Part shown: positions 1 to 64,000 of the stretch, in pieces
How positions within the stretch are numbered: position 1 is the stretch's first letter
Layout: every line of letters begins with the position of its first letter
NCBI RefSeq assembly: GCF_000316575.1
Contig: NC_019682.1
Location: forward strand, 496,001-560,000
DNA: 64,000 nucleotides
Source: Calothrix sp. PCC 7507
GTDB lineage: Bacteria > Cyanobacteriota > Cyanobacteriia > Cyanobacteriales > Nostocaceae
Direction: 5' to 3'
Notes under the pieces: generated by a model
Told to the model about the DNA's origin: nothing
What the model saw: only the letters and a program-made list of their open reading frames with translations
The model's database searches: none
Program-made: the position numbers and the translations under genes

Positions 1-438
1 TTCTAAACCCAAAAATAGGGCAATATATTCAGTAGGATAAACCGAGAGCGATCGCCCCACAGTTAAACTTAAATCCTGCCAATTCAAAGTAAAATTTCCC
101 AGCTTTTCGGCAATGAGCAAAACGACAATTGCCACGACTGTTAGCAAAGTGCCCAGATAAACTACCCGCAACGTTGTACCAATAATCGGCCCGTGGGACA
201 AAAAAGAACGATGGCGCAGACTTTTTTGATAAGGTAGCCAGATCCAACGCAAGAACCCCCAGCGTTGAAATTGTACAGAATAAATATCCAAATCCGGGCC
301 GAACATCAGCCCCCCAAACAAAAACCCACCTGCAACCAACAAAGTCGCATTACTACTGTGAGTCTGCCACAAAGTCACGCCCGCCACGAACGGCAGAGCA
401 TACAAAGTAATGCGATCGTGCGTCCGACCAGAGGGCAT
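1..438 (-). CDS. DUF2227 putative metal-binding protein (3' end outside window)
   Basis: An open frame on the minus strand starts at ATG 438 and runs off the left edge, giving 146 visible residues. It begins MPSGRTHDRITL, with an early His-Asp pair, and continues through FGPDLDIYS and a RHRSFLSHGP motif. These His/Asp-rich motifs between hydrophobic segments are typical of the DUF2227 cyanobacterial membrane proteins annotated as putative metal-binding. At least two membrane segments are visible, around residues 15-48 and 93-112. Its biochemical role is unknown. The frame is uninterrupted and the N-terminus matches my memory of the family, so I am fairly confident of the family and not of any function. 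Confidence 0.75.
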   Translation of the reverse strand, partial: MPSGRTHDRITLYALPFVAGVTLWQTHSSNATLLVAGGFLFGGLMFGPDLDIYSVQFQRWGFLRWIWLPYQKSLRHRSFLSHGPIIGTTLRVVYLGTLLTVVAIVVLLIAEKLGNFTLNWQDLSLTVGRSLSVYPTEYIALFLGLE

Positions 439-470
439 CCTAAATGCTGAGTAACTTAATACTGAGTCAG

Positions 471-646
471 TATATAGCAATCTTATTTGATTTCTGAAAA
501 AATCTCCGTATCTGTAGGGTGGGCAATGCCCACCAAAACCCGGATATGGTGGGCATTGCCCAACGCCACTTGCTTTAAGCCGGGAAACCCGTCCAACGCA
601 GTGGCTCCCCTACGTATATTTCAAAAATCAAATAGTAGTCCTATAG
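471..646. repeat. MITE-like element, family 1, copy A
   Basis: The left end (TTATTTGATTTCTGAAAA) and right end (TTTCAAAAATCAAATAGTAG) are inverted relative to each other and the outer edges read TATAG/CTATAG. The core carries GGGTGGGCAATGCCCACC and a second GGTGGGCATTGCCC, which can form further hairpins. Related copies lie at 1812-2008, 5402-5515 and 58642-58764. No gene is present between 439 and 898 apart from this element; the rest is AT-rich sequence leading to the tRNA. Confidence 0.7.
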
Positions 647-898
647 CCCGCTTTTGTCACTCTCCGAAAACAAAAATTGAAGTAAACTTTTGAAACTCTT
701 ACTGGGATTAGGTTTGTGGCTTTATTTCCTAACATCATGGATATAATCATTACCTTAGACTAAAACTCTTGTCTGGTAAGGGTTACATCTTTTTATCTAG
801 GGAAAGTGACAGAAGAGGTATAGGAGAAAAAAATATTTTCTCAAACCCACTATCGCAATACAGAATACTCTGCTATATTAAATAAGCATGATTAAAAC

Positions 899-971
<73 letters not shown>

Positions 972-977
972 TTTACT

Positions 978-1004
978 AAAAGCCGCTACATAGCGGCTTT
1001 TTTA
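978..1004 (+). terminator. Intrinsic terminator of tRNA-Val
   Basis: AAAGCCGCTA/TAGCGGCTTT forms a strong stem directly after the tRNA and is followed by a run of T. This is a standard rho-independent shape. Confidence 0.85.
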
Positions 1005-1218
1005 GTTGATGAATAAAGCAAGCCATCCGATTTACGGTAACACCAACACCTGAAATGGGAGACATTGACAATGGTCAGCAGTCTTCAAGAACTGATTTAG
1101 TGGTCGTCAAGATTTAGAATCATTGTTTGCTGATGAAGGTGATGGTTAATTTCAGCTTTGTTGATTTTCCACTACACCTAATGCTTTGATGGTGGAAATT
1201 TCGGCTTCTGTTAAGCCT

Positions 1219-1737
1219 TTAAGCACCATATACTTGTGACCAGGTTGTAAAGAGAAAAATTGCTACTGCGGAAATTGCTAATACACCCTGAATCAAATTC
1301 CCCACTAACGTTCCCACTACAATCCCAATACCAGCTTTCACCGCTAATCCCAATTGACGTTGATAAAGGTACTCACCGACAATTGCTCCCAAAAGTGGCC
1401 CTAATAATATGCCTAACAGCGGACCACCAAAAGGCAAAGCTGGTAATAATCCTAAAAATCCTACTATTAACCCAACAAAAGCACCAATTTGTCCCCACTT
1501 GCTAGCACCGGCTTGTTTGGCTCCGATATAACCAGCCAAGAAATCCACTCCGATGCTGAGGAGCAAAACAATAACTGTGACAATCAGTGGTATTTTAATA
1601 GCGGCAAAGGAACTACTAACAACTCCCCAAATAATAATTGCGATTAAAATTAAAGTCGTTCCAGGAATAGCGGGAACCACAGCGCCAATAATACCCACAA
1701 GCATGAGAGCAATCAGCAACCAATAAATAATTTGCAT
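1219..1737 (-). CDS. DUF456 family membrane protein
   Basis: The protein has 172 residues and is almost entirely hydrophobic. A first helix (residues 3-20) leads into VPAIPGTTLIL, followed by SIGVDFLAGYIGAKQAGASKWG, then a Gly/Pro-rich stretch (FGGPLLGILLGPLLGAIVGEY) and a final helix. This order of motifs is that of DUF456, a family of small bacterial inner-membrane proteins of unknown function. The length is normal. It stands alone between tRNA-Val and a repeat element. A 25-codon open frame (1152-1229) overlaps its 3' end in another frame; I could not recognise that peptide. Confidence 0.85.
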   Translation of the reverse strand: MQIIYWLLIALMLVGIIGAVVPAIPGTTLILIAIIIWGVVSSSFAAIKIPLIVTVIVLLLSIGVDFLAGYIGAKQAGASKWGQIGAFVGLIVGFLGLLPALPFGGPLLGILLGPLLGAIVGEYLYQRQLGLAVKAGIGIVVGTLVGNLIQGVLAISAVAIFLFTTWSQVYGA

Positions 1738-1811
1738 AATTTGTCATTCGTCATTTGTGCAGCTTTTCTCCCCTGAGGTTTACCATCTTGTAGCAAGTGG
1801 CTTTGGGCTTA

Positions 1812-2008
1812 TATAGGAATCCGGTTTGATTTTTGAACAAAATTGGGTATTTGTAGGGTGTATTAGCGTTTCGCGTAACGCACCATTATCAAGGGTTTGG
1901 TGCGTTACGCTATGGCTAACACAACGCCAGTTCCCTCAAGTCGGGAAACCCGCCCACGCGACTGGCTCCCCTACGTATCTTTTCAGCAATCAAATATGAG
2001 TCCTATAG
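1812..2008. repeat. MITE-like element, family 1, copy B
   Basis: The ends TATAGGAATCCGGTTTGATT and AATCAAATATGAGTCCTATAG are inverted copies of each other and match copies A, C and D. The core contains an unrelated insert, a pair of GTGCGTTACGC-type inverted segments. It fills most of the 332-base gap 1738-2069. Confidence 0.65.
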
Positions 2009-2069
2009 TATGCCCAGTTTCAGAGATAGTTGGATATTTTTTTACGTGGAAGTCGCTAATTTGTAATTT

Positions 2070-2723
2070 CTAACTCTTAAATTCTAACTTTTGAAGACTA
2101 ACTGCTAATTTATCAGCTATGCCAGCAATCCAAATTTCATCTTGTTTGGTGTAACTGCGAGGTGCGTTTGCTCCCAAAATCAAGACTCCTTTGTCACCGA
2201 TAGGTTGACAAATTACACCTTGAGTATTATCTGGCAAATAATCAAATTCAATTTTGCCGGGATAAACGTATAAAGCAACTAAATAAATTGCCTGTTGTTT
2301 TTCTAGCACCCGCTTTAAGATTGGCCCTGGTGTAACTTCAGATTTAGTCCCCAGAATACCGCGACGCAACAAAACTTGGCCTTGATAGAAAACTATAAGC
2401 GATCGCGTGACTGTATTAGTCAATAATAAATGCGATGCCCAGGCTAGTTCTGTTTTCACGGCTTCTGGTAAATCTGCTGCTAAGACAAAACCTTCTTCTC
2501 CTATTAGTTGTACAGTATCGGGCGATCGCGGCTGTACTTGCTGCCAAATTAAACCCGTCAAAATCAACACCGCACACAAAATCACACCCAGCACATCCCC
2601 ACGCGCTTGGGAATTTGTGAGTTCTGGTGTCAAAAATCGGTTAATTAACAAAAGTACAGCGCCTAACCCACCAACAAAAAGAGGTAGCCGCCGTAAAACT
2701 ACATTGGGATCGGGTTTTGTCAT
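2070..2723 (-). CDS. Cofactor assembly of complex C subunit B (CCB2/CCB4-like)
   Basis: The 217-residue protein has two N-terminal membrane helices (about residues 11-27 and 43-60) and a soluble C-terminal part. It resembles the cyanobacterial proteins annotated as cofactor assembly of complex C subunit B, homologous to plant CCB2/CCB4. In plants these help attach haem ci covalently to cytochrome b6 in the b6f complex. The conserved part includes TVQLIGEEGF, LRRGILGTKSEV and a late KGVLILGANAPRSY. The assignment comes from family recall; the role in this organism is inferred. It lies beside rpaB but transcripts may be separate because repeats fill the gap. Confidence 0.75.
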   Translation of the reverse strand: MTKPDPNVVLRRLPLFVGGLGAVLLLINRFLTPELTNSQARGDVLGVILCAVLILTGLIWQQVQPRSPDTVQLIGEEGFVLAADLPEAVKTELAWASHLLLTNTVTRSLIVFYQGQVLLRRGILGTKSEVTPGPILKRVLEKQQAIYLVALYVYPGKIEFDYLPDNTQGVICQPIGDKGVLILGANAPRSYTKQDEIWIAGIADKLAVSLQKLEFKS

Positions 2724-2861
2724 TTGTCAGTTATCAGTTATCAGTTATCAGTTACTTGTACTGACTTGTACTGAGCGTAGCCGAATTAAGTAGCGAAGTC
2801 GAAGTAGTCGAAGTAGTCGAAGTATCAGTTTGTTAACTGTTCACTGTTAACTGTTAACTGT
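2724..2861. repeat. STRR tract plus GTCGAAG-type repeats
   Basis: The interval between two genes holds tandem ATCAGTT heptamers (from 2727), then repeated AGTCGAAGT units with GTACTGAGCGTAG (about 2765-2823), and GTTAACTGTTCACT repeats. These simple repeats recur across the window and are common in Nostocales. No gene or clear promoter can be seen. Confidence 0.7.
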
Positions 2862-3590
2862 TCACTCCTCCCCTGGTTCGATTATCCGTTGAAACAAATA
2901 ACCAGTACCTCGGGCTGTGAGTATTAATTCTGGGTTACTGGGATCATCTTCTAACTTGGCTCGCAAACGGGAGATATGCACATCTACCACACGGGTGTCC
3001 ACGTGGCGTTCTGGTGTGTAACCCCACACTTCTTGCAAAATTTCTGAACGGGAAAAAGCTTCACCAGAGCGGCTCACTAACAACTCTAGTAGGCTAAACT
3101 CCATACCTGTCAGGCGAATGCGCTCATCGCCTTTATAGACTTGTCGCTTATTCGTATCGATTTTGATATTACCGACATGAATGACTCCAGAACTAGGAAT
3201 ACCAGAAGCGCCTGTTTTGTCTACCCGCCGCAGTACTGAGCGGATACGAGCTTCTAGTTCTTTGGGGGAGAATGGCTTAACTACATAGTCATCAGCACCC
3301 AATTCTAGCCCGGTGATGCGATCGGCAACGTCGCCCAAGGCTGTTAGCATGATAATTGGGACATCAGATTCTTTACGTAATTCTTGGCATACACCGTAGC
3401 CATCTAGCTTTGGCATCATCACATCCAAGACTACAAGGTCAGGATCAGATTTACGAAAAGTTTCCAAAGCTTCCTCACCGTCGCCAGCCGTCACAACATC
3501 GTAGCCAATCATGGAAAGGCGCGTTTCCAAAATCCGGCGAATGCTGGCTTCGTCGTCTACCACCAGGATTTTTTCTTTATGACTTTCCAA
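2862..3590 (-). CDS. rpaB: RpaB response regulator (OmpR family)
   Basis: The 242-residue regulator has a receiver domain (residues about 7-120) with acid pocket D12/D13, phospho-acceptor D56 in LVVLDVMMP and K105 in VVKPFSP. A winged-helix OmpR/PhoB DNA-binding domain follows (about 140-236), with SRSEILQEVWGY and RVVDVHISRLRAKLE. Sequence and length match RpaB, the essential cyanobacterial regulator that binds HLR1 sites in high-light and photosystem gene promoters and works with the kinase NblS. It is divergent from radA, an arrangement I recall from Anabaena. The start MESHKEKILVVDDE fits the family. Confidence 0.9.
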   Translation of the reverse strand: MESHKEKILVVDDEASIRRILETRLSMIGYDVVTAGDGEEALETFRKSDPDLVVLDVMMPKLDGYGVCQELRKESDVPIIMLTALGDVADRITGLELGADDYVVKPFSPKELEARIRSVLRRVDKTGASGIPSSGVIHVGNIKIDTNKRQVYKGDERIRLTGMEFSLLELLVSRSGEAFSRSEILQEVWGYTPERHVDTRVVDVHISRLRAKLEDDPSNPELILTARGTGYLFQRIIEPGEE

Positions 3591-3760
3591 GTTTTTTAGC
3601 GCTCCTTAACTAAAATTTTTCATGATTAATTTTTAATACCATAATATTAAGATATCATTCCATCAATTGATTTGGAAAAAGCTACAACTATTACTATTAT
3701 TAGACTTTAGTTTTCTGCAAAAATGAAGTAAAAATTAAGATTCTTTAATAAGATTTAAGA

Positions 3761-5287
3761 ATGGCAAAGCCTAAAACCTTTTATATTTGTAACGAATGTG
3801 GTTCAGAATCGCCTCAATGGTTCGGCAAATGTCCAGCTTGCGGGACTTATAATTCTCTAGAAGAGCAAATTTCTATACAATCTTCAGGAGACGTACCTAC
3901 GCGCGGGGGAGTAGGTAATTGGCAATCAACTCAAACTAATGGCAAATCTCACGCTAAACCGGCTAAAGCCAGAGCTTCATTAACATTTGAACAAATAACC
4001 GATCGCCAAATTGCTCGTTGGGAGTCAGGTTATGAAGAACTAGATCGGGTGCTTGGTGGTGGGATTGTCCCCGGTTCTATGGTGCTGATTGGTGGCGATC
4101 CTGGTATCGGTAAATCTACTCTATTATTACAGGTATCAAATAAACTGGCGCAGAGATATCGCATTCTTTACATATCTGGGGAAGAATCAGGACAACAAAT
4201 CAAGCTGCGAGCTTCTCGTTTGGGAGTCTCTAATACTGTCACTGTAGTTGATGATGTTAAAGAACTGGTGGTCGTGGAGAATCCTCAAGAAATTGCACCT
4301 GACACCGTCGGCGCAGATTTGTATGTTTTGCCAGAAACTGATTTAGAAGAAATTCTTCGGGAAATAGATTCTTTGAGGCCGAATGTGGCGGTGATTGATA
4401 GTATCCAAACGGTGTTTTTTCCGGCTCTTACCTCGGCACCCGGTTCTGTAGCTCAGGTGCGAGAATGTACAGCAGCACTGATGAAAGTGGCAAAGCATGA
4501 AGACATCACAATGTTAATTGTGGGACACGTTACGAAAGAAGGGGCGATCGCTGGTCCGAAAGTTTTAGAGCATTTAGTTGATACGGTATTGTATTTTGAA
4601 GGCGATCGCTTTGCCTCCCATCGATTATTACGAACAGTAAAAAACCGCTTTGGCGCGACTCACGAAATTGGTATCTTTGAAATGGTAGCGAACGGATTAC
4701 GGGAAGTGCCTAACCCTTCAGAGCTATTTTTAGGCAACCGTGATGATCCGGCTCCTGGTACTGCCATTGTGGTAGCTTGTGAGGGGACTCGTCCAATTGT
4801 GGTTGAGTTGCAAGCCTTGGTGAGTCCGACAAGTTATCCTTCCCCTCGCCGTGCGGGGACTGGTATAGACTATAACCGCTTGGTGCAAATCCTCGCCGTG
4901 TTAGAAAAACGGGTGGGAATTCCCATGTCTAAATTAGATTCTTACGTCGCTTCTGCGGGTGGGTTGAATGTCGGCGAACCAGCAGTAGATTTAGGGATAG
5001 CGATCGCTATTGTAGCGAGTTTCCGCGATCGCATTGTTGATCCAGGGACAGTTTTAATTGGGGAAGTTGGGTTAGGTGGACAAGTGCGATCGGTTTCGCA
5101 AATGGAACTGCGGTTGAAAGAAGCAGCCAAACTGGGATTTAAAAGAGCGATCGTTCCCAAAGGGCAAAAATTTCCCGATCTGAATATCGAGATCTTACCA
5201 GTTTCCAAAGTCATCGATGCAATTATTGCCGCCATCCCACACCAGGAACTGACAGAGGATGATTTAGCACCGGATACAGACGAGTGA
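3761..5287 (+). CDS. radA: DNA repair protein RadA (Sms)
   Basis: The protein has 508 residues. The N-terminal zinc finger uses C10, C13, C24 and C27 (CNECGSESPQWFGKCPACG). A RecA-like core follows with Walker A GGDPGIGKST at 111-120 and the RadA signature KNRFG, then a Lon-like C-terminal domain (about 340-490) with the VASAGGLNVGEPAVDLGIA region. RadA is a DnaB-type branch-migration helicase that helps RecA-dependent recombinational repair. The length is slightly above the usual 450-460 because of a linker after the zinc finger. It is divergent from rpaB and shares the 170-base upstream gap. Confidence 0.95.
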   Translation: MAKPKTFYICNECGSESPQWFGKCPACGTYNSLEEQISIQSSGDVPTRGGVGNWQSTQTNGKSHAKPAKARASLTFEQITDRQIARWESGYEELDRVLGGGIVPGSMVLIGGDPGIGKSTLLLQVSNKLAQRYRILYISGEESGQQIKLRASRLGVSNTVTVVDDVKELVVVENPQEIAPDTVGADLYVLPETDLEEILREIDSLRPNVAVIDSIQTVFFPALTSAPGSVAQVRECTAALMKVAKHEDITMLIVGHVTKEGAIAGPKVLEHLVDTVLYFEGDRFASHRLLRTVKNRFGATHEIGIFEMVANGLREVPNPSELFLGNRDDPAPGTAIVVACEGTRPIVVELQALVSPTSYPSPRRAGTGIDYNRLVQILAVLEKRVGIPMSKLDSYVASAGGLNVGEPAVDLGIAIAIVASFRDRIVDPGTVLIGEVGLGGQVRSVSQMELRLKEAAKLGFKRAIVPKGQKFPDLNIEILPVSKVIDAIIAAIPHQELTEDDLAPDTDE

Positions 5288-5401
5288 AAAAAGCAGGGGA
5301 GCAGGGGAGAAAAGGAGCAAGGGGGCTTTTGCCCACAAGGGTCAAGGTTTGTACCTTTCCCCCTGCCCCTGCCTCTTATCAATAAATCAGTTATCAGGTG
5401 T

Positions 5402-5515
5402 AATAGAACTCCTATTTGATTTTTGAAAAAACTCCTTACAACTTAATAAAGCCTTCTTCCCTATTGCCTATTGCCTATGCAAGTAAGTTCAAAAATCAAA
5501 ACGGATTCCTTATAG
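5402..5515. repeat. MITE-like element, family 1, copy C
   Basis: The left end AACTCCTATTTGATTTTTGA and right end TTCAAAAATCAAAACGGATT are inverted repeats. The core holds TTGCCTA tandem units. It ends two bases before the start codon of the VOC gene, so it probably forms the 5' leader of that transcript. Confidence 0.7.
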
Positions 5516-5517
5516 AT

Positions 5518-5922
5518 ATGAAACTTCAGTTCACACACATTCGACTGCTTGTTTCCAACTACCAAAATTCTTTTTTGTTCTACCGTGACGTGCTGCAATT
5601 GGATGTCGATTGGGGCAATGAAAATAGCGGATATGCTGAGTTTAGTACTGGAAATATTAAGCTAGCTTTATTCCCAAAAGATTTAATGACTCAAGTAACC
5701 GCAAGTACTGAGCCACCTTCGTCTTTCCCCAGTCAAGATAAAATAACCTTGATTTTTGCAGTAGATGATGTAGATGAGGTATGTCAGCAACTCAAAGACA
5801 GCTATGCTACAATTGTCACATCACCAGCAGATCGCTCAGACTGGGGAATTCGCACGGCTCATTTTCGTGACCCTGATGGCAATTTAATCGAAATATTCAG
5901 CAATCTGGGTATTGTGACTTGA
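5518..5922 (+). CDS. VOC family (glyoxalase/bleomycin-resistance fold) protein
   Basis: From ATG 5518 the product has 134 residues. It shows paired beta-alpha-beta-beta-beta modules: an N-terminal half beginning MKLQFTHIRLLVSNYQNSF and a C-terminal half ending HFRDPDGNLIEIFSNLG. The first half supplies a metal-ligand type His (QFTHIRL) and the second half H-x-R-D-P-D-G-N and a Glu in LIEIF, as in vicinal oxygen chelate enzymes. The substrate is unknown. An upstream in-frame extension is possible but would be translated repeat sequence, so I chose 5518. The stop overlaps the next ATG by one base, which suggests translational coupling. Confidence 0.8.
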   Translation: MKLQFTHIRLLVSNYQNSFLFYRDVLQLDVDWGNENSGYAEFSTGNIKLALFPKDLMTQVTASTEPPSSFPSQDKITLIFAVDDVDEVCQQLKDSYATIVTSPADRSDWGIRTAHFRDPDGNLIEIFSNLGIVT

Positions 5923-6416
5923 TGAAAGCTAGGTATGGTGAATTTTTGATTCGTAACTGGGAGCAGGGCGATCGCACAGCCGCAGCCGCAGTCATCAGTT
6001 ATGTACTATCAGAATATGGACTGGGTTGGGAACCAAATGGTGCAGACCGCGATGTGTTGCAAGTCGAAGAGTGTTACTTAGCAACAGGTGGTGAATTTTG
6101 GGTAATTGAACACCAAAGCCAGGTAATAGGTACTGGGGCGTACTACCCTGTTCATCGTGGCGAAAAAGCCGTAGAAATCCGTAAAATGTATATTTTACCC
6201 AGCGCCAGAGGATTAGGATTAGGAAAATATTTGTTACAACAACTAGAAACAGCGATCGCCGCCCGTGGTTTTCAGCAAATTTGGATTGAAACTGCCAGTG
6301 TTTTGGTGGAAGCAGTCAAATTATATGAAAGCAAGGGTTATGAACCAGCAACGGGTGTAGAAACAACAAGGTGCGATCGCGTCTATGTGAAATTCCTTCA
6401 GCAACCAAAAACTTAA
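5922..6416 (+). CDS. GNAT family N-acetyltransferase
   Basis: The 164-residue protein has the GNAT acetyl-CoA-binding signature: a beta strand IRKMYILP followed by SARGLGLGKYLLQQLE (the Q/R-x-x-G-x-G/A type loop) and a later WIETASVLVEAVKLYESKGY segment. It is a small-molecule or peptide acetyltransferase of unknown substrate. Its ATG at 5922 overlaps the stop of the VOC gene (TGATG), so the two are most likely one operon. I preferred this ATG over the TTG one codon upstream. Confidence 0.85.
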   Translation: MKARYGEFLIRNWEQGDRTAAAAVISYVLSEYGLGWEPNGADRDVLQVEECYLATGGEFWVIEHQSQVIGTGAYYPVHRGEKAVEIRKMYILPSARGLGLGKYLLQQLETAIAARGFQQIWIETASVLVEAVKLYESKGYEPATGVETTRCDRVYVKFLQQPKT

Positions 6417-6448
6417 GCTATGAGGCTGTTGAGAAATATCACCTTCAT

Positions 6449-7033
6449 CTACAACTTAACTACCAGCGGTAACATCTCAAATACCCCAATCTGCAAATCA
6501 GGAAACTCTAAAGGTGAAATAGTGCTATCTTCTGATAAAGTCTCTTCACTTTGATAGCCATCTTCAGCTGGTTGGCGGAAAACATGCAATTGACGACCAA
6601 CTACATCCAACACCCAATAATCAATAATTCCTGCTTTTGAGTAGGCTTTAGCTTTGGTTTCACAATCTAGTTTCAGACTGCTATCGGCTACCTCAATAAT
6701 AAAATAAACCTCAGAAGGCGTAGGATGATGGTCTGCATAGTCCAAAGGGTCTATTTTCACAACAGCAACATCTGGCTCTAGCTCTGACCGTTCATTTAAC
6801 TTAACTGGGTCTTGAATGGATATGCAAGCCCGATCACCTAAACGGTTTTCTAATAACTTATATGTTCTCCCCACTGCAGATCGATGGGCTGTTCCTTTAG
6901 CAATCATCCAAATTATCTTTCCTTCTAGCAGTTCCACCCGTTCCTCTGCACCAAAAATTCCCGCCTCCGCCATCCGGTGGTAGTCCTCAACTGTCCACAG
7001 GCGAAGTTGTAGCGTCGTTTCTGTGTTTTGCAT
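6449..7033 (-). CDS. Uma2 family endonuclease-like protein (DUF820)
   Basis: The 194-residue protein is of the Uma2/DUF820 type, a PD-(D/E)XK nuclease fold greatly expanded in cyanobacteria. Visible motifs are the N-terminal WTVEDYHRMAEAGIF, then VELLEGKIIWM, ELEPDVAVVK and FIIEVADSSL, where the Asp and Glu are the likely metal-binding residues, followed by KAYSKAGIIDYWVLDV. Biological roles are unsettled. I use ATG 7033; a TTG five codons upstream is possible. It converges on the GNAT gene with a 32-base gap. Confidence 0.85.
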   Translation of the reverse strand: MQNTETTLQLRLWTVEDYHRMAEAGIFGAEERVELLEGKIIWMIAKGTAHRSAVGRTYKLLENRLGDRACISIQDPVKLNERSELEPDVAVVKIDPLDYADHHPTPSEVYFIIEVADSSLKLDCETKAKAYSKAGIIDYWVLDVVGRQLHVFRQPAEDGYQSEETLSEDSTISPLEFPDLQIGVFEMLPLVVKL

Positions 7034-7137
7034 AACTTGTGGGAGCAAATGTGAGGGTCGTGAGCATTAGTATCCTAGCATTCGTGGCTGATGATACTTG
7101 CCGTATGGGGAATGGGGAGAAATGACAAATGACAATT

Positions 7138-7341
7138 GATAAGCTGATGCACGCCTAAACCAAATACACTCACGAAGAAGGTTTGTCAAGGGTCAACCCT
7201 ACCCTGCGGGTACTGCTTCGCAGTACGACTAAGCTCAGGCAGGGCAAGAAGTCAAGAGTCCAAGCTAGGATTTGACCTTGGACTCTTGACCTTTGACAAA
7301 CTCAGCGCGAAATATACAATTTAAGTGCGTAACAGCTTATC
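7138..7341. repeat. MITE-like element, family 5, with internal 14-bp hairpin
   Basis: The left end GATAAGCTGATGCACGCC and the right end, read on the other strand as GATAAGCTGTTACGCAC then TTAAATTGTATATTTCGCG, are imperfect inverted repeats. A perfect 14-base inverted repeat (GTCAAGAGTCCAAG, 7251-7264 and 7277-7290) lies inside. A related copy lies in the opposite orientation at 60652-60794. It fills most of the 7034-7374 gap, which has no gene. Confidence 0.6.
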
Positions 7342-7374
7342 AGCCATACCTGATGTCAAAAGGACAGACTAGCC

Positions 7375-8049
7375 GTGATTTATGGCAAAAATGCACTCAA
7401 AGGCTTACTTAACCTTTTTCTCCAATCCCATTGTCCGCTGTGTCAACGCTCCACAGATCGTGAACTTTGCTTATACTGTGAGCGACAATTGCAAACGTGT
7501 CACCTTCAAGACCCTAATTCACGGTGGCAAGAAGCGATACCAGTATTTAGTTGGGGGGTATATGGTGGTACCTTAAAAAGAGCGATCGCCGCGATGAAAT
7601 ACGAAAACCAACCCCAAATCGCTCATCTTTTGGGTCAATGGTTAGGGGAAGCATGGTTATTAAATTCACCAAAATCTGATACACATTTGGTAGTTGTTCC
7701 CATCCCACTCCACGCCAGCAAGCTCAAGCAACGTGGCTATAACCAAGCGGCGTTGATAGCACAAAGCTTTTGCCAAACAACTGGTTTAAAATTAAAACTC
7801 GATGGCTTGGAACGAGTCCGAGAAACTAAAGCACAGTTTGGTTTATCGTTATCCGAGCGAGAAAAAAACTTAACTGCAGCTTTTGCTGTGGGAAAAGGAT
7901 TAAGCCGTTATTCAAATCCCCTAGTGCTATTAGTGGACGATATTTATACCACTGGTGCTACTGCTGCTTCCGCAGTGCAAACACTTGGTCAGTGTGGAAT
8001 TGGGTTCTTGGGGCTAGCAGCAGTCGCTACCACTGTAAAAGACACATAA
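7375..8049 (+). CDS. ComF family protein (phosphoribosyltransferase fold)
   Basis: The 224-residue protein starts at GTG 7375. A zinc-ribbon with CPLC and CLYC pairs (C20, C23, C32, C35) precedes a type I phosphoribosyltransferase domain. The PRPP loop is VLLVDDIYTTGAT near residues 184-196, and the family motif KQRGYNQAALIAQ is present. ComF proteins are needed for natural DNA uptake in Gram-positive bacteria; in cyanobacteria comF is also linked to competence, and to phototaxis in Synechocystis. No in-frame ATG is close enough to keep the zinc ribbon, which supports the GTG start. Confidence 0.85.
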   Translation: MIYGKNALKGLLNLFLQSHCPLCQRSTDRELCLYCERQLQTCHLQDPNSRWQEAIPVFSWGVYGGTLKRAIAAMKYENQPQIAHLLGQWLGEAWLLNSPKSDTHLVVVPIPLHASKLKQRGYNQAALIAQSFCQTTGLKLKLDGLERVRETKAQFGLSLSEREKNLTAAFAVGKGLSRYSNPLVLLVDDIYTTGATAASAVQTLGQCGIGFLGLAAVATTVKDT

Positions 8050-8130
8050 CTAAACAAGTCGTGGGCAAGCCAGACCTGAGAACTTTATAATTAACCAGAT
8101 TACCTTGTTTTTGTGAGAAAACTGCTTTAA

Positions 8131-8589
8131 ATGATCAGCAAAGTTTTTGTGGCAGGATTGAAAAAAGTAATTATTGTTCCTGCGATATTACTGACAATTG
8201 GTATGAGTACAAGAGCAGCTTTTGCTCAAAATAAGTTATATAGTCCTATTCCTTTAGCTTCTAGTACAGAATTTACCGATACGCTTTCAGACAAAGATAT
8301 TCCCACAGGTCAAGGTGGATTCGCCCGTGATTATACGGTGAAGTTGAATAAGGGCGATAATTTAGCTGTTGATTTAGCCTCTGAAAATTTTGACAGCATT
8401 ATCACACTGCTAGCACCCGATGGAGGAACGTTAGCAGAAAATGACGACGGGCCCGATGGGAGCAGTAATTCTCTACTGTTTACCCGAGTTGTAGAAAGCG
8501 GGACGTATATCATTCGCGTCCGGTCTTTTGGCGAAACAGGGGTGGGGAAATTTAAACTTAAGGTGACAAAGTTGCAACCGATTAAGTGA
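8131..8589 (+). CDS. Secreted PPC-domain protein
   Basis: The 152-residue product has a signal peptide (positive MISKVFVAGLKK, hydrophobic core, cleavage probably after AAFA near residue 32). The rest is one bacterial pre-peptidase C-terminal (PPC) domain: FTDTLSDKDI, YTVKLNKGDNLAVDL, DSIITLLAPDGG, ENDDG and GTYIIRVRSFG. PPC domains are beta-sandwiches usually found at the end of secreted proteases. Here the domain stands alone, as often seen in cyanobacteria, so it may act as a secreted binding or solubility module. No catalytic domain is nearby. Confidence 0.8.
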   Translation: MISKVFVAGLKKVIIVPAILLTIGMSTRAAFAQNKLYSPIPLASSTEFTDTLSDKDIPTGQGGFARDYTVKLNKGDNLAVDLASENFDSIITLLAPDGGTLAENDDGPDGSSNSLLFTRVVESGTYIIRVRSFGETGVGKFKLKVTKLQPIK

Positions 8590-8694
8590 TATTGGTCAAG
8601 GGTCAAGGGTCAAGGGTCAATAATTATTTAGTTATTTCTCCCCCAATCCCCAGCGCTGCACTGAGCTTGTCGAAGTGTCCCCAATCCCCAGTCC

Positions 8695-9456
8695 CTAAAG
8701 AATAGTCAGCACGCACAGAAATAGGGCTTCAGTCCACTCTACGACCGCGCCGTAGGTGTCTCCTGTATGTCCGCCTAGTTTGTGGTTGAACCAGGCACCT
8801 GTTAAAGTGGCGATCGCACTTCCTGCGAATATCATTCCCATTGCTAAAAATAGGCGCTGGCTATTTAGCAAAAAACCTAAACCACTCAAACCAAACAACA
8901 GCAGCAGTCCCGGTAATAAATCCTGATAGGAACGAATGGCTTGTTTGTGCAATGCGCCTTTGCCAGTTGGTTTCAAGTAAGGATATCGGGCGATCGCTAG
9001 CTGTTGTCCCCAGCGTCCCCACCCACAAGCCGCCATTAACACTAACCAACGATTTTCCCCTATATCAGTTAATGCCGTAGTTTTTAGTAAAATTAAGGCG
9101 ATCGCTGCCATTGCTCCAAATGCACCAGTCGCACTATCTGCCATCACTTCTAGTCGCCGTTTTGGGTCGCCTACTGCCAAGCCGTCGGCAGTATCCATTG
9201 TGCCATCTAAGTGTAGTCCTCCAGTTATGCCCATCCAAATACTTATTACCAAAGCACTACGGGTTAGCACTGGCATACCCAAATAATTCATCCCCTCATC
9301 GCATAGCCCTAAAATTCCCCCAATCATCAGTCCTACAAGTGGAGCAAGCTGTGCCACCTGACCAAATTCTAAATCGTGTACATAGGGCATGGGAATACTG
9401 CTGTAAAATATAATACTTGCAATCAACCTTTTCCACCACTGATGCTGCTTCGTCAT
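8695..9456 (-). CDS. cobS: Adenosylcobinamide-GDP ribazoletransferase CobS
   Basis: CobS is the integral membrane enzyme that joins adenosylcobinamide-GDP and alpha-ribazole in the last steps of cobalamin synthesis. The 253-residue product shows the family features: FYSSIPMP near the N-terminus, [15 protein letters not shown] (the acidic active-site region), [11 protein letters not shown], several helices, and [12 protein letters not shown] near the end. I start at ATG 9456 (MTKQHQWWK) rather than 19 codons upstream because the extension is not family-like. No cobalamin riboswitch was visible upstream. Confidence 0.92.
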
Positions 9457-9816
9457 ATTAGTTACAATTATCAAAAAACTGTTTGCAAAATGACGTTTAT
9501 AATTCCCGCACAAGAAGCAGCAGAAGATTTTAAAGCTTTAGATAAGATTTATTCTGCGTCCAGATTCATGCAAAAAATTTTGTTATGCTTATCTAAGTGA
9601 TGAATGTATATAATAGTATCCTTTTTTACAAAATTCCATTAATTCAGGAAGTAAAAATTGCATTAGAAAAGGCTTTGTTTTGTATTCTTGAGCTAACAAC
9701 TGATTCCAGGTTATTAGACGATCGCCCTACAAAATTGATATTTTTTTAAATGTAGGGAGTTCGCCTAGCTGTAAAGCTTGTGTTGTAACTCACCTTCCCT
9801 CATTCCCCATTTCCTT
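9457..9816. other. Intergenic region without a recognised gene
   Basis: This 360-base stretch separates divergent genes. It holds a short open frame (9490-9600, 36 codons) that I do not recognise, an AT-rich segment, and HIP1-like GATCGCC. I see no RNA gene and no convincing promoter. Confidence 0.4.
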
Positions 9817-10269
9817 ATGAGTCACCATCTACCCGACACCAGGATACCAGCTCCGTGTATTGTGAACACGGGCATTATCGTGAATAAGCTCGACATGCGC
9901 CGATTACTGGCTGATTTAGGTCGAGTCCACTACATCTACACCCAAGAAAGCCAGTTACTCAGTGAGGGTGATGGGGATGTGATGGAAGTCTTCGCCAACT
10001 CACAACGGTCTACACTAGTTGCGAACAATGCGCTTTATTTGAATCTTCATAGTTTTGATTACCTAGAACTGAAACAGTCTCCGCAACAACAAACCTACTT
10101 TGATCTGATGCAAGAAGGCGTCTGTCTGCGGCTGATTCCCCTTTCCACTCCCTCCCAAGAACGTAGAGATCGCAATTTGAACGTCAGCGCCATAGAAGCG
10201 ATGATGGAGCAAGTACTCTCAGCCAAATGGGATGCGGAATTTGATGATGATACCTCTGATTCGTTCTAA
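9817..10269 (+). CDS. Conserved hypothetical protein
   Basis: From ATG 9817 (MSHHLPDTRIPAP) the product has 150 residues and is soluble and acidic at the end (DAEFDDDTSDSF). It carries CIVNTGIIVNKLDMRRLLADLGRVHYIYTQESQLLSEGDG and a run VFANSQRSTLVANNALYLNLHSFDYLEL. I do not recognise a domain. Codon use and base composition look like neighbouring genes, and it precedes tgt in the same direction with 166 bases of repeats between. An upstream start at 9778 would add 13 residues and looks less likely. Confidence 0.65.
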   Translation: MSHHLPDTRIPAPCIVNTGIIVNKLDMRRLLADLGRVHYIYTQESQLLSEGDGDVMEVFANSQRSTLVANNALYLNLHSFDYLELKQSPQQQTYFDLMQEGVCLRLIPLSTPSQERRDRNLNVSAIEAMMEQVLSAKWDAEFDDDTSDSF

Positions 10270-10423
10270 TATCATTAGTTATTGGTCATTGGTCAAGGGT
10301 CATTTGTAAAGAGTCAACCCTTCGGCTACGCTCAGGGCAAGAGGTCAAGATTTATCAGTAATTTCTCCCCCTGCTCCCTGCTCCCTGTCCTATGCCCCAT
10401 GCCCTATGCCCTATTCCCCATAA

Positions 10424-11539
<1,116 letters not shown>

Positions 11540-11704
11540 ATCATGGAAAATGAGAAACGACTCCCGACTCCCGACAAATAACCAATACCTCGGCTCCGCT
11601 CGGTACAAGTGACAAATGACAAATAACCGATGACCAATACCCAATCCATGTTACGATACATCTCAATTATGAATGCTGTGTTGGATAGGTGGATTTAAAC
11701 AAAC

Positions 11705-11842
11705 ATGGAAGCAGCACTTTTATTAGCAAAACTGCCCGAAGCTTACCAAATCTTTGACCCTTTGGTAGACGTTCTGCCAATTATTCCGGTCTTCTTCTTG
11801 TTGCTAGCTTTTGTTTGGCAAGCAGCTGTGGGTTTTAGGTAA
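11705..11842 (+). CDS. psbK: Photosystem II reaction centre protein PsbK
   Basis: This 45-residue frame reads [20 protein letters not shown], followed by [20 protein letters not shown] and a short positively charged end. It is PsbK, a single-helix PSII subunit near CP43. The segment KLPEAY marks the start of the mature protein after a short leader, and the helix spans about residues 25-43. It lies downstream of tgt and is followed by a strong terminator, so it has its own transcription end. Confidence 0.96.
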
Positions 11843-11864
11843 GCCAGTCTATTGACTATCTCCT

Positions 11865-11894
11865 GGACAGGTATCTCACCTGTCCTATTTTTTT
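11865..11894 (+). terminator. Intrinsic terminator after psbK
   Basis: GGACAGGT pairs with ACCTGTCC across a five-base loop and is followed by ATTTTTTT. It lies 22 bases after the psbK stop codon. Confidence 0.85.
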
Positions 11895-12025
11895 GTCACA
11901 TCAACTTCTCAAAACTTGATACTTCTTCATATTTTGTAATAACTTAATATAAGAAAGTAATACGGTATATCAAACCATGTAAACACAAAGCTGTAAGCCA
12001 CACTTACAGTTAAGGAGGAATCAAT

Positions 12026-12322
12026 ATGGGTAATATCAAATTCGTTAAAGAAAATAAAGAAATCATCGCTGCAGACGGGGCTAACCTCCGGCTCAAAGCA
12101 ATACAAAATGGCATTGACATTTATACAATATTTGGCAAGATGACGAATTGCGGTGGCTACGGACAGTGTGGCACTTGCATCGTGGAAGTAGTCGAAGGGA
12201 TAGACAATCTTTCTCCCCGCACAGATGTAGAGAACAAGAAGTTGAAAAAAAAGCCTGAAAATTACCGCCTTGCTTGCCAAACTTTAGTAAATGGGCCAGT
12301 TAGCGTGGTAACGAAGCCTTAA
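12026..12322 (+). CDS. 2Fe-2S ferredoxin
   Basis: The 98-residue protein is a soluble 2Fe-2S ferredoxin. The cluster Cys pattern is visible in [15 protein letters not shown] (residues 42, 48 and 51), with the last Cys in RLACQTLV. The spacing C-x5-C-x2-C is of the vertebrate/adrenodoxin-like or IscFd-like type rather than the plant photosynthetic C-x4-C-x2-C type. The electron partner is unknown. A very good ribosome binding site (AAGGAGG) lies 8 bases before ATG 12026. It sits between psbK and psbM, suggesting a thylakoid link, but that is inference. Confidence 0.88.
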
Positions 12323-12485
12323 GCATTTGAGTTCAGCGGTCATGGCTGGCAATTGCATCTAGCCAAGCACTAAAAGGACTGCCAGTATTGAGTTGCCTCT
12401 TTTTGAATTGTGAATTGATAAACTCTGTCATCGATGATGCTATTCTAATGTTGTTGACTGGAAATTTAAGAGAGGCTTTATTGCC

Positions 12486-12602
12486 ATGCAAGTTAATGAC
12501 CTAGGGTTCGTAGCGAGCATTCTGTTCGTACTAGTTCCCTCTGTGTTTTTGTTAATTCTGTACATTCAAACTGCCAGCCGCGAAGGTAAAAAAGATAGTT
12601 AA
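12486..12602 (+). CDS. psbM: Photosystem II protein PsbM
   Basis: This 38-residue frame begins [20 protein letters not shown] and ends with a charged tail SREGKKDS. This matches PsbM, a one-helix PSII subunit at the dimer interface. The hydrophobic helix covers residues about 6-28. It is followed within 20 bases by a terminator hairpin, so the transcript ends here. Confidence 0.96.
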
Positions 12603-12620
12603 TACGTTGTCTATAAAATA

Positions 12621-12653
12621 AAAACCCCTACACTCTTCGTGCAGGGGTTTTTC
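12621..12653 (+). terminator. Intrinsic terminator after psbM
   Basis: AAAACCCCT pairs with AGGGGTTTT around a short loop with CTTCG and ends in TTTTT. It serves psbM. Confidence 0.85.
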
Positions 12654-12855
12654 GTTGGTCAACAGCTAAGTTGATTTTGACCAAGAAGAATTCAGGAGCC
12701 AAAATACAGAAAAGGGATGCTGTAGGAGTGGTTGATGAATCTTGCTTTCCAATCGCCGACTTGAAATGCGCGTGAAAAAAGAAAAATTTCCATTTTGAAG
12801 CGAATATCTACCCTGCACTAACATTCTGAATTCTGCCTTCTGACTCCTTCTCATC

Positions 12856-13707
12856 TTAAGCGACTGTACGCGCCAACAATACAGGACAAGTAGCATTGAC
12901 TCGGACGTAATCAGACAAAGATGCACCTATTAGTCTGTCTATATCAACAAAATTCTTGGCCACCGATGGACGACGATCTGGAGAACCCAACAACAATAAG
13001 TCTGTGCTTAACTGCTCCGCCAAACGACAAATTTCTTCACCTGGTTTGCCACTGCTGATGAAACAACGAGTTTGAATTCCCAGTCTTTCTGCTTGTGCAG
13101 CTGCTGCAGCCAAAACAGAATTTTTTTCCGGGGTAATTTCATTGACTTCAGATGATTTACCACGCAAATCTGTAGTCACATTAGCCAAAATTAGCTGACC
13201 ACCCTGAATATCTCTTAGTAAAAATAGAGCTAAATTCAAGCAGTTCTTTGCTGAATCAGAGTTGTCAATTGCCACCATAATGCGCTTAATTCTTTTGACA
13301 TAAATGTCGTCTTTTACCAGCAACATGGGGCGAGAAGACAATTGAAAAACATACTGACTCACGGAGTTTGATAAAATCGATTGCAGTCGCTTGAGTCCGC
13401 GTGAACCCATGATAATTAAGTCAGCATCAATTTCATCAGCTACCTGGCAAACCACACTTTTGGGATCGCCTTGCCGTAAAATTGAAGAAACTTGACTCGG
13501 ATCTAAGTTCAAAGACTGAATTGCATTAGCCAAGATTTTGCCGCCTTCTTCCCACTTCTCTGTCATGGCAGTAGCGTTAGATTGAGCGGGAACAACGTGC
13601 AAAACTGTAACTTTTGCAGACTGGATTGATGGCACTTCTTTCAATGTTTTGAGCATCTCTTCTGCGTGCCCTAATCCAGAGACAGCCAGCAAAATTCTCT
13701 CTATCAT
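12856..13707 (-). CDS. Tandem universal stress protein (UspA family)
   Basis: The 283-residue protein has two Usp domains, about 1-147 and 150-283. The first starts MIERILLAVSGLGHAEEML and ends with an ATP-loop-like IIMGSRGLKRLQSILSNS, where the final Gly of the classical G-2x-G-9x-G(S/T) pattern is replaced by Asn. The second starts KRIMVAIDNSDSAKNCL and has a degenerate loop (LLGSPDRRPSVAKN). ATP binding is therefore uncertain. Such tandem proteins respond to stress in many bacteria. The 148 bases after the stop (towards psbM) contain no gene. Confidence 0.88.
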   Translation of the reverse strand: MIERILLAVSGLGHAEEMLKTLKEVPSIQSAKVTVLHVVPAQSNATAMTEKWEEGGKILANAIQSLNLDPSQVSSILRQGDPKSVVCQVADEIDADLIIMGSRGLKRLQSILSNSVSQYVFQLSSRPMLLVKDDIYVKRIKRIMVAIDNSDSAKNCLNLALFLLRDIQGGQLILANVTTDLRGKSSEVNEITPEKNSVLAAAAAQAERLGIQTRCFISSGKPGEEICRLAEQLSTDLLLLGSPDRRPSVAKNFVDIDRLIGASLSDYVRVNATCPVLLARTVA

Positions 13708-14127
13708 CTTACGTCTTGTTGTTAAGGTTGCTTTGGTTTTTGCTCTTACGAATTAGCTCGGCCAGGATTTTTGCTACCTTGCTGAACAACCTAGTAAGTC
13801 ATGCCGCACAAATTAACTTCATAGTTGATAGTCAATACTTTACTAATTAGAAGCATTGAAATATAAAGTTTATTTGCACTTAGTTACTTAAGATTTTCAA
13901 CTAGGCTTCGATGATTAAGCATACTCTCAATTTAGCCTGCTCAACTTAATGAATTATGATATTAGTTATTATTTTTAATCTATGTTAACCTTTGTTCATT
14001 AAAGGTTAGTTAAGTATTGCAAAGAAGCACTAGAAAAAGTAGGTTGATTATATCAGTTTTAGAGTTTGTTTCTAAATTTTTAGGAAATTTTAAAGATAAA
14101 TTATTGTGTATTTATAGATTGTTTATG

Positions 14128-14173
14128 ATGTTCAGATTCCCGACTTCTATAAGAAGTGGGGGATCTCGCAGCC
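14128..14173. repeat. Short palindromic repeat (GTTCAGAT-CCCGACTT type), copy 1
   Basis: The sequence GATGTTCAGATTCCCGACTT, a short spacer, then AAGTGGGGGATCTCGCAGCCC can fold into a hairpin. A close copy lies at 19601-19651. The rest of the 13708-14395 gap is AT-rich and carries no gene that I can support. Confidence 0.65.
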
Positions 14174-14348
14174 CAACAAAACAGCCATTGTCTCAACGCC
14201 ACACATAAAGCCTGTTTTACTCCTGAATTCTGCCGTATCAGGATTTGAGCTACTCTGTCTATACTTAGTGCGACTTTCAGGATTGAGGTAGCAAGTGTAA
14301 CTGGTGGCGATCGCATAATCAATCGCTGTCGGCTGACGATCACAAATT

Positions 14349-14368
14349 AATGTATTTAGTAATACATT
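14349..14368. promoter_or_regulatory. Inverted repeat upstream of the MerR gene (possible operator)
   Basis: AATGTATT and AATACATT are perfect 8-base inverted arms separated by TAGT, 30 to 50 bases before the merR start. MerR proteins commonly bind such dyads in their own promoters. The binding is inference. Confidence 0.45.
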
Positions 14369-14401
14369 TGGCTGTCACAAGTCTTCTGTAAAATAGTGAT
14401 T

Positions 14402-14842
14402 ATGCAGGAGATATATTTTACAAGTAAGGAAGCGGCAGAAATTACTGGCTGTACTCTCCGCCAGTTGCAGTATTGGCGAGATAAGGGTGTCTTAACCCCT
14501 GGTATCAGTGATGTGGGCAATGGGCGTACTATTTATTACTCCCAGTCTAGTTTGGTAGAACTGGCAGCAATGGTATATTGGCTGTCTGTGGGTTTAAGCC
14601 TAGATCTGGCTTGTGAAACTCTCAAAAATCTGAAATACGCAGAACCAGATTTGTTTATTTCGGGTAAAGGTAAGCGTTTTATGCTGTTACAGGAAACACC
14701 GGAGACAGCACTTACCCTTGTCGAATATGACAGAGAAAGGGCGATCGCATTTCTCGACGCAGGTAAACCTGTGATTCCCGTATGGCTAGATGTGATTTAT
14801 CACCAGTTGTTGCAGAAGTTGGAAAAGCAAGCTGTTAAATAA
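14402..14842 (+). CDS. MerR family transcriptional regulator
   Basis: From ATG 14402 the product has 146 residues. The N-terminal helix-turn-helix is clear: YFTSKEAAEITGCTLRQLQYW, RDKGVLTPG, then the wing with RTIYYSQSSLVELAAM. The C-terminal part (about 75-146) lacks the Cys or His set of metal-sensing MerR proteins and contains KGKRFMLLQETPETALTLVEYD. The ligand is unknown. A GTG two codons upstream (14396) could also start it. A perfect dyad at 14349-14368 may be its operator. Confidence 0.85.
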   Translation: MQEIYFTSKEAAEITGCTLRQLQYWRDKGVLTPGISDVGNGRTIYYSQSSLVELAAMVYWLSVGLSLDLACETLKNLKYAEPDLFISGKGKRFMLLQETPETALTLVEYDRERAIAFLDAGKPVIPVWLDVIYHQLLQKLEKQAVK

Positions 14843-14883
14843 AAGAGGTAGTCAGGGGAGACGCGATGAATGGCGTACAAGAG

Positions 14884-16113
14884 TTATTTGGTATTGTTTC
14901 TTTGAAAAAATCGACGACGCTGACGCTGATTGTCGGGATTGGGCGATCGCAATGGTACAACTTCTGCTTCATTACTTTCTCGTGCTACTCGAATCAGCAA
15001 CCCTGCAGATACTAAACTGGCAATCATGGAATTACCACCGTAACTAAACATGGGTAAGGGTAAGCCTGTAGTTGGCAGAGATCCTGTGGCGACTCCAATA
15101 TGCAGCAATGATTGTCCTACCATCAAAATCATCACACCGATCGCTACTAGTCGATTTACCGGAGTTTTCGCCCTCAGTGCCACAACTAAAGCCAGGGTGG
15201 CGAATATGGCTAGCAATACTAACAACACTACACCACCAATAAAGCCAAATTCTTCGGCAAATACCGCAAAAATGAAGTCTGTGTCTTGAATTGGGAGATA
15301 AAATAGTTTTTGTTGAGAAAAACCAAACCCAGAACCCCAAGTTTCACCGGAACCAACGGCGAGTAAACTTTGCACTAGCTGATAGCCATCTCCTGTAGCG
15401 TCAGCCCAAGGATTGAGGAAGGACATCACACGTTTGCGCTGATATTCTTTGATACTAATACTGAGTACGGCTAATAGCACTCCACCAAATGCGGTTCCTC
15501 CCAGATACTTATAAGGTAGCCCAGCAGCTAGGGCAATTAGCCAAATAGTCATACCACAAAGTGCGGTTGTACTCAAGTTAGGTTGGGCGAGAATTCCTAA
15601 AAGTACAAGACCAAAAATTCCTAACCAAGTCAAGCGTATTCGCCAACTCACTCGTTCCCATTGACCAAAAAGCCTAGCACTTTGCAGTACCAAAAAGGGT
15701 TTAATCAATTCTGAAGGTTGAATTGGAATTGGCCCAATGGCTATCCAGCGCGCTGCGTCAAAGGCTTTTTTCCCTAATCCGGGGATGAGGGTGACGAAAA
15801 TTAACAGCAAAAACAGAATCAAAAACCAATGGGATATCCCTAAAATTTTCCGCAAGGGGAGATTAACAATAATGTTGAAAATAACTAAAGAAACTAAGAC
15901 CCAAATGATTTGACGTTTAAAGTAGTACAGCCCATCATGCTGGCGTGCATCAGCAACGGGATAAGATGCTGAAAACAGCATGATTAAGCCCACAAATAGC
16001 CAAATAAATGTTAACCAGCGCAATAATCGCGCTTCTAAAGCCCAGCTGGAGACGGAATGATCAAAAATTGGGATGATGCGGCGTAGATTCGTGAATACAT
16101 TTAATTTTCCCAT
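14884..16113 (-). CDS. ftsW: Cell division protein FtsW (SEDS family)
   Basis: FtsW is the SEDS glycosyltransferase that polymerises septal peptidoglycan with its cognate class b PBP. The 409-residue protein has about ten membrane helices, with family motifs ARWIAIGPIPIQPSELIKPF, QPNLSTTALCG, GDGYQLVQSLLAVGSGETWGSGFG, TDFIFAVFAEEFG and the C-terminal GLPLPMFSYGGNSMIASL. The conserved catalytic-type Asp/Glu region IQDTDFIFA-EEFG is intact. The N-terminus has a short cytoplasmic extension. The basic tail ends RRRFFQRNNTK. RodA is the alternative; the LPTTGLPLPMFSYGG form favours FtsW. Confidence 0.88.
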   Translation of the reverse strand: MGKLNVFTNLRRIIPIFDHSVSSWALEARLLRWLTFIWLFVGLIMLFSASYPVADARQHDGLYYFKRQIIWVLVSLVIFNIIVNLPLRKILGISHWFLILFLLLIFVTLIPGLGKKAFDAARWIAIGPIPIQPSELIKPFLVLQSARLFGQWERVSWRIRLTWLGIFGLVLLGILAQPNLSTTALCGMTIWLIALAAGLPYKYLGGTAFGGVLLAVLSISIKEYQRKRVMSFLNPWADATGDGYQLVQSLLAVGSGETWGSGFGFSQQKLFYLPIQDTDFIFAVFAEEFGFIGGVVLLVLLAIFATLALVVALRAKTPVNRLVAIGVMILMVGQSLLHIGVATGSLPTTGLPLPMFSYGGNSMIASLVSAGLLIRVARESNEAEVVPLRSPNPDNQRQRRRFFQRNNTK

Positions 16114-16142
16114 GTTGGAGGAGTAGGGGGATTGGGGACTGC

Positions 16143-16161
16143 ACTTCGACTTCGCTCAGTG
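16143..16161. repeat. CTTCGAC-CGCTCAGT dispersed repeat
   Basis: ACTTCGACTTCGCTCAGTG belongs to a short dispersed repeat found also near 2769, 8661, 10318, 17128 and 53625. It lies in the gap upstream of ftsW. Confidence 0.55.
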
Positions 16162-16196
16162 TCCAGGGACTGGGGATTACTGATAACTGTTAACTG

Positions 16197-17243
16197 TTAA
16201 CTGTTCACTGATTTAATCTGATGTACTGCTTGTATAGCACCGTTAATATAAGATGGCAAAGATAGGTGTTTGTGTGGTTCGATTTGATCTAACAATTTTC
16301 TAACAGTGATGTAGATGTCTCGCAAGTTGTTTTCTGATATGGGATCGTCAATATTCTGCACCCAATAACTTTTACAAGCTCGTTTTTTTTGGCGATCGTA
16401 CAATCTGGGAAAAGCCAACGCTACCAAAGGTACACCCACGGCAGCACATTCGTAAACCGTGTTATAACCCGCACCTCCGATTACAATATCGGCTGCTGCG
16501 AAACACTCAATTCCCGGATGGTGGGATATCCATAAAGCCTCTGGACAAGCTTGGGGACAAGTAGCAGCTAAAATTCTGACAGCACATTCTGGGAAATTTT
16601 GATGTAGTTGCAGTGCTAGTTGACCGAATAAAGGTAACTCTGAGATGTTACCGCCTGCACAAATCAGGATGGTTTTGATGGATTGGTCAACTTTGAGAAT
16701 GTGCGATCGCATGGTGATTCTATCACTCAATTCCCAGGCATTGCGAATCAGCCAGGGTGCTGTATGTTGCACATTGGGTAAGTCACACAAGGGTAAATCT
16801 TTTCCTTCTCCCGGTACAATCACCATGTCAAAGTTTTCACGCACAAATGACCTTAATTGCTTGGCAGTAATATAACGTGGGTTAATATCGCGATGAATTA
16901 AAATCCGAGGGATGTGGCGTAACTCTGGTAGGATGTCTGCCAACTCACCCCCCAAACCCCTAGGAAATGTATCGATAATTAAGCGATCGCACTCAGTTTC
17001 GCGTAAAATTGCCTGTACTTGCAAACAAGTTGCAGAAAAACCCACGTCTTGAGGAATCGAATGCACTAAGCAATTTTCATTGTCTATTTGTTGTGCATAG
17101 GGACTATTTGTAATAATCTTAACTTTGCTTCGACTACGCTCAGTAACCATTCTTTGAGTTGCGGCAATTCTCCCCAAAGATAAAGCACGAGTTAGATGTC
17201 CCCAGCCGCTACCCAAAGCGTAAATTAACCAGGTGTTTGTCAA
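16197..17243 (-). CDS. MurG-like glycosyltransferase
   Basis: The 348-residue protein has a GT-B fold like MurG and UDP-sugar transferases. The N-terminal loop is YALGSGWGHLTRALSLGR, and the C-terminal half has ILICAGGN and the nucleotide-sugar region DIVIGGAGYNTVYECAAVGVPLVALAFPR. The substrate is unknown; it is not MurG itself since the sugar-binding residues are not recognisable. Residues about 32-40 (VTERSRSKV) are encoded by a copy of the dispersed repeat CTTCGACTACGCTCAGT (17128-17144) lying in frame, which looks like a recent small insertion between two conserved strands. Confidence 0.75.
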   Translation of the reverse strand: MTNTWLIYALGSGWGHLTRALSLGRIAATQRMVTERSRSKVKIITNSPYAQQIDNENCLVHSIPQDVGFSATCLQVQAILRETECDRLIIDTFPRGLGGELADILPELRHIPRILIHRDINPRYITAKQLRSFVRENFDMVIVPGEGKDLPLCDLPNVQHTAPWLIRNAWELSDRITMRSHILKVDQSIKTILICAGGNISELPLFGQLALQLHQNFPECAVRILAATCPQACPEALWISHHPGIECFAAADIVIGGAGYNTVYECAAVGVPLVALAFPRLYDRQKKRACKSYWVQNIDDPISENNLRDIYITVRKLLDQIEPHKHLSLPSYINGAIQAVHQIKSVNS

Positions 17244-17326
17244 TTTTCAATTGTCATTTGTTATTTGTCATCTGTCATTTGTTAAGACTCAATAGTCATC
17301 ACCTATTGCCTATTGCCTATTACCTA

Positions 17327-17938
17327 TTAACTAGCATCCATATTTTTTTCAAAATCACCATCTTTTTCATTTTCTAAACTCTGAGAGTCGGCTTCGGTAA
17401 AGTCTACATTACCTGTTTCTGGGTCATATGAGTAGCGTTCATGATCATCATAATATCTGCTGCCCCAATTGCCAGACCGATAATAACCATATTCTGAATA
17501 ATAGGCGTAATCATGATCGTATGAATCGTTGCAGTGAGGACAGTCTGTTCTGTCGGTGCGTCCACAGGGACGTTTAAACAGGAAGCCTACCATGCGATCG
17601 CACTCCCATGATGCCGCTGTTAAGCTTACCACAATTTCACAGGAGCCGATTTCCAGGCGATCGCCATCTTTGAGGCTACAACTACTCAACTGAACACCAT
17701 TAATTTTTATTCCACTGCTACTATTTTGGTCAGTAATCATTAACTCTTGATTTTGCCAATCAATCAAAGCATGGTAATCTGCTATTAAGTCATCCTGAAT
17801 CACTACTCTGGAAACTCGTTGACCATCACTTTGTTGTGGCATTGCCTGAAATTTTTGCCCAATCGCCACTGGAGTTTCTAATAATGGTTCTCGGCGTTCT
17901 TCTGTGTTGGGTTCTATCCAACTTAATTGAATCTGCAA
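17327..17938 (-). CDS. FHA domain protein with Cys-pair and Tyr-rich tail
   Basis: The 203-residue protein has an FHA-like phosphothreonine-binding domain (about 18-107) with SRVVIQDDLIADYHALI, then NSSSGIKINGVQL and LKDGDRLEIGSCEIVV. The classical GR-x-x-S start is not well kept, so phosphopeptide binding should be tested. Residues 120-140 contain CGRTDRTDCPHC, possibly a small zinc site, followed by a Tyr/Asp-rich disordered tail. It is the last gene of a three-gene operon; only three bases separate it from the lipoprotein gene. A Ser/Thr kinase partner would be expected but none is adjacent. Confidence 0.75.
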   Translation of the reverse strand: MQIQLSWIEPNTEERREPLLETPVAIGQKFQAMPQQSDGQRVSRVVIQDDLIADYHALIDWQNQELMITDQNSSSGIKINGVQLSSCSLKDGDRLEIGSCEIVVSLTAASWECDRMVGFLFKRPCGRTDRTDCPHCNDSYDHDYAYYSEYGYYRSGNWGSRYYDDHERYSYDPETGNVDFTEADSQSLENEKDGDFEKNMDAS

Positions 17939-17941
17939 AGT

Positions 17942-18616
17942 TTACTTTCCTCCTGTTAAGTTTACAGCATAAGCCAGAGCCGCTTGTTGTTCGCGTGTCA
18001 TCACATCAAATCCAAAGCAAGCAAATGCAATGGGTGACAAACCAGATTTTGTGGAAAAAATGGTTTTGTTAGCTGCATCTCTCAAAGAGGTTTTACCTTC
18101 TTTGACTTTCACCTGATAAACTAACTTTTTGTCTGGGCTTTGAATCTCAAAACCATCATCTTGTGCTTTAATTAGATAAATTTCCTTCTTAGCAGTATTC
18201 TGTAATTGATAATTACCATCAGGCTGCTTTTTGAGAATATATAAATCTTGCTTTTGTTCCGGATTTTTCAGCTTCCAGGAGTCTTTTTCTGTCACCACAT
18301 AACCCAGAACTTTATCCGAGGAGTTTTTAATTTTAATCTGACTTGGTTTATCTGTTTTAATTTTAGCTAACTCTTGATTTTTACCATCAACTAATTTAGC
18401 CCCATCTGCTTGCTGTTTGAGAGCAAATAAATCAGAACCACCGTCAGTTTTAAATTTGATTTTCTCTGTCTTCGCAGCAACATCATTATTAGCTGGTGCT
18501 GTTTGTGAAACTTTGGGCGCTGGTGAATCTGTTACAGATTTAGCATTACTATTGCAGCCGAAGTTAGAAGCGATTAAAAAAAATAACAACAAACTTTGTA
18601 AAATCGCTATTTTCAT
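17942..18616 (-). CDS. Predicted lipoprotein with internal beta repeats
   Basis: The 224-residue protein has a short signal peptide with a lipobox-like SNFGC (Cys21) and a Ser/Pro/Thr linker. It then has repeated segments of about 25-40 residues that pair Lys-rich strands with D/G turns, such as LFALKQQADGAKLVDGKNQE, LYILKKQPDGNYQLQNTAKK and IYLIKAQDDGFEIQSPDKK. The last 45 residues are hydrophobic (SPIAFACFGFDVMTREQQAAL). I do not recognise a named family. It is middle gene of the operon with a membrane protein (8 bases upstream) and an FHA protein (3 bases downstream). Confidence 0.65.
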   Translation of the reverse strand: MKIAILQSLLLFFLIASNFGCNSNAKSVTDSPAPKVSQTAPANNDVAAKTEKIKFKTDGGSDLFALKQQADGAKLVDGKNQELAKIKTDKPSQIKIKNSSDKVLGYVVTEKDSWKLKNPEQKQDLYILKKQPDGNYQLQNTAKKEIYLIKAQDDGFEIQSPDKKLVYQVKVKEGKTSLRDAANKTIFSTKSGLSPIAFACFGFDVMTREQQAALAYAVNLTGGK

Positions 18617-18624
18617 ATTTTTAA

Positions 18625-19527
18625 TTATTTAGAAAGTAATTTTGCTAAATTTAATACTTGATATAAACTCAAAAACATCATCGTTATTGTTTGATATATT
18701 TCCTCTTGATTATCTTCGACTTGGGGAGCCATTCTGACATTCATATACATAGATTTTTCTCCTACCTCTAACCCTTTCATATAAGATAGTTTTGGTAGCT
18801 TAACTGCATTGCCTATTTCAGGCTGCAAAATTTTAACTGCTCCATAGCGACGCTGAGGATAGGTTAAATTTAAAATTACATCTAATCCTAAAGATTTTGT
18901 TTTGGTTTTATATTTATGCTTGCCACTCCTTCCGCGTTTCCAGCCATACTGAGTTTTAGATATCCCGGTTGCGGCTATTGCAAAGCGAGTTTTATCTAAA
19001 AATTGTCCTTTCACTTCTAACCACGCGTGTTGATGTTTATCTATCTTCCATCCTGACTTTTGAGGATGAGGTATAGTTTCTGTTTTATGTTCTTTGTTTC
19101 CGATTTTTTTGAAAGATAACCGCAACTCAACTTCATTACTTTTATCCATGTCTCTTGCCAGCATTTGCAGAACTTTCTTAGCTATCTCATAGCGATAGTT
19201 GCTAATGTTTAATCTGCCAAATTTTGCTCTTTTTACTAATGCATAAATTCCTGCAATTATTAAACCAATGCTAGCTAATAATAGCAAAAGCCCTACTAAA
19301 CCTAATAGCCCATTATCAGTGATTAAAAAAGATGTAATGAAAATCAGTACAATTGATGCAACTGCCGCTAAAAAGCAGTAAAGTGCTTGTTTGCCATATT
19401 TCTTTTGTTGTATTTCGGCTAATTTGTCTAGTGATGAAATTTCCTGTAACTCAGCTATAACATTACTAACTGGTGCTTTTACTTCATAAATTAGGTTTTT
19501 CCGGAATTGTTTTAATTCAATCGGCAT
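18625..19527 (-). CDS. Two-helix membrane protein of unknown function
   Basis: The 300-residue protein has a cytosolic start, two adjacent membrane helices (about residues 48-70 and 74-96), and a soluble domain of about 200 residues rich in Lys and aromatic residues (KTQYGWKRGRSGKHKYKTKTK). No family is recognised. It opens a tight operon with the lipoprotein and FHA genes, which suggests a membrane-linked complex with a phospho-dependent partner. That is inference from gene order. Confidence 0.65.
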   Translation of the reverse strand: MPIELKQFRKNLIYEVKAPVSNVIAELQEISSLDKLAEIQQKKYGKQALYCFLAAVASIVLIFITSFLITDNGLLGLVGLLLLLASIGLIIAGIYALVKRAKFGRLNISNYRYEIAKKVLQMLARDMDKSNEVELRLSFKKIGNKEHKTETIPHPQKSGWKIDKHQHAWLEVKGQFLDKTRFAIAATGISKTQYGWKRGRSGKHKYKTKTKSLGLDVILNLTYPQRRYGAVKILQPEIGNAVKLPKLSYMKGLEVGEKSMYMNVRMAPQVEDNQEEIYQTITMMFLSLYQVLNLAKLLSK

Positions 19528-19600
19528 GTTATTTAGTCTCGTAAATAAGCAATAATGTTTCCCGATATGTTAGGAAAATTTGATTTTTTGAGAGGTTAAT

Positions 19601-19651
19601 GGTGTTCAGATCCCCGAATTCTAGAACAAGTCGGGGATCTCGCAGCCCTAC
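19601..19651. repeat. Short palindromic repeat, copy 2
   Basis: AGATCCCCGA (19608-19617) and TCGGGGATCT (19631-19640) are perfect 10-base inverted arms. The flanks GGTGTTC and CGCAGCCCTA match copy 1 at 14128-14173. It lies between divergent genes. Confidence 0.7.
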
Positions 19652-19743
19652 GAATTAATATAAAATTGCTATTCTAGACAAAACCTATACAAGCTCGCCG
19701 TCAGTATAACAAACGCAAAATTCAGTGTCAACGAGATTTATAG

Positions 19744-20952
19744 ATGTTAATAGATCAACCAAAAATAGCCTATATTGCCTTTGATACCGTTCCCGCACCG
19801 AAAGGCGCAGCGATACATATTGCGGCTTTTGCTATTGCCTTAGCAACAACTTTTCCTAAAATTCAGTTAGTGACAGTTTCTCCCACAACGAATAGCAAAG
19901 AAGGTGATGAAATTTTCGCGCAAGTGATGCAAACAATATTACCTGCTATCGGCGATAATTTGATTACTCGCATTTTGTATTTTCGTCGTTTGTTGCAGGT
20001 ATGGTTACAAGGCAGGCGATTTGAAGTAGTGCAAATCCGCTCTATTTATGAAGGCTGGGAAATTGCTCTTAATAAAAAAAAATATTGCGATCGCCTGATT
20101 TTTGAAGTTAACGGCTTACCCTCAATTGAACTAAAATATCGTTATCCTGATGTGGCTGATGATCGGGAATTGCTGCATAAATTATATTCCCAAGAACAAA
20201 TTTGTTTAACAGCCGCCGATTTAATTATCACACCCAGCGGTGTTACCGGTGAATATCTTCAAAGTAGAGGCGTAGCACCCGAGAAAATTCGGGTAATTCC
20301 TAACGGTGTAAATTTAAATATATTTACAAATGATGAACATAACCACATAGATTTATTTGCGTCACCTACCTTAAAAATGATTTATTTTGGCACGCTTTCG
20401 CCTTGGCAAGGTGTGAATTTAGCAGTTGAGGCTTTGGCATTAGTAAATCGAGATTTTCCTGCTTATTTAACGGTGATTGGACAAGGCAAAGACTATCAAA
20501 TCAAAGCATTAAACCATCTAGCGAAAAAGCTGGGAGTAACAGATAAGCTAACTATTCTAGAACCAATGTCACAAACACAATTGGTGGAATATATCCATAC
20601 CTCAGATGTAATTTTGGCACCTCTCACACCCAATGATCGCAATCTAGTACAAGGTTGTTGTCCTTTAAAGATTTTAGAGGGAATGGCGACGGGAATACCT
20701 GTGATTGCGAGTGATTTACCAGTGGTGAGAGAGTTAGGCGAGGATGGCGTGCATTTTTTATTAGTTAAGCCGGGTTCAGCTAAAGCAATTAAAGATGCCG
20801 TATTGCAGTTGCAAAATGATCGAGAATTAGCCAAGCAACTGGCTATAAATGCCCGTCAGCGAATTGAAAAATATTATACTTGGCAACGTGCGGGTGAAGC
20901 TTTGATTGCTGCTTATGCTGAATTGGGAATTAAACAGTCAATTAAGGTGTGA
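19744..20952 (+). CDS. Glycosyltransferase family 4
   Basis: The 402-residue protein has a GT-B fold. The N-terminal half begins with KGAAIHIAAFAIALA, the acceptor loop region. The C-terminal half has KMIYFGTLSPWQGVNLAVEALALV and the GT4 E-x7-E region CCPLKILEGMATGIPVIASDLPVVRELG. It transfers a sugar from a nucleotide donor, probably for a surface polysaccharide. Its 3' end overlaps the convergent GT4 gene by 40 bases, an unusual tail-to-tail overlap that suggests the two ends evolved together or that one is slightly extended. Confidence 0.85.
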   Translation: MLIDQPKIAYIAFDTVPAPKGAAIHIAAFAIALATTFPKIQLVTVSPTTNSKEGDEIFAQVMQTILPAIGDNLITRILYFRRLLQVWLQGRRFEVVQIRSIYEGWEIALNKKKYCDRLIFEVNGLPSIELKYRYPDVADDRELLHKLYSQEQICLTAADLIITPSGVTGEYLQSRGVAPEKIRVIPNGVNLNIFTNDEHNHIDLFASPTLKMIYFGTLSPWQGVNLAVEALALVNRDFPAYLTVIGQGKDYQIKALNHLAKKLGVTDKLTILEPMSQTQLVEYIHTSDVILAPLTPNDRNLVQGCCPLKILEGMATGIPVIASDLPVVRELGEDGVHFLLVKPGSAKAIKDAVLQLQNDRELAKQLAINARQRIEKYYTWQRAGEALIAAYAELGIKQSIKV

Positions 20953-22073
20953 AGTTGAAATTTTTCCTGAGCTATGGAATATTGAGTGAGAATGCGATCG
21001 CGTGCTGCTTGTCTAAGTCGATTTTTGTCCTCTGGAGACATGGCTAAACATTCCAGTACCGCCTCACCCAGCTTGTGCAAATGCGATCGCGGTAAAACAA
21101 AACCATTTTCACCATGTAAAATCACTTCAGGAATCCCACCCGCATCACTCCCAATACAACAACAACCGCAAGCCATCGCCTCTAATAAAGCATTCGGCAT
21201 TCCTTCCCACAGTGAAGGCTGGAGATAAACATCACATAGCCGCAGATGTTCAGCAACCTTCTCTTGATTAGGTAAGTGTCCAGTAATCACCACCCGTTGA
21301 GCGTTTTCTGGCTGGTGAGTTTTGTATAATTGCAACACAGATTCCTGAGATGCCCTGACTTCACCGATAATTAACAGACAAGCGGGGCGTTGTTGAAGAA
21401 CGGTTGTCAAAGCACTCAATAAAAATTGCTGTCCTTTCTTCTCTCGCAATTCTCCACAAAATCCTAACACTGCTTCATCAGGGGCAATTCCCAACGATTC
21501 CCTAGTAATTTCTCCCCTCTCTGCTGGGAAAGAAAATATTTCTGTGTCAACGGCATTTTTTAGCACCAAGACATCATCCCGCCCACTAAGTAGCTGAATT
21601 TTGCGAGACATATCAGCACTTACCGCCGTGATTACCTCCGCGTGTTGCAGCGTCCATTGCAGGCGGGCAAAGTCTCCTGGGGGGAACATTTCGCGGTCAA
21701 TATCGTTACCACGGGCACTGACTGTACTAGCTATGCCTTTAAGTGCTGCGAACCAGGTAGCTAAAAAACCACTAGGAAATAAATAATGTCCCCATACCGC
21801 ATCATAAGCATGGGAGGAGTGTAACCAGTCCAAGACATTTAATGTATGGGGCATCGTCATATCCCAGTGACGATATAACCCAATCCGATATACCCGGTAT
21901 TTATCTCCTTCCTGGGGTGGCAAAACTTCGCCCGGTTGCAGGTAACGACTCCAGGTGACTACATCAATTTTTATACCGAGTTGGGACAGTGTAGTCGCTA
22001 GCCGTGTGGCACTAGTAGCTACACCTCCTAAATCTGGTGCAAATCTTTCTGTAATTAACAGTAGCCGTTTCAT
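20913..22073 (-). CDS. Glycosyltransferase family 4
   Basis: The 386-residue protein has the Gly-rich acceptor loop PDLGGVATSATRLATTLSQLG at the N-terminus, a donor half beginning VLGFCGELREKKGQQFLLSAL, and the E-x7-E-type motif EGMPNALLEAMACGCCCIGSDAGGIPEVI. It is a retaining GT4 enzyme, acceptor unknown. Its ATG overlaps the stop of the upstream GH74-like gene (ATGA), so both are translated from one message. Pairing with a glycosidase suggests a common extracellular polysaccharide. Confidence 0.87.
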   Translation of the reverse strand: MKRLLLITERFAPDLGGVATSATRLATTLSQLGIKIDVVTWSRYLQPGEVLPPQEGDKYRVYRIGLYRHWDMTMPHTLNVLDWLHSSHAYDAVWGHYLFPSGFLATWFAALKGIASTVSARGNDIDREMFPPGDFARLQWTLQHAEVITAVSADMSRKIQLLSGRDDVLVLKNAVDTEIFSFPAERGEITRESLGIAPDEAVLGFCGELREKKGQQFLLSALTTVLQQRPACLLIIGEVRASQESVLQLYKTHQPENAQRVVITGHLPNQEKVAEHLRLCDVYLQPSLWEGMPNALLEAMACGCCCIGSDAGGIPEVILHGENGFVLPRSHLHKLGEAVLECLAMSPEDKNRLRQAARDRILTQYSIAQEKFQLHTLIDCLIPNSA

Positions 22074-24652
22074 TTCTCGCCTACCATAATCCCACGACCT
22101 GACAATGCTGCATAAACGAGGTTAGGCGATCGCATATCACCTTCTAGATAAGTTATTCCAGGAAACAACAATGTATTAGGATCGCTGATAGCAATCCAAG
22201 TTTTACCCATATCTACTGATTTATACATCGTATCTTTTTTCGCGCCTCCCACACGACCAAAGATGTAAATATACGGTTTTTGCTCTGAAGCACCTTTCCC
22301 AAAGGTGATGAATTCACAACTATCTACCGTTGAGACGGGACTAAAGGTTTTCCCACTATCCGTAGAACGGTATAATTTGTTGGTTTTCACATCTTCAGGA
22401 TTACGTGCAAAGCTCATCCACACATCGCCTGTTTGTGTGGGATTGGCCACAATTGCTGGGCGTACTATCCATTCGGGAAATTTCCCAGCTGCGCTTTTTT
22501 GCCAATTTGCACCGCCATCCGTGCTGTAGTAGAACGTCCAGCCGTCGTAGTAGTAGAATTTTTTGCCTTGGGGATCTTGGCGATCGCTTGCTAGTATGTA
22601 AGCACTTAACCACGGTGAAATGCTATTGGGCCAAGCTTTAGGTAGTGCATCGTAGTGTGTATGGTCGTTATTTTGGGGGTCGTAGGGCGATGGTTGTGGT
22701 GGATGATCTAGGTTATGCGCCAGCTTCCAAGTTTTACCGCCATCGGTGGTGTAGTGGGGCCAGCCTCCCCAAGTCGGCGCCCACACCATATTTTGGGGAT
22801 TAGTCGGTGACATGGCAATCTGACCACCGATGGGTATCACCTCTTCCTGACCAGATTTATCCCCTTTCCAAAGATTTTCTTTCGGCATGGACTCGAACGC
22901 CTGCCATGTCTTACCGTTATCCTTGGTCATGCCATACACTGGCCAAAATTGCCATTGGTGGAAGCCTACAAATGCCGCATAGTCAGGATTTTTGTAGGAG
23001 TAATCCATACCTGAAGCCCCCGCCACATGGGGGAATGGTACAGGATAAACTTGCCAATTGGGATTTGCCCATTTATATGCTGGGTTAATGGGAATCTTGA
23101 CTGGGTCAATTTTGGTGCTGGGTATTTGGTTACGGTCTAAGTGGCGAAAGCCTATCATATCTTGCACAGCACTCAGCAGGTCAGCGCCTCCTTGGGCTTT
23201 CGGCTTGGGTGGAACGCGCACTAGGTTAGCGTCCAACTCTTCCAAATTTTTCATCAGCCATTTATAAGTCGGGGTAGAGGCGGTGACATCATCGGTACGC
23301 GCTACACCCCAGCCATTTGTCCACCAAACTTGTTGAGAATTGCTGGGGTGGATAGCGATCGCTGCTCCACCCGTGGCAGAGTAGGACTGATAGTAGGGCG
23401 GTGCGGAAGCATTCGCTGGATCTTTCGGCTCGTTGGCGTCGTAAGCACCCATATACATGGTTTGCTTGTTCCAGTTTTTACCACCATCAGTGGAGCGGTA
23501 CACGTACCTATCGGAAATTGTCATGACTGTGTTCGGCTGATCTGCCTGCACGGTCAGGCCTGTATAGATTTTGTCTTGTCCATCAGGTGTAATGTCAGTC
23601 CAATTATTACTTTGATATTTGCGAAGCCCTCCTGATGTCTGCTTGCCATTACTCCCCTGAGTGCCAAAGTTAACATATAGTGTGCCATCAGAGGCGATCG
23701 CACCCCGCAGCGGATCGACACCGCCAGCAATATTATTCCAGGAAGTGCCGCCGTCGGCACTGTACCAAACACCGCTACCATGAATACCAACGTAAATATA
23801 CTGAGTTACAGTATTGGGTTTACTACCACGCTTGTCAAACAAGACAAATGTAAAACCGGGTATATCTGGATTGTCATCACCATTAGGCAATTTATATTCT
23901 GGTAAGCTATTGGGATTAGGTAGTCCACCAGATACACGATTCCAGTTCTGTTGACCATCCTTTTTCCATAAACCATCTCTCCGAGAAGCGAAATATAGCA
24001 AACTAGATTTATTTGGATCGATCGCTATTCTTTCTCCAACTTCTGAGCGGTATCCTTGGTTTGGACCAAGATAAACATTTTTTGGTGCTAAATCTGTTGG
24101 TTTCCAGGTTACACCCCGATCCTCGGAAACCATCACCTCAGCACCATATTTGTATTTAGTCTTCCCATCCGTATCTTTGAAGCTGACATAATTGCGATTG
24201 ATAGCCACGTATACACGCTGTGGTTTTTGCGGATCAACAGCGATACTCTCTACGCCAATCCCACCTTTGGCAAAACTAGAATCAAATTGATCTAATATGG
24301 GTAGCCACTGATTATTACCAGCATCGAACCGATAAGCTCCACCAATATCTGTGCGGACATAGACATCATTGGGCGATAATGGAGCGATCGTTAAACCAGT
24401 CACATAACCCATCCCCTGAATGTTGACATTCTTCCAGTTGAAGAACGGTGATGATTTAGACTGTGTTAATTTAGACTGCGGTGGTTGTAACTCCAACGGT
24501 TTTGTTGACTGTACAGGAGTTACAGTAACTACAGACGGTGTCCGAGAAAATTGCAAGACTAAAAGTATTAATACTGTAAGTCCCAGCAGCAGCAAAAAAC
24601 GGACTCTACTTCTGGAGTACGCTGAACGTACCTGACGAAGAAGCGCATTCAT
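22070..24652 (-). CDS. GH74-like beta-propeller glycosidase, membrane-anchored
   Basis: The 860-residue protein has an N-terminal basic stretch and one hydrophobic helix (about residues 18-34), so it is exported or anchored with its body outside the cytoplasm. The rest resembles GH74 xyloglucanases: two seven-blade propellers with BNR/Asp-box turns (SADGGTSW, STDGGKNW, TTDGGKTW, STDGGANW, STDSGKTF). The GH74 catalytic regions look kept: D102 in VRTDIGGAYRFD and D498 in SAVQDMIGFRHLD. The true substrate is unknown; no plant xyloglucan is expected, so it probably trims a self-made or encountered polysaccharide. The gene overlaps the downstream GT4 gene. Confidence 0.75.
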   Translation of the reverse strand: MNALLRQVRSAYSRSRVRFLLLLGLTVLILLVLQFSRTPSVVTVTPVQSTKPLELQPPQSKLTQSKSSPFFNWKNVNIQGMGYVTGLTIAPLSPNDVYVRTDIGGAYRFDAGNNQWLPILDQFDSSFAKGGIGVESIAVDPQKPQRVYVAINRNYVSFKDTDGKTKYKYGAEVMVSEDRGVTWKPTDLAPKNVYLGPNQGYRSEVGERIAIDPNKSSLLYFASRRDGLWKKDGQQNWNRVSGGLPNPNSLPEYKLPNGDDNPDIPGFTFVLFDKRGSKPNTVTQYIYVGIHGSGVWYSADGGTSWNNIAGGVDPLRGAIASDGTLYVNFGTQGSNGKQTSGGLRKYQSNNWTDITPDGQDKIYTGLTVQADQPNTVMTISDRYVYRSTDGGKNWNKQTMYMGAYDANEPKDPANASAPPYYQSYSATGGAAIAIHPSNSQQVWWTNGWGVARTDDVTASTPTYKWLMKNLEELDANLVRVPPKPKAQGGADLLSAVQDMIGFRHLDRNQIPSTKIDPVKIPINPAYKWANPNWQVYPVPFPHVAGASGMDYSYKNPDYAAFVGFHQWQFWPVYGMTKDNGKTWQAFESMPKENLWKGDKSGQEEVIPIGGQIAMSPTNPQNMVWAPTWGGWPHYTTDGGKTWKLAHNLDHPPQPSPYDPQNNDHTHYDALPKAWPNSISPWLSAYILASDRQDPQGKKFYYYDGWTFYYSTDGGANWQKSAAGKFPEWIVRPAIVANPTQTGDVWMSFARNPEDVKTNKLYRSTDSGKTFSPVSTVDSCEFITFGKGASEQKPYIYIFGRVGGAKKDTMYKSVDMGKTWIAISDPNTLLFPGITYLEGDMRSPNLVYAALSGRGIMVGEK

Positions 24653-24812
24653 AGGGTTAAGTTATGGCATTCAGTGATGAGAAACTTTATTCTTGAGAAA
24701 GTAGATATCAAACCTGATGCACAATAGTTTTACTTAGTAGCATTTTTTGTCTCATCATCAATATAACAATAAAGACAAAATCAACGCACCTGATGGATGA
24801 GGCTTAATTCTT

Positions 24813-24938
24813 TAGGACTTACGCAACTGGCACAAGATATTTGTAGGGTGTGTGACGTTACGACAAAACTCTGTACATAGACTCAGGACTTACAGCGTCA
24901 CGCACCATTCTTTGACTGTGACACATGCGTCAGTCCTA
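24813..24938. repeat. MITE-like element, family 3
   Basis: Ends TAGGACTTACGCA and TGCGTCAGTCCTA are imperfect inverted repeats. The core carries GTAGGGTGTGTGACG and GCGTCACGCACC, which are themselves inverted. A lone copy of the right end is at 57296-57309. No gene occurs in the 24653-25054 gap. Confidence 0.6.
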
Positions 24939-24992
24939 TTCTTGACAAGTGACAAGTGACAAATGACAAATGACAATTTTAATACAAACAAC

Positions 24993-25020
24993 AAAAAAGA
25001 GGCCTCATTAGACCCCTTTG
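24993..25020 (-). terminator. Intrinsic terminator of the apc operon
   Basis: Read on the minus strand, AAAGGGGTCT pairs with AGGCCTCTTT (two G-T pairs) and is followed by a run of T. It lies 35 bases after the apcC stop. Confidence 0.7.
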
Positions 25021-25054
25021 CAACTCCCTAAAATAATCTTCCATTTGATAGAAA

Positions 25055-25261
25055 TTACTGTAACCCAGCGTTAGCGCCTTGCTTACCAGTTGCTAATTCT
25101 ACTTTGATAATTTTTCCGCCCGCTTTTTGAATGCGTTGCTGTTCACGGAACCAGTTTTCGTAAGGAACTAATTTAGTGAAGTAAGTATTTTGTAGTTCGC
25201 GTTGAGTACGAATTCGGGTTTGGCTGGGAACAACAGCAGTAATTTTAAACAATCGGGCCAT
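25055..25261 (-). CDS. apcC: Phycobilisome core linker ApcC (7.8 kDa)
   Basis: The 68-residue protein is the small core linker that caps allophycocyanin trimers at the ends of core cylinders. It matches the family throughout: MARLFKITAVVPSQTRIRTQ at the start and NTYFTKLVPYENWFREQQRI in the middle, a CpcD-like fold. It is last in the apcA-apcB-apcC order, 232 bases after apcB, with a terminator behind it. Confidence 0.97.
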   Translation of the reverse strand: MARLFKITAVVPSQTRIRTQRELQNTYFTKLVPYENWFREQQRIQKAGGKIIKVELATGKQGANAGLQ

Positions 25262-25493
25262 AATGTCGAATCTCCTGTAGTGATAATCAAAACTCGTTAT
25301 TTCAAAATCTTGAGTGCAAATCTTTAAAAGTTAATCACTCCAAGGCTGGAAATCAAGCATCAATACTAGACCGCTAACACTCATCTATGAAAAATTTATT
25401 TAATTCTAGATAAGCAATAGAACGTCCTAGCACTCACGATTGATTTCCAGACCTTAATAAAGCCGCACCTAAATATTAAGTGCAAACCAGCTT

Positions 25494-25982
25494 TTAGCTC
25501 AAGCCAGAGGAGATATAGTCTAAGTAAACACCGATTTCTCTACCGGCATCAGAACCGACTAGACCAGCAGTTACTTCTTTGATTGCTTGGATTGCTTGCA
25601 CGGTAGCACCGACGGGCACACCCAAGGAATTGTAGGTTTCTTTCAAGCCATTTAGCACGCGCTCATCCAAGATGGAAGCATCGCCAGCCAACATCGCGTA
25701 GGTAGCATAACGGAGGTAGTAGTCCAAATCGCGGATGCAAGCAGCATAGCGACGGGTGGTGTACATGTTACCACCGGGACGGGTGATGTCAGAATATAGC
25801 AAAGACTTTGCTACAGCTTCTTTGACGATCACAGCAGCGTTAGCACTGATGGTACCAGCAGCACGCACGCGCAGGTCGCCACTAGAGAAATAGCCTTTGA
25901 GTTTCTCGATAGCAGCAGTATCAAGATATTTACCTTGAACGTCTGCGGAGTTAATTACAGCGGTAATTGCGTCTTGAGCCAT
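25494..25982 (-). CDS. apcB: Allophycocyanin beta subunit
   Basis: The 162-residue protein is the beta chain of allophycocyanin. The phycocyanobilin-binding Cys is C82 in [20 protein letters not shown], and the methyl-Asn region is GGNMYTT with N72. It has the usual length and pairs with apcA, 65 bases upstream. It forms (alpha-beta)3 discs of the phycobilisome core and passes energy to ApcE/ApcD. Confidence 0.98.
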
Positions 25983-26047
25983 GTTGTTAATTCCTTATTT
26001 TCAACAGTATTACGATATTTCTGCTTCAGTAGGAAAACAGCTTTACC

Positions 26048-26533
26048 CTACAGCAGGGCACCAACTAAATAGTCGAAGTAACTACCAGCTTCAGATGCAT
26101 CTTCAGCAGACAGCAAGGAAGCAGCTACATTCTTCAGCCCACGGATACCTTCAGCAACGCCTTCAATAGGAGTTCCCAAGGACTTGTAAAGTTCACGAGC
26201 ACCGATCACACCGATTTCTTCGATGGGGGTGACATCACCAGCAACGATTCCGTAGGTGACGAGACGGAGGTAGTAATCGAGGTCGCGTAGGCAAGTAGCG
26301 GTCAATTCTTGACCGTAAGCGTTACCACCAGGAGAAACTACATCAGGACGCTTTTGGAACAGTTGTTCGCCAGCTTGCTTAACAAGACGCTCACGGTTGT
26401 CTGTTAAAACTTGAGCAATCCGCAGGCGGCGCTCACCACTACCAACAAAACTCTTGATCCGATCCAGTTCGCCGGGGCTGAGGTAGCGAGCTTCTGCATC
26501 AGCATTCACGATAGCTTTCGTGACGATACTCAT
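26048..26533 (-). CDS. apcA: Allophycocyanin alpha subunit
   Basis: The 161-residue protein is the alpha chain of allophycocyanin. The chromophore Cys is C81 in [20 protein letters not shown]. The start [22 protein letters not shown] is typical for the family. A ribosome binding site (GGAGG, read on the minus strand) precedes the ATG. The gene is between apcE and apcB; high codon bias agrees with heavy expression. Confidence 0.98.
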
Positions 26534-26783
26534 TAATGGATTCCTCCAAATACGAATGAAACCAGGATTTGATTAAACAAGCGCGACTTTAAATCTGGTA
26601 ATCTGAGTTATTTTTGCGTTTTAACTTGGAAAACAACAGTTGACAAACTGCCATTACTAGTGCTTAACGAAATGCTTGGGTTAATACGGTTACACAAGCT
26701 TTTAAACTCAGCTACCTTCCGGAGATTATTTTCCGGCATTCTGTTGAGCATTTATGACTGCTCTTAACAGTTTGTAATATTTC

Positions 26784-26817
26784 CTTTCAGATTTACGTGA
26801 TTTTAGCAATCTGAAAG
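26784..26817 (-). promoter_or_regulatory. Hairpin in the apcE-apcA intergenic region
   Basis: CTTTCAGATT and AATCTGAAAG are perfect 10-base arms around a 14-base loop. The hairpin lies about 90 bases past apcE and 250 bases before apcA. No T run follows on the minus strand, so it is more likely a processing or attenuation structure than a terminator. The rest of the 372-base gap has STRR-like CAGTTATC units and should include the apcA promoter, which I could not place. Confidence 0.5.
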
Positions 26818-26905
26818 TACTGTTACGAAAGGTTGCGACGGGGAATACTCAGTTATCAGTGAACAGTTATCAATTGTTAACTGTTCACTGTTCACTGTTC
26901 ACTGT

Positions 26906-30702
<3,797 letters not shown>

Positions 30703-31233
30703 ATGCTTAAAAGTAATAAATTTAACTTCGTCTACCATGCTGCTATGTCTACTCTCGCGGTGAGTTTGGCTATTGCGCCCGCCAACGCCCTACCAGGACA
30801 AAACATTAAAACTGTCTTGAATTGGGCAAAGACAAAACCTCAACTACCCACTCTCACTTACAGCAGCGAAGCTCATGGTTATGGTGGTAACAAAGGAAAC
30901 CTGTATTTTTATGCGGATGTTCCAGAACAAAATGGCACCGTCACCAAAGAAGGAATCACCTTTAGTGGTGACTCCAGCATCAAATTCACCACAAAAAATG
31001 CCAAAGCACTAAAGCTACTAGAAAATATTTATAGCTCCAACATTGCTAACGATTTCCAAAAGTCTCGCTATGTGACAAAAGTCGGTCGTGACCAGTTTTA
31101 TCGGGGTCAAAAATATGGTTACATCACTGCTGCAGTCCAAAATGGAACTAATTTGCAGATAATTCCTTTGAGTAAACTACAAGAGTTTATCGATAGTGCC
31201 AAATATTGCCAAACTCATCAATGTGACTTGTAA
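30703..31233 (+). CDS. Exported protein of unknown function
   Basis: From ATG 30703 (MLKSNKFNFVYHAAM) the product has 176 residues. It has a Sec signal peptide with a core around STLAVSLAIAPANA and a likely cleavage before LPGQNIK. The mature part of about 145 residues is mostly beta, with YGGNKGNLYFYADVPEQNG, a KFTTKNAKAL stretch and a C-terminal pair of Cys in AKYCQTHQCDL that may form a disulfide. I do not recognise the family. A small broken gene for another exported peptide follows 82 bases later. Confidence 0.65.
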   Translation: MLKSNKFNFVYHAAMSTLAVSLAIAPANALPGQNIKTVLNWAKTKPQLPTLTYSSEAHGYGGNKGNLYFYADVPEQNGTVTKEGITFSGDSSIKFTTKNAKALKLLENIYSSNIANDFQKSRYVTKVGRDQFYRGQKYGYITAAVQNGTNLQIIPLSKLQEFIDSAKYCQTHQCDL

Positions 31234-31315
31234 AAACTATAAACTGTAGGGGCAAACAACCGATTGCCCTCAAATTGGTAAAATTCTTTTGAGAAATCAC
31301 CTTAGGTGGGTCAAC

Positions 31316-31471
31316 ATGAAGATTTTACGTCAGTCAATAACAGTGATTGCGGCTACATAGTTTGGAGTTTCAGCTAGCGTTATACCAGTGCAAGCCAATC
31401 CTGAATTCATGAAAGAATACAGTGACAAAATGCGTGAAAAACACCTAACTTCACTGGGTTATGAAGCCTAA
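31316..31471 (+). pseudogene. Small exported protein gene with an in-frame TAG
   Basis: Reading from ATG 31316 gives MKILRQSITVIAAT, then TAG (31358-31360), then FGVSASVIPVQANPEFMKEY and a charged end SDKMREKHLTSLGYEA before TAA. The two halves are in one frame and together form a complete signal peptide (cleavage after VQA) and a 25-residue mature peptide. A single base change would restore it. It follows another exported protein gene. I call it a pseudogene; readthrough is possible but unsupported. Confidence 0.55.
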
Positions 31472-31536
31472 TACAGCAGTTTTTATTCCAGACTTAAAAG
31501 ACGTGCAAGACTCAAAAATTCTTGATTCTGAGTCTT

Positions 31537-32259
31537 TTACCCAGCTTTCTTGTAAGCATCGTTAGTAAATAAGGGTACACACTCACTAACGTTATAAACC
31601 GCTGCAATTTCCACATCAGGCTCAAACCCTTTTGCAATCAACTCTTTACCGGAACTACATTTTTTCAAGTAGCCTAATAAATCCTCTTGGAAAGCCTGAA
31701 ATGTAGCCACAGCAGTTGCTGCTTCGGGTGATAAACTGCCAGGTAAATAACTGAGAATTGCCCCAGCGCCAATCAAATCCTCAAATGCAGGTCGAAGGCT
31801 ACCATCATCTTTCCATCTCTCACCAGCAGGAATTACAGCAACTTTGTTACCGTACCTTTGAGCAAACTTTGCCACCGCTTGGCAATTTCGCAAACAGCCA
31901 GCCAGAGTTGGTGTTTTCCCTGTCTGTAAAGTTAAAAAAGAACCATTGGGTGAAGGTAAAACTAGTTTAGTTCCAGCGGGAATTTGCGCTATTGATTTTG
32001 GAGAGAGAGAATATTGAGTCGTTGTAGACCATCTATGGCTGGCTAATTCTGCCTGTAGTGATTTTGCATAATCTACAACTGATTCATCTCTCATTGCATA
32101 GGGAAAAATAATCGCACCGTTGTTAGTAGCAATTTCTACACAGGTAGAAAAAGATAGAACATCAACTATGACAATGACATCACTAATAGCAGCGAGTTGA
32201 GTAACTCCTTGTGGTCCCCACTCACAGCGTAAGTCAAACTCTGATTGATCGTAAATCAT
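31537..32259 (-). CDS. 2-phosphosulfolactate phosphatase family protein (ComB)
   Basis: The 240-residue protein is of the ComB family, Mg-dependent phosphatases first described in methanogen coenzyme M synthesis and widespread in cyanobacteria with an unknown role. Conserved stretches are VIVIVDVLSFSTCVEIATNNGA, LVLPSPNGSFLTL, AGCLRNCQAVAKFA, VAVIPAGERW and RPAFEDLIGAGAIL. I start at ATG 32259 (MIYDQSEFDLRCEWG); 12 hydrophobic residues upstream are probably not translated. The cyanobacterial substrate is not known. Confidence 0.83.
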   Translation of the reverse strand: MIYDQSEFDLRCEWGPQGVTQLAAISDVIVIVDVLSFSTCVEIATNNGAIIFPYAMRDESVVDYAKSLQAELASHRWSTTTQYSLSPKSIAQIPAGTKLVLPSPNGSFLTLQTGKTPTLAGCLRNCQAVAKFAQRYGNKVAVIPAGERWKDDGSLRPAFEDLIGAGAILSYLPGSLSPEAATAVATFQAFQEDLLGYLKKCSSGKELIAKGFEPDVEIAAVYNVSECVPLFTNDAYKKAG

Positions 32260-32454
32260 AAGAGCGATCGCCAACAACAGTATGATAAAAATCAAACCAC
32301 AAATTAACCAAGTCAGTGTAAATAATTAAAGATTTGTAGTCAGAACTTTAGTGCTACTTTCACGACTAAAACCCAAAACTCTTTGAAAGCTATTATCGTG
32401 ATCACAATTAGTAGAAAATTCTTGTTTGAAAATAGTTTATAAGAACAGTAGATA

Positions 32455-33219
32455 TTACAGTCTACGAATCAAACAAAAGCAAAGCCAAACAAAATAAAAC
32501 CAAGCAAACCAACCCAGCATAATAGACCAACCACCAACCAAAAAAGAAAATAATCCAATCCCAATAATAACCAACTTTGCGATATTTTCTATAATATCTT
32601 CTATGATTTTATCTGTGGTAGTTAATTCAGAAAGAGCAGATTGTTGTTTTGGGCTAGCAATTTCTATAATTTTATCTACAGCAAAAGCCTTAGGTTGTGA
32701 TATTGATTCAAGAACAGCAGCTTTTTTTGGTCTAGCAAAGCCAGGAAATATATCAACACCAAGTTTTATAGAGCGATCGCACCAATAACACTTACCATAA
32801 GTTCGGCTGTAGTAGTGGCTGTTTACCTTTCCACAGATAGTCAACTTATTGACAGCAAGTCTGAGCGCTTTTACCCAATCCCCAGCAGTTGGACGCAAGT
32901 TAGGATTTTTATAACCATCGTTAAAGCATTTGAGAAAACATCGCTGAACCTCTGGGTGAACGATCTCAAGAGGAATTGTTATTTCTACAAGTCGAAATGG
33001 ACTACTTGGTGTATACAGCCATAAACCCTGACGGATAAGTTCATTGTTTTCTGGAATTTCCCCCGCACCTATCCACTTTCCTGTAAAAGGAGTTTGACCA
33101 CCAAACAACAACTGATAGATAATCACTGCTAACCGGAAGTGATCATGTACTTCCGTTTGATCAGTGCTATCAAAATCTTTGCCAATCAGTTCTGGTGGTG
33201 TAAAGCCTTCTGAACCAAC
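32455..33219 (-). pseudogene. C-terminal part of a TerY-P-type protein kinase cut by an IS
   Basis: This frame continues a kinase domain with GSEGFTPPELIGKDFDSTDQ, then DHFRLAVIIYQLLFGG and a final lobe that ends in RPTAGDWVKALRL. Next is a short Cys/His segment (NSHYYSRTYGKCYWCDRSIK, residues YG-C-x2-C), typical of kinases in TerY-P triads, and two C-terminal membrane helices. It has no start of its own; the N-terminal part is at 34543-35081. Removing the IS and one TA joins the two halves in frame as RCLVGSEGF. The kinase is thus probably inactive in this clone. Confidence 0.85.
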
Positions 33220-33221
33220 TA

Positions 33222-34540
33222 GTACAAGACGGCGGAAGTAAGCCGAGTATTATATGGGATAATTAAGTCAGTAGATGAAAAGCTTTGTTTGGTGACAAAG
33301 AATCAGGGTATGGCAAGATTAGCTCCAAAAGAATTAAGTTTGAGTGATAGTGAGCAGAATGAACTACAAGAGTTGATAAAGGGACATAAGACAGCACAGC
33401 AAATCGTCATCCGAGCCAAAATTATTCTTCTGGCATCATCAGGGAAAAATAACGGCGAAATTGCTCGAATATTAGAGATTAGTCTAGATATGACTCGTTT
33501 ATGGCGAAAGCGATGGTTGGAGACAGAGGGAGCAAAATTATCAGCTTTTCAAAGATTACAAGATCAAGAGCGTACTGGCGCACCAGTAAAATTTAGCATG
33601 GAACAAGTAATAGAGTTGTTTGCGCTTGCCTGTTCGCCGCCAGAAGATTACGGTCGGACAATAAGTCACTGGACATCTAGAGAACTGACAGATGAAATTA
33701 CAAAACAAGGGATTATCGAAAGTATATCTGTTCGCCATGTGGGAAGACTATTAGAAGAAGCTCAATTGAAGCCACACCAAAGTCGGTACTGGCTGACTCC
33801 CCCCCCTGGATGAAAAATTTGATGCAAAAGTTGAAGATATTACAGATTTGTATTTAAATGCGATTGACCGTCATCTAAAGGGGGAACGCACAATATCTAT
33901 TGATGAGATGACAGGTATTCAAGCTACTGAGCGCATAGAAAAAGACTTACCAATGCGACCGGGCAAAGTTGAAAGAAGGGAATTTGAATATATTCGTCAC
34001 GGTACGCAAACCTTGATAGCCAGTTTCGATGTTGCCACTGGTCAAATTATCAGACCAACTTGTGGAGATTCCAGAACAGAAGTTGATTTTATCTTTCATA
34101 TTCATCAAACTATTGCCACTGACCCCAATGCGAAAAAATGGCATTTAATTATGGATTGCCTGAACACTCATCAATCGGAGTCCTTAGTTCGTTTTGTTGC
34201 ACAAATTGAAGGTTTAAACATCAACCTTGGCATTAAGGGTAAAAGTGGCATCCTCAAATCAATGAAATCTCGTGCAGCTTTTTTAAGTGACCCCACACAT
34301 CAAATCGTTTTCCATTACACACCACTACATTCTTCTTGGCTCAACCAAATTGAAATTTGGTTTAGTATTTTGGTACGGAAGTTACTAAGAAGAGCCAGTT
34401 TCCAGAGTCAGGATGATCTCAAAACTAGAATTCTTGCTTTTATTGACTACTTTAATCAAACAATGGCTAAACCTTTCAAGTGGACATATAAGGGTAAAGT
34501 TTTGGCTGTTTAATACTCGGTTTATTTCCGCCGTCCTGTA
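33222..34540 (+). mobile_element. IS630-family insertion sequence (1319 bp)
   Basis: The ends are inverted repeats of about 31 bases: GTACAAGACGGCGGAAGTAA on the left and, on the other strand, GTACAGGACGGCGGAAATAA on the right, with three mismatches over the full length. Both sides are flanked by TA (33220-33221 and 34541-34542), the target duplication made by IS630/Tc1-mariner elements. The element carries one transposase gene in two frames and lies inside a protein kinase gene. Confidence 0.93.
33310..34513 (+). pseudogene. IS630-family transposase in two frames (frameshift at C8)
   Basis: The first frame (33310-33813) encodes the helix-turn-helix part (AQQIVIRAKIILLASSGKNN, EIARILEISLDMTRLWRKRW). 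The second frame, open to 34513, encodes the DDE catalytic core: D in ISIDEMTGIQ, D in LIMDCLNTHQS, and E in SSWLNQIEIWFSIL. The frames meet at eight C residues (33799-33806); seven would give TPPLDEKFD in one frame. So a one-base loss or slippage is needed for full transposase. This may be a homopolymer mutation or a regulated shift. Confidence 0.85.
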
Positions 34541-34542
34541 CT

Positions 34543-35081
34543 AGACAACGATAAACCTTATTGTTTTTCGGATTCCGAACCTGAAAAGAATCAGTATCAA
34601 TTATTGAAGGTAAAGCGCGATCGTTTACAAGAATATTTTGCGGCTTGATGTCACCCAAAACATAGCCAGAAGCGTGAATTGCTTCAATAATTGAGGCGAT
34701 ATTCATTGCCGTTGTGTGGAGAAAACGCCAATCAACCTCAAGTTTCAAAGCTTTACGACGCTTGGTATTGTATATATCAATAAGTTCTTTCGCTTCCTTA
34801 ATTTCCGGCATCAAAAAGCCTACACAATTACCTTGAGCATCTTTTAGTACCGACTTAGGCCAAGCAAAAGAAATATGATTGAGGTGAGAGTTTGGCTCTT
34901 TGGGTCGGTGAGCTATCATCACCGCCAACTTTTGCACACGATCAGGAGTTTGCGAATGGTAAATTTTCGCTAAGTAACCATTGCGATTTGTTTGCCAAAC
35001 CTTTGCTTCACCACTATTAGCTATGGGTTCACCCAGCAGAGTAATCGATTGACCCGTACTGGCACAGGTGAGAACTCTCAT
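34543..35081 (-). pseudogene. N-terminal part of a TerY-P-type protein kinase cut by an IS
   Basis: The frame starts at ATG 35081, overlapping the PP2C stop (ATGA). It has a Gly-poor loop (GEPIANSGEAKVWQTNRNG), the Lys strand YLAKIYH, and the catalytic loop GYVLGDIKPQNILVN, where Gly-Asp replaces HRD's Arg-Asp. The metal loop is IIDTDSFQV instead of DFG. These variants are characteristic of the kinases in TerY-P triads. Translation runs into the IS after RCL. The rest lies at 32455-33219. Confidence 0.85.
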
Positions 35082-35875
35082 CGAATTTTACTCTCATCAA
35101 ATAAGCACAAAAGTAAGGTTTTATCATCGTCGGTGCGAGAATTTAGCCGTTCTGAGTTGAGGAATTCCGTCAGATATTTATCTTCTTCCTCCTCACTAAC
35201 AGGTTCCTGCAAGTATTCCTCCAAAGGTTTAAAGAAAGGCGAGAAGGGTTCCCAGTCGCTCAAACGAATTGCTACTTTTTCTAGTCCATCAGTGGAAGCA
35301 CAAATAAACTCTTGTTTTTCAGAAATAACCTCTACCTGCATTTCTTTGACTGCATTTGTTGAGGTAATAAAAGTTGTTTCATTGACAAATTCACCTTTAT
35401 CTGGCTGAAATAACAGCTTATATTCTGACTCTTGGGAACGCATTACAATAAATCCATCCCCAATTTGCATAGCTGCAACCCATTCAGGAGTCGCAATGAA
35501 AACCAACAATGTACAAGCTAAATCATTGACAGAATAATCTTCTTTGGCTGCTTGCCTAACTAACTCAACAATTACCTTGTTTACAGTTTTAGTAAATAAT
35601 TTATCGGCTTCTGTTTGTGAAAGTATTTGAGAAAAATTTTGCCAACAATGTTGACGCTTGCGAAGATATCCACTAATTCTTGAGAGATATTTAAGTGCCG
35701 TTTCTACAGCCAACTTAGAACCAACATCAGAATGTTTAGCACTACCAGCACCATCAGCAACCGCACCTACAATCACATCCTTAAAGATGCGATAACCCCC
35801 ATAATCTTGACAAACTATCCCCTGATTTTGATGACTTGTTCCAATCGCGGAACGCGCAACAGCTTTCCAATTCAC
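35078..35875 (-). CDS. PP2C-type protein phosphatase (TerY-P triad)
   Basis: The 265-residue protein is a PP2C-family phosphatase. It opens with WKAVARSAIGTSHQNQGIVCQD, then VIVGAVADGAGSAKHSDVGS (metal-binding Asp in VADGAG), VNDLACTLLVFIATPEW, QIGDGFIV and a late FICASTDGLEKVA. The final acidic Asp is in NSRTDDDKTLLL. PP2C dephosphorylates Ser/Thr and here should counter the adjacent kinase. It sits 10 bases after the VWA gene and overlaps the kinase gene by four bases, so the three were one operon. Confidence 0.87.
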   Translation of the reverse strand: MNWKAVARSAIGTSHQNQGIVCQDYGGYRIFKDVIVGAVADGAGSAKHSDVGSKLAVETALKYLSRISGYLRKRQHCWQNFSQILSQTEADKLFTKTVNKVIVELVRQAAKEDYSVNDLACTLLVFIATPEWVAAMQIGDGFIVMRSQESEYKLLFQPDKGEFVNETTFITSTNAVKEMQVEVISEKQEFICASTDGLEKVAIRLSDWEPFSPFFKPLEEYLQEPVSEEEEDKYLTEFLNSERLNSRTDDDKTLLLCLFDESKIR

Positions 35876-35885
35876 AAAATTTCCT

Positions 35886-36545
35886 CTAACTCGTAATTTG
35901 ACCCCATCCCATAGCTGGTAAAGCTACAGCTTGCCCTACTTTGCCACTAGAAACCCGTTTCATCGAAGTAGAAAGCCAGACAAACAAATCACGAAAATCT
36001 AAGCCATTTAGCGTAACTGGTGGACGTTCAGGTGGGGAAATTTGTTTGAGGATATTCATATCAGCACCCTTGACACCAACTGCAAAAAATGAGAGTCGGC
36101 TTTGTGCTTCTGCTTGTCTCAATCTTTGCGCGGCTGAATTCCAGGAGTCTGATGGCGCTCCGTCTGTAATCAAAAACACCCAGGGACGATAATAGAGAAT
36201 ACCGTTGTCTTTATAAGTCTGTTTCCGGTTTTCTAGAAAATCCAAAGCATACTCAATCGCTGCACCCATTGGGGTAACACCATCTACTTCCAATATAGGC
36301 GGTGTAAATTGGTCAATCGTCACAAAGTCTTGCGTGAGTTTAACTATAGGTCCAAATGTGATCATGGACACTTCCACACTCAGCGATGCTTGGGAATCTC
36401 TCAGCACATCTTCCTTAAAAGCCGCCAACCCTAGATTTAATTCTTGGATAGGTTGACCAGACATAGAGCCAGAAGTATCAAGTAAAAGAATTACAGGGCA
36501 ACGATTTTCTGGATTTTCGACGAATTCAGGCAATCCTACAGGCAT
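35886..36545 (-). CDS. VWA domain protein, TerY-like
   Basis: The 219-residue protein is almost all one von Willebrand A domain with an intact MIDAS: D23-x-S25-x-S27 in LLLDTSGSMSG, Thr in VDGVTPMGAAI and Asp in FLITDGAPSD. It ends with FRDLFVWLSTSMKRVS, a motif I associate with TerY-type proteins. TerY, a PP2C phosphatase and a kinase make the TerY-P triad described in tellurite-resistance and stress systems. It is the first gene of the operon. Two perfect palindromes lie 50-83 bases upstream. Confidence 0.87.
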   Translation of the reverse strand: MPVGLPEFVENPENRCPVILLLDTSGSMSGQPIQELNLGLAAFKEDVLRDSQASLSVEVSMITFGPIVKLTQDFVTIDQFTPPILEVDGVTPMGAAIEYALDFLENRKQTYKDNGILYYRPWVFLITDGAPSDSWNSAAQRLRQAEAQSRLSFFAVGVKGADMNILKQISPPERPPVTLNGLDFRDLFVWLSTSMKRVSSGKVGQAVALPAMGWGQITS

Positions 36546-36594
36546 TCGATGCTCCTGATTGAGTAAATTAAGCTACTAAATACTTAAACCCAAT

Positions 36595-36628
36595 TCTATT
36601 AGCTAATAGATACTAGAACACTAGTGTT
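36595..36628. promoter_or_regulatory. Two perfect palindromes upstream of the VWA-PP2C-kinase operon
   Basis: TCTATTAGCTAATAGA (36595-36610, 16 bases) and AACACTAGTGTT (36617-36628, 12 bases) are both exact dyads, six bases apart. They lie 50-83 bases before the first codon of the VWA gene at 36545. They could be operators for a dimeric regulator; the regulator is unknown. Confidence 0.45.
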
Positions 36629-36745
36629 TTTACTGAAACAACTTCCCTACTTGAAATATATGGGCTGATAGCGATCACAATTATTTGTCTACCTAAAGTG
36701 TTCATCATTCGATAAACTCAGAATTGCTGCAATATTGTTCCAGAA

Positions 36746-36820
36746 ATGTCAGACTCCCAAATCTTTAGTGCATTTGTTGCCAAACTCTACGATACCTATC
36801 TACTTCCCTATGCCATCTAA
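36746..36820 (+). pseudogene. Duplicated 5' fragment of the methyltransferase gene
   Basis: The frame reads MSDSQIFSAFVAKLYDTYLL and then PYAI and a stop. It closely resembles the first 20 residues of the methyltransferase at 37626 (MSDSQTVSAAVAKLYDTYPF). About 45 bases of upstream sequence are also similar (36702-36745 compared with 37580-37625). The remainder of the gene is missing; xisH begins inside this fragment. It marks a second, lost copy of the methyltransferase gene or its start. Confidence 0.7.
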
Positions 36821-37226
36821 AGATATATTCCATCAATCTGTCCGCACTGCTTTAGAAAAAGATGGTTGGATGATTACCCATGACCCACTGCATCTGAAAG
36901 TTGATGACATTGAATTTTTTGTAGATTTAGGAGCAGAAAGACTATTAGCAGCACAAAAACAAGGATATAAAATAGCTGTGGAAGTTAAATCCTTTATAGG
37001 TGCTTCGGGCGTAACGGAATTTCATCTCGCTTTAGGTCAAATCCTGAATTATCGGCTAGCATTAAGAAAAGAAGAACCAGAACGCATTCTATATCTAGCT
37101 ATTAGCCAAGATACATACCAAGACTTTTTCTCTCGTCAATTTATTCAAGATTCTTTAAAAGAATATCAAATTAAGCTTTTAATTTTTCATTCCTTAAGTC
37201 AGGAAATTGTTTTATGGAAAGAATAA
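36810..37226 (+). CDS. xisH: XisH family protein
   Basis: The 138-residue protein begins MPSKDIFHQSVRTALEKDGW and has the XisH core with DLGAERLLAAQKQGYKIAVEVKSFIG, an E-x-K arrangement like the PD-(D/E)XK nuclease fold. XisH and XisI are known as accessory factors needed for excision of the fdxN element in Anabaena heterocysts; they are also found in many genomes without that element. I chose ATG 36810, which lies in the truncated methyltransferase copy. The start upstream (36735) gives sequence unlike the family. xisI overlaps its end by 13 bases. Confidence 0.87.
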   Translation: MPSKDIFHQSVRTALEKDGWMITHDPLHLKVDDIEFFVDLGAERLLAAQKQGYKIAVEVKSFIGASGVTEFHLALGQILNYRLALRKEEPERILYLAISQDTYQDFFSRQFIQDSLKEYQIKLLIFHSLSQEIVLWKE

Positions 37227-37543
37227 GTTACTCTCAAATCATTCAAGATATTTTACGGAACCATTCCGCTAATGACGTGGCTAATGGCACAGATGTTCAA
37301 TTACTATTTGACGCAGAACGCCATCATTATCAAGTCTTAAATATTGGCTGGAAAGAACAACGGAGAATTTATGGAGTCATCATTCATGTCGATATCCAAG
37401 ACAACAAAATTTGGATACAAAGAGATGGTACAGAAATCGGCATTGCTAACGAATTAATTGCTGCTGGAGTACCTAAAGAAGATATTGTATTAGGATTTCA
37501 TGCTCCTTATAAACGCCAATTTACTGACTTTGCTGTTGGATAA
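37214..37543 (+). CDS. xisI: XisI family protein
   Basis: The 109-residue protein matches XisI along its length: MERISYSQIIQDILRNHS, the central FDAERHHYQVLNIGWKEQRR, IHVDIQDNKIWIQRDGTE and the ending ELIAAGVPKEDIVLGFHAPYKR. It overlaps xisH by 13 bases, as is usual for this pair, indicating coupled translation. Its exact biochemical role is unknown; it is thought to act with XisH. The cassette is flanked by two copies of the methyltransferase start. Confidence 0.92.
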   Translation: MERISYSQIIQDILRNHSANDVANGTDVQLLFDAERHHYQVLNIGWKEQRRIYGVIIHVDIQDNKIWIQRDGTEIGIANELIAAGVPKEDIVLGFHAPYKRQFTDFAVG

Positions 37544-37625
37544 GTAGTAGGAAATAGGCAGTAGTAACTTTTGCCCTAATCATCCACTATCAGCTAAACT
37601 CGAAACTGCTGCGTTATTCCTGATC

Positions 37626-38810
37626 ATGTCCGATTCTCAAACCGTTAGTGCTGCTGTTGCTAAACTTTACGACACCTACCCATTTCCCCCAGAACCCCTG
37701 CTGGATGAACCACCACCGGGGTACAATTGGCGGTGGAATTGGCTAGCAGCTTATAACTTTTGTACTGGACAGAAGCCGCAAAGACAGGATATTCGGATTT
37801 TAGATGCAGGCTGTGGCTCTGGTGTAGGTACAGAATATTTGGTGCATCTTAACCCCCAAGCCCAAGTTATCGGCATTGACCTGAGTGCTGGTACGTTGGA
37901 AGTGGCGAAGGAACGCTGCAAACGTTCTGGGGCAGACCGTGTCGAGTTTCATCATCTCAGCTTGTATGATGTAGAACAACTTCCTGGGGAGTTTGATTTA
38001 ATTAACTGTGTGGGTGTTCTGCACCATACACCAGACCCGATTCGTGGTATTCAAGCCTTAGCGAAAAAATTAGCACCAGGTGGCTTGATGCACATTTTTG
38101 TCTACGGGGAATTGGGCCGCTGGGAAATTCAACTCATGCAAAAAGCGATCGCCCTCATCCAAGGTGATAAAATAGGCGACTATCGCGATGGTGTGCAAGT
38201 CGGGCGGGAAATCTTTGCATCGCTTCCAGAAAAGAACCGCATTCTCAAGCGAGAACAAGAACGTTGGTCAATGGAAAACCATCGGGATGAAAACTTTGCT
38301 GATATGTATGTCCATCCCCAGGAAATTGACTACAACATTGAGACGTTATTTGAATTAATTGATGCTTCTGGCTTAGAGTTTATCGGCTTCTCAAATCCTG
38401 GTTTTTGGCAATTGGAGCGACTTTTGAGCAAAGCACCAGAGTTGATCGAACGGGCTAAAGGATTGAGCGATCGCCAACGTTATCGCCTGATAGAATTACT
38501 AGACCCAGAAGTTAGCCATTATGAATTTTTCCTCGGTCGTCCTCCCCTGATCAAAGCTGACTGGTTAGACGATAATGCCCTATTACAAGCAGTTCCCGAA
38601 CTTAATCCTTGTATTGAAGGATTTCCTAGTCAGTGTGTATTCAATTACGACTACCAACTGGTCAATTTGTCAACAGCAGAGTTTGAGTTTCTCTCCCAGT
38701 GTCATGGTTCGTCAACAGTAGCAGAGATTTTAGCAAGTGTGGAATTAGGTTTAGATCGAGTCAGAACCTTACTTAAACAGCAGATGATTTTGTTGACACC
38801 AGGTCAATAA
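37626..38810 (+). CDS. Class I SAM-dependent methyltransferase
   Basis: The 394-residue protein has a Rossmann methyltransferase domain (about 45-195) with motif I DAGCGSGVGTEYL, the acidic residue after strand 2 (VIGIDLS), and INCVGVLHHTPDPIRGI. The first 30 residues include KLYDTYPFPPEPLLDEPPPG, seen in a cyanobacterial group of methyltransferases with substrate unknown. The C-terminal 200 residues form a helical domain and a winged-helix-like end (LSQCHGSSTVAEILASVELG). Its 5' end is duplicated upstream of xisH. Confidence 0.83.
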   Translation: MSDSQTVSAAVAKLYDTYPFPPEPLLDEPPPGYNWRWNWLAAYNFCTGQKPQRQDIRILDAGCGSGVGTEYLVHLNPQAQVIGIDLSAGTLEVAKERCKRSGADRVEFHHLSLYDVEQLPGEFDLINCVGVLHHTPDPIRGIQALAKKLAPGGLMHIFVYGELGRWEIQLMQKAIALIQGDKIGDYRDGVQVGREIFASLPEKNRILKREQERWSMENHRDENFADMYVHPQEIDYNIETLFELIDASGLEFIGFSNPGFWQLERLLSKAPELIERAKGLSDRQRYRLIELLDPEVSHYEFFLGRPPLIKADWLDDNALLQAVPELNPCIEGFPSQCVFNYDYQLVNLSTAEFEFLSQCHGSSTVAEILASVELGLDRVRTLLKQQMILLTPGQ

Positions 38811-39197
38811 TTTAGTGAGAGGCGCAGGCGATCGCCCATCACAACAGATGGGCAAATTTGAGTTAAAGTAAAATGTGTACACAGTCAACGCATCGTCGCA
38901 TCTAGGCAACCCATAACTTGGAGCTTTACAGAATTTACCAATGCTGCGATCTGCAAAAGCCTTGACAGAACCACGACTAATTGAGCAAGTAAATTACTCA
39001 AAGTAGTTAGGGATGGGTAAAGATTCTGGTACAAACTCCACCCGTAGTGGTAGATTTCTTACCCAGTCACCAATCCCCAGTCACCAATCCCCAGTTCCCT
39101 TCATTGTTTTTTCCTAAAGTATTGTTACCGGATCGTGATATGATTCAGCTGACTGAATGTGCAGTCATCATCTTTAACTGTACTGGTTTCAAGTCCC
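38811..39197. other. Upstream region of the atp operon
   Basis: The 387 bases contain CCAATCCCCAGTCA tandem units (39068-39096) and no gene that I can support; a 21-codon open frame at 38941-39006 is too short to call. The atp promoter should lie here. I could not find a convincing -35/-10 pair. Confidence 0.4.
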
Positions 39198-39638
39198 GTG
39201 AGCTTGTCAGACGAATCAACTGCACCCACTCCGACAACACAACAAGATGCTAAAACTGATTCTGAAGACACAGAATCAGGTAACTCCATGCAAGAGTTCC
39301 ATCAACTCTTCCAGCGATTGTTGGTAATCACGCTTGTCTTGACGGGGGTTATTTTTATCTCTGTGTGGATTTTTTATTCCTTGAACATTGCCCTGAATTA
39401 TTTAATTGGGGCGTGTACAGGTGTGGTTTACTTAAAAATGCTGGCTAAAGACGTTGAGCAGCTCGGTAATGAGAAAACCCGTCTGAGCAAAACTCGTTTG
39501 GCTCTGTTTATGGGAGTAATGATCGTGGGAACTCAATGGCGTGAGTTACAGATTCTACCTATATTTTTGGGATTTCTAACTTACAAAGCCACGCTCATCG
39601 TCTATATGGTGCAAATTGCGTTCATTCCTGATTCTTAA
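39198..39638 (+). CDS. atp1: ATP synthase subunit I (Atp1)
   Basis: From GTG 39198 the product has 146 residues: a hydrophilic Ser/Thr-rich start, then about four membrane helices ([51 protein letters not shown] and [19 protein letters not shown]). It is Atp1, a non-structural first gene of cyanobacterial atp operons, thought to aid c-ring assembly or Mg handling. The start is uncertain: GTG 39159 would add 13 residues. There is no good Shine-Dalgarno for either. Confidence 0.85.
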
Positions 39639-39811
39639 ATTCAGTCAACAGTCAACAGTTATCAGGCCTGTGGTGAGGGATTTAAACCCGCCACCGATTG
39701 TTACCCAAGGGACACAACTGATAACTGAATAACTGATAACTGTTTACTGTTAAAAGTCAGGCTCACAAAGACAATAATCCCATCCTCGTTCGTTGGGGAA
39801 ATGCTTGAAGA

Positions 39812-40576
39812 ATGCAAATGCTTAGTGTCTTAAACGCCTTTAATTCTTTTCCCCTCGCCTCATTAGAAGTAGGTCATCATTTCTATTGGCAGTTGGGCAA
39901 TCTGAAAATTCATGGGCAAGTTTTTCTTACCTCGTGGTTTGTGATTAGCATTCTAGTAATAGCTTCCATAGCTGCTACTCGGAACGCCCAAAGAATTCCC
40001 AAAGGCATCCAGAATTTGATGGAATATGCCCTAGAATTTATTCGGGATCTCGCGAAAAACCAACTGGGTGAGAAAGAGTACCGCCCCTGGGTGCCATTCA
40101 TCGGCACATTGTTCTTGTTTATCTTCGTATCGAACTGGTCAGGTGCGCTAATTCCCTGGAAGCTAATCAAGCTACCTTCAGGTGAATTGGCAGCTCCCAC
40201 TAATGACATCAATACGACTGTAGCATTGGCACTGCTGACCTCTTTAGCGTACTTTTACGCGGGTTTCAGCAAGAGAGGTTTAGGCTACTTTAAGAAATAT
40301 ATAGAGCCAACTCCTATTCTGTTGCCGATCGCCATTCTTGAAGATTTCACTAAGCCCCTCTCCCTGAGCTTCCGTCTATTTGGCAATATATTAGCGGATG
40401 AATTGGTAGTAGCGGTGCTAGTACTACTGGTTCCTCTATTTGTACCTCTGCCCGTAATGGCTTTAGGTTTGTTTACCAGTGCCATTCAAGCCTTGGTTTT
40501 TGCTACCCTAGCTGGGGCATACATTCATGAGGCACTAGAGGGACACGGTGAAGAAGAGCATGAGGAAGCACATTAA
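39812..40576 (+). CDS. atpB: ATP synthase subunit a
   Basis: The 254-residue membrane protein forms the half-channels for protons beside the c ring. The essential Arg is in the helix [19 protein letters not shown]. The C-terminal helix [25 protein letters not shown] is also family-typical. There are five or six helices. In cyanobacterial naming it is also called atpI. ATG 39812 and ATG 39818 are both possible starts. It follows atp1 after STRR repeats. Confidence 0.95.
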
Positions 40577-40616
40577 AATCAGTGAACAGTGGACAGTTAT
40601 CAGTAAAGAGTGATTC

Positions 40617-40702
40617 TTCTCTACGAGAGGCTGCGCCCTAAGCGTTGGCGCAGCCTCTCCGACAGGAGAAGCTATGCCGTTGGCGAAGCCTCTCGTAGAG
40701 AA
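40617..40702. repeat. Nested palindromic repeat between atpB and atpE
   Basis: Outer arms TTCTCTACGAGAGGC (40617-40631) and GCCTCTCGTAGAGAA (40688-40702) are perfect inverses; inner arms GGCTGCGCC and GGCGCAGCC (40629-40655) form a second hairpin. This type of GC-rich repeat recurs in Nostocales genomes. It lies in the transcribed spacer of the operon and could alter mRNA stability or reading of downstream genes. The 330-base spacer holds no gene. Confidence 0.75.
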
Positions 40703-40810
40703 GGCTTTACGACTTAAGAGCGGGACGCTGCTCGCGTTTCCTCACTACGAGGTAACTGATAACTGATAACTGATAACTGAATTAGCGTCCCTCAGTTGAT
40801 GTAATGTTAG

Positions 40811-41200
<390 letters not shown>

Positions 41201-41303
41201 TAGCACTTAAAAATTTTGTGAATGTGGAGACGTGAAGCATCACGCCTCTACAATCAAAAAATTTTGCGTGTTGAGTCGTTTACTCCAGCCAAAGAGGAGA
41301 GAA

Positions 41304-41735
41304 ATGTTTGATTTCAATGCTACCTTGCCCTTAATGGCATTGCAGTTCCTGCTATTGGCAGCCTTGTTGAATGCAATTTTCTATAAGCCACTGACCAAGG
41401 TACTAGACGATCGCGATAGTTACATCCGAACGAATACCCTTGAGGCCAAGGAAGGCTTGGCAAAAGCGGAACGCCTAGCCAAGGAATATGAGCAGCAGCT
41501 AGCAGAAGCGCGCAGACAATCGCAAGCTACTGTAGAAGCAGCTCAAGCTGAAGCCAAGAAAATTACTGCCGATAAAATCGCTGAGGCTCAAAAAGAAGCG
41601 CAGTCTCAACGAGAACAAGCTGCTGTAGAAATAGAGCAACAAAAGCAGGAAGCTTTGCATACCTTAGAGCAACGAGTTGATGCTCTAAGCAGGCAGATTC
41701 TAGAAAAACTATTAGGACCAACTCCAGTTAGATAG
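41304..41735 (+). CDS. atpF2: ATP synthase subunit b'
   Basis: The 143-residue protein is the second b-type stalk subunit of photosynthetic ATP synthases (named atpG in older cyanobacterial work). It has one membrane helix ([19 protein letters not shown]) and a long coiled coil rich in Ala, Glu, Gln and Lys. The start MFDFNATLP has GAGGAG just upstream. It pairs with b to form the peripheral stalk. Confidence 0.93.
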
Positions 41736-41817
41736 TCTAACAAGACTGGTTCTGTGAAAACATACACGCAACTGGGTACTAATCTCAGAGCGCTTAATTA
41801 AGTGTCAAAAAAAGGCA

Positions 41818-41838
41818 CTTTTTCCCTTCGGGGAAAAA
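41818..41838 (+). promoter_or_regulatory. Hairpin between atpF2 and atpF
   Basis: TTTTTCCC and GGGAAAAA enclose a TTCG tetraloop, a very stable shape, 60 bases before atpF. There is no downstream T tract. It could be a processing or partial termination site that adjusts subunit ratios. Confidence 0.5.
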
Positions 41839-41897
41839 CACTTGATTTCCCAGAAGGGAAAATACATTGTATTAGAAAGCGAGCAGCGCACTTGTAG

Positions 41898-42458
41898 ATG
41901 GGTATCATGGGCACAATCTTATTACTTGCCGCAGAAAACTCTGAATTGGCAGAAGGCGCAGCCGAAGGTGGTTTCGGTCTAAATATAGACATTTTTGAAA
42001 CCAACCTGATCAATCTAGCGATTCTGATAGGCATATTATTCTACTTCGGACGTAAAGTTTTAAGCAATATCCTGAGCGAGCGACAATCCAATATTGCCAC
42101 CGCCATTCAGGAAGCAGAAGGGCGCTTAAAAGAGGCAAAGATTGCCCTGGGACAAGCACAAGAGCAGTTGACCCAGTCCCAAGCTGAGGCTCAACGCATC
42201 CGCAAAGCTGCTGAAGAAAATGCCCAAAAAGCAAAAGAAGCCTTGTTAGCGAAAGCAGCACAAGACGTAGAACGCTTGAAGCAAACAGCAGCAGCGGACT
42301 TGAACAGCGAAACAGAAAGAGCGATCGCCCAACTGCGGCAGCTAGTAGTAGCTCAAGCACTGGAGAAAGTCGAGACAGAACTCAAAAGTGGGATTGCCGA
42401 CGATGCTCAACAAAGTTTAATTGACCGCAGCATCGCACAACTGGGAGGTAGAGTATGA
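41898..42458 (+). CDS. atpF: ATP synthase subunit b
   Basis: The 186-residue subunit has an N-terminal leader ([21 protein letters not shown]), a membrane helix ([20 protein letters not shown]) and a long coiled coil with [20 protein letters not shown]. With b' and delta it forms the stator. Its stop overlaps the next start (ATGA), so it is coupled to atpH. Confidence 0.95.
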
Positions 42459-43009
42459 CCAGTAAGGTAGCAACAGCCGAAGTCGCCCAGCCTTATGCAC
42501 AAGCACTGTTGTCAATCGCCCAGTCGAAAAGCTTAACAGAACAGTTTGGCGAAGACGCACGTGTTTTGCTGAACCTACTCTCAGGCAATCAACAGCTACG
42601 GAACTTCATCGACAATCCCTTTACTCAGGCTGAGAGCAAAAAAGCTCTAATCAGACAAATACTTGGTGAAAGCACTAGCCCCTACCTCCGCAATTTTTTG
42701 CTGATATTGGTAGACAAACGGCGCATTGCTTTCTTGGAACCAATTTTACAGCAGTATATAGTGCTGTTGCGGCAGCTGAATCAAACCGTATTAGCGGAAG
42801 TTAGTTCAGCCGTTCCCCTCACAGAAGCTCAACAGCAAACAATCATCGAAAAGGTGATCGCCATCACCAATGCTCGTCAGGTAGAACTAGCAACCAAGAT
42901 AGACAGCAGCTTAATTGGTGGTGTGATCATTAAAGTCGGTTCCCAGGTAATTGACGCCAGTTTACGTGGTCAGTTACGCCGCCTAGCCTTGAGTCTAACT
43001 AGTAGCTAG
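42455..43009 (+). CDS. atpH: ATP synthase subunit delta
   Basis: The 184-residue delta subunit (called atpD in older cyanobacterial naming) caps F1 and links it to the stalk. It has a helical N-terminal bundle starting [16 protein letters not shown] and a C-terminal part ending in the family signature [31 protein letters not shown]. It overlaps atpF by four bases. Confidence 0.96.
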
Positions 43010-43227
43010 AAAGTCAAAAGTCAAAAGTCAAAAGTCAAAAGTAATCTAGATCAACTTTTGTACTTTTAACTCATAATTCTCAACTCTTAACTTCTAATTA
43101 TTAACGTAAGTTGCTAATTATGTTAGTGAATGTTGGTAATCGGGAGATGTGGAGGGAGAATAACCTTTGACTCTTGACCCTAACCCTCGAAATTCTCCCA
43201 TCTCGAAAGAACACAAATTATAGACAC

Positions 43228-44745
43228 ATGAGCATTTCAATTAGACCTGACGAAATCAGCAGTATCATCCAACAGCAAATCGAGCAATACGACCAAGAAG
43301 TCAAAGTTGCTAACGTTGGTACAGTACTACAAGTTGGTGACGGTATCGCCCGGATCTATGGACTAGAAAAGGCAATGGCTGGTGAGCTATTGCAATTTGA
43401 AGACGGTACAATTGGTATCGCTCAGAACTTAGAAGAAGACAACGTGGGCGCAGTGCTCATGGGTGAAGGGCTGAAGATTCAAGAAGGTAGCACAGTTACC
43501 GCCACAGGTAAAATCGCTCAGGTAGGTGTGGGCGAAGCCTTGATTGGTAGAGTAGTAGACGCCTTAGGTCGCGCGATTGACGGTAAAGGCGACCTGAAAA
43601 CCACAGAAACCCGTTTGATTGAATCTCCCGCACCTGGTATTATTGCCCGTCGGTCAGTACACGAACCCCTGCAAACAGGTATCACAGCCATCGACTCGAT
43701 GATTCCCATCGGACGGGGTCAGCGGGAATTGATCATTGGGGACCGTCAAACTGGTAAAACAGCGATCGCCATTGACACCATCATCAACCAAAAATCAGAA
43801 GACGTAATTTGCGTCTACGTCGCCGTTGGTCAAAAAGCCTCCACCGTTGCTAACGTGGTGCAGACATTGCAAGAAAAAGGCGCACTAGACTATACCATCG
43901 TCGTCGCCGCTAGTGCCAGTGAACCAGCAACACTACAATTCCTCGCCCCCTATACAGGCGCAAGCATCGCTGAGTACTTCATGTACAAAGGCAAAGCTAC
44001 TCTGATCATTTACGATGACCTCTCCAAGCAAGCCCAAGCTTATCGTCAAATGTCCTTGCTACTACGTCGTCCACCTGGACGGGAAGCTTACCCTGGAGAC
44101 GTATTCTACATCCACTCCCGCTTATTGGAACGGGCAGCTAAATTGAGCGACGAACTGGGTAAAGGTAGCTTGACCGCCTTACCAATTATCGAAACCCAAG
44201 CAGGCGACGTTTCAGCATACATCCCCACCAACGTGATTTCCATCACCGACGGTCAAATATTCCTCTCTTCTGACCTGTTCAACGCTGGTATCCGTCCCGC
44301 TGTGAACCCAGGTATCTCAGTATCCCGCGTGGGTTCTGCGGCTCAAACCAAGGCAATGAAAAAAGTTGCCGGTAAAATTAAATTGGAACTAGCGCAATTT
44401 GACGACCTGCAAGCCTTCGCGCAGTTTGCTTCCGACTTAGATAAAGCCACTCAAGACCAGTTAGCACGGGGTCAACGGTTACGGGAACTCCTGAAACAGC
44501 CACAAAACTCTCCACTCTCCGTATACGAGCAAGTAGCGATTCTATACGCTGGTATCAACGGTTACTTGGATGACATTGCTGTAGATAAAGTCACCACTTT
44601 CACCAAAGGTCTAAGAGAATACTTAAAGACAGGCAACCCTCAGTACGCGCAAGCAGTACAAGCATCAAAAGCCCTGGGTGACTCAGAAGAAGCTGCTTTG
44701 AAGACAGCATTAACTGAGTATAAAAAAGTATTCCAAGCAGCGTAA
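43228..44745 (+). CDS. atpA: ATP synthase subunit alpha
   Basis: The 505-residue alpha subunit starts [20 protein letters not shown] and has the P-loop [13 protein letters not shown], the [29 protein letters not shown] region and the C-terminal helical domain. It forms the non-catalytic nucleotide sites of F1. An upstream in-frame extension of 18 codons to 43174 is not family-like. The 218-base gap before it carries CAAAAGT tandem repeats. Confidence 0.97.
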
Positions 44746-44891
44746 ACAAGTGCTGAGTGATGAGTGCTGAGTGCTGAGTCAGGAGAGGAGTGAAGAGTTA
44801 AGCAACAGCAAATTCCCAATTCCTATAAGACTTAATATTCAGCATCGTCCGTCACTCAGGACTCGGAACTCAGGACTCAGAACTTAAGAAT

Positions 44892-45839
44892 ATGCCCAAT
44901 CTTAAAGCAATACGCGATCGCATTCAGTCGGTCAAAAACACCAAAAAAATCACAGAAGCCATGCGGCTGGTAGCAGCTGCTAGAGTACGTCGCGCCCAAG
45001 AGCAAGTAATCGCTACCCGCCCCTTTGCTGATCGTTTGGCACAAGTACTGTATGGCTTGCAAACCCGTCTCAAGTTTGAAGATGCAGACCTACCCCTGCT
45101 GAAAAAACGCGAAGTCAAAACCGTAGGGTTGCTAGTCATTTCTGGCGATCGGGGTCTGTGCGGCGGTTACAACAGTAACATCATCCGTCGTGCGGAAAAC
45201 CGTGCCAAAGAACTACAAGCAGAAGGCGTAAATTATAAATTCGTACTGGTAGGACGTAAAGCCATCCAGTACTTCCAACGCCGCAACCAACCCATAGATG
45301 CTACCTACACTGGTTTGGAGCAAATTCCTACCGCAGCCGAGGCTAACAAAATTGCCGACGAACTCCTTTCCTTGTTTTTGTCACAAAGCGTAGACAGGAT
45401 TGAGTTAATCTACACCAAATTTGTCTCTCTAGTTAGCTCTCGTCCTGTAGTGCAAACCTTGCTTCCCCTAGATCCACAAGGTTTAGAAGCGGGCGATGAT
45501 GAAATCTTCCGCCTCACAACCCGTGGCGGTCAATTTCAAGTCGAACGGGAAAAAGTGACCACTCAAGCTCGTCCCTTGGCTCGTGATATGATTTTCGAGC
45601 AAGACCCCGTGCAAATTCTCGATTCTTTATTGCCCCTATATTTAAGTAACCAGTTATTGCGGGCGCTACAAGAATCAGCCGCTAGTGAACTAGCCGCACG
45701 GATGACAGCTATGAACAACGCCAGCGATAACGCCGGTGAGTTGATTAAAACCCTGTCATTGTCTTACAACAAAGCCAGACAAGCCGCTATTACCCAAGAA
45801 CTGCTTGAGGTTGTTGGTGGTGCTGAAGCACTGACTTAA
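44892..45839 (+). CDS. atpG: ATP synthase subunit gamma
   Basis: The 315-residue gamma subunit (called atpC in cyanobacterial literature) is the central rotor shaft. It starts [20 protein letters not shown] and ends with the conserved C-terminal helix [32 protein letters not shown]. It keeps the internal insertion of photosynthetic gamma subunits (around residues 195-235) but without the regulatory Cys pair of chloroplast enzymes. It ends the operon; atpD (beta) and epsilon are elsewhere, as usual in cyanobacteria. Confidence 0.96.
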
Positions 45840-45924
45840 AACTCAATTGCTAACTATAACTAATAGCTAATTGCTGGTAAATTTCAAACTAGCGATTAGC
45901 TATTTTTGCTTTTCCATATTAATA

Positions 45925-46692
45925 TCACTTATTTTCTTTGCGTTTTTTAAGAATATTTATTAATCTAGATGCACATTGTTTTGCCTTTTCCAGTGTGTCA
46001 CATTCATTTGCTGAAACCCGTTCTACAATAGCTCCCTCATGAGTGAGCATAGTTAAACGTTCATGAGCTTGTGCAGGTAATTCACGATGAAAAGTATCAC
46101 CGTCAACCTGAACAATCATTGTTATTCCATGTTTAATAATTAAAAAATCTGGTTCAACACGACGATAGTGTTCACCTCCTTGAATAAATACAGGAAGGGG
46201 TGCAAAAGGGACTCCAAGTATCTTGAACGCTTGATAAAGGTAAATTTCTGGTTGAGAACGGAATAACAGTCCATCACAAAACTTACTCGCAATGTTATCT
46301 GACCGCACACGTCCTTGATTGTTAATACCTTGTCCTTCTGTAAAAGCTTTTGCTTTTTCTCTCCATTGATCATCGCTTGATAACATTGGTGAGATAGAAA
46401 CCGATCTAACGTACCAATTTTTCATATATGGGTTTAGTAAATAAGATACTTTTTCTAAAATTTTATTTTCTAATTTATCTCGTTCATCCACAATTTGGCT
46501 AAATAAATAAGCAGGAATTGTTAGGTAAAAATGATAAATTTCAGTTCCACCGTTCCAATTATCATAATCTACATTTTCAATTTTTGCATTTGCCTCTGCG
46601 AGTATTGCTACTTGCTTTGTACAACCTTCATTTGCAAAAAGACTGGTCAAAGTTGCCATTAATGGATCTAAATTATTAAAATCAAATTCCAT
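45925..46692 (-). CDS. Two-domain protein: defence-type N-terminal domain and DUF559/Vsr-like nuclease
   Basis: The 255-residue protein has an N-terminal part (1-110) with DNWNGGTEIYHFYLTIPAYLF and LENKILEKVSYLLNPY, a pattern I recall at the N-terminus of varied prokaryotic defence effectors (AbiJ-NTD-like). The C-terminal part (about 170-250) looks like a small PD-(D/E)XK nuclease of the DUF559/Vsr kind: YRRVEPDFLIIKHGITMIVQ then VDGDTFHRE, with the Asp and VDGD as metal ligands. A role in phage or plasmid defence is inference. It converges on atpG. Codon use looks AT-rich compared with atp genes. Confidence 0.6.
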   Translation of the reverse strand: MEFDFNNLDPLMATLTSLFANEGCTKQVAILAEANAKIENVDYDNWNGGTEIYHFYLTIPAYLFSQIVDERDKLENKILEKVSYLLNPYMKNWYVRSVSISPMLSSDDQWREKAKAFTEGQGINNQGRVRSDNIASKFCDGLLFRSQPEIYLYQAFKILGVPFAPLPVFIQGGEHYRRVEPDFLIIKHGITMIVQVDGDTFHRELPAQAHERLTMLTHEGAIVERVSANECDTLEKAKQCASRLINILKKRKENK

Positions 46693-46823
46693 ATATAAAT
46701 AGCAATTAACTGAATAAATTTAAAAAAATCTCAACCTCTTGCTAGGAGAACCTGATGTTTTATTGAGGATATTCCTAGTCAAGAACGATAGTTATGAATA
46801 TAGGAATCATCTTTGATTTACAA

Positions 46824-47036
46824 TCAGAGATTCATATTTCGACTGTCAATTAACTTTTTAGCCTCAGCTAATACTACTTCATATCCACCATAAATCTTCC
46901 CCACAGGTAAAAGAGGTTGTCCGGTTTGCCCTATACTGAAAGTCCAATATTGCTCACCAGTCATTTTTTCAACTGGAGTTCGTTCAATTTGTATTGAATA
47001 CCCATTATATTCAATAATGTCGTAACTGTTTACCAT
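46824..47036 (-). CDS. Small hypothetical protein
   Basis: The 70-residue protein reads MVNSYDIIEYNGYSIQIERT and ends YEVVLAEAKKLIDSRNMNL. It is soluble, with a predicted beta-rich front and one C-terminal helix. I do not recognise it. It is separated by 131 bases from the nuclease-like gene on the same strand and might be linked to it. Base composition is consistent with a real gene. Confidence 0.45.
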   Translation of the reverse strand: MVNSYDIIEYNGYSIQIERTPVEKMTGEQYWTFSIGQTGQPLLPVGKIYGGYEVVLAEAKKLIDSRNMNL

Positions 47037-47190
47037 TTTTTAGTACAAAAATACTAAATAATACTGGTTATTAAAATATCATTAGTCAATAAAAAAATCA
47101 ACTTACAGAGCGATCGCCACCAACTATTGTCAGGACAATGTGTGTATGCTAGCTTAGATATTGAGAGGAAAATCTATCTCAAGTTAAATT

Positions 47191-47469
47191 ATGAGTCACT
47201 CAGCGGAGTCTAAAACCGAACGCATAGATATTCGGACAAATTCCCATGTCAAAAAACTCTTGCAGCAAGCAGCGGCTGCAAGTCATAAAAATGTGAGTGA
47301 GTTTTTGTTAGAACACGGTTTAATTGCTGCTCAAAATGCTTTAACAAATCGTCAGGTCTTTGCCCTAGATGATGAGCAATGGCAAGCTTTTCAAAATGCC
47401 CTTGATGCACCCACAACAGACAAACCGCGTTTGCGTCGTCTATTAACTGAGCCGAGCGTATTTGAGTAA
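47191..47469 (+). CDS. DUF1778 (TacA-type) antitoxin
   Basis: The 92-residue protein has an N-terminal ribbon-helix-helix (TERIDIRTNSHVKKLLQQAA, then ASHKNVSEFLLEHGL) and a C-terminal tail (FALDDEQWQAFQNALDAP) that wraps the toxin in known structures. DUF1778 antitoxins repress their operon and block GNAT toxins. The toxin gene follows six bases later. Confidence 0.9.
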   Translation: MSHSAESKTERIDIRTNSHVKKLLQQAAAASHKNVSEFLLEHGLIAAQNALTNRQVFALDDEQWQAFQNALDAPTTDKPRLRRLLTEPSVFE

Positions 47470-47475
47470 TTTCCC

Positions 47476-47973
47476 TTGCATAATCTATATATTGAGAAGT
47501 TATCATCTTCCCATAATCTTCAAAATTTTGATTGTGGCAAACCTGCTTTAAATAATTTTTTAATTAATTACGCTTTACAAAATCAACAATCTGATAGTTC
47601 AAAAACTTATGTAGCTTGTGTTGATAATAATGTAATTGGTTACTATACTCTCACAGTAGCGTCTGTTATCCATCAGGATGCGCCACCTCGCATAATTAAA
47701 GGATTGCCAAAATATCCTGTACCTGTAGCTCTTTTAGCGCGTTTAGCAGTCAGCAAAGATTTTCAAGGTCAGAGAATAGGCAGTGGTTTATTAAAAGACT
47801 GTCTCAAACGTGTAAATGCAGCCGCAGATATTTTAGGGATTCGTGCATTGCTAGTTCATGCTCAAGATGAGCAAGCAAGAGGGTGGTATGAAAATTTTGA
47901 TTTTGAACCTAGTCCGACTGACCCTTTACATTTATTTTTAATGTTGAAGGATATTCGGAACATATTAGGGTAA
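47476..47973 (+). CDS. GNAT toxin (TacT/AtaT type)
   Basis: The 165-residue protein has the GNAT fold with KLSSSHNLQNFDCGKPALNNFL at the start, as in TacT/AtaT toxins that acetylate aminoacyl-tRNA, then LARLAVSKDFQGQRIGSGLL with acetyl-CoA loop Q-x-x-RIGSG, and RALLVHAQDEQARGWYENFDF, whose Tyr is the usual catalytic residue. It starts at TTG 47476, six bases past the antitoxin; no better start exists. The tRNA target is unknown. Confidence 0.88.
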   Translation: MHNLYIEKLSSSHNLQNFDCGKPALNNFLINYALQNQQSDSSKTYVACVDNNVIGYYTLTVASVIHQDAPPRIIKGLPKYPVPVALLARLAVSKDFQGQRIGSGLLKDCLKRVNAAADILGIRALLVHAQDEQARGWYENFDFEPSPTDPLHLFLMLKDIRNILG

Positions 47974-47976
47974 TTC

Positions 47977-48552
47977 CTAACCTCGTGACACAAAGAGACG
48001 TGCTACTTCACTCTTAAAGTTAGGCAACAATGGCGATGTAATCAAATCATCTACTAGTAATGTCGTCACCAGTTGTAACTGAGCATTGTCTCGTCGATAG
48101 ACTTCAATTCTTTGAGCGATGCGATCGACAATCCAATACTCCTGCACTCCCTGAACTGAATACAATTTCAACTTAGCTAATCGATCGCGCTCTTCATTGG
48201 CTTTTCCTGGAGATAGCACTTCTACTACTAATTCTGGCGCTCCGCGAAAATGCCCAGCTTCATCTTGAATTTGCGCTAACCGTTCATAACTCACCCACAC
48301 CACATCAGGAGATACATTATCGGAGTCCGAAAAAATCAGTCCTGGCATAATAGAGGCTTCTCCTAAACCACTATCTAAAGACCAATCATCTAAAACGGCA
48401 AAGATTCGACCTGTCGTCTGCTGATGTTTATAGTGGGGCGATCGCACCGCAAACAATTCTCCATCAATAATTTCATAACGAATCCATTCGTTATCAGGTA
48501 ACGCTGCCACATCTTGACTTGTCCAGCGAACTCTGTCTGTAGTTTGGCTCAT
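47977..48552 (-). CDS. Uma2 family endonuclease-like protein (DUF820)
   Basis: From ATG 48552 the product has 191 residues with the DUF820 features: WTSQDVAALPDNEWIRYEII, then DGELFAVRSPHY, SDNVSPDVVWV and ELVVEVLSPGKANEERDRLA, followed by KLKLYSVQGVQEYWIVDRIAQRIEVYRRD. The acidic residues of the PD-(D/E)XK site are present. A GTG start 16 codons upstream is possible. It is convergent with the toxin gene and close to ssrA. Function in the cell is not known. Confidence 0.85.
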   Translation of the reverse strand: MSQTTDRVRWTSQDVAALPDNEWIRYEIIDGELFAVRSPHYKHQQTTGRIFAVLDDWSLDSGLGEASIMPGLIFSDSDNVSPDVVWVSYERLAQIQDEAGHFRGAPELVVEVLSPGKANEERDRLAKLKLYSVQGVQEYWIVDRIAQRIEVYRRDNAQLQLVTTLLVDDLITSPLLPNFKSEVARLFVSRG

Positions 48553-48641
48553 CACAGTTAAGGGTGCGGAATTGAATATTTCCTTGTCATCTTGTAACAC
48601 ATTTTGCTGATCGCGAACTATAATATAGATATAGAACGCAT

Positions 48642-49029
48642 GGGTCCGTCACGGTTTCGACAGGTTGGCGAACGCTACTCTGTGATTCAGGTCGAGAGTG
48701 AGTCTCCTCTCGCAAATCAAAGGCTCAAACAAAAAGTAAATGCGAATAACATCGTTAGCTTTGCTCGTAAGGACGCTCTAGTAGCTGCCTAAAACGCCTC
48801 TTATAGGTTCGAGCGTCTCTAGTTTGACTCCGTTAAGGATTAGAGACCAAACCCCAACGGATGCTCTAGTAAGCGTTCTCTGGTTGGCTTGCTGGCTAAG
48901 ATTAAATCAGAGCATCCTACGTTCGGGATAATGGACGATTCCCGCCTTGAGGGTCAGATAGGCTAAACCTGTGAATGAGCGGGGGGTTAATACCCAATTT
49001 GGACAGCAGTTCGACTCTGCTCGGATCCA
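48642..49029 (+). ncRNA. ssrA: tmRNA
   Basis: The sequence starts GGGTCCGTCACGGTTTCGAC and ends GTTCGACTCTGCTCGGATCC plus A, giving the tRNA-like acceptor and T arms. The tag frame ends at TAA 48790-48792 and encodes ANNIVSFARKDALVAA, close to the ANNIV-FARK-ALVAA tag of Nostoc. tmRNA rescues ribosomes stalled on broken messages and marks products for proteolysis. It is one-piece. CCA is not encoded. Confidence 0.95.
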
Positions 49030-49043
49030 CTAAGAATAATTAA

Positions 49044-49083
49044 CAAATCCGCCTACACATTAACGTGTCAGGTGGATTTTTTT
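49044..49083 (+). terminator. Intrinsic terminator after ssrA
   Basis: AAATCCGCCTACAC and GTGTCAGGTGGATTT form an imperfect stem, followed by seven T. It lies 15 bases after the tmRNA. Confidence 0.8.
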
Positions 49084-49181
49084 GATAGTAGTTTTCATAT
49101 CAGTGACACACAAAGGGCAGGGAAACCCGCCTTCTTGATTCTTGCCACATCCATCAGCCTCGAAACCTTTTGAAGAACACT

Positions 49182-49406
49182 TCAGGAAATAGAATCGGGA
49201 TCTACACCAAGCGATCGCCAGCGTTCTGCTAATAATTGAGCGCGTTGCTGTGCTTGCTTGGCCTGACGATCACCCCAAGTCATTGCTAAGAGAGCTTTGA
49301 GTAAACCAGGAATTAAATCTTGTAGTTATTTATCCACCAAGGTATCGTCAGAGTCGGGCATTTCCTCGGATGAGGGTAAACAAGCTAATGGGTCGTACTT
49401 AAGCAT
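49182..49406 (-). pseudogene. Remnant of a Uma2/DUF820 gene with internal deletion
   Basis: Reading from ATG 49406 gives MLKYDPLACLPSSEEMPDSD, the start of a typical Uma2 protein, then DTLVDK, a TAA, and LQDLIPGLLKALLAMTWGDR joined directly to AKQAQQRAQLLAERWRSLGV and a stop. The second part is the typical Uma2 C-terminal coiled tail. The catalytic middle (about 150 residues) is missing. So there is a stop and a large deletion. Confidence 0.75.
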
Positions 49407-49782
49407 GATGGATTTGGTGATGATCCTGCTTGCATGTACTTAATACCATAAATTATATCTATACCTTTTAAGGTTCAAATATTTACAACGGTAGGAAAAA
49501 CTATACTTTTTGTTACGAAATTTATGTCACAAAACATAAAATATATATGATATGTGTGGGATTTTAAATTATGCCAAGAAATGTCAATATTTAAAAAGAA
49601 ATACTTATAGAAAATTTAATTTATTAGTAGATATTTTGAATCATAAACTGTACAAAAAAACAGCATTATTTGCTACAACTTGATTTTTCGGAAAAATCAA
49701 ATTCATTACAACTTGAAAAAAAGTTTATAGGCACAATGAGGGCAGAAAAACAATACTGTTTATTTGCGCTCGGAGACGAATA
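49407..49782. promoter_or_regulatory. AT-rich upstream region of flv3
   Basis: The 376 bases before flv3 are very AT-rich and contain no gene. GGAGA at 49772 is a good ribosome binding site for ATG 49783. I looked for a GTA-N8-TAC NtcA box and found none that is exact. Confidence 0.4.
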
Positions 49783-51522
49783 ATGGTAGCGATGTCTACG
49801 ACCGGCAATGCCCACGCAGAGAACGTTCAGCATCGGCTAACTATACAAACTGTAGAAATAGCCCCTAATACAACGGCGATTCGCTCTCTTGATTGGGATC
49901 GCGATCGCTTCGATATCGAATTCGGACTGCAAAACGGCACAACCTACAATTCATATCTAATTCAAGGTGAACAGACAGTTTTGGTGGATACTTCTCACCA
50001 AAAATTCCGTCATCTGTATTTAGAAACCTTAAAAAGCCTAGTTAATCCGAAAGCTATTGATTACATAATTGTTAGCCACACAGAACCAGATCATAGCGGT
50101 TTGGTGGAAGATGTCCTGCAGTTAGCACCTAGAGCGACGGTTTTAGCTTCTAAAATAGCCCTGCAATTTTTAGAAGGCTTAGTACACGATCCTTTTTCTA
50201 AGCGGATTGTCAAAAGTGGCGATCGCATAGACATCGGCAAAGGACACGAAATAGAATTCGTGAGTGCGCCTAACCTGCACTGGCCAGACACCATCTTCAG
50301 CTTTGATCGCAAAACCGAAATCATTTACACCTGTGATGCTTTTGGGATGCACTTCTGTGACGATCGCACCTTTGACGAAGACTTAGAAGCGATCGAAGCT
50401 GATTTTAGATTTTATTACGATTGTTTGATGGGACCCAATGCCCGCTCTTTGCTGAATGCGATGAAGCGGATGGGTGAACTGGGGAAAATAAAAATAATTG
50501 CCAATGGTCACGGGCCATTACTCTACCACCATCTCGATGTTCTCACCGAGTGCTATCAAAGTTGGAGCCAAAGACAAGCCAAGGCTGAAACCACCGTCGG
50601 CTTGTTTTATGTCTCAGAATACGGCTTTGGCGATCAGCTAGTTCAAGCAATTGGTGAAGGAATCCAGAAAACTGGAGTGGGGATCGAAATGATCGATCTG
50701 AGTTCCGCCGAACTTCAAGAAATCCAAGAACTTGCAGGTAGAGCAGCTGGCATTATTATTGGTATGCCACCAACTACCGCCGCTGCTGCTCAAGCTGGTA
50801 TCAGTTCCTTGTTATCTGTCGTCAACAACAAGCAACCAGTTGGCTTATTTGAATGTTACGGCGGAGATGATGAACCCATTGATACACTCCGCAGAAAATT
50901 TATCGACTTGGGTGTGAAGGAAGCCTTTCCCGCCATTCGGATTAAAGAAGCTCCCACCGCCGCCACCTACCAGCTGTGTGCAGAAGCTGGAACAGACTTG
51001 GGACAAGTGCTGATGCGCGAACGCAACATCAAGCAAATCAAGTCCCTCGATGTGAACATGGAAAAAGCCTTAGGACGGATTAGCAACGGACTGTATATTG
51101 TCACCACCAAAAAAGGTGATGTGAGCAGTGCAATGTTGGCATCTTGGGTAAGTCAAGCGAGTTTACAACCCTTGGGATTCACAATTGCTGTGGCTAAAGA
51201 CCGCGCTATTGATTCTCTCATGCAAGTAGGCGATCGCTTCGTCCTCAACGTTCTGGAAGAAGGCAATTTTCAAGAACTCAAGAAGCACTTCCTCAAACGC
51301 TTACCGCCTGGTGGCGACAGATTTGCTGGTGTGAAAACCCAAACAGCCAAAAACGGCTCACCAATTCTCACAGATGCACTTGCATACATGGAATGTGAAG
51401 TGCAAAGCAGCATCGAATGTAGCGACCATTGGATTTTATACTGCACAGTCCAAGAAGGTCGAGTTTCTAAATCTGATGGATTAACAGCAGTCCGCCACCG
51501 CAAAGTAGGTAATTACTACTAA
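49783..51522 (+). CDS. flv3: Flavodiiron protein Flv3-type
   Basis: The 579-residue protein is a class C flavodiiron protein, which with Flv1 reduces O2 to water using NAD(P)H or ferredoxin electrons. It has a metallo-beta-lactamase-like domain with the full diiron motif H99-x-E101-x-D103-H104 (SHTEPDHSG), more ligands in NLHWPD, TCDAF and NGHGPL, a flavodoxin-like domain (about 265-410) and a C-terminal flavin reductase domain (about 430-575). The start has GGAG upstream. Order flv3-flv1 is like the heterocyst-specific flv3B-flv1B pair of Anabaena 7120, so it may be Flv3B. Confidence 0.92.
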   Translation: MVAMSTTGNAHAENVQHRLTIQTVEIAPNTTAIRSLDWDRDRFDIEFGLQNGTTYNSYLIQGEQTVLVDTSHQKFRHLYLETLKSLVNPKAIDYIIVSHTEPDHSGLVEDVLQLAPRATVLASKIALQFLEGLVHDPFSKRIVKSGDRIDIGKGHEIEFVSAPNLHWPDTIFSFDRKTEIIYTCDAFGMHFCDDRTFDEDLEAIEADFRFYYDCLMGPNARSLLNAMKRMGELGKIKIIANGHGPLLYHHLDVLTECYQSWSQRQAKAETTVGLFYVSEYGFGDQLVQAIGEGIQKTGVGIEMIDLSSAELQEIQELAGRAAGIIIGMPPTTAAAAQAGISSLLSVVNNKQPVGLFECYGGDDEPIDTLRRKFIDLGVKEAFPAIRIKEAPTAATYQLCAEAGTDLGQVLMRERNIKQIKSLDVNMEKALGRISNGLYIVTTKKGDVSSAMLASWVSQASLQPLGFTIAVAKDRAIDSLMQVGDRFVLNVLEEGNFQELKKHFLKRLPPGGDRFAGVKTQTAKNGSPILTDALAYMECEVQSSIECSDHWILYCTVQEGRVSKSDGLTAVRHRKVGNYY

Positions 51523-51557
51523 AAGTCAGTGAACAGTTATCAGTAAACAGTAAACAG

Positions 51558-51598
51558 ACTGATAACTGATAACTGATAACTGATAACTGATAACTGAT
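51558..51598. repeat. STRR tract (TAACTGA heptamer)
   Basis: About six tandem TAACTGA units lie between flv3 and flv1. Such tracts vary in copy number between strains. Confidence 0.85.
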
Positions 51599-51705
51599 TT
51601 CCCATGAGATTCTCAAATCTTCTTCACGGCGTCGTGCAATTCACTAAAAACTGGGTAAACCCTACCCGGTTTTTCCAAGTTTTTCACAACCTTCACCCAA
51701 AATCT

Positions 51706-53418
51706 ATGACCAATTCCAAACCCCGTGACGTACAAGTTTTGCCCATTGCGACAAATACTAAGGTTCTCAGAGCGCGTAGTTGGTCACGTCTGCGGTTTGA
51801 AATTGAATATGCATTGGAAAGGGGCACCACTTCCAATTGCTATTTAATTGAAGGTGATAAAACTGCAATTATTGACCCACCAGCTGAAACCTTCACCGAA
51901 ATTTATCTAGAAGCGTTGCAGCAGACTGTTAATGTGAAAAAGTTGGATTATATAATCTTGGGTCATTTTAATCCCAACCGAGTAGCAACCTACAAGGCGA
52001 TTCTAGAATTAGCACCACAAGTAACTTTTGTTTGTTCTCTTCCTGGTGCCGCTAATTTGCGTAATACTTTCCCCGATGACACTCTAAATATCTTAGTGAT
52101 GCGGGGGAAAGAAACGCTAGATTTAGGTAAGGGTCATGTTTTAAAATTCTTCCCTACTCCTAGTCCCCGGTGGCCGGAAGGACTTTGTAGCTATGACCAG
52201 CAAACCCAAGTTCTCTACACAGATAAGCTATTTGGCGTTCATATCTGCGCTGATGAAGTGTTTGATGATAATTGGGAAACATTCAAGGAAGACCAGCGCT
52301 ACTATTATAACTGTCTGATGGCTCCCAATGCGCTACATGTAGAAGCAGCTTTGGAGAAAATCTCTGATTTGCAGGTGAGGATGTATGCAGTTGGTCACGG
52401 GCCTTTGGTACGCACCAGCTTAATTGAACTTACCAAAGCTTATGCCGATTGGAGCCACGCCCAAAGAACGCGGGAAATATCTGTGGCGCTGTTATATGCC
52501 TCAGCTTATGGCAACACTGCCACTTTAGCACAGGCGATCGCCCTCGGATTAACAAAGGGTGGAGTGGCTGTCAAATCAATCAACTGCGAATTTGCCCCAC
52601 CTGATGAAATCCGCACTAATGTAGAACAGTGTGATGGCTTTATTATCGGTTCTCCCACGATTGGTGGTCACGCACCCACACCCATTCATACCGCTTTGGG
52701 AATTGTCCTGACAGTTGGTGACAACAGTAAACCCGCTGGGGTATTTGGTTCCTATGGCTGGAGTGGTGAAGCCTTTGACTTAATTGAAGGTAAACTCCGG
52801 GATGCTGGATATAAATTTGGCTTTGAAACCTTAAAAGTCAAATTTAAACCCGATGATGTCATGCTCAAGTACTGTGAAGAAGTGGGCACAGACTTTGCTC
52901 AAGCATTGAAAAAGGCGAAAAAAGTGCGCGTACCACAACAATCTGCAACTCCTTTAGAACAAGCCGTAGGGCGAATTGTTGGTTCTGTTTGTGTGCTTTC
53001 AGCAAAGCAAGGAGAGGTGTCTACGGGGATGCTGGGCGCTTGGGTATCTCAAGCTACCTTTAATCCACCAGGACTGACTATTGCGATCGCTAAAGAACGG
53101 GCGATCGAATCTCTCTTGTATCCAGGAGGCAAATTTGCGCTAAATATCCTGGAAGAAGGCAATCATCACGACTACACAAAGCACTTCCGCAAATCTTTCG
53201 CCCCAGGCGAAGACCGATTTGCTAGTTTCTCCACAGCAGTCGCAGATAACGGCTGTACAGTCCTCACAGATGCTCTAGCCTATCTGGAATGCTCAGTCAG
53301 CCAACGTCTAGAATGTGGCGATCACTGGGTTGTATACGCAACTGTCGATAACGGTAAGTTGCTGAAACCTGATGCCGTCACTGCCATCAACCATCGCAAG
53401 ACTGGTACCCATTATTAG
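51706..53418 (+). CDS. flv1: Flavodiiron protein Flv1-type
   Basis: The 570-residue protein starts MTNSKPRDVQVLPIATNTKV; an ATG 34 codons upstream (51604) gives a leader unlike the family. The three-domain order is as in Flv3, but the diiron motif is changed to LGHFNPNRVATY (N, N and R in place of E, D and H), as known for Flv1/Flv2 types. Flv1 functions as a heterodimer with Flv3. It ends with GDHWVVYATVDNGKLL and HHRKT-type sequence. It follows flv3 after an STRR tract and is likely co-transcribed. Confidence 0.9.
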   Translation: MTNSKPRDVQVLPIATNTKVLRARSWSRLRFEIEYALERGTTSNCYLIEGDKTAIIDPPAETFTEIYLEALQQTVNVKKLDYIILGHFNPNRVATYKAILELAPQVTFVCSLPGAANLRNTFPDDTLNILVMRGKETLDLGKGHVLKFFPTPSPRWPEGLCSYDQQTQVLYTDKLFGVHICADEVFDDNWETFKEDQRYYYNCLMAPNALHVEAALEKISDLQVRMYAVGHGPLVRTSLIELTKAYADWSHAQRTREISVALLYASAYGNTATLAQAIALGLTKGGVAVKSINCEFAPPDEIRTNVEQCDGFIIGSPTIGGHAPTPIHTALGIVLTVGDNSKPAGVFGSYGWSGEAFDLIEGKLRDAGYKFGFETLKVKFKPDDVMLKYCEEVGTDFAQALKKAKKVRVPQQSATPLEQAVGRIVGSVCVLSAKQGEVSTGMLGAWVSQATFNPPGLTIAIAKERAIESLLYPGGKFALNILEEGNHHDYTKHFRKSFAPGEDRFASFSTAVADNGCTVLTDALAYLECSVSQRLECGDHWVVYATVDNGKLLKPDAVTAINHRKTGTHY

Positions 53419-53450
53419 AAACTTAGCAGTTTAAGTAACTGTTCTATCAG

Positions 53451-53469
53451 GGCACAACAATGTTGTGCC
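53451..53469 (+). terminator. Possible terminator after flv1
   Basis: GGCACAAC and GTTGTGCC form a perfect stem 32 bases past the flv1 stop. The T tract is poor, so it may be only a stabilising hairpin. Confidence 0.45.
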
Positions 53470-53503
53470 TTGATCATGTTTTGTGTCTAACACTGTTCAC
53501 TCA

Positions 53504-53608
53504 TATAGCGGTTTCCGGTCGAATGCAATACAACAGAGGGCGGGAAAAACCTGCCCCTACGGGCTTTGCGATTTAAAACTGTATCTCACTGATCTGAAAA
53601 CCGCTATA
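53504..53608. repeat. MITE-like element, family 2, copy A
   Basis: The ends TATAGCGGTTTCCGG and, on the other strand, TATAGCGGTTTTCAG are inverted repeats. The core holds GGGCGGGAAAAACCTGCCCC. Total length 105 bases; copies at 54178-54284 and 60335-60441 are 107 bases each. Confidence 0.75.
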
Positions 53609-53719
53609 ACCGTTCACTGATACTTTGACTTCGCTCAGTACAAGTAACTGTCCTAATATTCCGTAATTCTTACCAAGACAACGATAAAAATATTGTGTCA
53701 TATATGACTATAGAGTCAG

Positions 53720-53737
53720 TATCTGGTTGTCCAGATA
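53720..53737. promoter_or_regulatory. Short perfect dyad
   Basis: TATCTGG and CCAGATA are exact arms around TTGT, with another ATCTGG downstream at about 53782. It may be an operator for the small gene at 53950 or have no role. Confidence 0.25.
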
Positions 53738-53949
53738 TTAATTATATTAAATTTCTGGAGTTGCATATTTATCGGATGGGTATCTGGCTGTTCCGTTAAT
53801 TTTTGATGGACAGCAGAGCGAAAAGGCAGTCAATAAAACTTTGTTAACTAAAGCCGCAGACTGTATTTCTCACAACCAATCATCCCTATTTTGTGCAACA
53901 CCAAATTTCGCTTACTTTGACCACGTTTGTATATTATTTTGTTTTTACC

Positions 53950-54129
53950 ATGAGTTCAAAACACCACAAAATTAAATTTCCTCTTTGGCATTATCTCAAG
54001 CAGCCGTTGTTTAATCCCTATACTAAATTTGTCGTGAATCCCCACCGTTTCGCTTCTATTTGGCGAATTCAACTTTTAGAGAGATGCTGGGCGAAAGAAT
54101 GTGATGCGAAGGGACCGCAGCAACATTAG
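53950..54129 (+). CDS. Small basic hypothetical protein
   Basis: From ATG 53950 the product has 59 residues: MSSKHHKIKFPLWHYLKQPL, then FNPYTKFVVNPHRFASIWRI and a charged tail. It is basic and aromatic-rich, without signal peptide. I do not recognise a family. It is the only frame in the 53419-54562 gap whose composition looks like protein. Confidence 0.4.
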   Translation: MSSKHHKIKFPLWHYLKQPLFNPYTKFVVNPHRFASIWRIQLLERCWAKECDAKGPQQH

Positions 54130-54177
54130 GGGCAGGGAGAAATAAAAAAGAAAGCAATTACAAATCATGAAGAATTA

Positions 54178-54284
54178 TATAGCATTTCTCGCCCTAGTGA
54201 GGTACATCGGTAAGGGCATGGCACTGCCATGCCCCTACACAGCGTGATATATTTTTGTACTTCATTTGAATGGGAAGCGCTATA
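54178..54284. repeat. MITE-like element, family 2, copy B
   Basis: Left end TATAGCATTTCTCGCC and right end, read on the other strand, TATAGCGCTTCCCATTC then AAATGAAGTACA are inverted. The core contains GGGCATGGCACTGCCATGCCC, a strong hairpin. The remaining sequence up to 54562 has another GTGTGACGC/GCGTCACAC pair and no gene. Confidence 0.75.
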
Positions 54285-54562
54285 AGTATATAAGATGGCT
54301 TTTGCTGATTAATAATGTACCAATTGAGTAGCCACAACCATCATCGGTGTGTGACGCGGCGACAATATATTTTCTTGAGCAATGTATGACTTTTAGCGTC
54401 ACACACCCTACTATTCTTAACTGAACCGTATTGACACGTATCCTACTCCCCTGCCCCTGCTTAAGTATCGGGTAACTGATTTGACTATATAAAATATCGC
54501 CTCCGGGATTGAAAAATACGCAAACTGCGTTAATGTAAGATCCCGTCGCGTTTCCTGTTCTT

Positions 54563-57193
54563 ATGTCCTTTGTCCCTTTGCATATTCATAGTGACTACAG
54601 CCTACTTGATGGGGCTAGTCAGTTGCCAGAGTTGGTTGATCAAGCGATCGCACTGGGGATGAAAGCGATCGCCCTCACGGATCATGGTGTGATGTATGGT
54701 GCTGTGGAACTGATTAAAATCTGCCGCAGTCAAAACATCAAGCCAATCATTGGCAACGAAATGTATATTATCAACGGCGATATCGAAAAGCAAGAACGCC
54801 GTCCCAAATATCATCAAGTGGTTTTAGCGAAAAATACTAAAGGCTACAAACATTTAGTCAAATTAACCACAATTTCTCACCTCAAAGGTGTGCAAGGCAA
54901 AGGGATTTTTTCCCGTCCTTGTATTAATAAAGATTTACTCAAAGAATATCATGAAGGCTTAATCGTCACCAGTGCTTGTTTAGGTGGAGAAATTCCCCAA
55001 GCAATTCTCAGTGGTAGACCAGATGCAGCGCGTAAAGTTGCTCAATGGTATAAAGACGTATTTGGTGAAGACTTTTATTTAGAAATTCAAGACCACGGTT
55101 CCCAAGAAGACCGCATTGTCAACGTAGAAATTATTAAAATTGCCCGTGAATTAGACATTAAATTTGTTGCTACTAACGATTCCCATTATATTTCTTGTTT
55201 TGATGTTGAAGCCCACGACGCTTTGCTATGTATTCAAACTGGCAAGCTAATCAGTGAAGATAAACGAATGCGATATAGCGGCACAGAATATCTTAAATCT
55301 GGGGCAGAAATGCAGATGCTATTTCGTGACCATTTACCAGATGATGTCATCACTGAAGCTATAGCCACGACTGAAGAAGTTGCAGATAAAGTCGAACCTT
55401 ATCATATTATGGGTGAGCCAAAAATTCCCACCCCGCCGATTCCCTCCGGTCACACACCTGACACTTATTTAGAAGAAGTTGCTTGGCTAGGACTTTTAGA
55501 CCGCTTACATCGTAAATCCCGCAATGAAGTTGACAATACCTACAAAGAAAGGTTGGAGTATGAACTTAAAATGCTCCAACAAATGGGTTTCGCTACCTAC
55601 TTTTTAGTAGTGTGGGACTACATCAAATTTGCTAGAGATAATAACATTCCTGTAGGACCTGGGCGGGGTTCAGCGGCTGGTTCTTTGGTTGCCTATGCTA
55701 TGCGAATTACCAACATTGATCCAGTGCATCATGGGTTACTATTCGAGCGCTTTTTGAACCCAGAACGGAAATCTATGCCGGATATTGATACGGATTTCTG
55801 CATTGAAAAGCGAGATAAAGTTATTGAATATGTAACTGAGAAATATGGTGCTGATAAAGTTGCCCAAATTATTACCTTTAACCGTCTGACTTCTAAAGCT
55901 GTCTTGAAAGATGTCGCCAGAGTATTAAATATTCCCTACGGAGATGCAGACAAGATGGCAAAACTGATTCCTGTGGTGCGGGGGAAACCAACCAAACTCA
56001 AGGTGATGATTTCTAAAGACACACCAGAACCAGAGTTTAAAGCCAAATATGATAACGACCCTAATGTTCGCCATTGGCTTGACATGGCAATGCGAATTGA
56101 AGGTACTAATAAAACCTTTGGTGTCCACGCTGCAGGTGTCGTGATTTCTGCCGAACCCTTAGATGAAATTGTCCCTCTACAAAAGAATAATGACGGCTCT
56201 GTAATCACGCAATATTTCATGGAAGACCTGGAATCAATGGGGCTGTTAAAAATGGACTTTTTGGGTCTACGAAACCTCACACTGATTCAAAAAAGTATTG
56301 ATTTAATTGAAGAAACTAGGGGCTATAAGATTGACCCAGATGAAATCACAGGTCAAGAAAGAAAAGCTCAGAAAATATTAGCTAAAGGTGAACATAGCAC
56401 CATGCCAAAAGATGTGCAAAAAGCATATGCACTATTAGAAGCAGGTGATTTAGAAGGGATATTTCAATTAGAATCTTCGGGGATGAAACAGATAGTCCGA
56501 GATTTGAAGCCTTCTAATATCGAAGATATTTCTTCAATTTTGGCACTCTATCGACCAGGCCCATTAGATGCGGGATTGATTCCCAAGTTTATTAACCGCA
56601 AACATGGACGGGAAAATATTGACTATGAAACTCCGATTTTAGAACCAATATTAAATGAAACCTATGGAATTATGGTCTATCAAGAGCAAATTATGAAAAT
56701 TGCTCAAGATATGGCCGGATATTCTCTAGGACAAGCCGACTTGCTGCGTCGCGCTATGGGTAAGAAAAAAGTATCCGAGATGCAGAAACAGCAAGAAAAG
56801 TTTATTGATGGCGCGACTAAAAACGGGGTGAAAAAGCAAGTAGCCGAGCAATTATTTGCTGACATGTTGAAGTTTGCTGAATATTGCTTAAGCTATGACA
56901 CAGAAGTTTTGACAGTGGAATATGGCTTGCTTCCCATTGGGGAGATTGTGGAGAAGGGGATTGAATGTAGAGTGTTCAGCGTTGATAATCATGGCAATGT
57001 TTATACCCAACCCATAGCACAATGGCATAATCGCGGACAGCAGGAAGTTTTTGAGTATGGTTTGGATGATGGTTCAGTGATTCGGGCGACAAAAGACCAT
57101 AAATTTATGACGACTGATGGGAAGATGTTACCCATTGATGAAATATTTGAGCGGGGTTTGGATTTGTTGCAGGTGCAGGGTTTACCGGAGTAA
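54563..57193 (+). CDS. dnaE: DNA polymerase III alpha, N-terminal half with split-intein N-fragment
   Basis: The 876-residue product has the PHP domain ([20 protein letters not shown]) and the polymerase region with [16 protein letters not shown] and PDIDTDF (catalytic Asp pair). At residue 775 the sequence becomes [20 protein letters not shown], the N-half (102 residues) of the cyanobacterial DnaE split intein. Cys775 starts it and ATKDHKF carries the Thr-x-x-His block. The polymerase is finished only after trans-splicing with the C-intein plus C-extein, encoded elsewhere. The intein begins at base 56885. A good start is ATG 54563. Confidence 0.97.
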
Positions 57194-57467
57194 GTGCTGT
57201 TCCCAATCTGAGTTGGAAATTTCAATTCCGTAGGCGAGGCAGTTTTCATCCATCGATTGAGTTTCCCGCCGACTTTCGATGAAAAAATATGACACTTGCG
57301 TCAGTCCTATTTCATTCAGCATTTATAATTTTTGATTTCGCTGTGTTAGATTTGGAACAAGATAGTCATCAAGTTACAAGGCTGTGGTTCAGGTTCTGTA
57401 TGCCTGACTGGTGCGCTAGCCTCTGGTTTAATTGCGTATACCGCTAAGTAATTTATACTATTCCACA
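57194..57467. other. Intergenic region with decayed fragments
   Basis: Read on the minus strand, 57182-57253 encodes MDENCLAYGIEISNSDWEQ and ends soon after; it looks like a broken transposase or HNH N-terminus, unproven. A lone right end of repeat family 3 (TTGCGTCAGTCCTA) is at 57296. Around 57380-57420, GGTTCAGGTTCTGTATGCCTGA resembles a Gln-type anticodon arm with extra bases. Confidence 0.4.
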
Positions 57468-57537
57468 GTTTGATTAGCTCAGTGGTAGAGCGGCCGATTT
57501 TATCGGTTGGACGTAGGTTCGAGTCCTACATCAAACT
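57468..57537 (+). tRNA. tRNA, probably Lys (TTT), irregular
   Basis: Acceptor GTTTGAT/ATCAAAC and T arm GTAGGTTCGAGTCCTAC are perfect, and the D arm is GCTCAGTGGTAGAGC. The anticodon arm fits only as GGCCG-ATTTTAT-CGGTT, with two G-T pairs and no base at position 26, giving anticodon TTT. Length is 70 bases. It may be functional or decayed. Confidence 0.65.
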
Positions 57538-57540
57538 CCC

Positions 57541-57615
57541 AGGAAGTTAGCTCACTGGTAGAGCGATCGACTTGTAATCGATTTGTTATAGGTTCGATTC
57601 CTATACTTTCAACCA
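57541..57615 (+). tRNA. tRNA-Thr (TGT), with encoded CCA
   Basis: D arm GCTCACTGGTAGAGC, anticodon stem ATCGA/TCGAT with loop CTTGTAA (anticodon TGT), and T arm ATAGGTTCGATTCCTAT. The acceptor pairs at six of seven positions, with one A-A mismatch at the first pair and one G-T pair. CCA is encoded at 57613-57615, unlike tRNA-Val at 899. It is three bases after the previous tRNA. Confidence 0.75.
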
Positions 57616-57706
57616 ACCCTGTCCGGGTCAAAAGACACTACCCTGTCACGGTAGCCATATGGTACGGGAGAAATCCCAATACGGTTCGAGTCCGTTTCTC
57701 AAAAAC
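57616..57706 (+). pseudogene. tRNA-like sequence with Asp (GTC) anticodon arm
   Basis: CTACC-CTGTCAC-GGTAG is a clean anticodon arm with GTC, and ACGGTTCGAGTCCGT is a T arm. Between them is an unusually long region with CCATATGG and GGGAGAAATCCC hairpins, and a normal acceptor stem or D arm is not found. It is probably a decayed or aberrant tRNA gene. Confidence 0.55.
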
Positions 57707-58047
57707 TCTGCGATGTATGTGTTTCACTATTGAACATCATAAAATGATGCTCAGTAGTAGCAGTTACGGAGCTAGTGCGAATCTACCTCTTCCTAACTTG
57801 AGTATGTCCCTTCGTTTTCTACATCCAGTCTCTCAACGAGATTCTGGAACTGGCAAACAGAACGGCATATCTGAGCGTTGTTTCTGGTTCTCGATCGCCT
57901 CCGGGTAATCTAGCGCTAGTAACAGCAATCTTCATCCAGTTTGGGAGATGCGATCGCCCGCGCCAAAACTGTAAACACCTACATTTGCAGAGTTTTCAAA
58001 TTTAATGTAGTATATGTAGTATGTATTGACGGCGATCGCTTCCTGCT
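57707..58047. other. Continuation of decayed tRNA-like sequences
   Basis: The region holds CATCATAAAATGATG (57738-57752), a strong small hairpin, and GATTCTGGAACTGGCAAACAG (about 57840-57860), which is like the D arm of a Leu tRNA. No full cloverleaf can be drawn by eye. HIP1 sites follow before the YdeI-like gene. No protein gene is supported. Confidence 0.4.
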
Positions 58048-58629
58048 ATGGCAAAATTTGATACCCAACTAGCAGCTATTTATGCTATGAATCGCCAAGA
58101 ATGGCGGCAATGGTTGGAGAAAAACTACGATTCCTCGCTCGGTGTGTGGCTAATATATTACAAAGTAAAAAGTGGTCAACCAAGCGTTCAATATAGCGAA
58201 GCAGTAAAAGAAGCCTTGTGTTTTGGATGGATTGATAGCAAAGTTAAATCTTTAGATGAAAACCGTTACATGCAAATATTTACACCACGAAAACCGAAAA
58301 GTGTATGGTCTAAATTAAATAAGCAATATATCGCAGAACTCATCGAACAAGATTTGATGACTGAGGCTGGTTTAATAAAAATTGCAGCAGCAAAACAAGA
58401 TGGTTCATGGACTAGTTTAGATGCCATAGAAGCTTTAATCATTCCGCCGGATTTAAAGCAAGCATTAGCAGTAAACGAAACTGCCAATAAATATTTCGAG
58501 GAATTAAGTAACTCAACCAAAAAGAATATACTCTTTTGGATTGAAAGTGCCAAACGTCCAGAAACAAGGTGGAAACGAATTGAACAAACTATAATCTCAG
58601 CAGCACAGCAAAAAACTCCCAAGTTATAA
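58048..58629 (+). CDS. YdeI/OmpD-associated family protein
   Basis: The 193-residue protein matches the YdeI family: WRQWLEKNYDSSLGVWLIYY, VQYSEAVKEALCFGWIDSKV, MQIFTPRKPKSVWSKLNKQY and a C-terminal SNSTKKNILFWIESAKRPETRWKRIE. Family members have been linked to bacteriocin and peptide resistance in enterobacteria; the activity is not established. It stands alone between the tRNA remnants and a repeat element. Confidence 0.87.
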   Translation: MAKFDTQLAAIYAMNRQEWRQWLEKNYDSSLGVWLIYYKVKSGQPSVQYSEAVKEALCFGWIDSKVKSLDENRYMQIFTPRKPKSVWSKLNKQYIAELIEQDLMTEAGLIKIAAAKQDGSWTSLDAIEALIIPPDLKQALAVNETANKYFEELSNSTKKNILFWIESAKRPETRWKRIEQTIISAAQQKTPKL

Positions 58630-58641
58630 AAAATCCCAGAA

Positions 58642-58764
58642 TATAGAACTCCTATTTGATTTTTCAAAAAACTTAGTACACCTCTGCCTCCCTTCTTGCC
58701 TATTGCCTATTGCCTATTGCCTTCCTACACAGATAAGTTAAAAAATCAAAGCTAACTACTATAT
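58642..58764. repeat. MITE-like element, family 1, copy D
   Basis: Left end ATAGAACTCCTATTTGATTT is identical to copy C for about 20 bases; the right end AAAAAATCAAAGCTAACT is its weaker inverse. The core has TTGCCTA tandem units, as in copy C. It lies just upstream of the SPFH gene. Confidence 0.7.
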
Positions 58765-58782
58765 CTATATCTTAAATAATCT

Positions 58783-60318
58783 ATGAAAATTTTTATGTGG
58801 CAAAACTTTTATATTAAACCTAACGAAATCGGCATTTTATATCATCGCAGTGATTTTGAGAAAATCTTACAGCCTGGTAACTACACCTATTTTGGACGCC
58901 ATTGGCAAGTCAAAACCTATGACCTCAACCAACCAGAGGCAAAAATTGAGAACCTAGAACTCTTGCTGCGTAATTACAGTTCAGAGCTACAGCAATATCT
59001 CTTAATTGTACGTACAACGTTTAATCAAGCAGCTTTAGTCCGCTGGGGTTACAACTGGGTAAGTGTTGCACCTAATCAACTACAGGCTTTTTGGCGGGGT
59101 TTCATTGACGTAGAATCCTATCTTTTCAATTTAGAAACAGATTTAGAACTACCTACCCAGTTCGTACAGCAATTACGCGGTATTGCCATCAATGGATTGA
59201 AAAAGTTTCAAATCTCCGAATCTGAGATTGGTTTATTGTATGTACAGAATAATTTTGTGCGACCTTTAGAACCTGGAGAATACGCTTTCTGGTCTGTAAA
59301 CAGAGATGTTACAGTCCGGACTCTCAGCCGGATTTTACCCAATCCAGATTTTCCGCTAGAAGATGTGTTAATTGAGCGACACCCTGATTTTGTGGCTGCA
59401 TATTGCGAAACAGTACAGCTAATCGGTCAACAGGTAGCAATTGTACGTTATCAAGGTAAAGTCATTTCTATCCTGCCACCTTATAGCCGTAAGCTATTTT
59501 GGCGAGGAGTCGAAGTCGAGGTAATTGACATCACCACTGATGCTAAGTTACCACCTCGCTTAGTCGCAGAGTTAATATCCGGTTCACCAGAAACGCTTTC
59601 CCTGAGCCGCAATTCTTTACATATTCGGGAAATATTATCACAGCACATTGGTCTACTGTATATTAATCAAGAGTTTCAAACGCAACTCCAGCCTGGGATA
59701 CATGCGTGGTGGATATTTGGACGCTCTTGGCAAACGGAAGCAATTGACCTCCGTCTGCAAACTCTAGAAGTATCTGGTCAAGATATCCTCTCTAAAGATA
59801 AAGTGCCTCTGCGCTTGAATTTAACCGCTGGCTTTCGCATACTAGATCCATTGCAGGCAAAAAATGGCTTGTCGGATATTAGTAGTTTCTTGTACAAAGA
59901 ACTACAGTTTGCTTTACGTGCGACTGTGGGAGAACGTACTCTAGATGGATTATTGGAAGATAAAGGGGTAATTGATACAAGTGTCTCTGAATACATTCGC
60001 CAGAAAACCGCAAATTATGGAATCGAGATTGACTCCGTTGGGGTAAAAGATATTATTCTTCCTGGTGAAATTAAGACTATTTTGAGCAAGGTTGTCGAGG
60101 CGGAAAAAGCTGCTCAGGCTAACGTAGTGCGTCGCCGAGAAGAAACTGCTGCGACTCGCAGTATGTTGAACACAGCAAGAGTAATGGAAGATAATCCTGT
60201 AGCTCTGCGTCTTAAGGAACTGGAAGTATTAGAACGGATTGCGGAAAAAATAGATCGAATTCAAGTCAATGGTAGCTTGGATAGCATCTTGACTGATTTG
60301 ATTAGCATCAATAGATAA
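58783..60318 (+). CDS. SPFH/slipin-type protein with three repeated modules
   Basis: The 511-residue protein has three similar modules that begin IKPNEIGILYHRSDFEKILQ (residue 11), ISESEIGLLYVQNNFVRPLE (about 142) and SQHIGLLYINQEFQTQLQPG (about 287). Each has a P-G turn and an aromatic W/Y-F strand. The third leads into the SPFH/band 7 core (VSGQDILSKDKVPLRLNLTA), ending with ELQFALRATVGERTLDGLLE and a coiled coil. No membrane helix is seen, so attachment would be by a partner or by oligomerisation. SPFH proteins scaffold membrane domains. The triple repeat is unusual in my memory. Confidence 0.75.
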   Translation: MKIFMWQNFYIKPNEIGILYHRSDFEKILQPGNYTYFGRHWQVKTYDLNQPEAKIENLELLLRNYSSELQQYLLIVRTTFNQAALVRWGYNWVSVAPNQLQAFWRGFIDVESYLFNLETDLELPTQFVQQLRGIAINGLKKFQISESEIGLLYVQNNFVRPLEPGEYAFWSVNRDVTVRTLSRILPNPDFPLEDVLIERHPDFVAAYCETVQLIGQQVAIVRYQGKVISILPPYSRKLFWRGVEVEVIDITTDAKLPPRLVAELISGSPETLSLSRNSLHIREILSQHIGLLYINQEFQTQLQPGIHAWWIFGRSWQTEAIDLRLQTLEVSGQDILSKDKVPLRLNLTAGFRILDPLQAKNGLSDISSFLYKELQFALRATVGERTLDGLLEDKGVIDTSVSEYIRQKTANYGIEIDSVGVKDIILPGEIKTILSKVVEAEKAAQANVVRRREETAATRSMLNTARVMEDNPVALRLKELEVLERIAEKIDRIQVNGSLDSILTDLISINR

Positions 60319-60334
60319 TAAGCTATGGAGGGTT

Positions 60335-60441
60335 TATAGCGGTTCCCATTCAGATGCGGTACAAAATTATATCGCAAGCTGTAGGGGCACGGCACTGCCG
60401 TGCCCTTACGGGTGTACCTCACGTCACCGAGAATTGCTATA
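60335..60441. repeat. MITE-like element, family 2, copy C
   Basis: Left TATAGCGGTTCCCATTC and right, on the other strand, TATAGCAATTCTCGGTG then ACGTGAGGTACA are inverted. The core is GGGGCACGGCACTGCCGTGCCC, a strong hairpin. Confidence 0.75.
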
Positions 60442-60512
60442 GCAGTGCTAAACCCCTACGAAAGACGTGTTTTGTTTATCATGCATATTTTGCATTTCCT
60501 GTCAATGCGTAA

Positions 60513-60646
60513 TAGCCCTTTCAAGGTGGTGAAATTCGGAACGAAAATTGGTTATTTCAACCTTTAAAAATCCCAAAATCTGAGCGGATAACTTAGGATG
60601 ATCACACTAAAGCAACGTATCTTCGTTTGTCACCTTGAAAGGGCTA
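60513..60646. repeat. MITE-like element, family 4
   Basis: TAGCCCTTTCAAGGTGGTGA and, on the other strand, TAGCCCTTTCAAGGTGACAA are near-perfect inverted ends beginning with TA, as expected for elements mobilised by an IS630-type transposase. The 134-base element encodes no protein. Confidence 0.65.
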
Positions 60647-60651
60647 GTCCC

Positions 60652-60794
60652 ATAAGCTATTACGCAGTTAAATTGTATATTTCGCGCTCAGGTTGTCAAA
60701 AGTCCTTTCTTTAAAGGCTAGCTTGGACTTTTGACTTCTGACTCTGGACAGTCCTAACACGAAAATATTTGATTTAGGCGCGCAGCAACTTAGT
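60652..60794. repeat. MITE-like element, family 5, copy B
   Basis: ATAAGCTATTACGCAGTTAA then ATTGTATATTTCGCGCT matches the inverted right end of the element at 7138-7341, and GATTTAGGCGCGCAGCAACTTA matches its other end. Inside is a hairpin of GTCAAAAGTCC/GGACTTTTGAC (60694-60735). Confidence 0.6.
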
Positions 60795-61785
60795 ATTCGT
60801 CTTGAGAGAAATAGAAACTTTTTCCCCTTCTCCCTTTCAGGCTTCGGTGTGACACTTCGACTCTTCAACTCTACTGAGAGCATCGCAATATCAATGCGGA
60901 GACGCTCTGACGCTAACGGTGGTTTCTTTGTATCAAAATTATAGTGAAACGATATTTTGGGTAGTCTTGGGATCGACCACTCGCTCCCAAAAATCATACT
61001 TCATCTACTACTGAGGCGACAATTGTAACTTTTTTTCTGGGTTAGTGGACTAATGAACACGCATTTACTAATTTAGCCTATTTTTTCAAAATTTATTTTT
61101 TTTGCTAATTGAGGAATACTAGCTGGATTAGCATTCTACATTGCACCCTAATATCACTGATATTAAAAGTGATAAATATAACATTTTTATAGACATAAGA
61201 TAATTTGATAATAACGAATATTTAGTAGTATAAATCACTAAAATTAGATATTTACTGTTATCAAATCTGATATGTTTCTTTAGCATAAAAACCTTGCATT
61301 GTTAGGTTTTCAGAAGAACAAAAATCCTTAATCTAGTAAAATTCACTAAGTATTTGCACTAGTTCATGAGAACTTTATTTATTTAATTTGCCACTTATAT
61401 GGGCGATAAATTTTTTTTGCTGAAAAAATACACGCAGCTATAAGCATTTGAGTCAAAAATAGACGCTGATCCATCAATGTTAGTTTCTTAAAGATGTTAA
61501 ATTTTTATAAGAAAAGTTTTACTTATCAAAAAAAACGTTACACAGTCGAAATCCTCATTCGGAAAAGGTTTGACGCTTGAAATTAAATTTTGAATTTGAT
61601 AGAGTGACCAAGACCTACGCTAAAACCCTGATCCCCAAGATCAGAGGTTCGTGTTAGTCTGTTGCAGTTATAAATAAAAAGTGAAAGCGGAACGAGTTCG
61701 AGTTGTAGAGGGATGTCACAATCAGTGGCTCAAAATCCCACGAATCGTGAAACTGCTGTTCTACAGTCGCTTTAATATCGGACGC
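60795..61785. other. Long AT-rich region before the rlpA-like gene
   Basis: About one kilobase without a supportable protein or RNA gene. From 61020 to 61600 it is strongly AT-rich, like a long regulatory leader or decayed sequence. A possible upstream start (GTG 61681) for the next gene lies inside. No CRISPR, tRNA or IS end is visible. Confidence 0.4.
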
Positions 61786-62880
61786 ATGAATCAAAGACAT
61801 TTGTGGACTATTGTCGCCCTGTTTCTAACTGTTTCAGGGATGCCCTCAATCGGTCGTACCCAAACACCTAAGGGAAAAACTCAAGTTTCCCAGCCAGCAC
61901 CTACTGGTGATGTGATGAAGGTGGGAGAGTACCAATCCCCAACAGGGAAACTGACTTCGGATGCTGTGATTACAGAAATTCACACTCACAGCATTAAAGG
62001 TCGTAAGGCGGCAACTCTTTTTATCAGAAATATTCCTGTTCTCACCTTTTTGAGTTCTATACCAGTTGCCAGTGTTGAGAGTAAAGTTGGTACACTTGGT
62101 GATACTAGGGGCGTACAAATGTACGCCCCTATTGCTAGGAACTCACCCAAGGTAGGGAATGTGGGGAATGTAGCAGATGCGGGCAACCAAATCAGCACGG
62201 CTCAAAATGACCCGGTTCAAAGAGCTGGTGTAACAGCAGCGAGGATAAACCAGTTGCTCCGGGATGGTGTAGACGCTAGTCAGATTAGCGTCAGTTGGCA
62301 GGGACAAGGCGAATCTCCAGGAGCCAATCAAGCTCAAAACAAGAGTGCCTCTGACCAACAAAAGCCAGGCGATCGCTATATGATCAAAATCAATAGCAAC
62401 GAGTTGGTGGAAATCAATGAGAATACGCGGCTAGCCGATTCCACCAATAACCTTGCAAATGATGCTTTACAAGCTACTAATCGCCTGCGGAGACTCTTAG
62501 GTAATGCCTCTCCCATCAGCGAGATTTCTGATTTACCAGTGTCAATTCCCAAATTGCCACAGGCGATCGCGATCGGTAAAGTGCGACTCAACTTTCGAGG
62601 AGTAGCATCCTATTATGGCTATGATGGCTCTGGCAATAGCACCGCCAGTGGTAAGAGATTCAATCCAGAGGGAATGACCGCTGCCCATCGTAGTTTACCC
62701 TTTGGTACAAAGGTGCGTGTTACCAACACCCGCAATGGTCGTTCTGTAGTGGTGTCAATTACCGATCGGGGTCCTTATATTCGTGGGCGAATTATTGACC
62801 TGTCTGTGGGTGCTGCCCGGATTTTAGGCATGATGGGTAGTGGTATTGCACCAGTACAAATTGACGTATTAGGAAGATAA
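61786..62880 (+). CDS. RlpA-like septal ring lytic transglycosylase family protein
   Basis: From ATG 61786 the product has 364 residues: a signal peptide ([18 protein letters not shown]), a middle region of about 230 residues rich in Gln, Asn and Ser, and a C-terminal double-psi beta-barrel of RlpA type (about 270-362): [52 protein letters not shown] and GAARILG. RlpA cleaves peptidoglycan strands without stem peptides in some bacteria; activity here is inferred. Start 61681 (GTG) would put 35 residues before the signal peptide, so I reject it. Confidence 0.85.
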
Positions 62881-62966
62881 TCTGAGGGCATGGGGCATTG
62901 GGCATGGGAAAAGATAATTGCCCAATCCCCATTCTTGATGCAGGGTGCAGGGGGAGAATAAATTTA

Positions 62967-63054
62967 CCCAGTCCCCAGTCCCCAGTCCCCAGTCCCCAGT
63001 CCCCAATCCCCAGTCCCTAATCCCCAGTCCCTAATCCCCAATTCCCAATTCCCC
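62967..63054. repeat. STRR tract (CCCCAGT heptamer)
   Basis: CCCCAGT units with CCCCAAT and CCCTAAT variants are tandemly repeated about a dozen times between rlpA and panC. Heptamer tracts of this type are typical of Nostocales. Confidence 0.9.
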
Positions 63055-63129
63055 TAGTTAAACCGTCTCTTACCCCTATTTCAGATATAAACTAACGGGG
63101 GAGGGATCGAGAAAAACTAGGGGTATTTT

Positions 63130-64000
63130 GTGCGCCTGCTGACAACAGTCGCAGCTTTAAGCTGCTATTTAAATAAAAGCCGCTCGGAAAACAAGTGTGC
63201 AGTTTCAGAGGATCTGGTACTAGATGAGATGACTAGTTGGTACCAGACAGCAGTCGGTTTGGTGCCGACAATGGGAGGGTTGCATCAAGGTCATTTAAGC
63301 TTGATTCAACGAGCTAGACAAGAAAATTCTACGGTGATTGTTAGTATTTTCGTCAATCCCCTGCAATTTGGCCCCAGCGAGGATTATCAACGCTATCCCC
63401 GGACTTTAGAGTTAGACATGGAACTCTGTGAACAAGCCGGGGTAGATATGATTTTTGCTCCGACTCCGGAAGAAATGGGAGTTCCCCAGAAGAATATACA
63501 AGAATCGAAGGTTACACAAGTAATACCGCCATCTGCTATGATATCAGGCTTGTGTGGTAGTTCTCGGCTAGGTCACTTTCAGGGTGTAGCAACAATTGTT
63601 ACCAAGCTTTTTAACTTGGTACAGCCTGACCGAGCCTACTTTGGCCAAAAGGATGGTCAGCAACTAGCTATTATTAGGCGGCTGGTGGCTGATTTGAATT
63701 TTGCCGTAGATATTGTTGCTTGTCCAACGTTGCGGGAAGCATCTGGTTTGGCCTTAAGTTCCCGCAATCAATATTTGACTGCAACGGAAAAAAAGCAGGC
63801 GGCGGTGTTGTATCGCGGCTTGCAGCAGGCTGAAGTTGCGTTTCTCTCTGGGGAACACGATTCTGCCAAGCTGATAGCGCTGGTACAGCAAGAAGTGGCA
63901 ATGGTCAGTAATATTTTCGTGGAATATATTGAATTGGTTGAACCGACTACTTTGATGTCATTAGAAACAGTTGAGGAGGAAGGAATGCTTGCGATCGCAG
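63130..64000 (+). CDS. panC: Pantoate-beta-alanine ligase, 5' part (likely PanC/Cmk fusion)
   Basis: The frame from GTG 63130 is open to the right edge, 290 codons. It shows PanC motifs: VGLVPTMGGLHQGHLSLIQR (the HIGH-type loop), IFVNPLQFGPSEDYQRYPR, SGLCGSSRLGHFQGVATIV, DRAYFGQKDGQQLAIIRRL and SSRNQYLTATE. PanC joins pantoate and beta-alanine with ATP to make pantothenate. In cyanobacteria panC is normally fused to cytidylate kinase, which would lie past the window. The N-terminal 30 residues before VGLVPTMG are normal for the fused form. Confidence 0.93.
   Translation, partial: MRLLTTVAALSCYLNKSRSENKCAVSEDLVLDEMTSWYQTAVGLVPTMGGLHQGHLSLIQRARQENSTVIVSIFVNPLQFGPSEDYQRYPRTLELDMELCEQAGVDMIFAPTPEEMGVPQKNIQESKVTQVIPPSAMISGLCGSSRLGHFQGVATIVTKLFNLVQPDRAYFGQKDGQQLAIIRRLVADLNFAVDIVACPTLREASGLALSSRNQYLTATEKKQAAVLYRGLQQAEVAFLSGEHDSAKLIALVQQEVAMVSNIFVEYIELVEPTTLMSLETVEEEGMLAIA

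Follow-up and report, generated by a model that had tools for sequence, protein, structure and literature searches.

The question raised by this locus is what became of a three-gene system, encoding a VWA protein, a PP2C-type phosphatase and a protein kinase, whose kinase gene is interrupted by an insertion sequence: is the kinase being lost, or can the element leave again and restore it? The DNA is from Calothrix sp. PCC 7507 (GCF_000316575.1, contig NC_019682.1, positions 496,001-560,000 of the forward strand). This whole stretch of 64,000 nucleotides is called the window, all coordinates are window positions, and the locus spans 32455-36545. According to the list of open reading frames and their translations, the triad is ordered VWA, PP2C, kinase, all on the minus strand, and the transposase ORFs lie on the plus strand (Table 1). 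The three gene types named in the initial annotation were found side by side, and the split kinase frame that it described was confirmed: the element lies within the gene, between codons 180 and 181, and its removal in silico gave a single stop-free frame of 436 codons across the site.

Table 1. Features of the triad locus and its neighbours in the window
Feature	Position	Strand	Remarks
VWA protein, TerY/YegL-like, first triad gene	35886..36545	-	219 aa; PF00092 8.1e-11
PP2C-type phosphatase, second triad gene, intact	35078..35875	-	265 aa; PF13672 2.4e-58
Kinase gene, 5' part	34542..35081	-	codons 1-180: N-lobe, GD catalytic loop, DTD motif
Kinase gene, 3' part	32455..33221	-	remaining activation segment, C-lobe, Cys-His-Cys-Cys segment, linker, membrane hairpin
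C-x5-H-x8-C-x2-C segment, presumed zinc site	32779..32835	-	45/45 kinase rows
Two C-terminal hydrophobic stretches (membrane hairpin)	32470..32607	-	hydropathy scan
IS630-family element within kinase gene	33222..34541	+	1320 bp
TA target duplication, left copy	33220..33221		left flank CTA
TA target duplication, right copy	34542..34543		right flank TAG
Transposase ORF A, HTH part	33289..33813	+
Transposase ORF B, DDE_3 part	33848..34513	+	frame differs from ORF A
Eight-C run at ORF A/B junction	33799..33806	+	possible frameshift/slippage site
xisH and xisI, neighbours	36735..37543	+	adjoin triad in several relatives too
2-phosphosulpholactate phosphatase-like gene, neighbour	31537..32295	-	same side in several relatives

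The deletion first proposed to restore the gene (33222-34540 plus one TA) gave the right peptide across the site and was one base short at the right end. The inverted ends of the element share 29 of their first 34 positions, and the TA duplication that flanks it is exact. With the NCBIfam model transpos_IS630, ORF B scored 102.2 bits (cut-off, 100) and ORF A scored 71.1, under the cut-off. Eight copies of the element were found in this genome, all of them at CTAG, a tetranucleotide that occurs 201 times in the window, against 4272 for TA. The assignment to the IS630 family therefore stands on the family match, the TA duplication, the inverted ends and the CTAG preference; a CTAG preference of IS630 is the subject of the title of Tenzen and Ohtsubo 1991, cited by PMC2170065. 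The DDE_3 transposase, TA duplication and inverted ends are shared with IS630/ISY100 (Tc1/mariner superfamily), whereas the transposase is split over two frames here and is a single gene in ISY100. Two long transposase frames were also found in 6/7 related stretches, and the C-run pattern was matched in 2/7; the C run may be a frameshift or slippage site, and frameshifted decoding occurs within the IS630 family (PMC5009743). Six of the eight copies are identical across 1320 bp, the copy in the kinase gene being unchanged relative to five others, and the insertion is accordingly taken to be young.

The empty-site form, which the initial annotation suggested looking for in relatives, is present: the kinase halves are contiguous in 16/16 orthologous loci examined, four of which (L039, L040, L043 and L061) have CTAG at the equivalent site. 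These contiguous halves, the CTAG target of all eight copies and the scarcity of CTAG relative to TA argue that the insertion is more than chance. Further inactivating changes in the strict sense, named beforehand as a point against recent inactivation, are absent from the joined frame, both halves being free of stops and frameshifts. The proposal of recent inactivation is thus upheld by the identical copies, the uncut relatives and the open halves, with the reservation of a few unusual substitutions in the 3' half (see below). Very probably, then, a recent IS630-family insertion at CTAG, in codons of the activation segment, inactivated a membrane-linked YegI-type Ser/Thr kinase, the last gene of a VWA-PP2C-kinase operon. 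Since the relatives are uncut, the gene seems to be on its way to an ordinary loss; the insertion is seen in one genome of this species. The loss was most likely neutral or weakly selected, buffered by a second triad. In several other Nostocales the locus has been eroded in different ways (L044, L046, L055/L064, L060-L063 and L065-L067). In E. coli, YegI is reported to autophosphorylate and PphC to dephosphorylate YegI (PMC13232886), and by analogy the intact system would work in the same way; the VWA protein would be a partner or scaffold that depends on metal, and the tail of the kinase would set what is sensed or bound. The 5' fragment, ending ahead of the C-lobe helices, would have no kinase activity, and the PP2C and VWA proteins would now be orphans; because the insertion is in the last gene, expression of the two genes upstream may persist.

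The 5' part of the kinase in the window matched Pkinase at 5.7e-4 (19.8 bits, under the cut-off of 31.7), and the uncut orthologue at locus L010, a Ser/Thr kinase beside VWA and PP2C genes, matched at 5.1e-10. In comparisons with solved structures, the L010 kinase matched eukaryotic kinases only (E 1e-3; 47 sequences), and the VWA and PP2C proteins gave no matches. The AlphaFold2 model of the orthologue at L041 (14-row alignment) was poor (pLDDT 44.9, pTM 0.24) and gave no support. The Gly-Asp in place of Arg-Asp that had been pointed out in the catalytic loop is present and is not peculiar to this kinase; it is invariant in 45/45 kinase rows, for which reason we rejected it as a sign of activity loss and do not regard it as a defect. 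The C-terminal Cys segment was also found, with Cys-His-Cys-Cys residues invariant in the same 45 rows (E. coli YegI included), and is a putative zinc site. The hydropathy scan likewise agreed with the two C-terminal membrane helices of the initial annotation, two hydrophobic stretches being present. In the VWA protein, the MIDAS-type residues DxSxS, T and D (DTSGS, VTPMG, ITDG) are present, as are ADGA, TDG and DDK in the PP2C protein, and both proteins are intact in this strain.

The name TerY-P, given initially to the triad, fits in part. Broadly defined, a TerY-P triad consists of a TerY-like VWA protein, a PP2C protein and a kinase with a zinc ribbon (PMC11090510), and the VWA and PP2C proteins and the kinase beside them all fit; the three-gene composition, and presumably the C-terminal metal-type segment of the kinase, are those of TerY-P triads, including CoCoNuT and defence contexts. 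The locus differs from such triads in that the scan of its neighbours gave neither a ter gene nor a recognised restriction gene. No ter genes were found among ten proteins scanned in and around the triad, and the two TerD genes found in the genome lie about 2.3 Mb away; the search for genomic neighbours that had been recommended yielded xisH/xisI and the phosphatase-like gene in relatives. The search with PF15616 (TerY_C) was uninformative, since it had no match anywhere, including 14 control genomes. Among the matches listed (40 of 2363), the enterobacterial plasmid kinases, which we take to be the ter-linked ones, are 21.7-23.9% identical in 36/38 rows and 26.7-27.3% in the remaining two, which are partial, and 34/38 of the alignments end at residues 309-313, short of the end of the Cys-His segment; the same collection includes E. 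coli kinases of the YegI type, with about 32%. The E. coli K-12 yegL-pphC-yegI genes encode this set of three proteins in identical order (identity: VWA, 53% with YegL over residues 7-217; PP2C, 33%; kinase core, 32-34%), and YegI shares the Gly-Asp loop and the Cys-His-Cys-Cys residues at the same residues 309-327, followed by hydrophobic stretches, its tail having no Pfam match at E 1e-7. K-12 differs in that yegJ sits between pphC and yegI and the kinase is uncut. With homologous VWA, PP2C and kinase proteins and both kinase signatures, the triad belongs with YegL-PphC-YegI, which is the nearest studied relative found, the name "TerY-P" being applicable in the broad sense. A TerY-P cluster is also gene-disrupted in strains of one species, Helicobacter pylori, which resembles the broken triad here; there, however, it is tied to secretion and DNA-processing genes, and an IS630 insertion is not named in the part of the report available (PMC4978471).

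Alternatively, the triad might serve anti-phage defence as a TerY-P module, and the strain might have shed it because of the cost of defence. Protection against some phages by TerY-P systems is documented (PMC7699616, PMC10889362), and triads are patchy in distribution and repeatedly eroded, as at the loci listed above, one copy lying on a plasmid typed as conjugative. However, with PADLOC the VWA and PP2C proteins and the 3' kinase fragment had no match at E 0.1, with a library that may or may not include TerY-P, and the 5' fragment had weak kinase-type matches only (best, 1.5e-5); no recognised effector nuclease was found among the neighbours scanned, and no defence role of YegI or PphC was seen in the literature consulted. 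We consider this explanation unlikely.

Private changes of this strain were counted as silent or replacing. They are mostly silent in the VWA (13 and 2) and PP2C (6 and 1) genes, and the 5' half of the kinase gene has 3 and 1 in 82 comparable columns; the 3' half has 4 and 6, whereas the remaining three segments sum to 22 and 4 (Fisher p 0.014 for a comparison chosen after looking; p 0.56 for the 5' half against the 3' half alone). In the 3' half, 9/119 otherwise invariant positions are altered, the next highest being 6/116 (10 rows), and in the 17-row set this strain (4/78) is equalled by L045 (4/78) and exceeded by L051 (5/79). Relaxed selection after the insertion was rejected as the cause, because L045 and L051 equal or exceed this strain and the identity of the element copies dates the changes earlier. 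As the element is unchanged relative to five other copies, the 3'-half changes probably predate the insertion, so that kinase function may have been weakening beforehand. A useful product of the split gene seems quite improbable, whether the 201-aa 5' fragment (N-lobe and catalytic loop) were to regulate dominantly or to serve the orphan PP2C as a decoy substrate: the fragment's frame is open with few private changes, but so recent an insertion gives this conservation little weight, the fragment is without the C-lobe helices, and the comparable break at L062, where the kinase frame is broken near the same place, sits in a locus with all three genes in pieces.

The reversible switch suggested initially, in which precise exit of the element would give some cells of the population their kinase back, is very improbable. 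The flanks without the element do give one frame, and the element seems recently active here. Cyanobacteria are often polyploid, and polyploid cells could regain the site by recombining with an uncut copy. Against this, no excision scar (extra bases at the site) was found in any of the 16 orthologous loci, and the eight copies resemble ordinary insertions: a long frame is split at two sites, one copy lies three codons short of the end of a 294-codon frame, and the longest stop-free frames at the remaining five are 34-137 codons. In ISY100, a cyanobacterial IS630-type element, the cuts at the 5' ends fall two nucleotides within the element (PMC2170065); a scar should remain when ends cut in this way are joined, and exact excision is not predicted. 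Misplacement of the element among its eight copies during assembly is hardly credible, since repeated elements can be misassembled but the contig is a single one of 7.02 Mb, the target duplication is exact and both flanks match the orthologous gene.

The insertion is ordinary in itself, yet on the preferred reading, a recent insertional loss of the kinase, it provides a clean natural knock-out with empty-site relatives, useful for studying the behaviour of a triad whose kinase was lost first. The little-understood YegL-PphC-YegI system of E. coli has a large cyanobacterial branch. Orthologues in this branch whose kinase cores are almost the same frequently differ by a complete swap of the C-terminal tail (WD40, TPR, PDZ, TonB-C or a bare membrane hairpin). 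Because such swaps occur between close relatives, it can be tested directly whether the tail sets the input. Lateral recruitment of WD40, TPR and other domains by cyanobacterial Ser/Thr kinases has been described (PMC2176072); unlike that recruitment, as reported there, the exchange here is seen when orthologous loci are compared, the cores being almost the same and the boundary fixed. A wider reading, which we regard as rather doubtful, is that the triad of Nostocales works as a modular switch with strong turnover, in which a constant kinase and Cys-His-Cys-Cys core would gain new heads (WD40, TPR, PDZ, TonB-C, FGE-type or bare hairpin) at the fixed boundary, the locus would be repeatedly broken and lost like a defence or conflict system and unlike housekeeping signalling, and the orphan PP2C and VWA proteins would have the second triad's kinase as their target.

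The second triad lies at 1611-1614 kb of the same genome (G000:C1), with a kinase 40%, a PP2C 37% and a VWA protein 52% identical to those of the window. No stops were found within the second-triad matches; one TAA borders the VWA match when this is taken slightly longer, and is presumably that gene's own end.

The minus-strand kinase gene of the VWA-PP2C-kinase triad of Calothrix sp. PCC 7507, whose genome is a single contig of 7.02 Mb, was cut between codons 180 and 181, that is, 3' of the DTD motif and 5' of most of the C-lobe. Neither half contains a stop codon; the 5' fragment gave a weak Pfam kinase match only, and a Pfam scan of the 3' fragment alone gave none. The initial annotation was correct in what it described, except that it placed the right border of the inserted element one base short (see the table). 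The case is an ordinary event, namely IS630-family inactivation of one gene in a YegL-PphC-YegI (in the broad sense, TerY-P) triad. Active kinase would not be made from the split gene, and PP2C and VWA, whose genes precede it in the operon, may still be produced.

Triad genes and inserted element (window positions), and state of the triad at eroded loci of relatives
Feature	Position	Strand	Description
Element	33222-34541		1320 bp, between kinase halves; inverted ends agree at 29/34 positions, TA at each side
PP2C gene	35078-35875	minus	Pfam PP2C_2, 2.4e-58
VWA gene	35886-36545	minus	Pfam VWA, 8.1e-11
L044			Out-of-frame deletion in kinase; VWA match absent from the stretch
L046			Without VWA, PP2C and kinase 5' part
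L060			VWA without PP2C or kinase
L061			VWA cut down to last 18 residues; PP2C and kinase whole
L062			All three genes in pieces
L063			Stops in PP2C and kinase; adjoining VWA whole
L064 (same contig as L055), L065			Kinase remnants only
L066, L067			VWA and PP2C remnants

Both ORFs of the element match IS630-type transposases. Eight copies were found in the genome, of which six, including that in the kinase, are identical over the full length; of the remaining copies, one has a single substitution and the other (L008; chromosome, G000:C1:1449864-1454185) has nine C, not eight, at the junction of transposase A and B. The target was CTAG in all eight (201 CTAG versus 4272 TA in the window; seven CTAG in the triad without the element, insertion target included). 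Two of the eight copies split long frames (this kinase and one of 482 codons), a third is inserted three codons ahead of the end of a 294-codon frame, and the longest stop-free frames at the other five sites are 34-137 codons. The 482-codon frame, in which RecQ-like helicase sequence was recognised by eye, is split by an identical copy (L003; G000:C1:3099089-3103409), and the copies L006 and L007 directly adjoin sequence resembling the terminus of a related element, as in nested or tandem insertion. In 100 relatives, with four candidates scored per genome, some match (E 1e-3) was obtained in 28, the best complete matches being 78-80% identical. Among seven related stretches (two from one genome), six had two long ORFs in different frames, the second being shorter in L073, and the seventh had the first ORF only; thus, the split of the transposase is usual for this group. 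The C run was matched by the search pattern in two of the seven. Frameshifted decoding occurs in the IS630 family (PMC5009743), and a working transposase of this element may be made in this way.

The kinase halves were used as separate queries for 16 orthologous loci (L039-L043, L045, L047-L054, L061, and L068; one genome per species); this count covers neither L044, L046, and L055, where the kinase is broken or partial, nor the relatives' loci not compared to the base. The halves were contiguous to the base, without extra nucleotides, in 16/16, and thus the empty site that the initial annotation had set as its test is present in relatives. The insertion point reads exactly CTAG in four loci (L039, L040, L043, and L061), and TTAG in six, CCAG in three, and TCAG, GAAG, and CCCG in one each. 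The suggestion that the element acts as a reversible switch, which would require exact excision, is unsupported: no scar was observed at the insertion point in these 16 loci, and nothing else was found that points to programmed reversal.

The insertion is, from the identity of the element copies, very young relative to the separation from the nearest relatives, unless the copies were homogenised by gene conversion. The mean silent divergence of the strain over the four segments was 0.22-0.33. Private codon changes, counted where every other Nostoc-like row has one and the same codon, were (silent/replacing) 13/2 in VWA, 6/1 in PP2C, 3/1 in the kinase 5' half, and 4/6 in the 3' half. The 3' half differed from the other three segments pooled (Fisher p 0.014; comparison picked after looking), the 5' and 3' halves alone gave p 0.56, and the nine other rows summed gave 13 silent and 9 replacing changes for the 3' half. 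Three of the changed residues, Arg207, Asp313, and Thr331 (uncut-kinase numbering), are invariant in 14 Nostoc/Anabaena-type orthologues and occur in 32, 28, and 23, respectively, of the 45 rows of the wider family. These 3' substitutions most likely predate the insertion, since the element is unchanged relative to five other copies; at most, they hint that the kinase was under weaker constraint already before the insertion.

In searches of plasmids, the triad grouped with YegL-PphC-YegI of Escherichia coli and with sets of VWA, PP2C, and kinase from rhizobia and further bacteria. The gene order in E. coli K-12 is yegL, pphC, (yegJ), yegI, and its proteins are 53% (VWA), 33% (PP2C), and 34% (kinase; query from the relative's locus L039) identical to those of Nostocales. 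In the kinase core alignment (45 rows, two pairs of identical proteins included), Gly143-Asp144, Asp162, Asp164, Cys309, His315, Cys324, and Cys327 were invariant and Asn149 was kept in 43 rows; YegI has the Cys-His-Cys-Cys stretch at the same residues, 309-327. The Gly-Asp that had been noted in place of Arg-Asp in the catalytic loop is therefore present as a family trait, not a peculiarity of this kinase. Among the 40 rows listed of 2363 records, 38 were kinases on enterobacterial plasmids, presumably the ter-linked ones given where ter loci occur; identity was 21.7-23.9% in 36 of these, and in 34 the alignment ends at residue 309-313. PMC13232886 describes YegI as a membrane-bound kinase that phosphorylates itself and serves as a substrate of the phosphatase PphC. 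The name TerY-P suits the triad broadly, by the definition given in PMC11090510 (VWA, PP2C, and a kinase with a C-terminal zinc ribbon), the Cys-His-Cys-Cys segment being the candidate ribbon; no ter gene was found among the ten proteins scanned in and around the triad. Two adjacent TerD-family genes lie in the same genome ~2.3 Mb from the triad (L078/L079, G000:C1:2870661-2871847). A related triad in Rhizobium rhizogenes pColt5.8b (L058) lies directly downstream of the His-Xaa-Ser system genes hxsB, hxsC, and hxsA, and MT836238.1, an 11.7-kb record that lacks annotation and bears the label of a bacteriophage from faecal samples, contains at 6859-7875 the gene for a kinase with 29.7% identity across 97% of the core.

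More interesting than the insertion are the recurrent loss of the locus and the exchangeable tail of the kinase. Named loci found via the kinase 3' half (n = 17) belonged to Nostoc (10), Anabaena (5), Cyanocohniella (1), and another Nostocales record (1). This half was matched in 76 of the 100 relatives, with more than 120 bits in only 21, and most lower-scoring matches were a second, widespread triad, ~40% identical. In the kinase tree, 31 orthologues formed one clade (support 100) and nine second-triad rows another (support 93). The second triad is present in this strain too (kinase, PP2C, and VWA at G000:C1 1611-1614 kb), and G001, the sole same-genus genome among the 100, has the second triad only. 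In this strain, the second triad may buffer the kinase loss or be the target of the orphan phosphatase. The chromosomal site between xisH/xisI and a phosphosulpholactate-phosphatase-like gene is common to several relatives. The xisH/xisI genes adjoin the triad in the window (36735-37543) and in L039, L041, L043, L046, L060, and L068, and fragments of them persist where the triad is eroded in L061 and L065. The eroded loci (see the table), picked for their odd look, show that erosion of the triad recurs but are no measure of its frequency. Plasmid A of Trichormus variabilis ATCC 29413 (L057), typed as conjugative, carries a triad that is complete and whose kinase has a WD40 tail, and one genome (G044; L069 and L070) has three kinases of the family, two of which, at divergent orthologue-type loci, are accompanied by VWA and PP2C.

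Beyond the Cys-His-Cys-Cys segment, the tails of the orthologues differ: they consist of WD40 repeats (about ten at most, as counted with a crude pattern), TPR, PDZ, PDZ with weak TPR, TonB_C, FGE-sulfatase, a PQQ propeller, or membrane helices only, and the swap is seen past residue ~340 (L010, L011, L039-L054, and others). For the pair comparison, 21 orthologues were used, the pairs not being independent; identical duplicates (L012 and L013), contig-cut sequences (L014, L016, L020, and L023), and more distant ones (L022, L024-L026, and L028-L030) were dropped. Similarity covered less than half of a tail in 12 of the 19 pairs with cores at least 90% identical (none at all in seven of these), and in 17 of the 25 pairs with cores 85-90% identical (none in 15). 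Five second-triad rows gave 10 pairs (cores 77-100% identical), all of which keep their tail. Tails are often unrelated also in the more distant second-triad rows L031-L034, whose cores share 56-67% identity with those five and among themselves, and thus the difference between the orthologues and the second triad is one of rate. On the core tree of the 31 orthologues, the tail class changed at least 15 times (four among nine Nostoc-type rows), a number that is approximate because 16 of 39 inner branches had support below 80 and some class assignments were manual; L021, first put under 'other', turned out to have TPR. That cyanobacterial kinases recruit additional domains laterally was reported in 2007 (PMC2176072), and what is added to that description is a boundary that stays fixed at orthologous loci whose cores are nearly identical. 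The tail in this strain is a linker followed by a two-helix hairpin, as in L010, and the linker, on visual comparison, looks like the one in WD40-bearing relatives.
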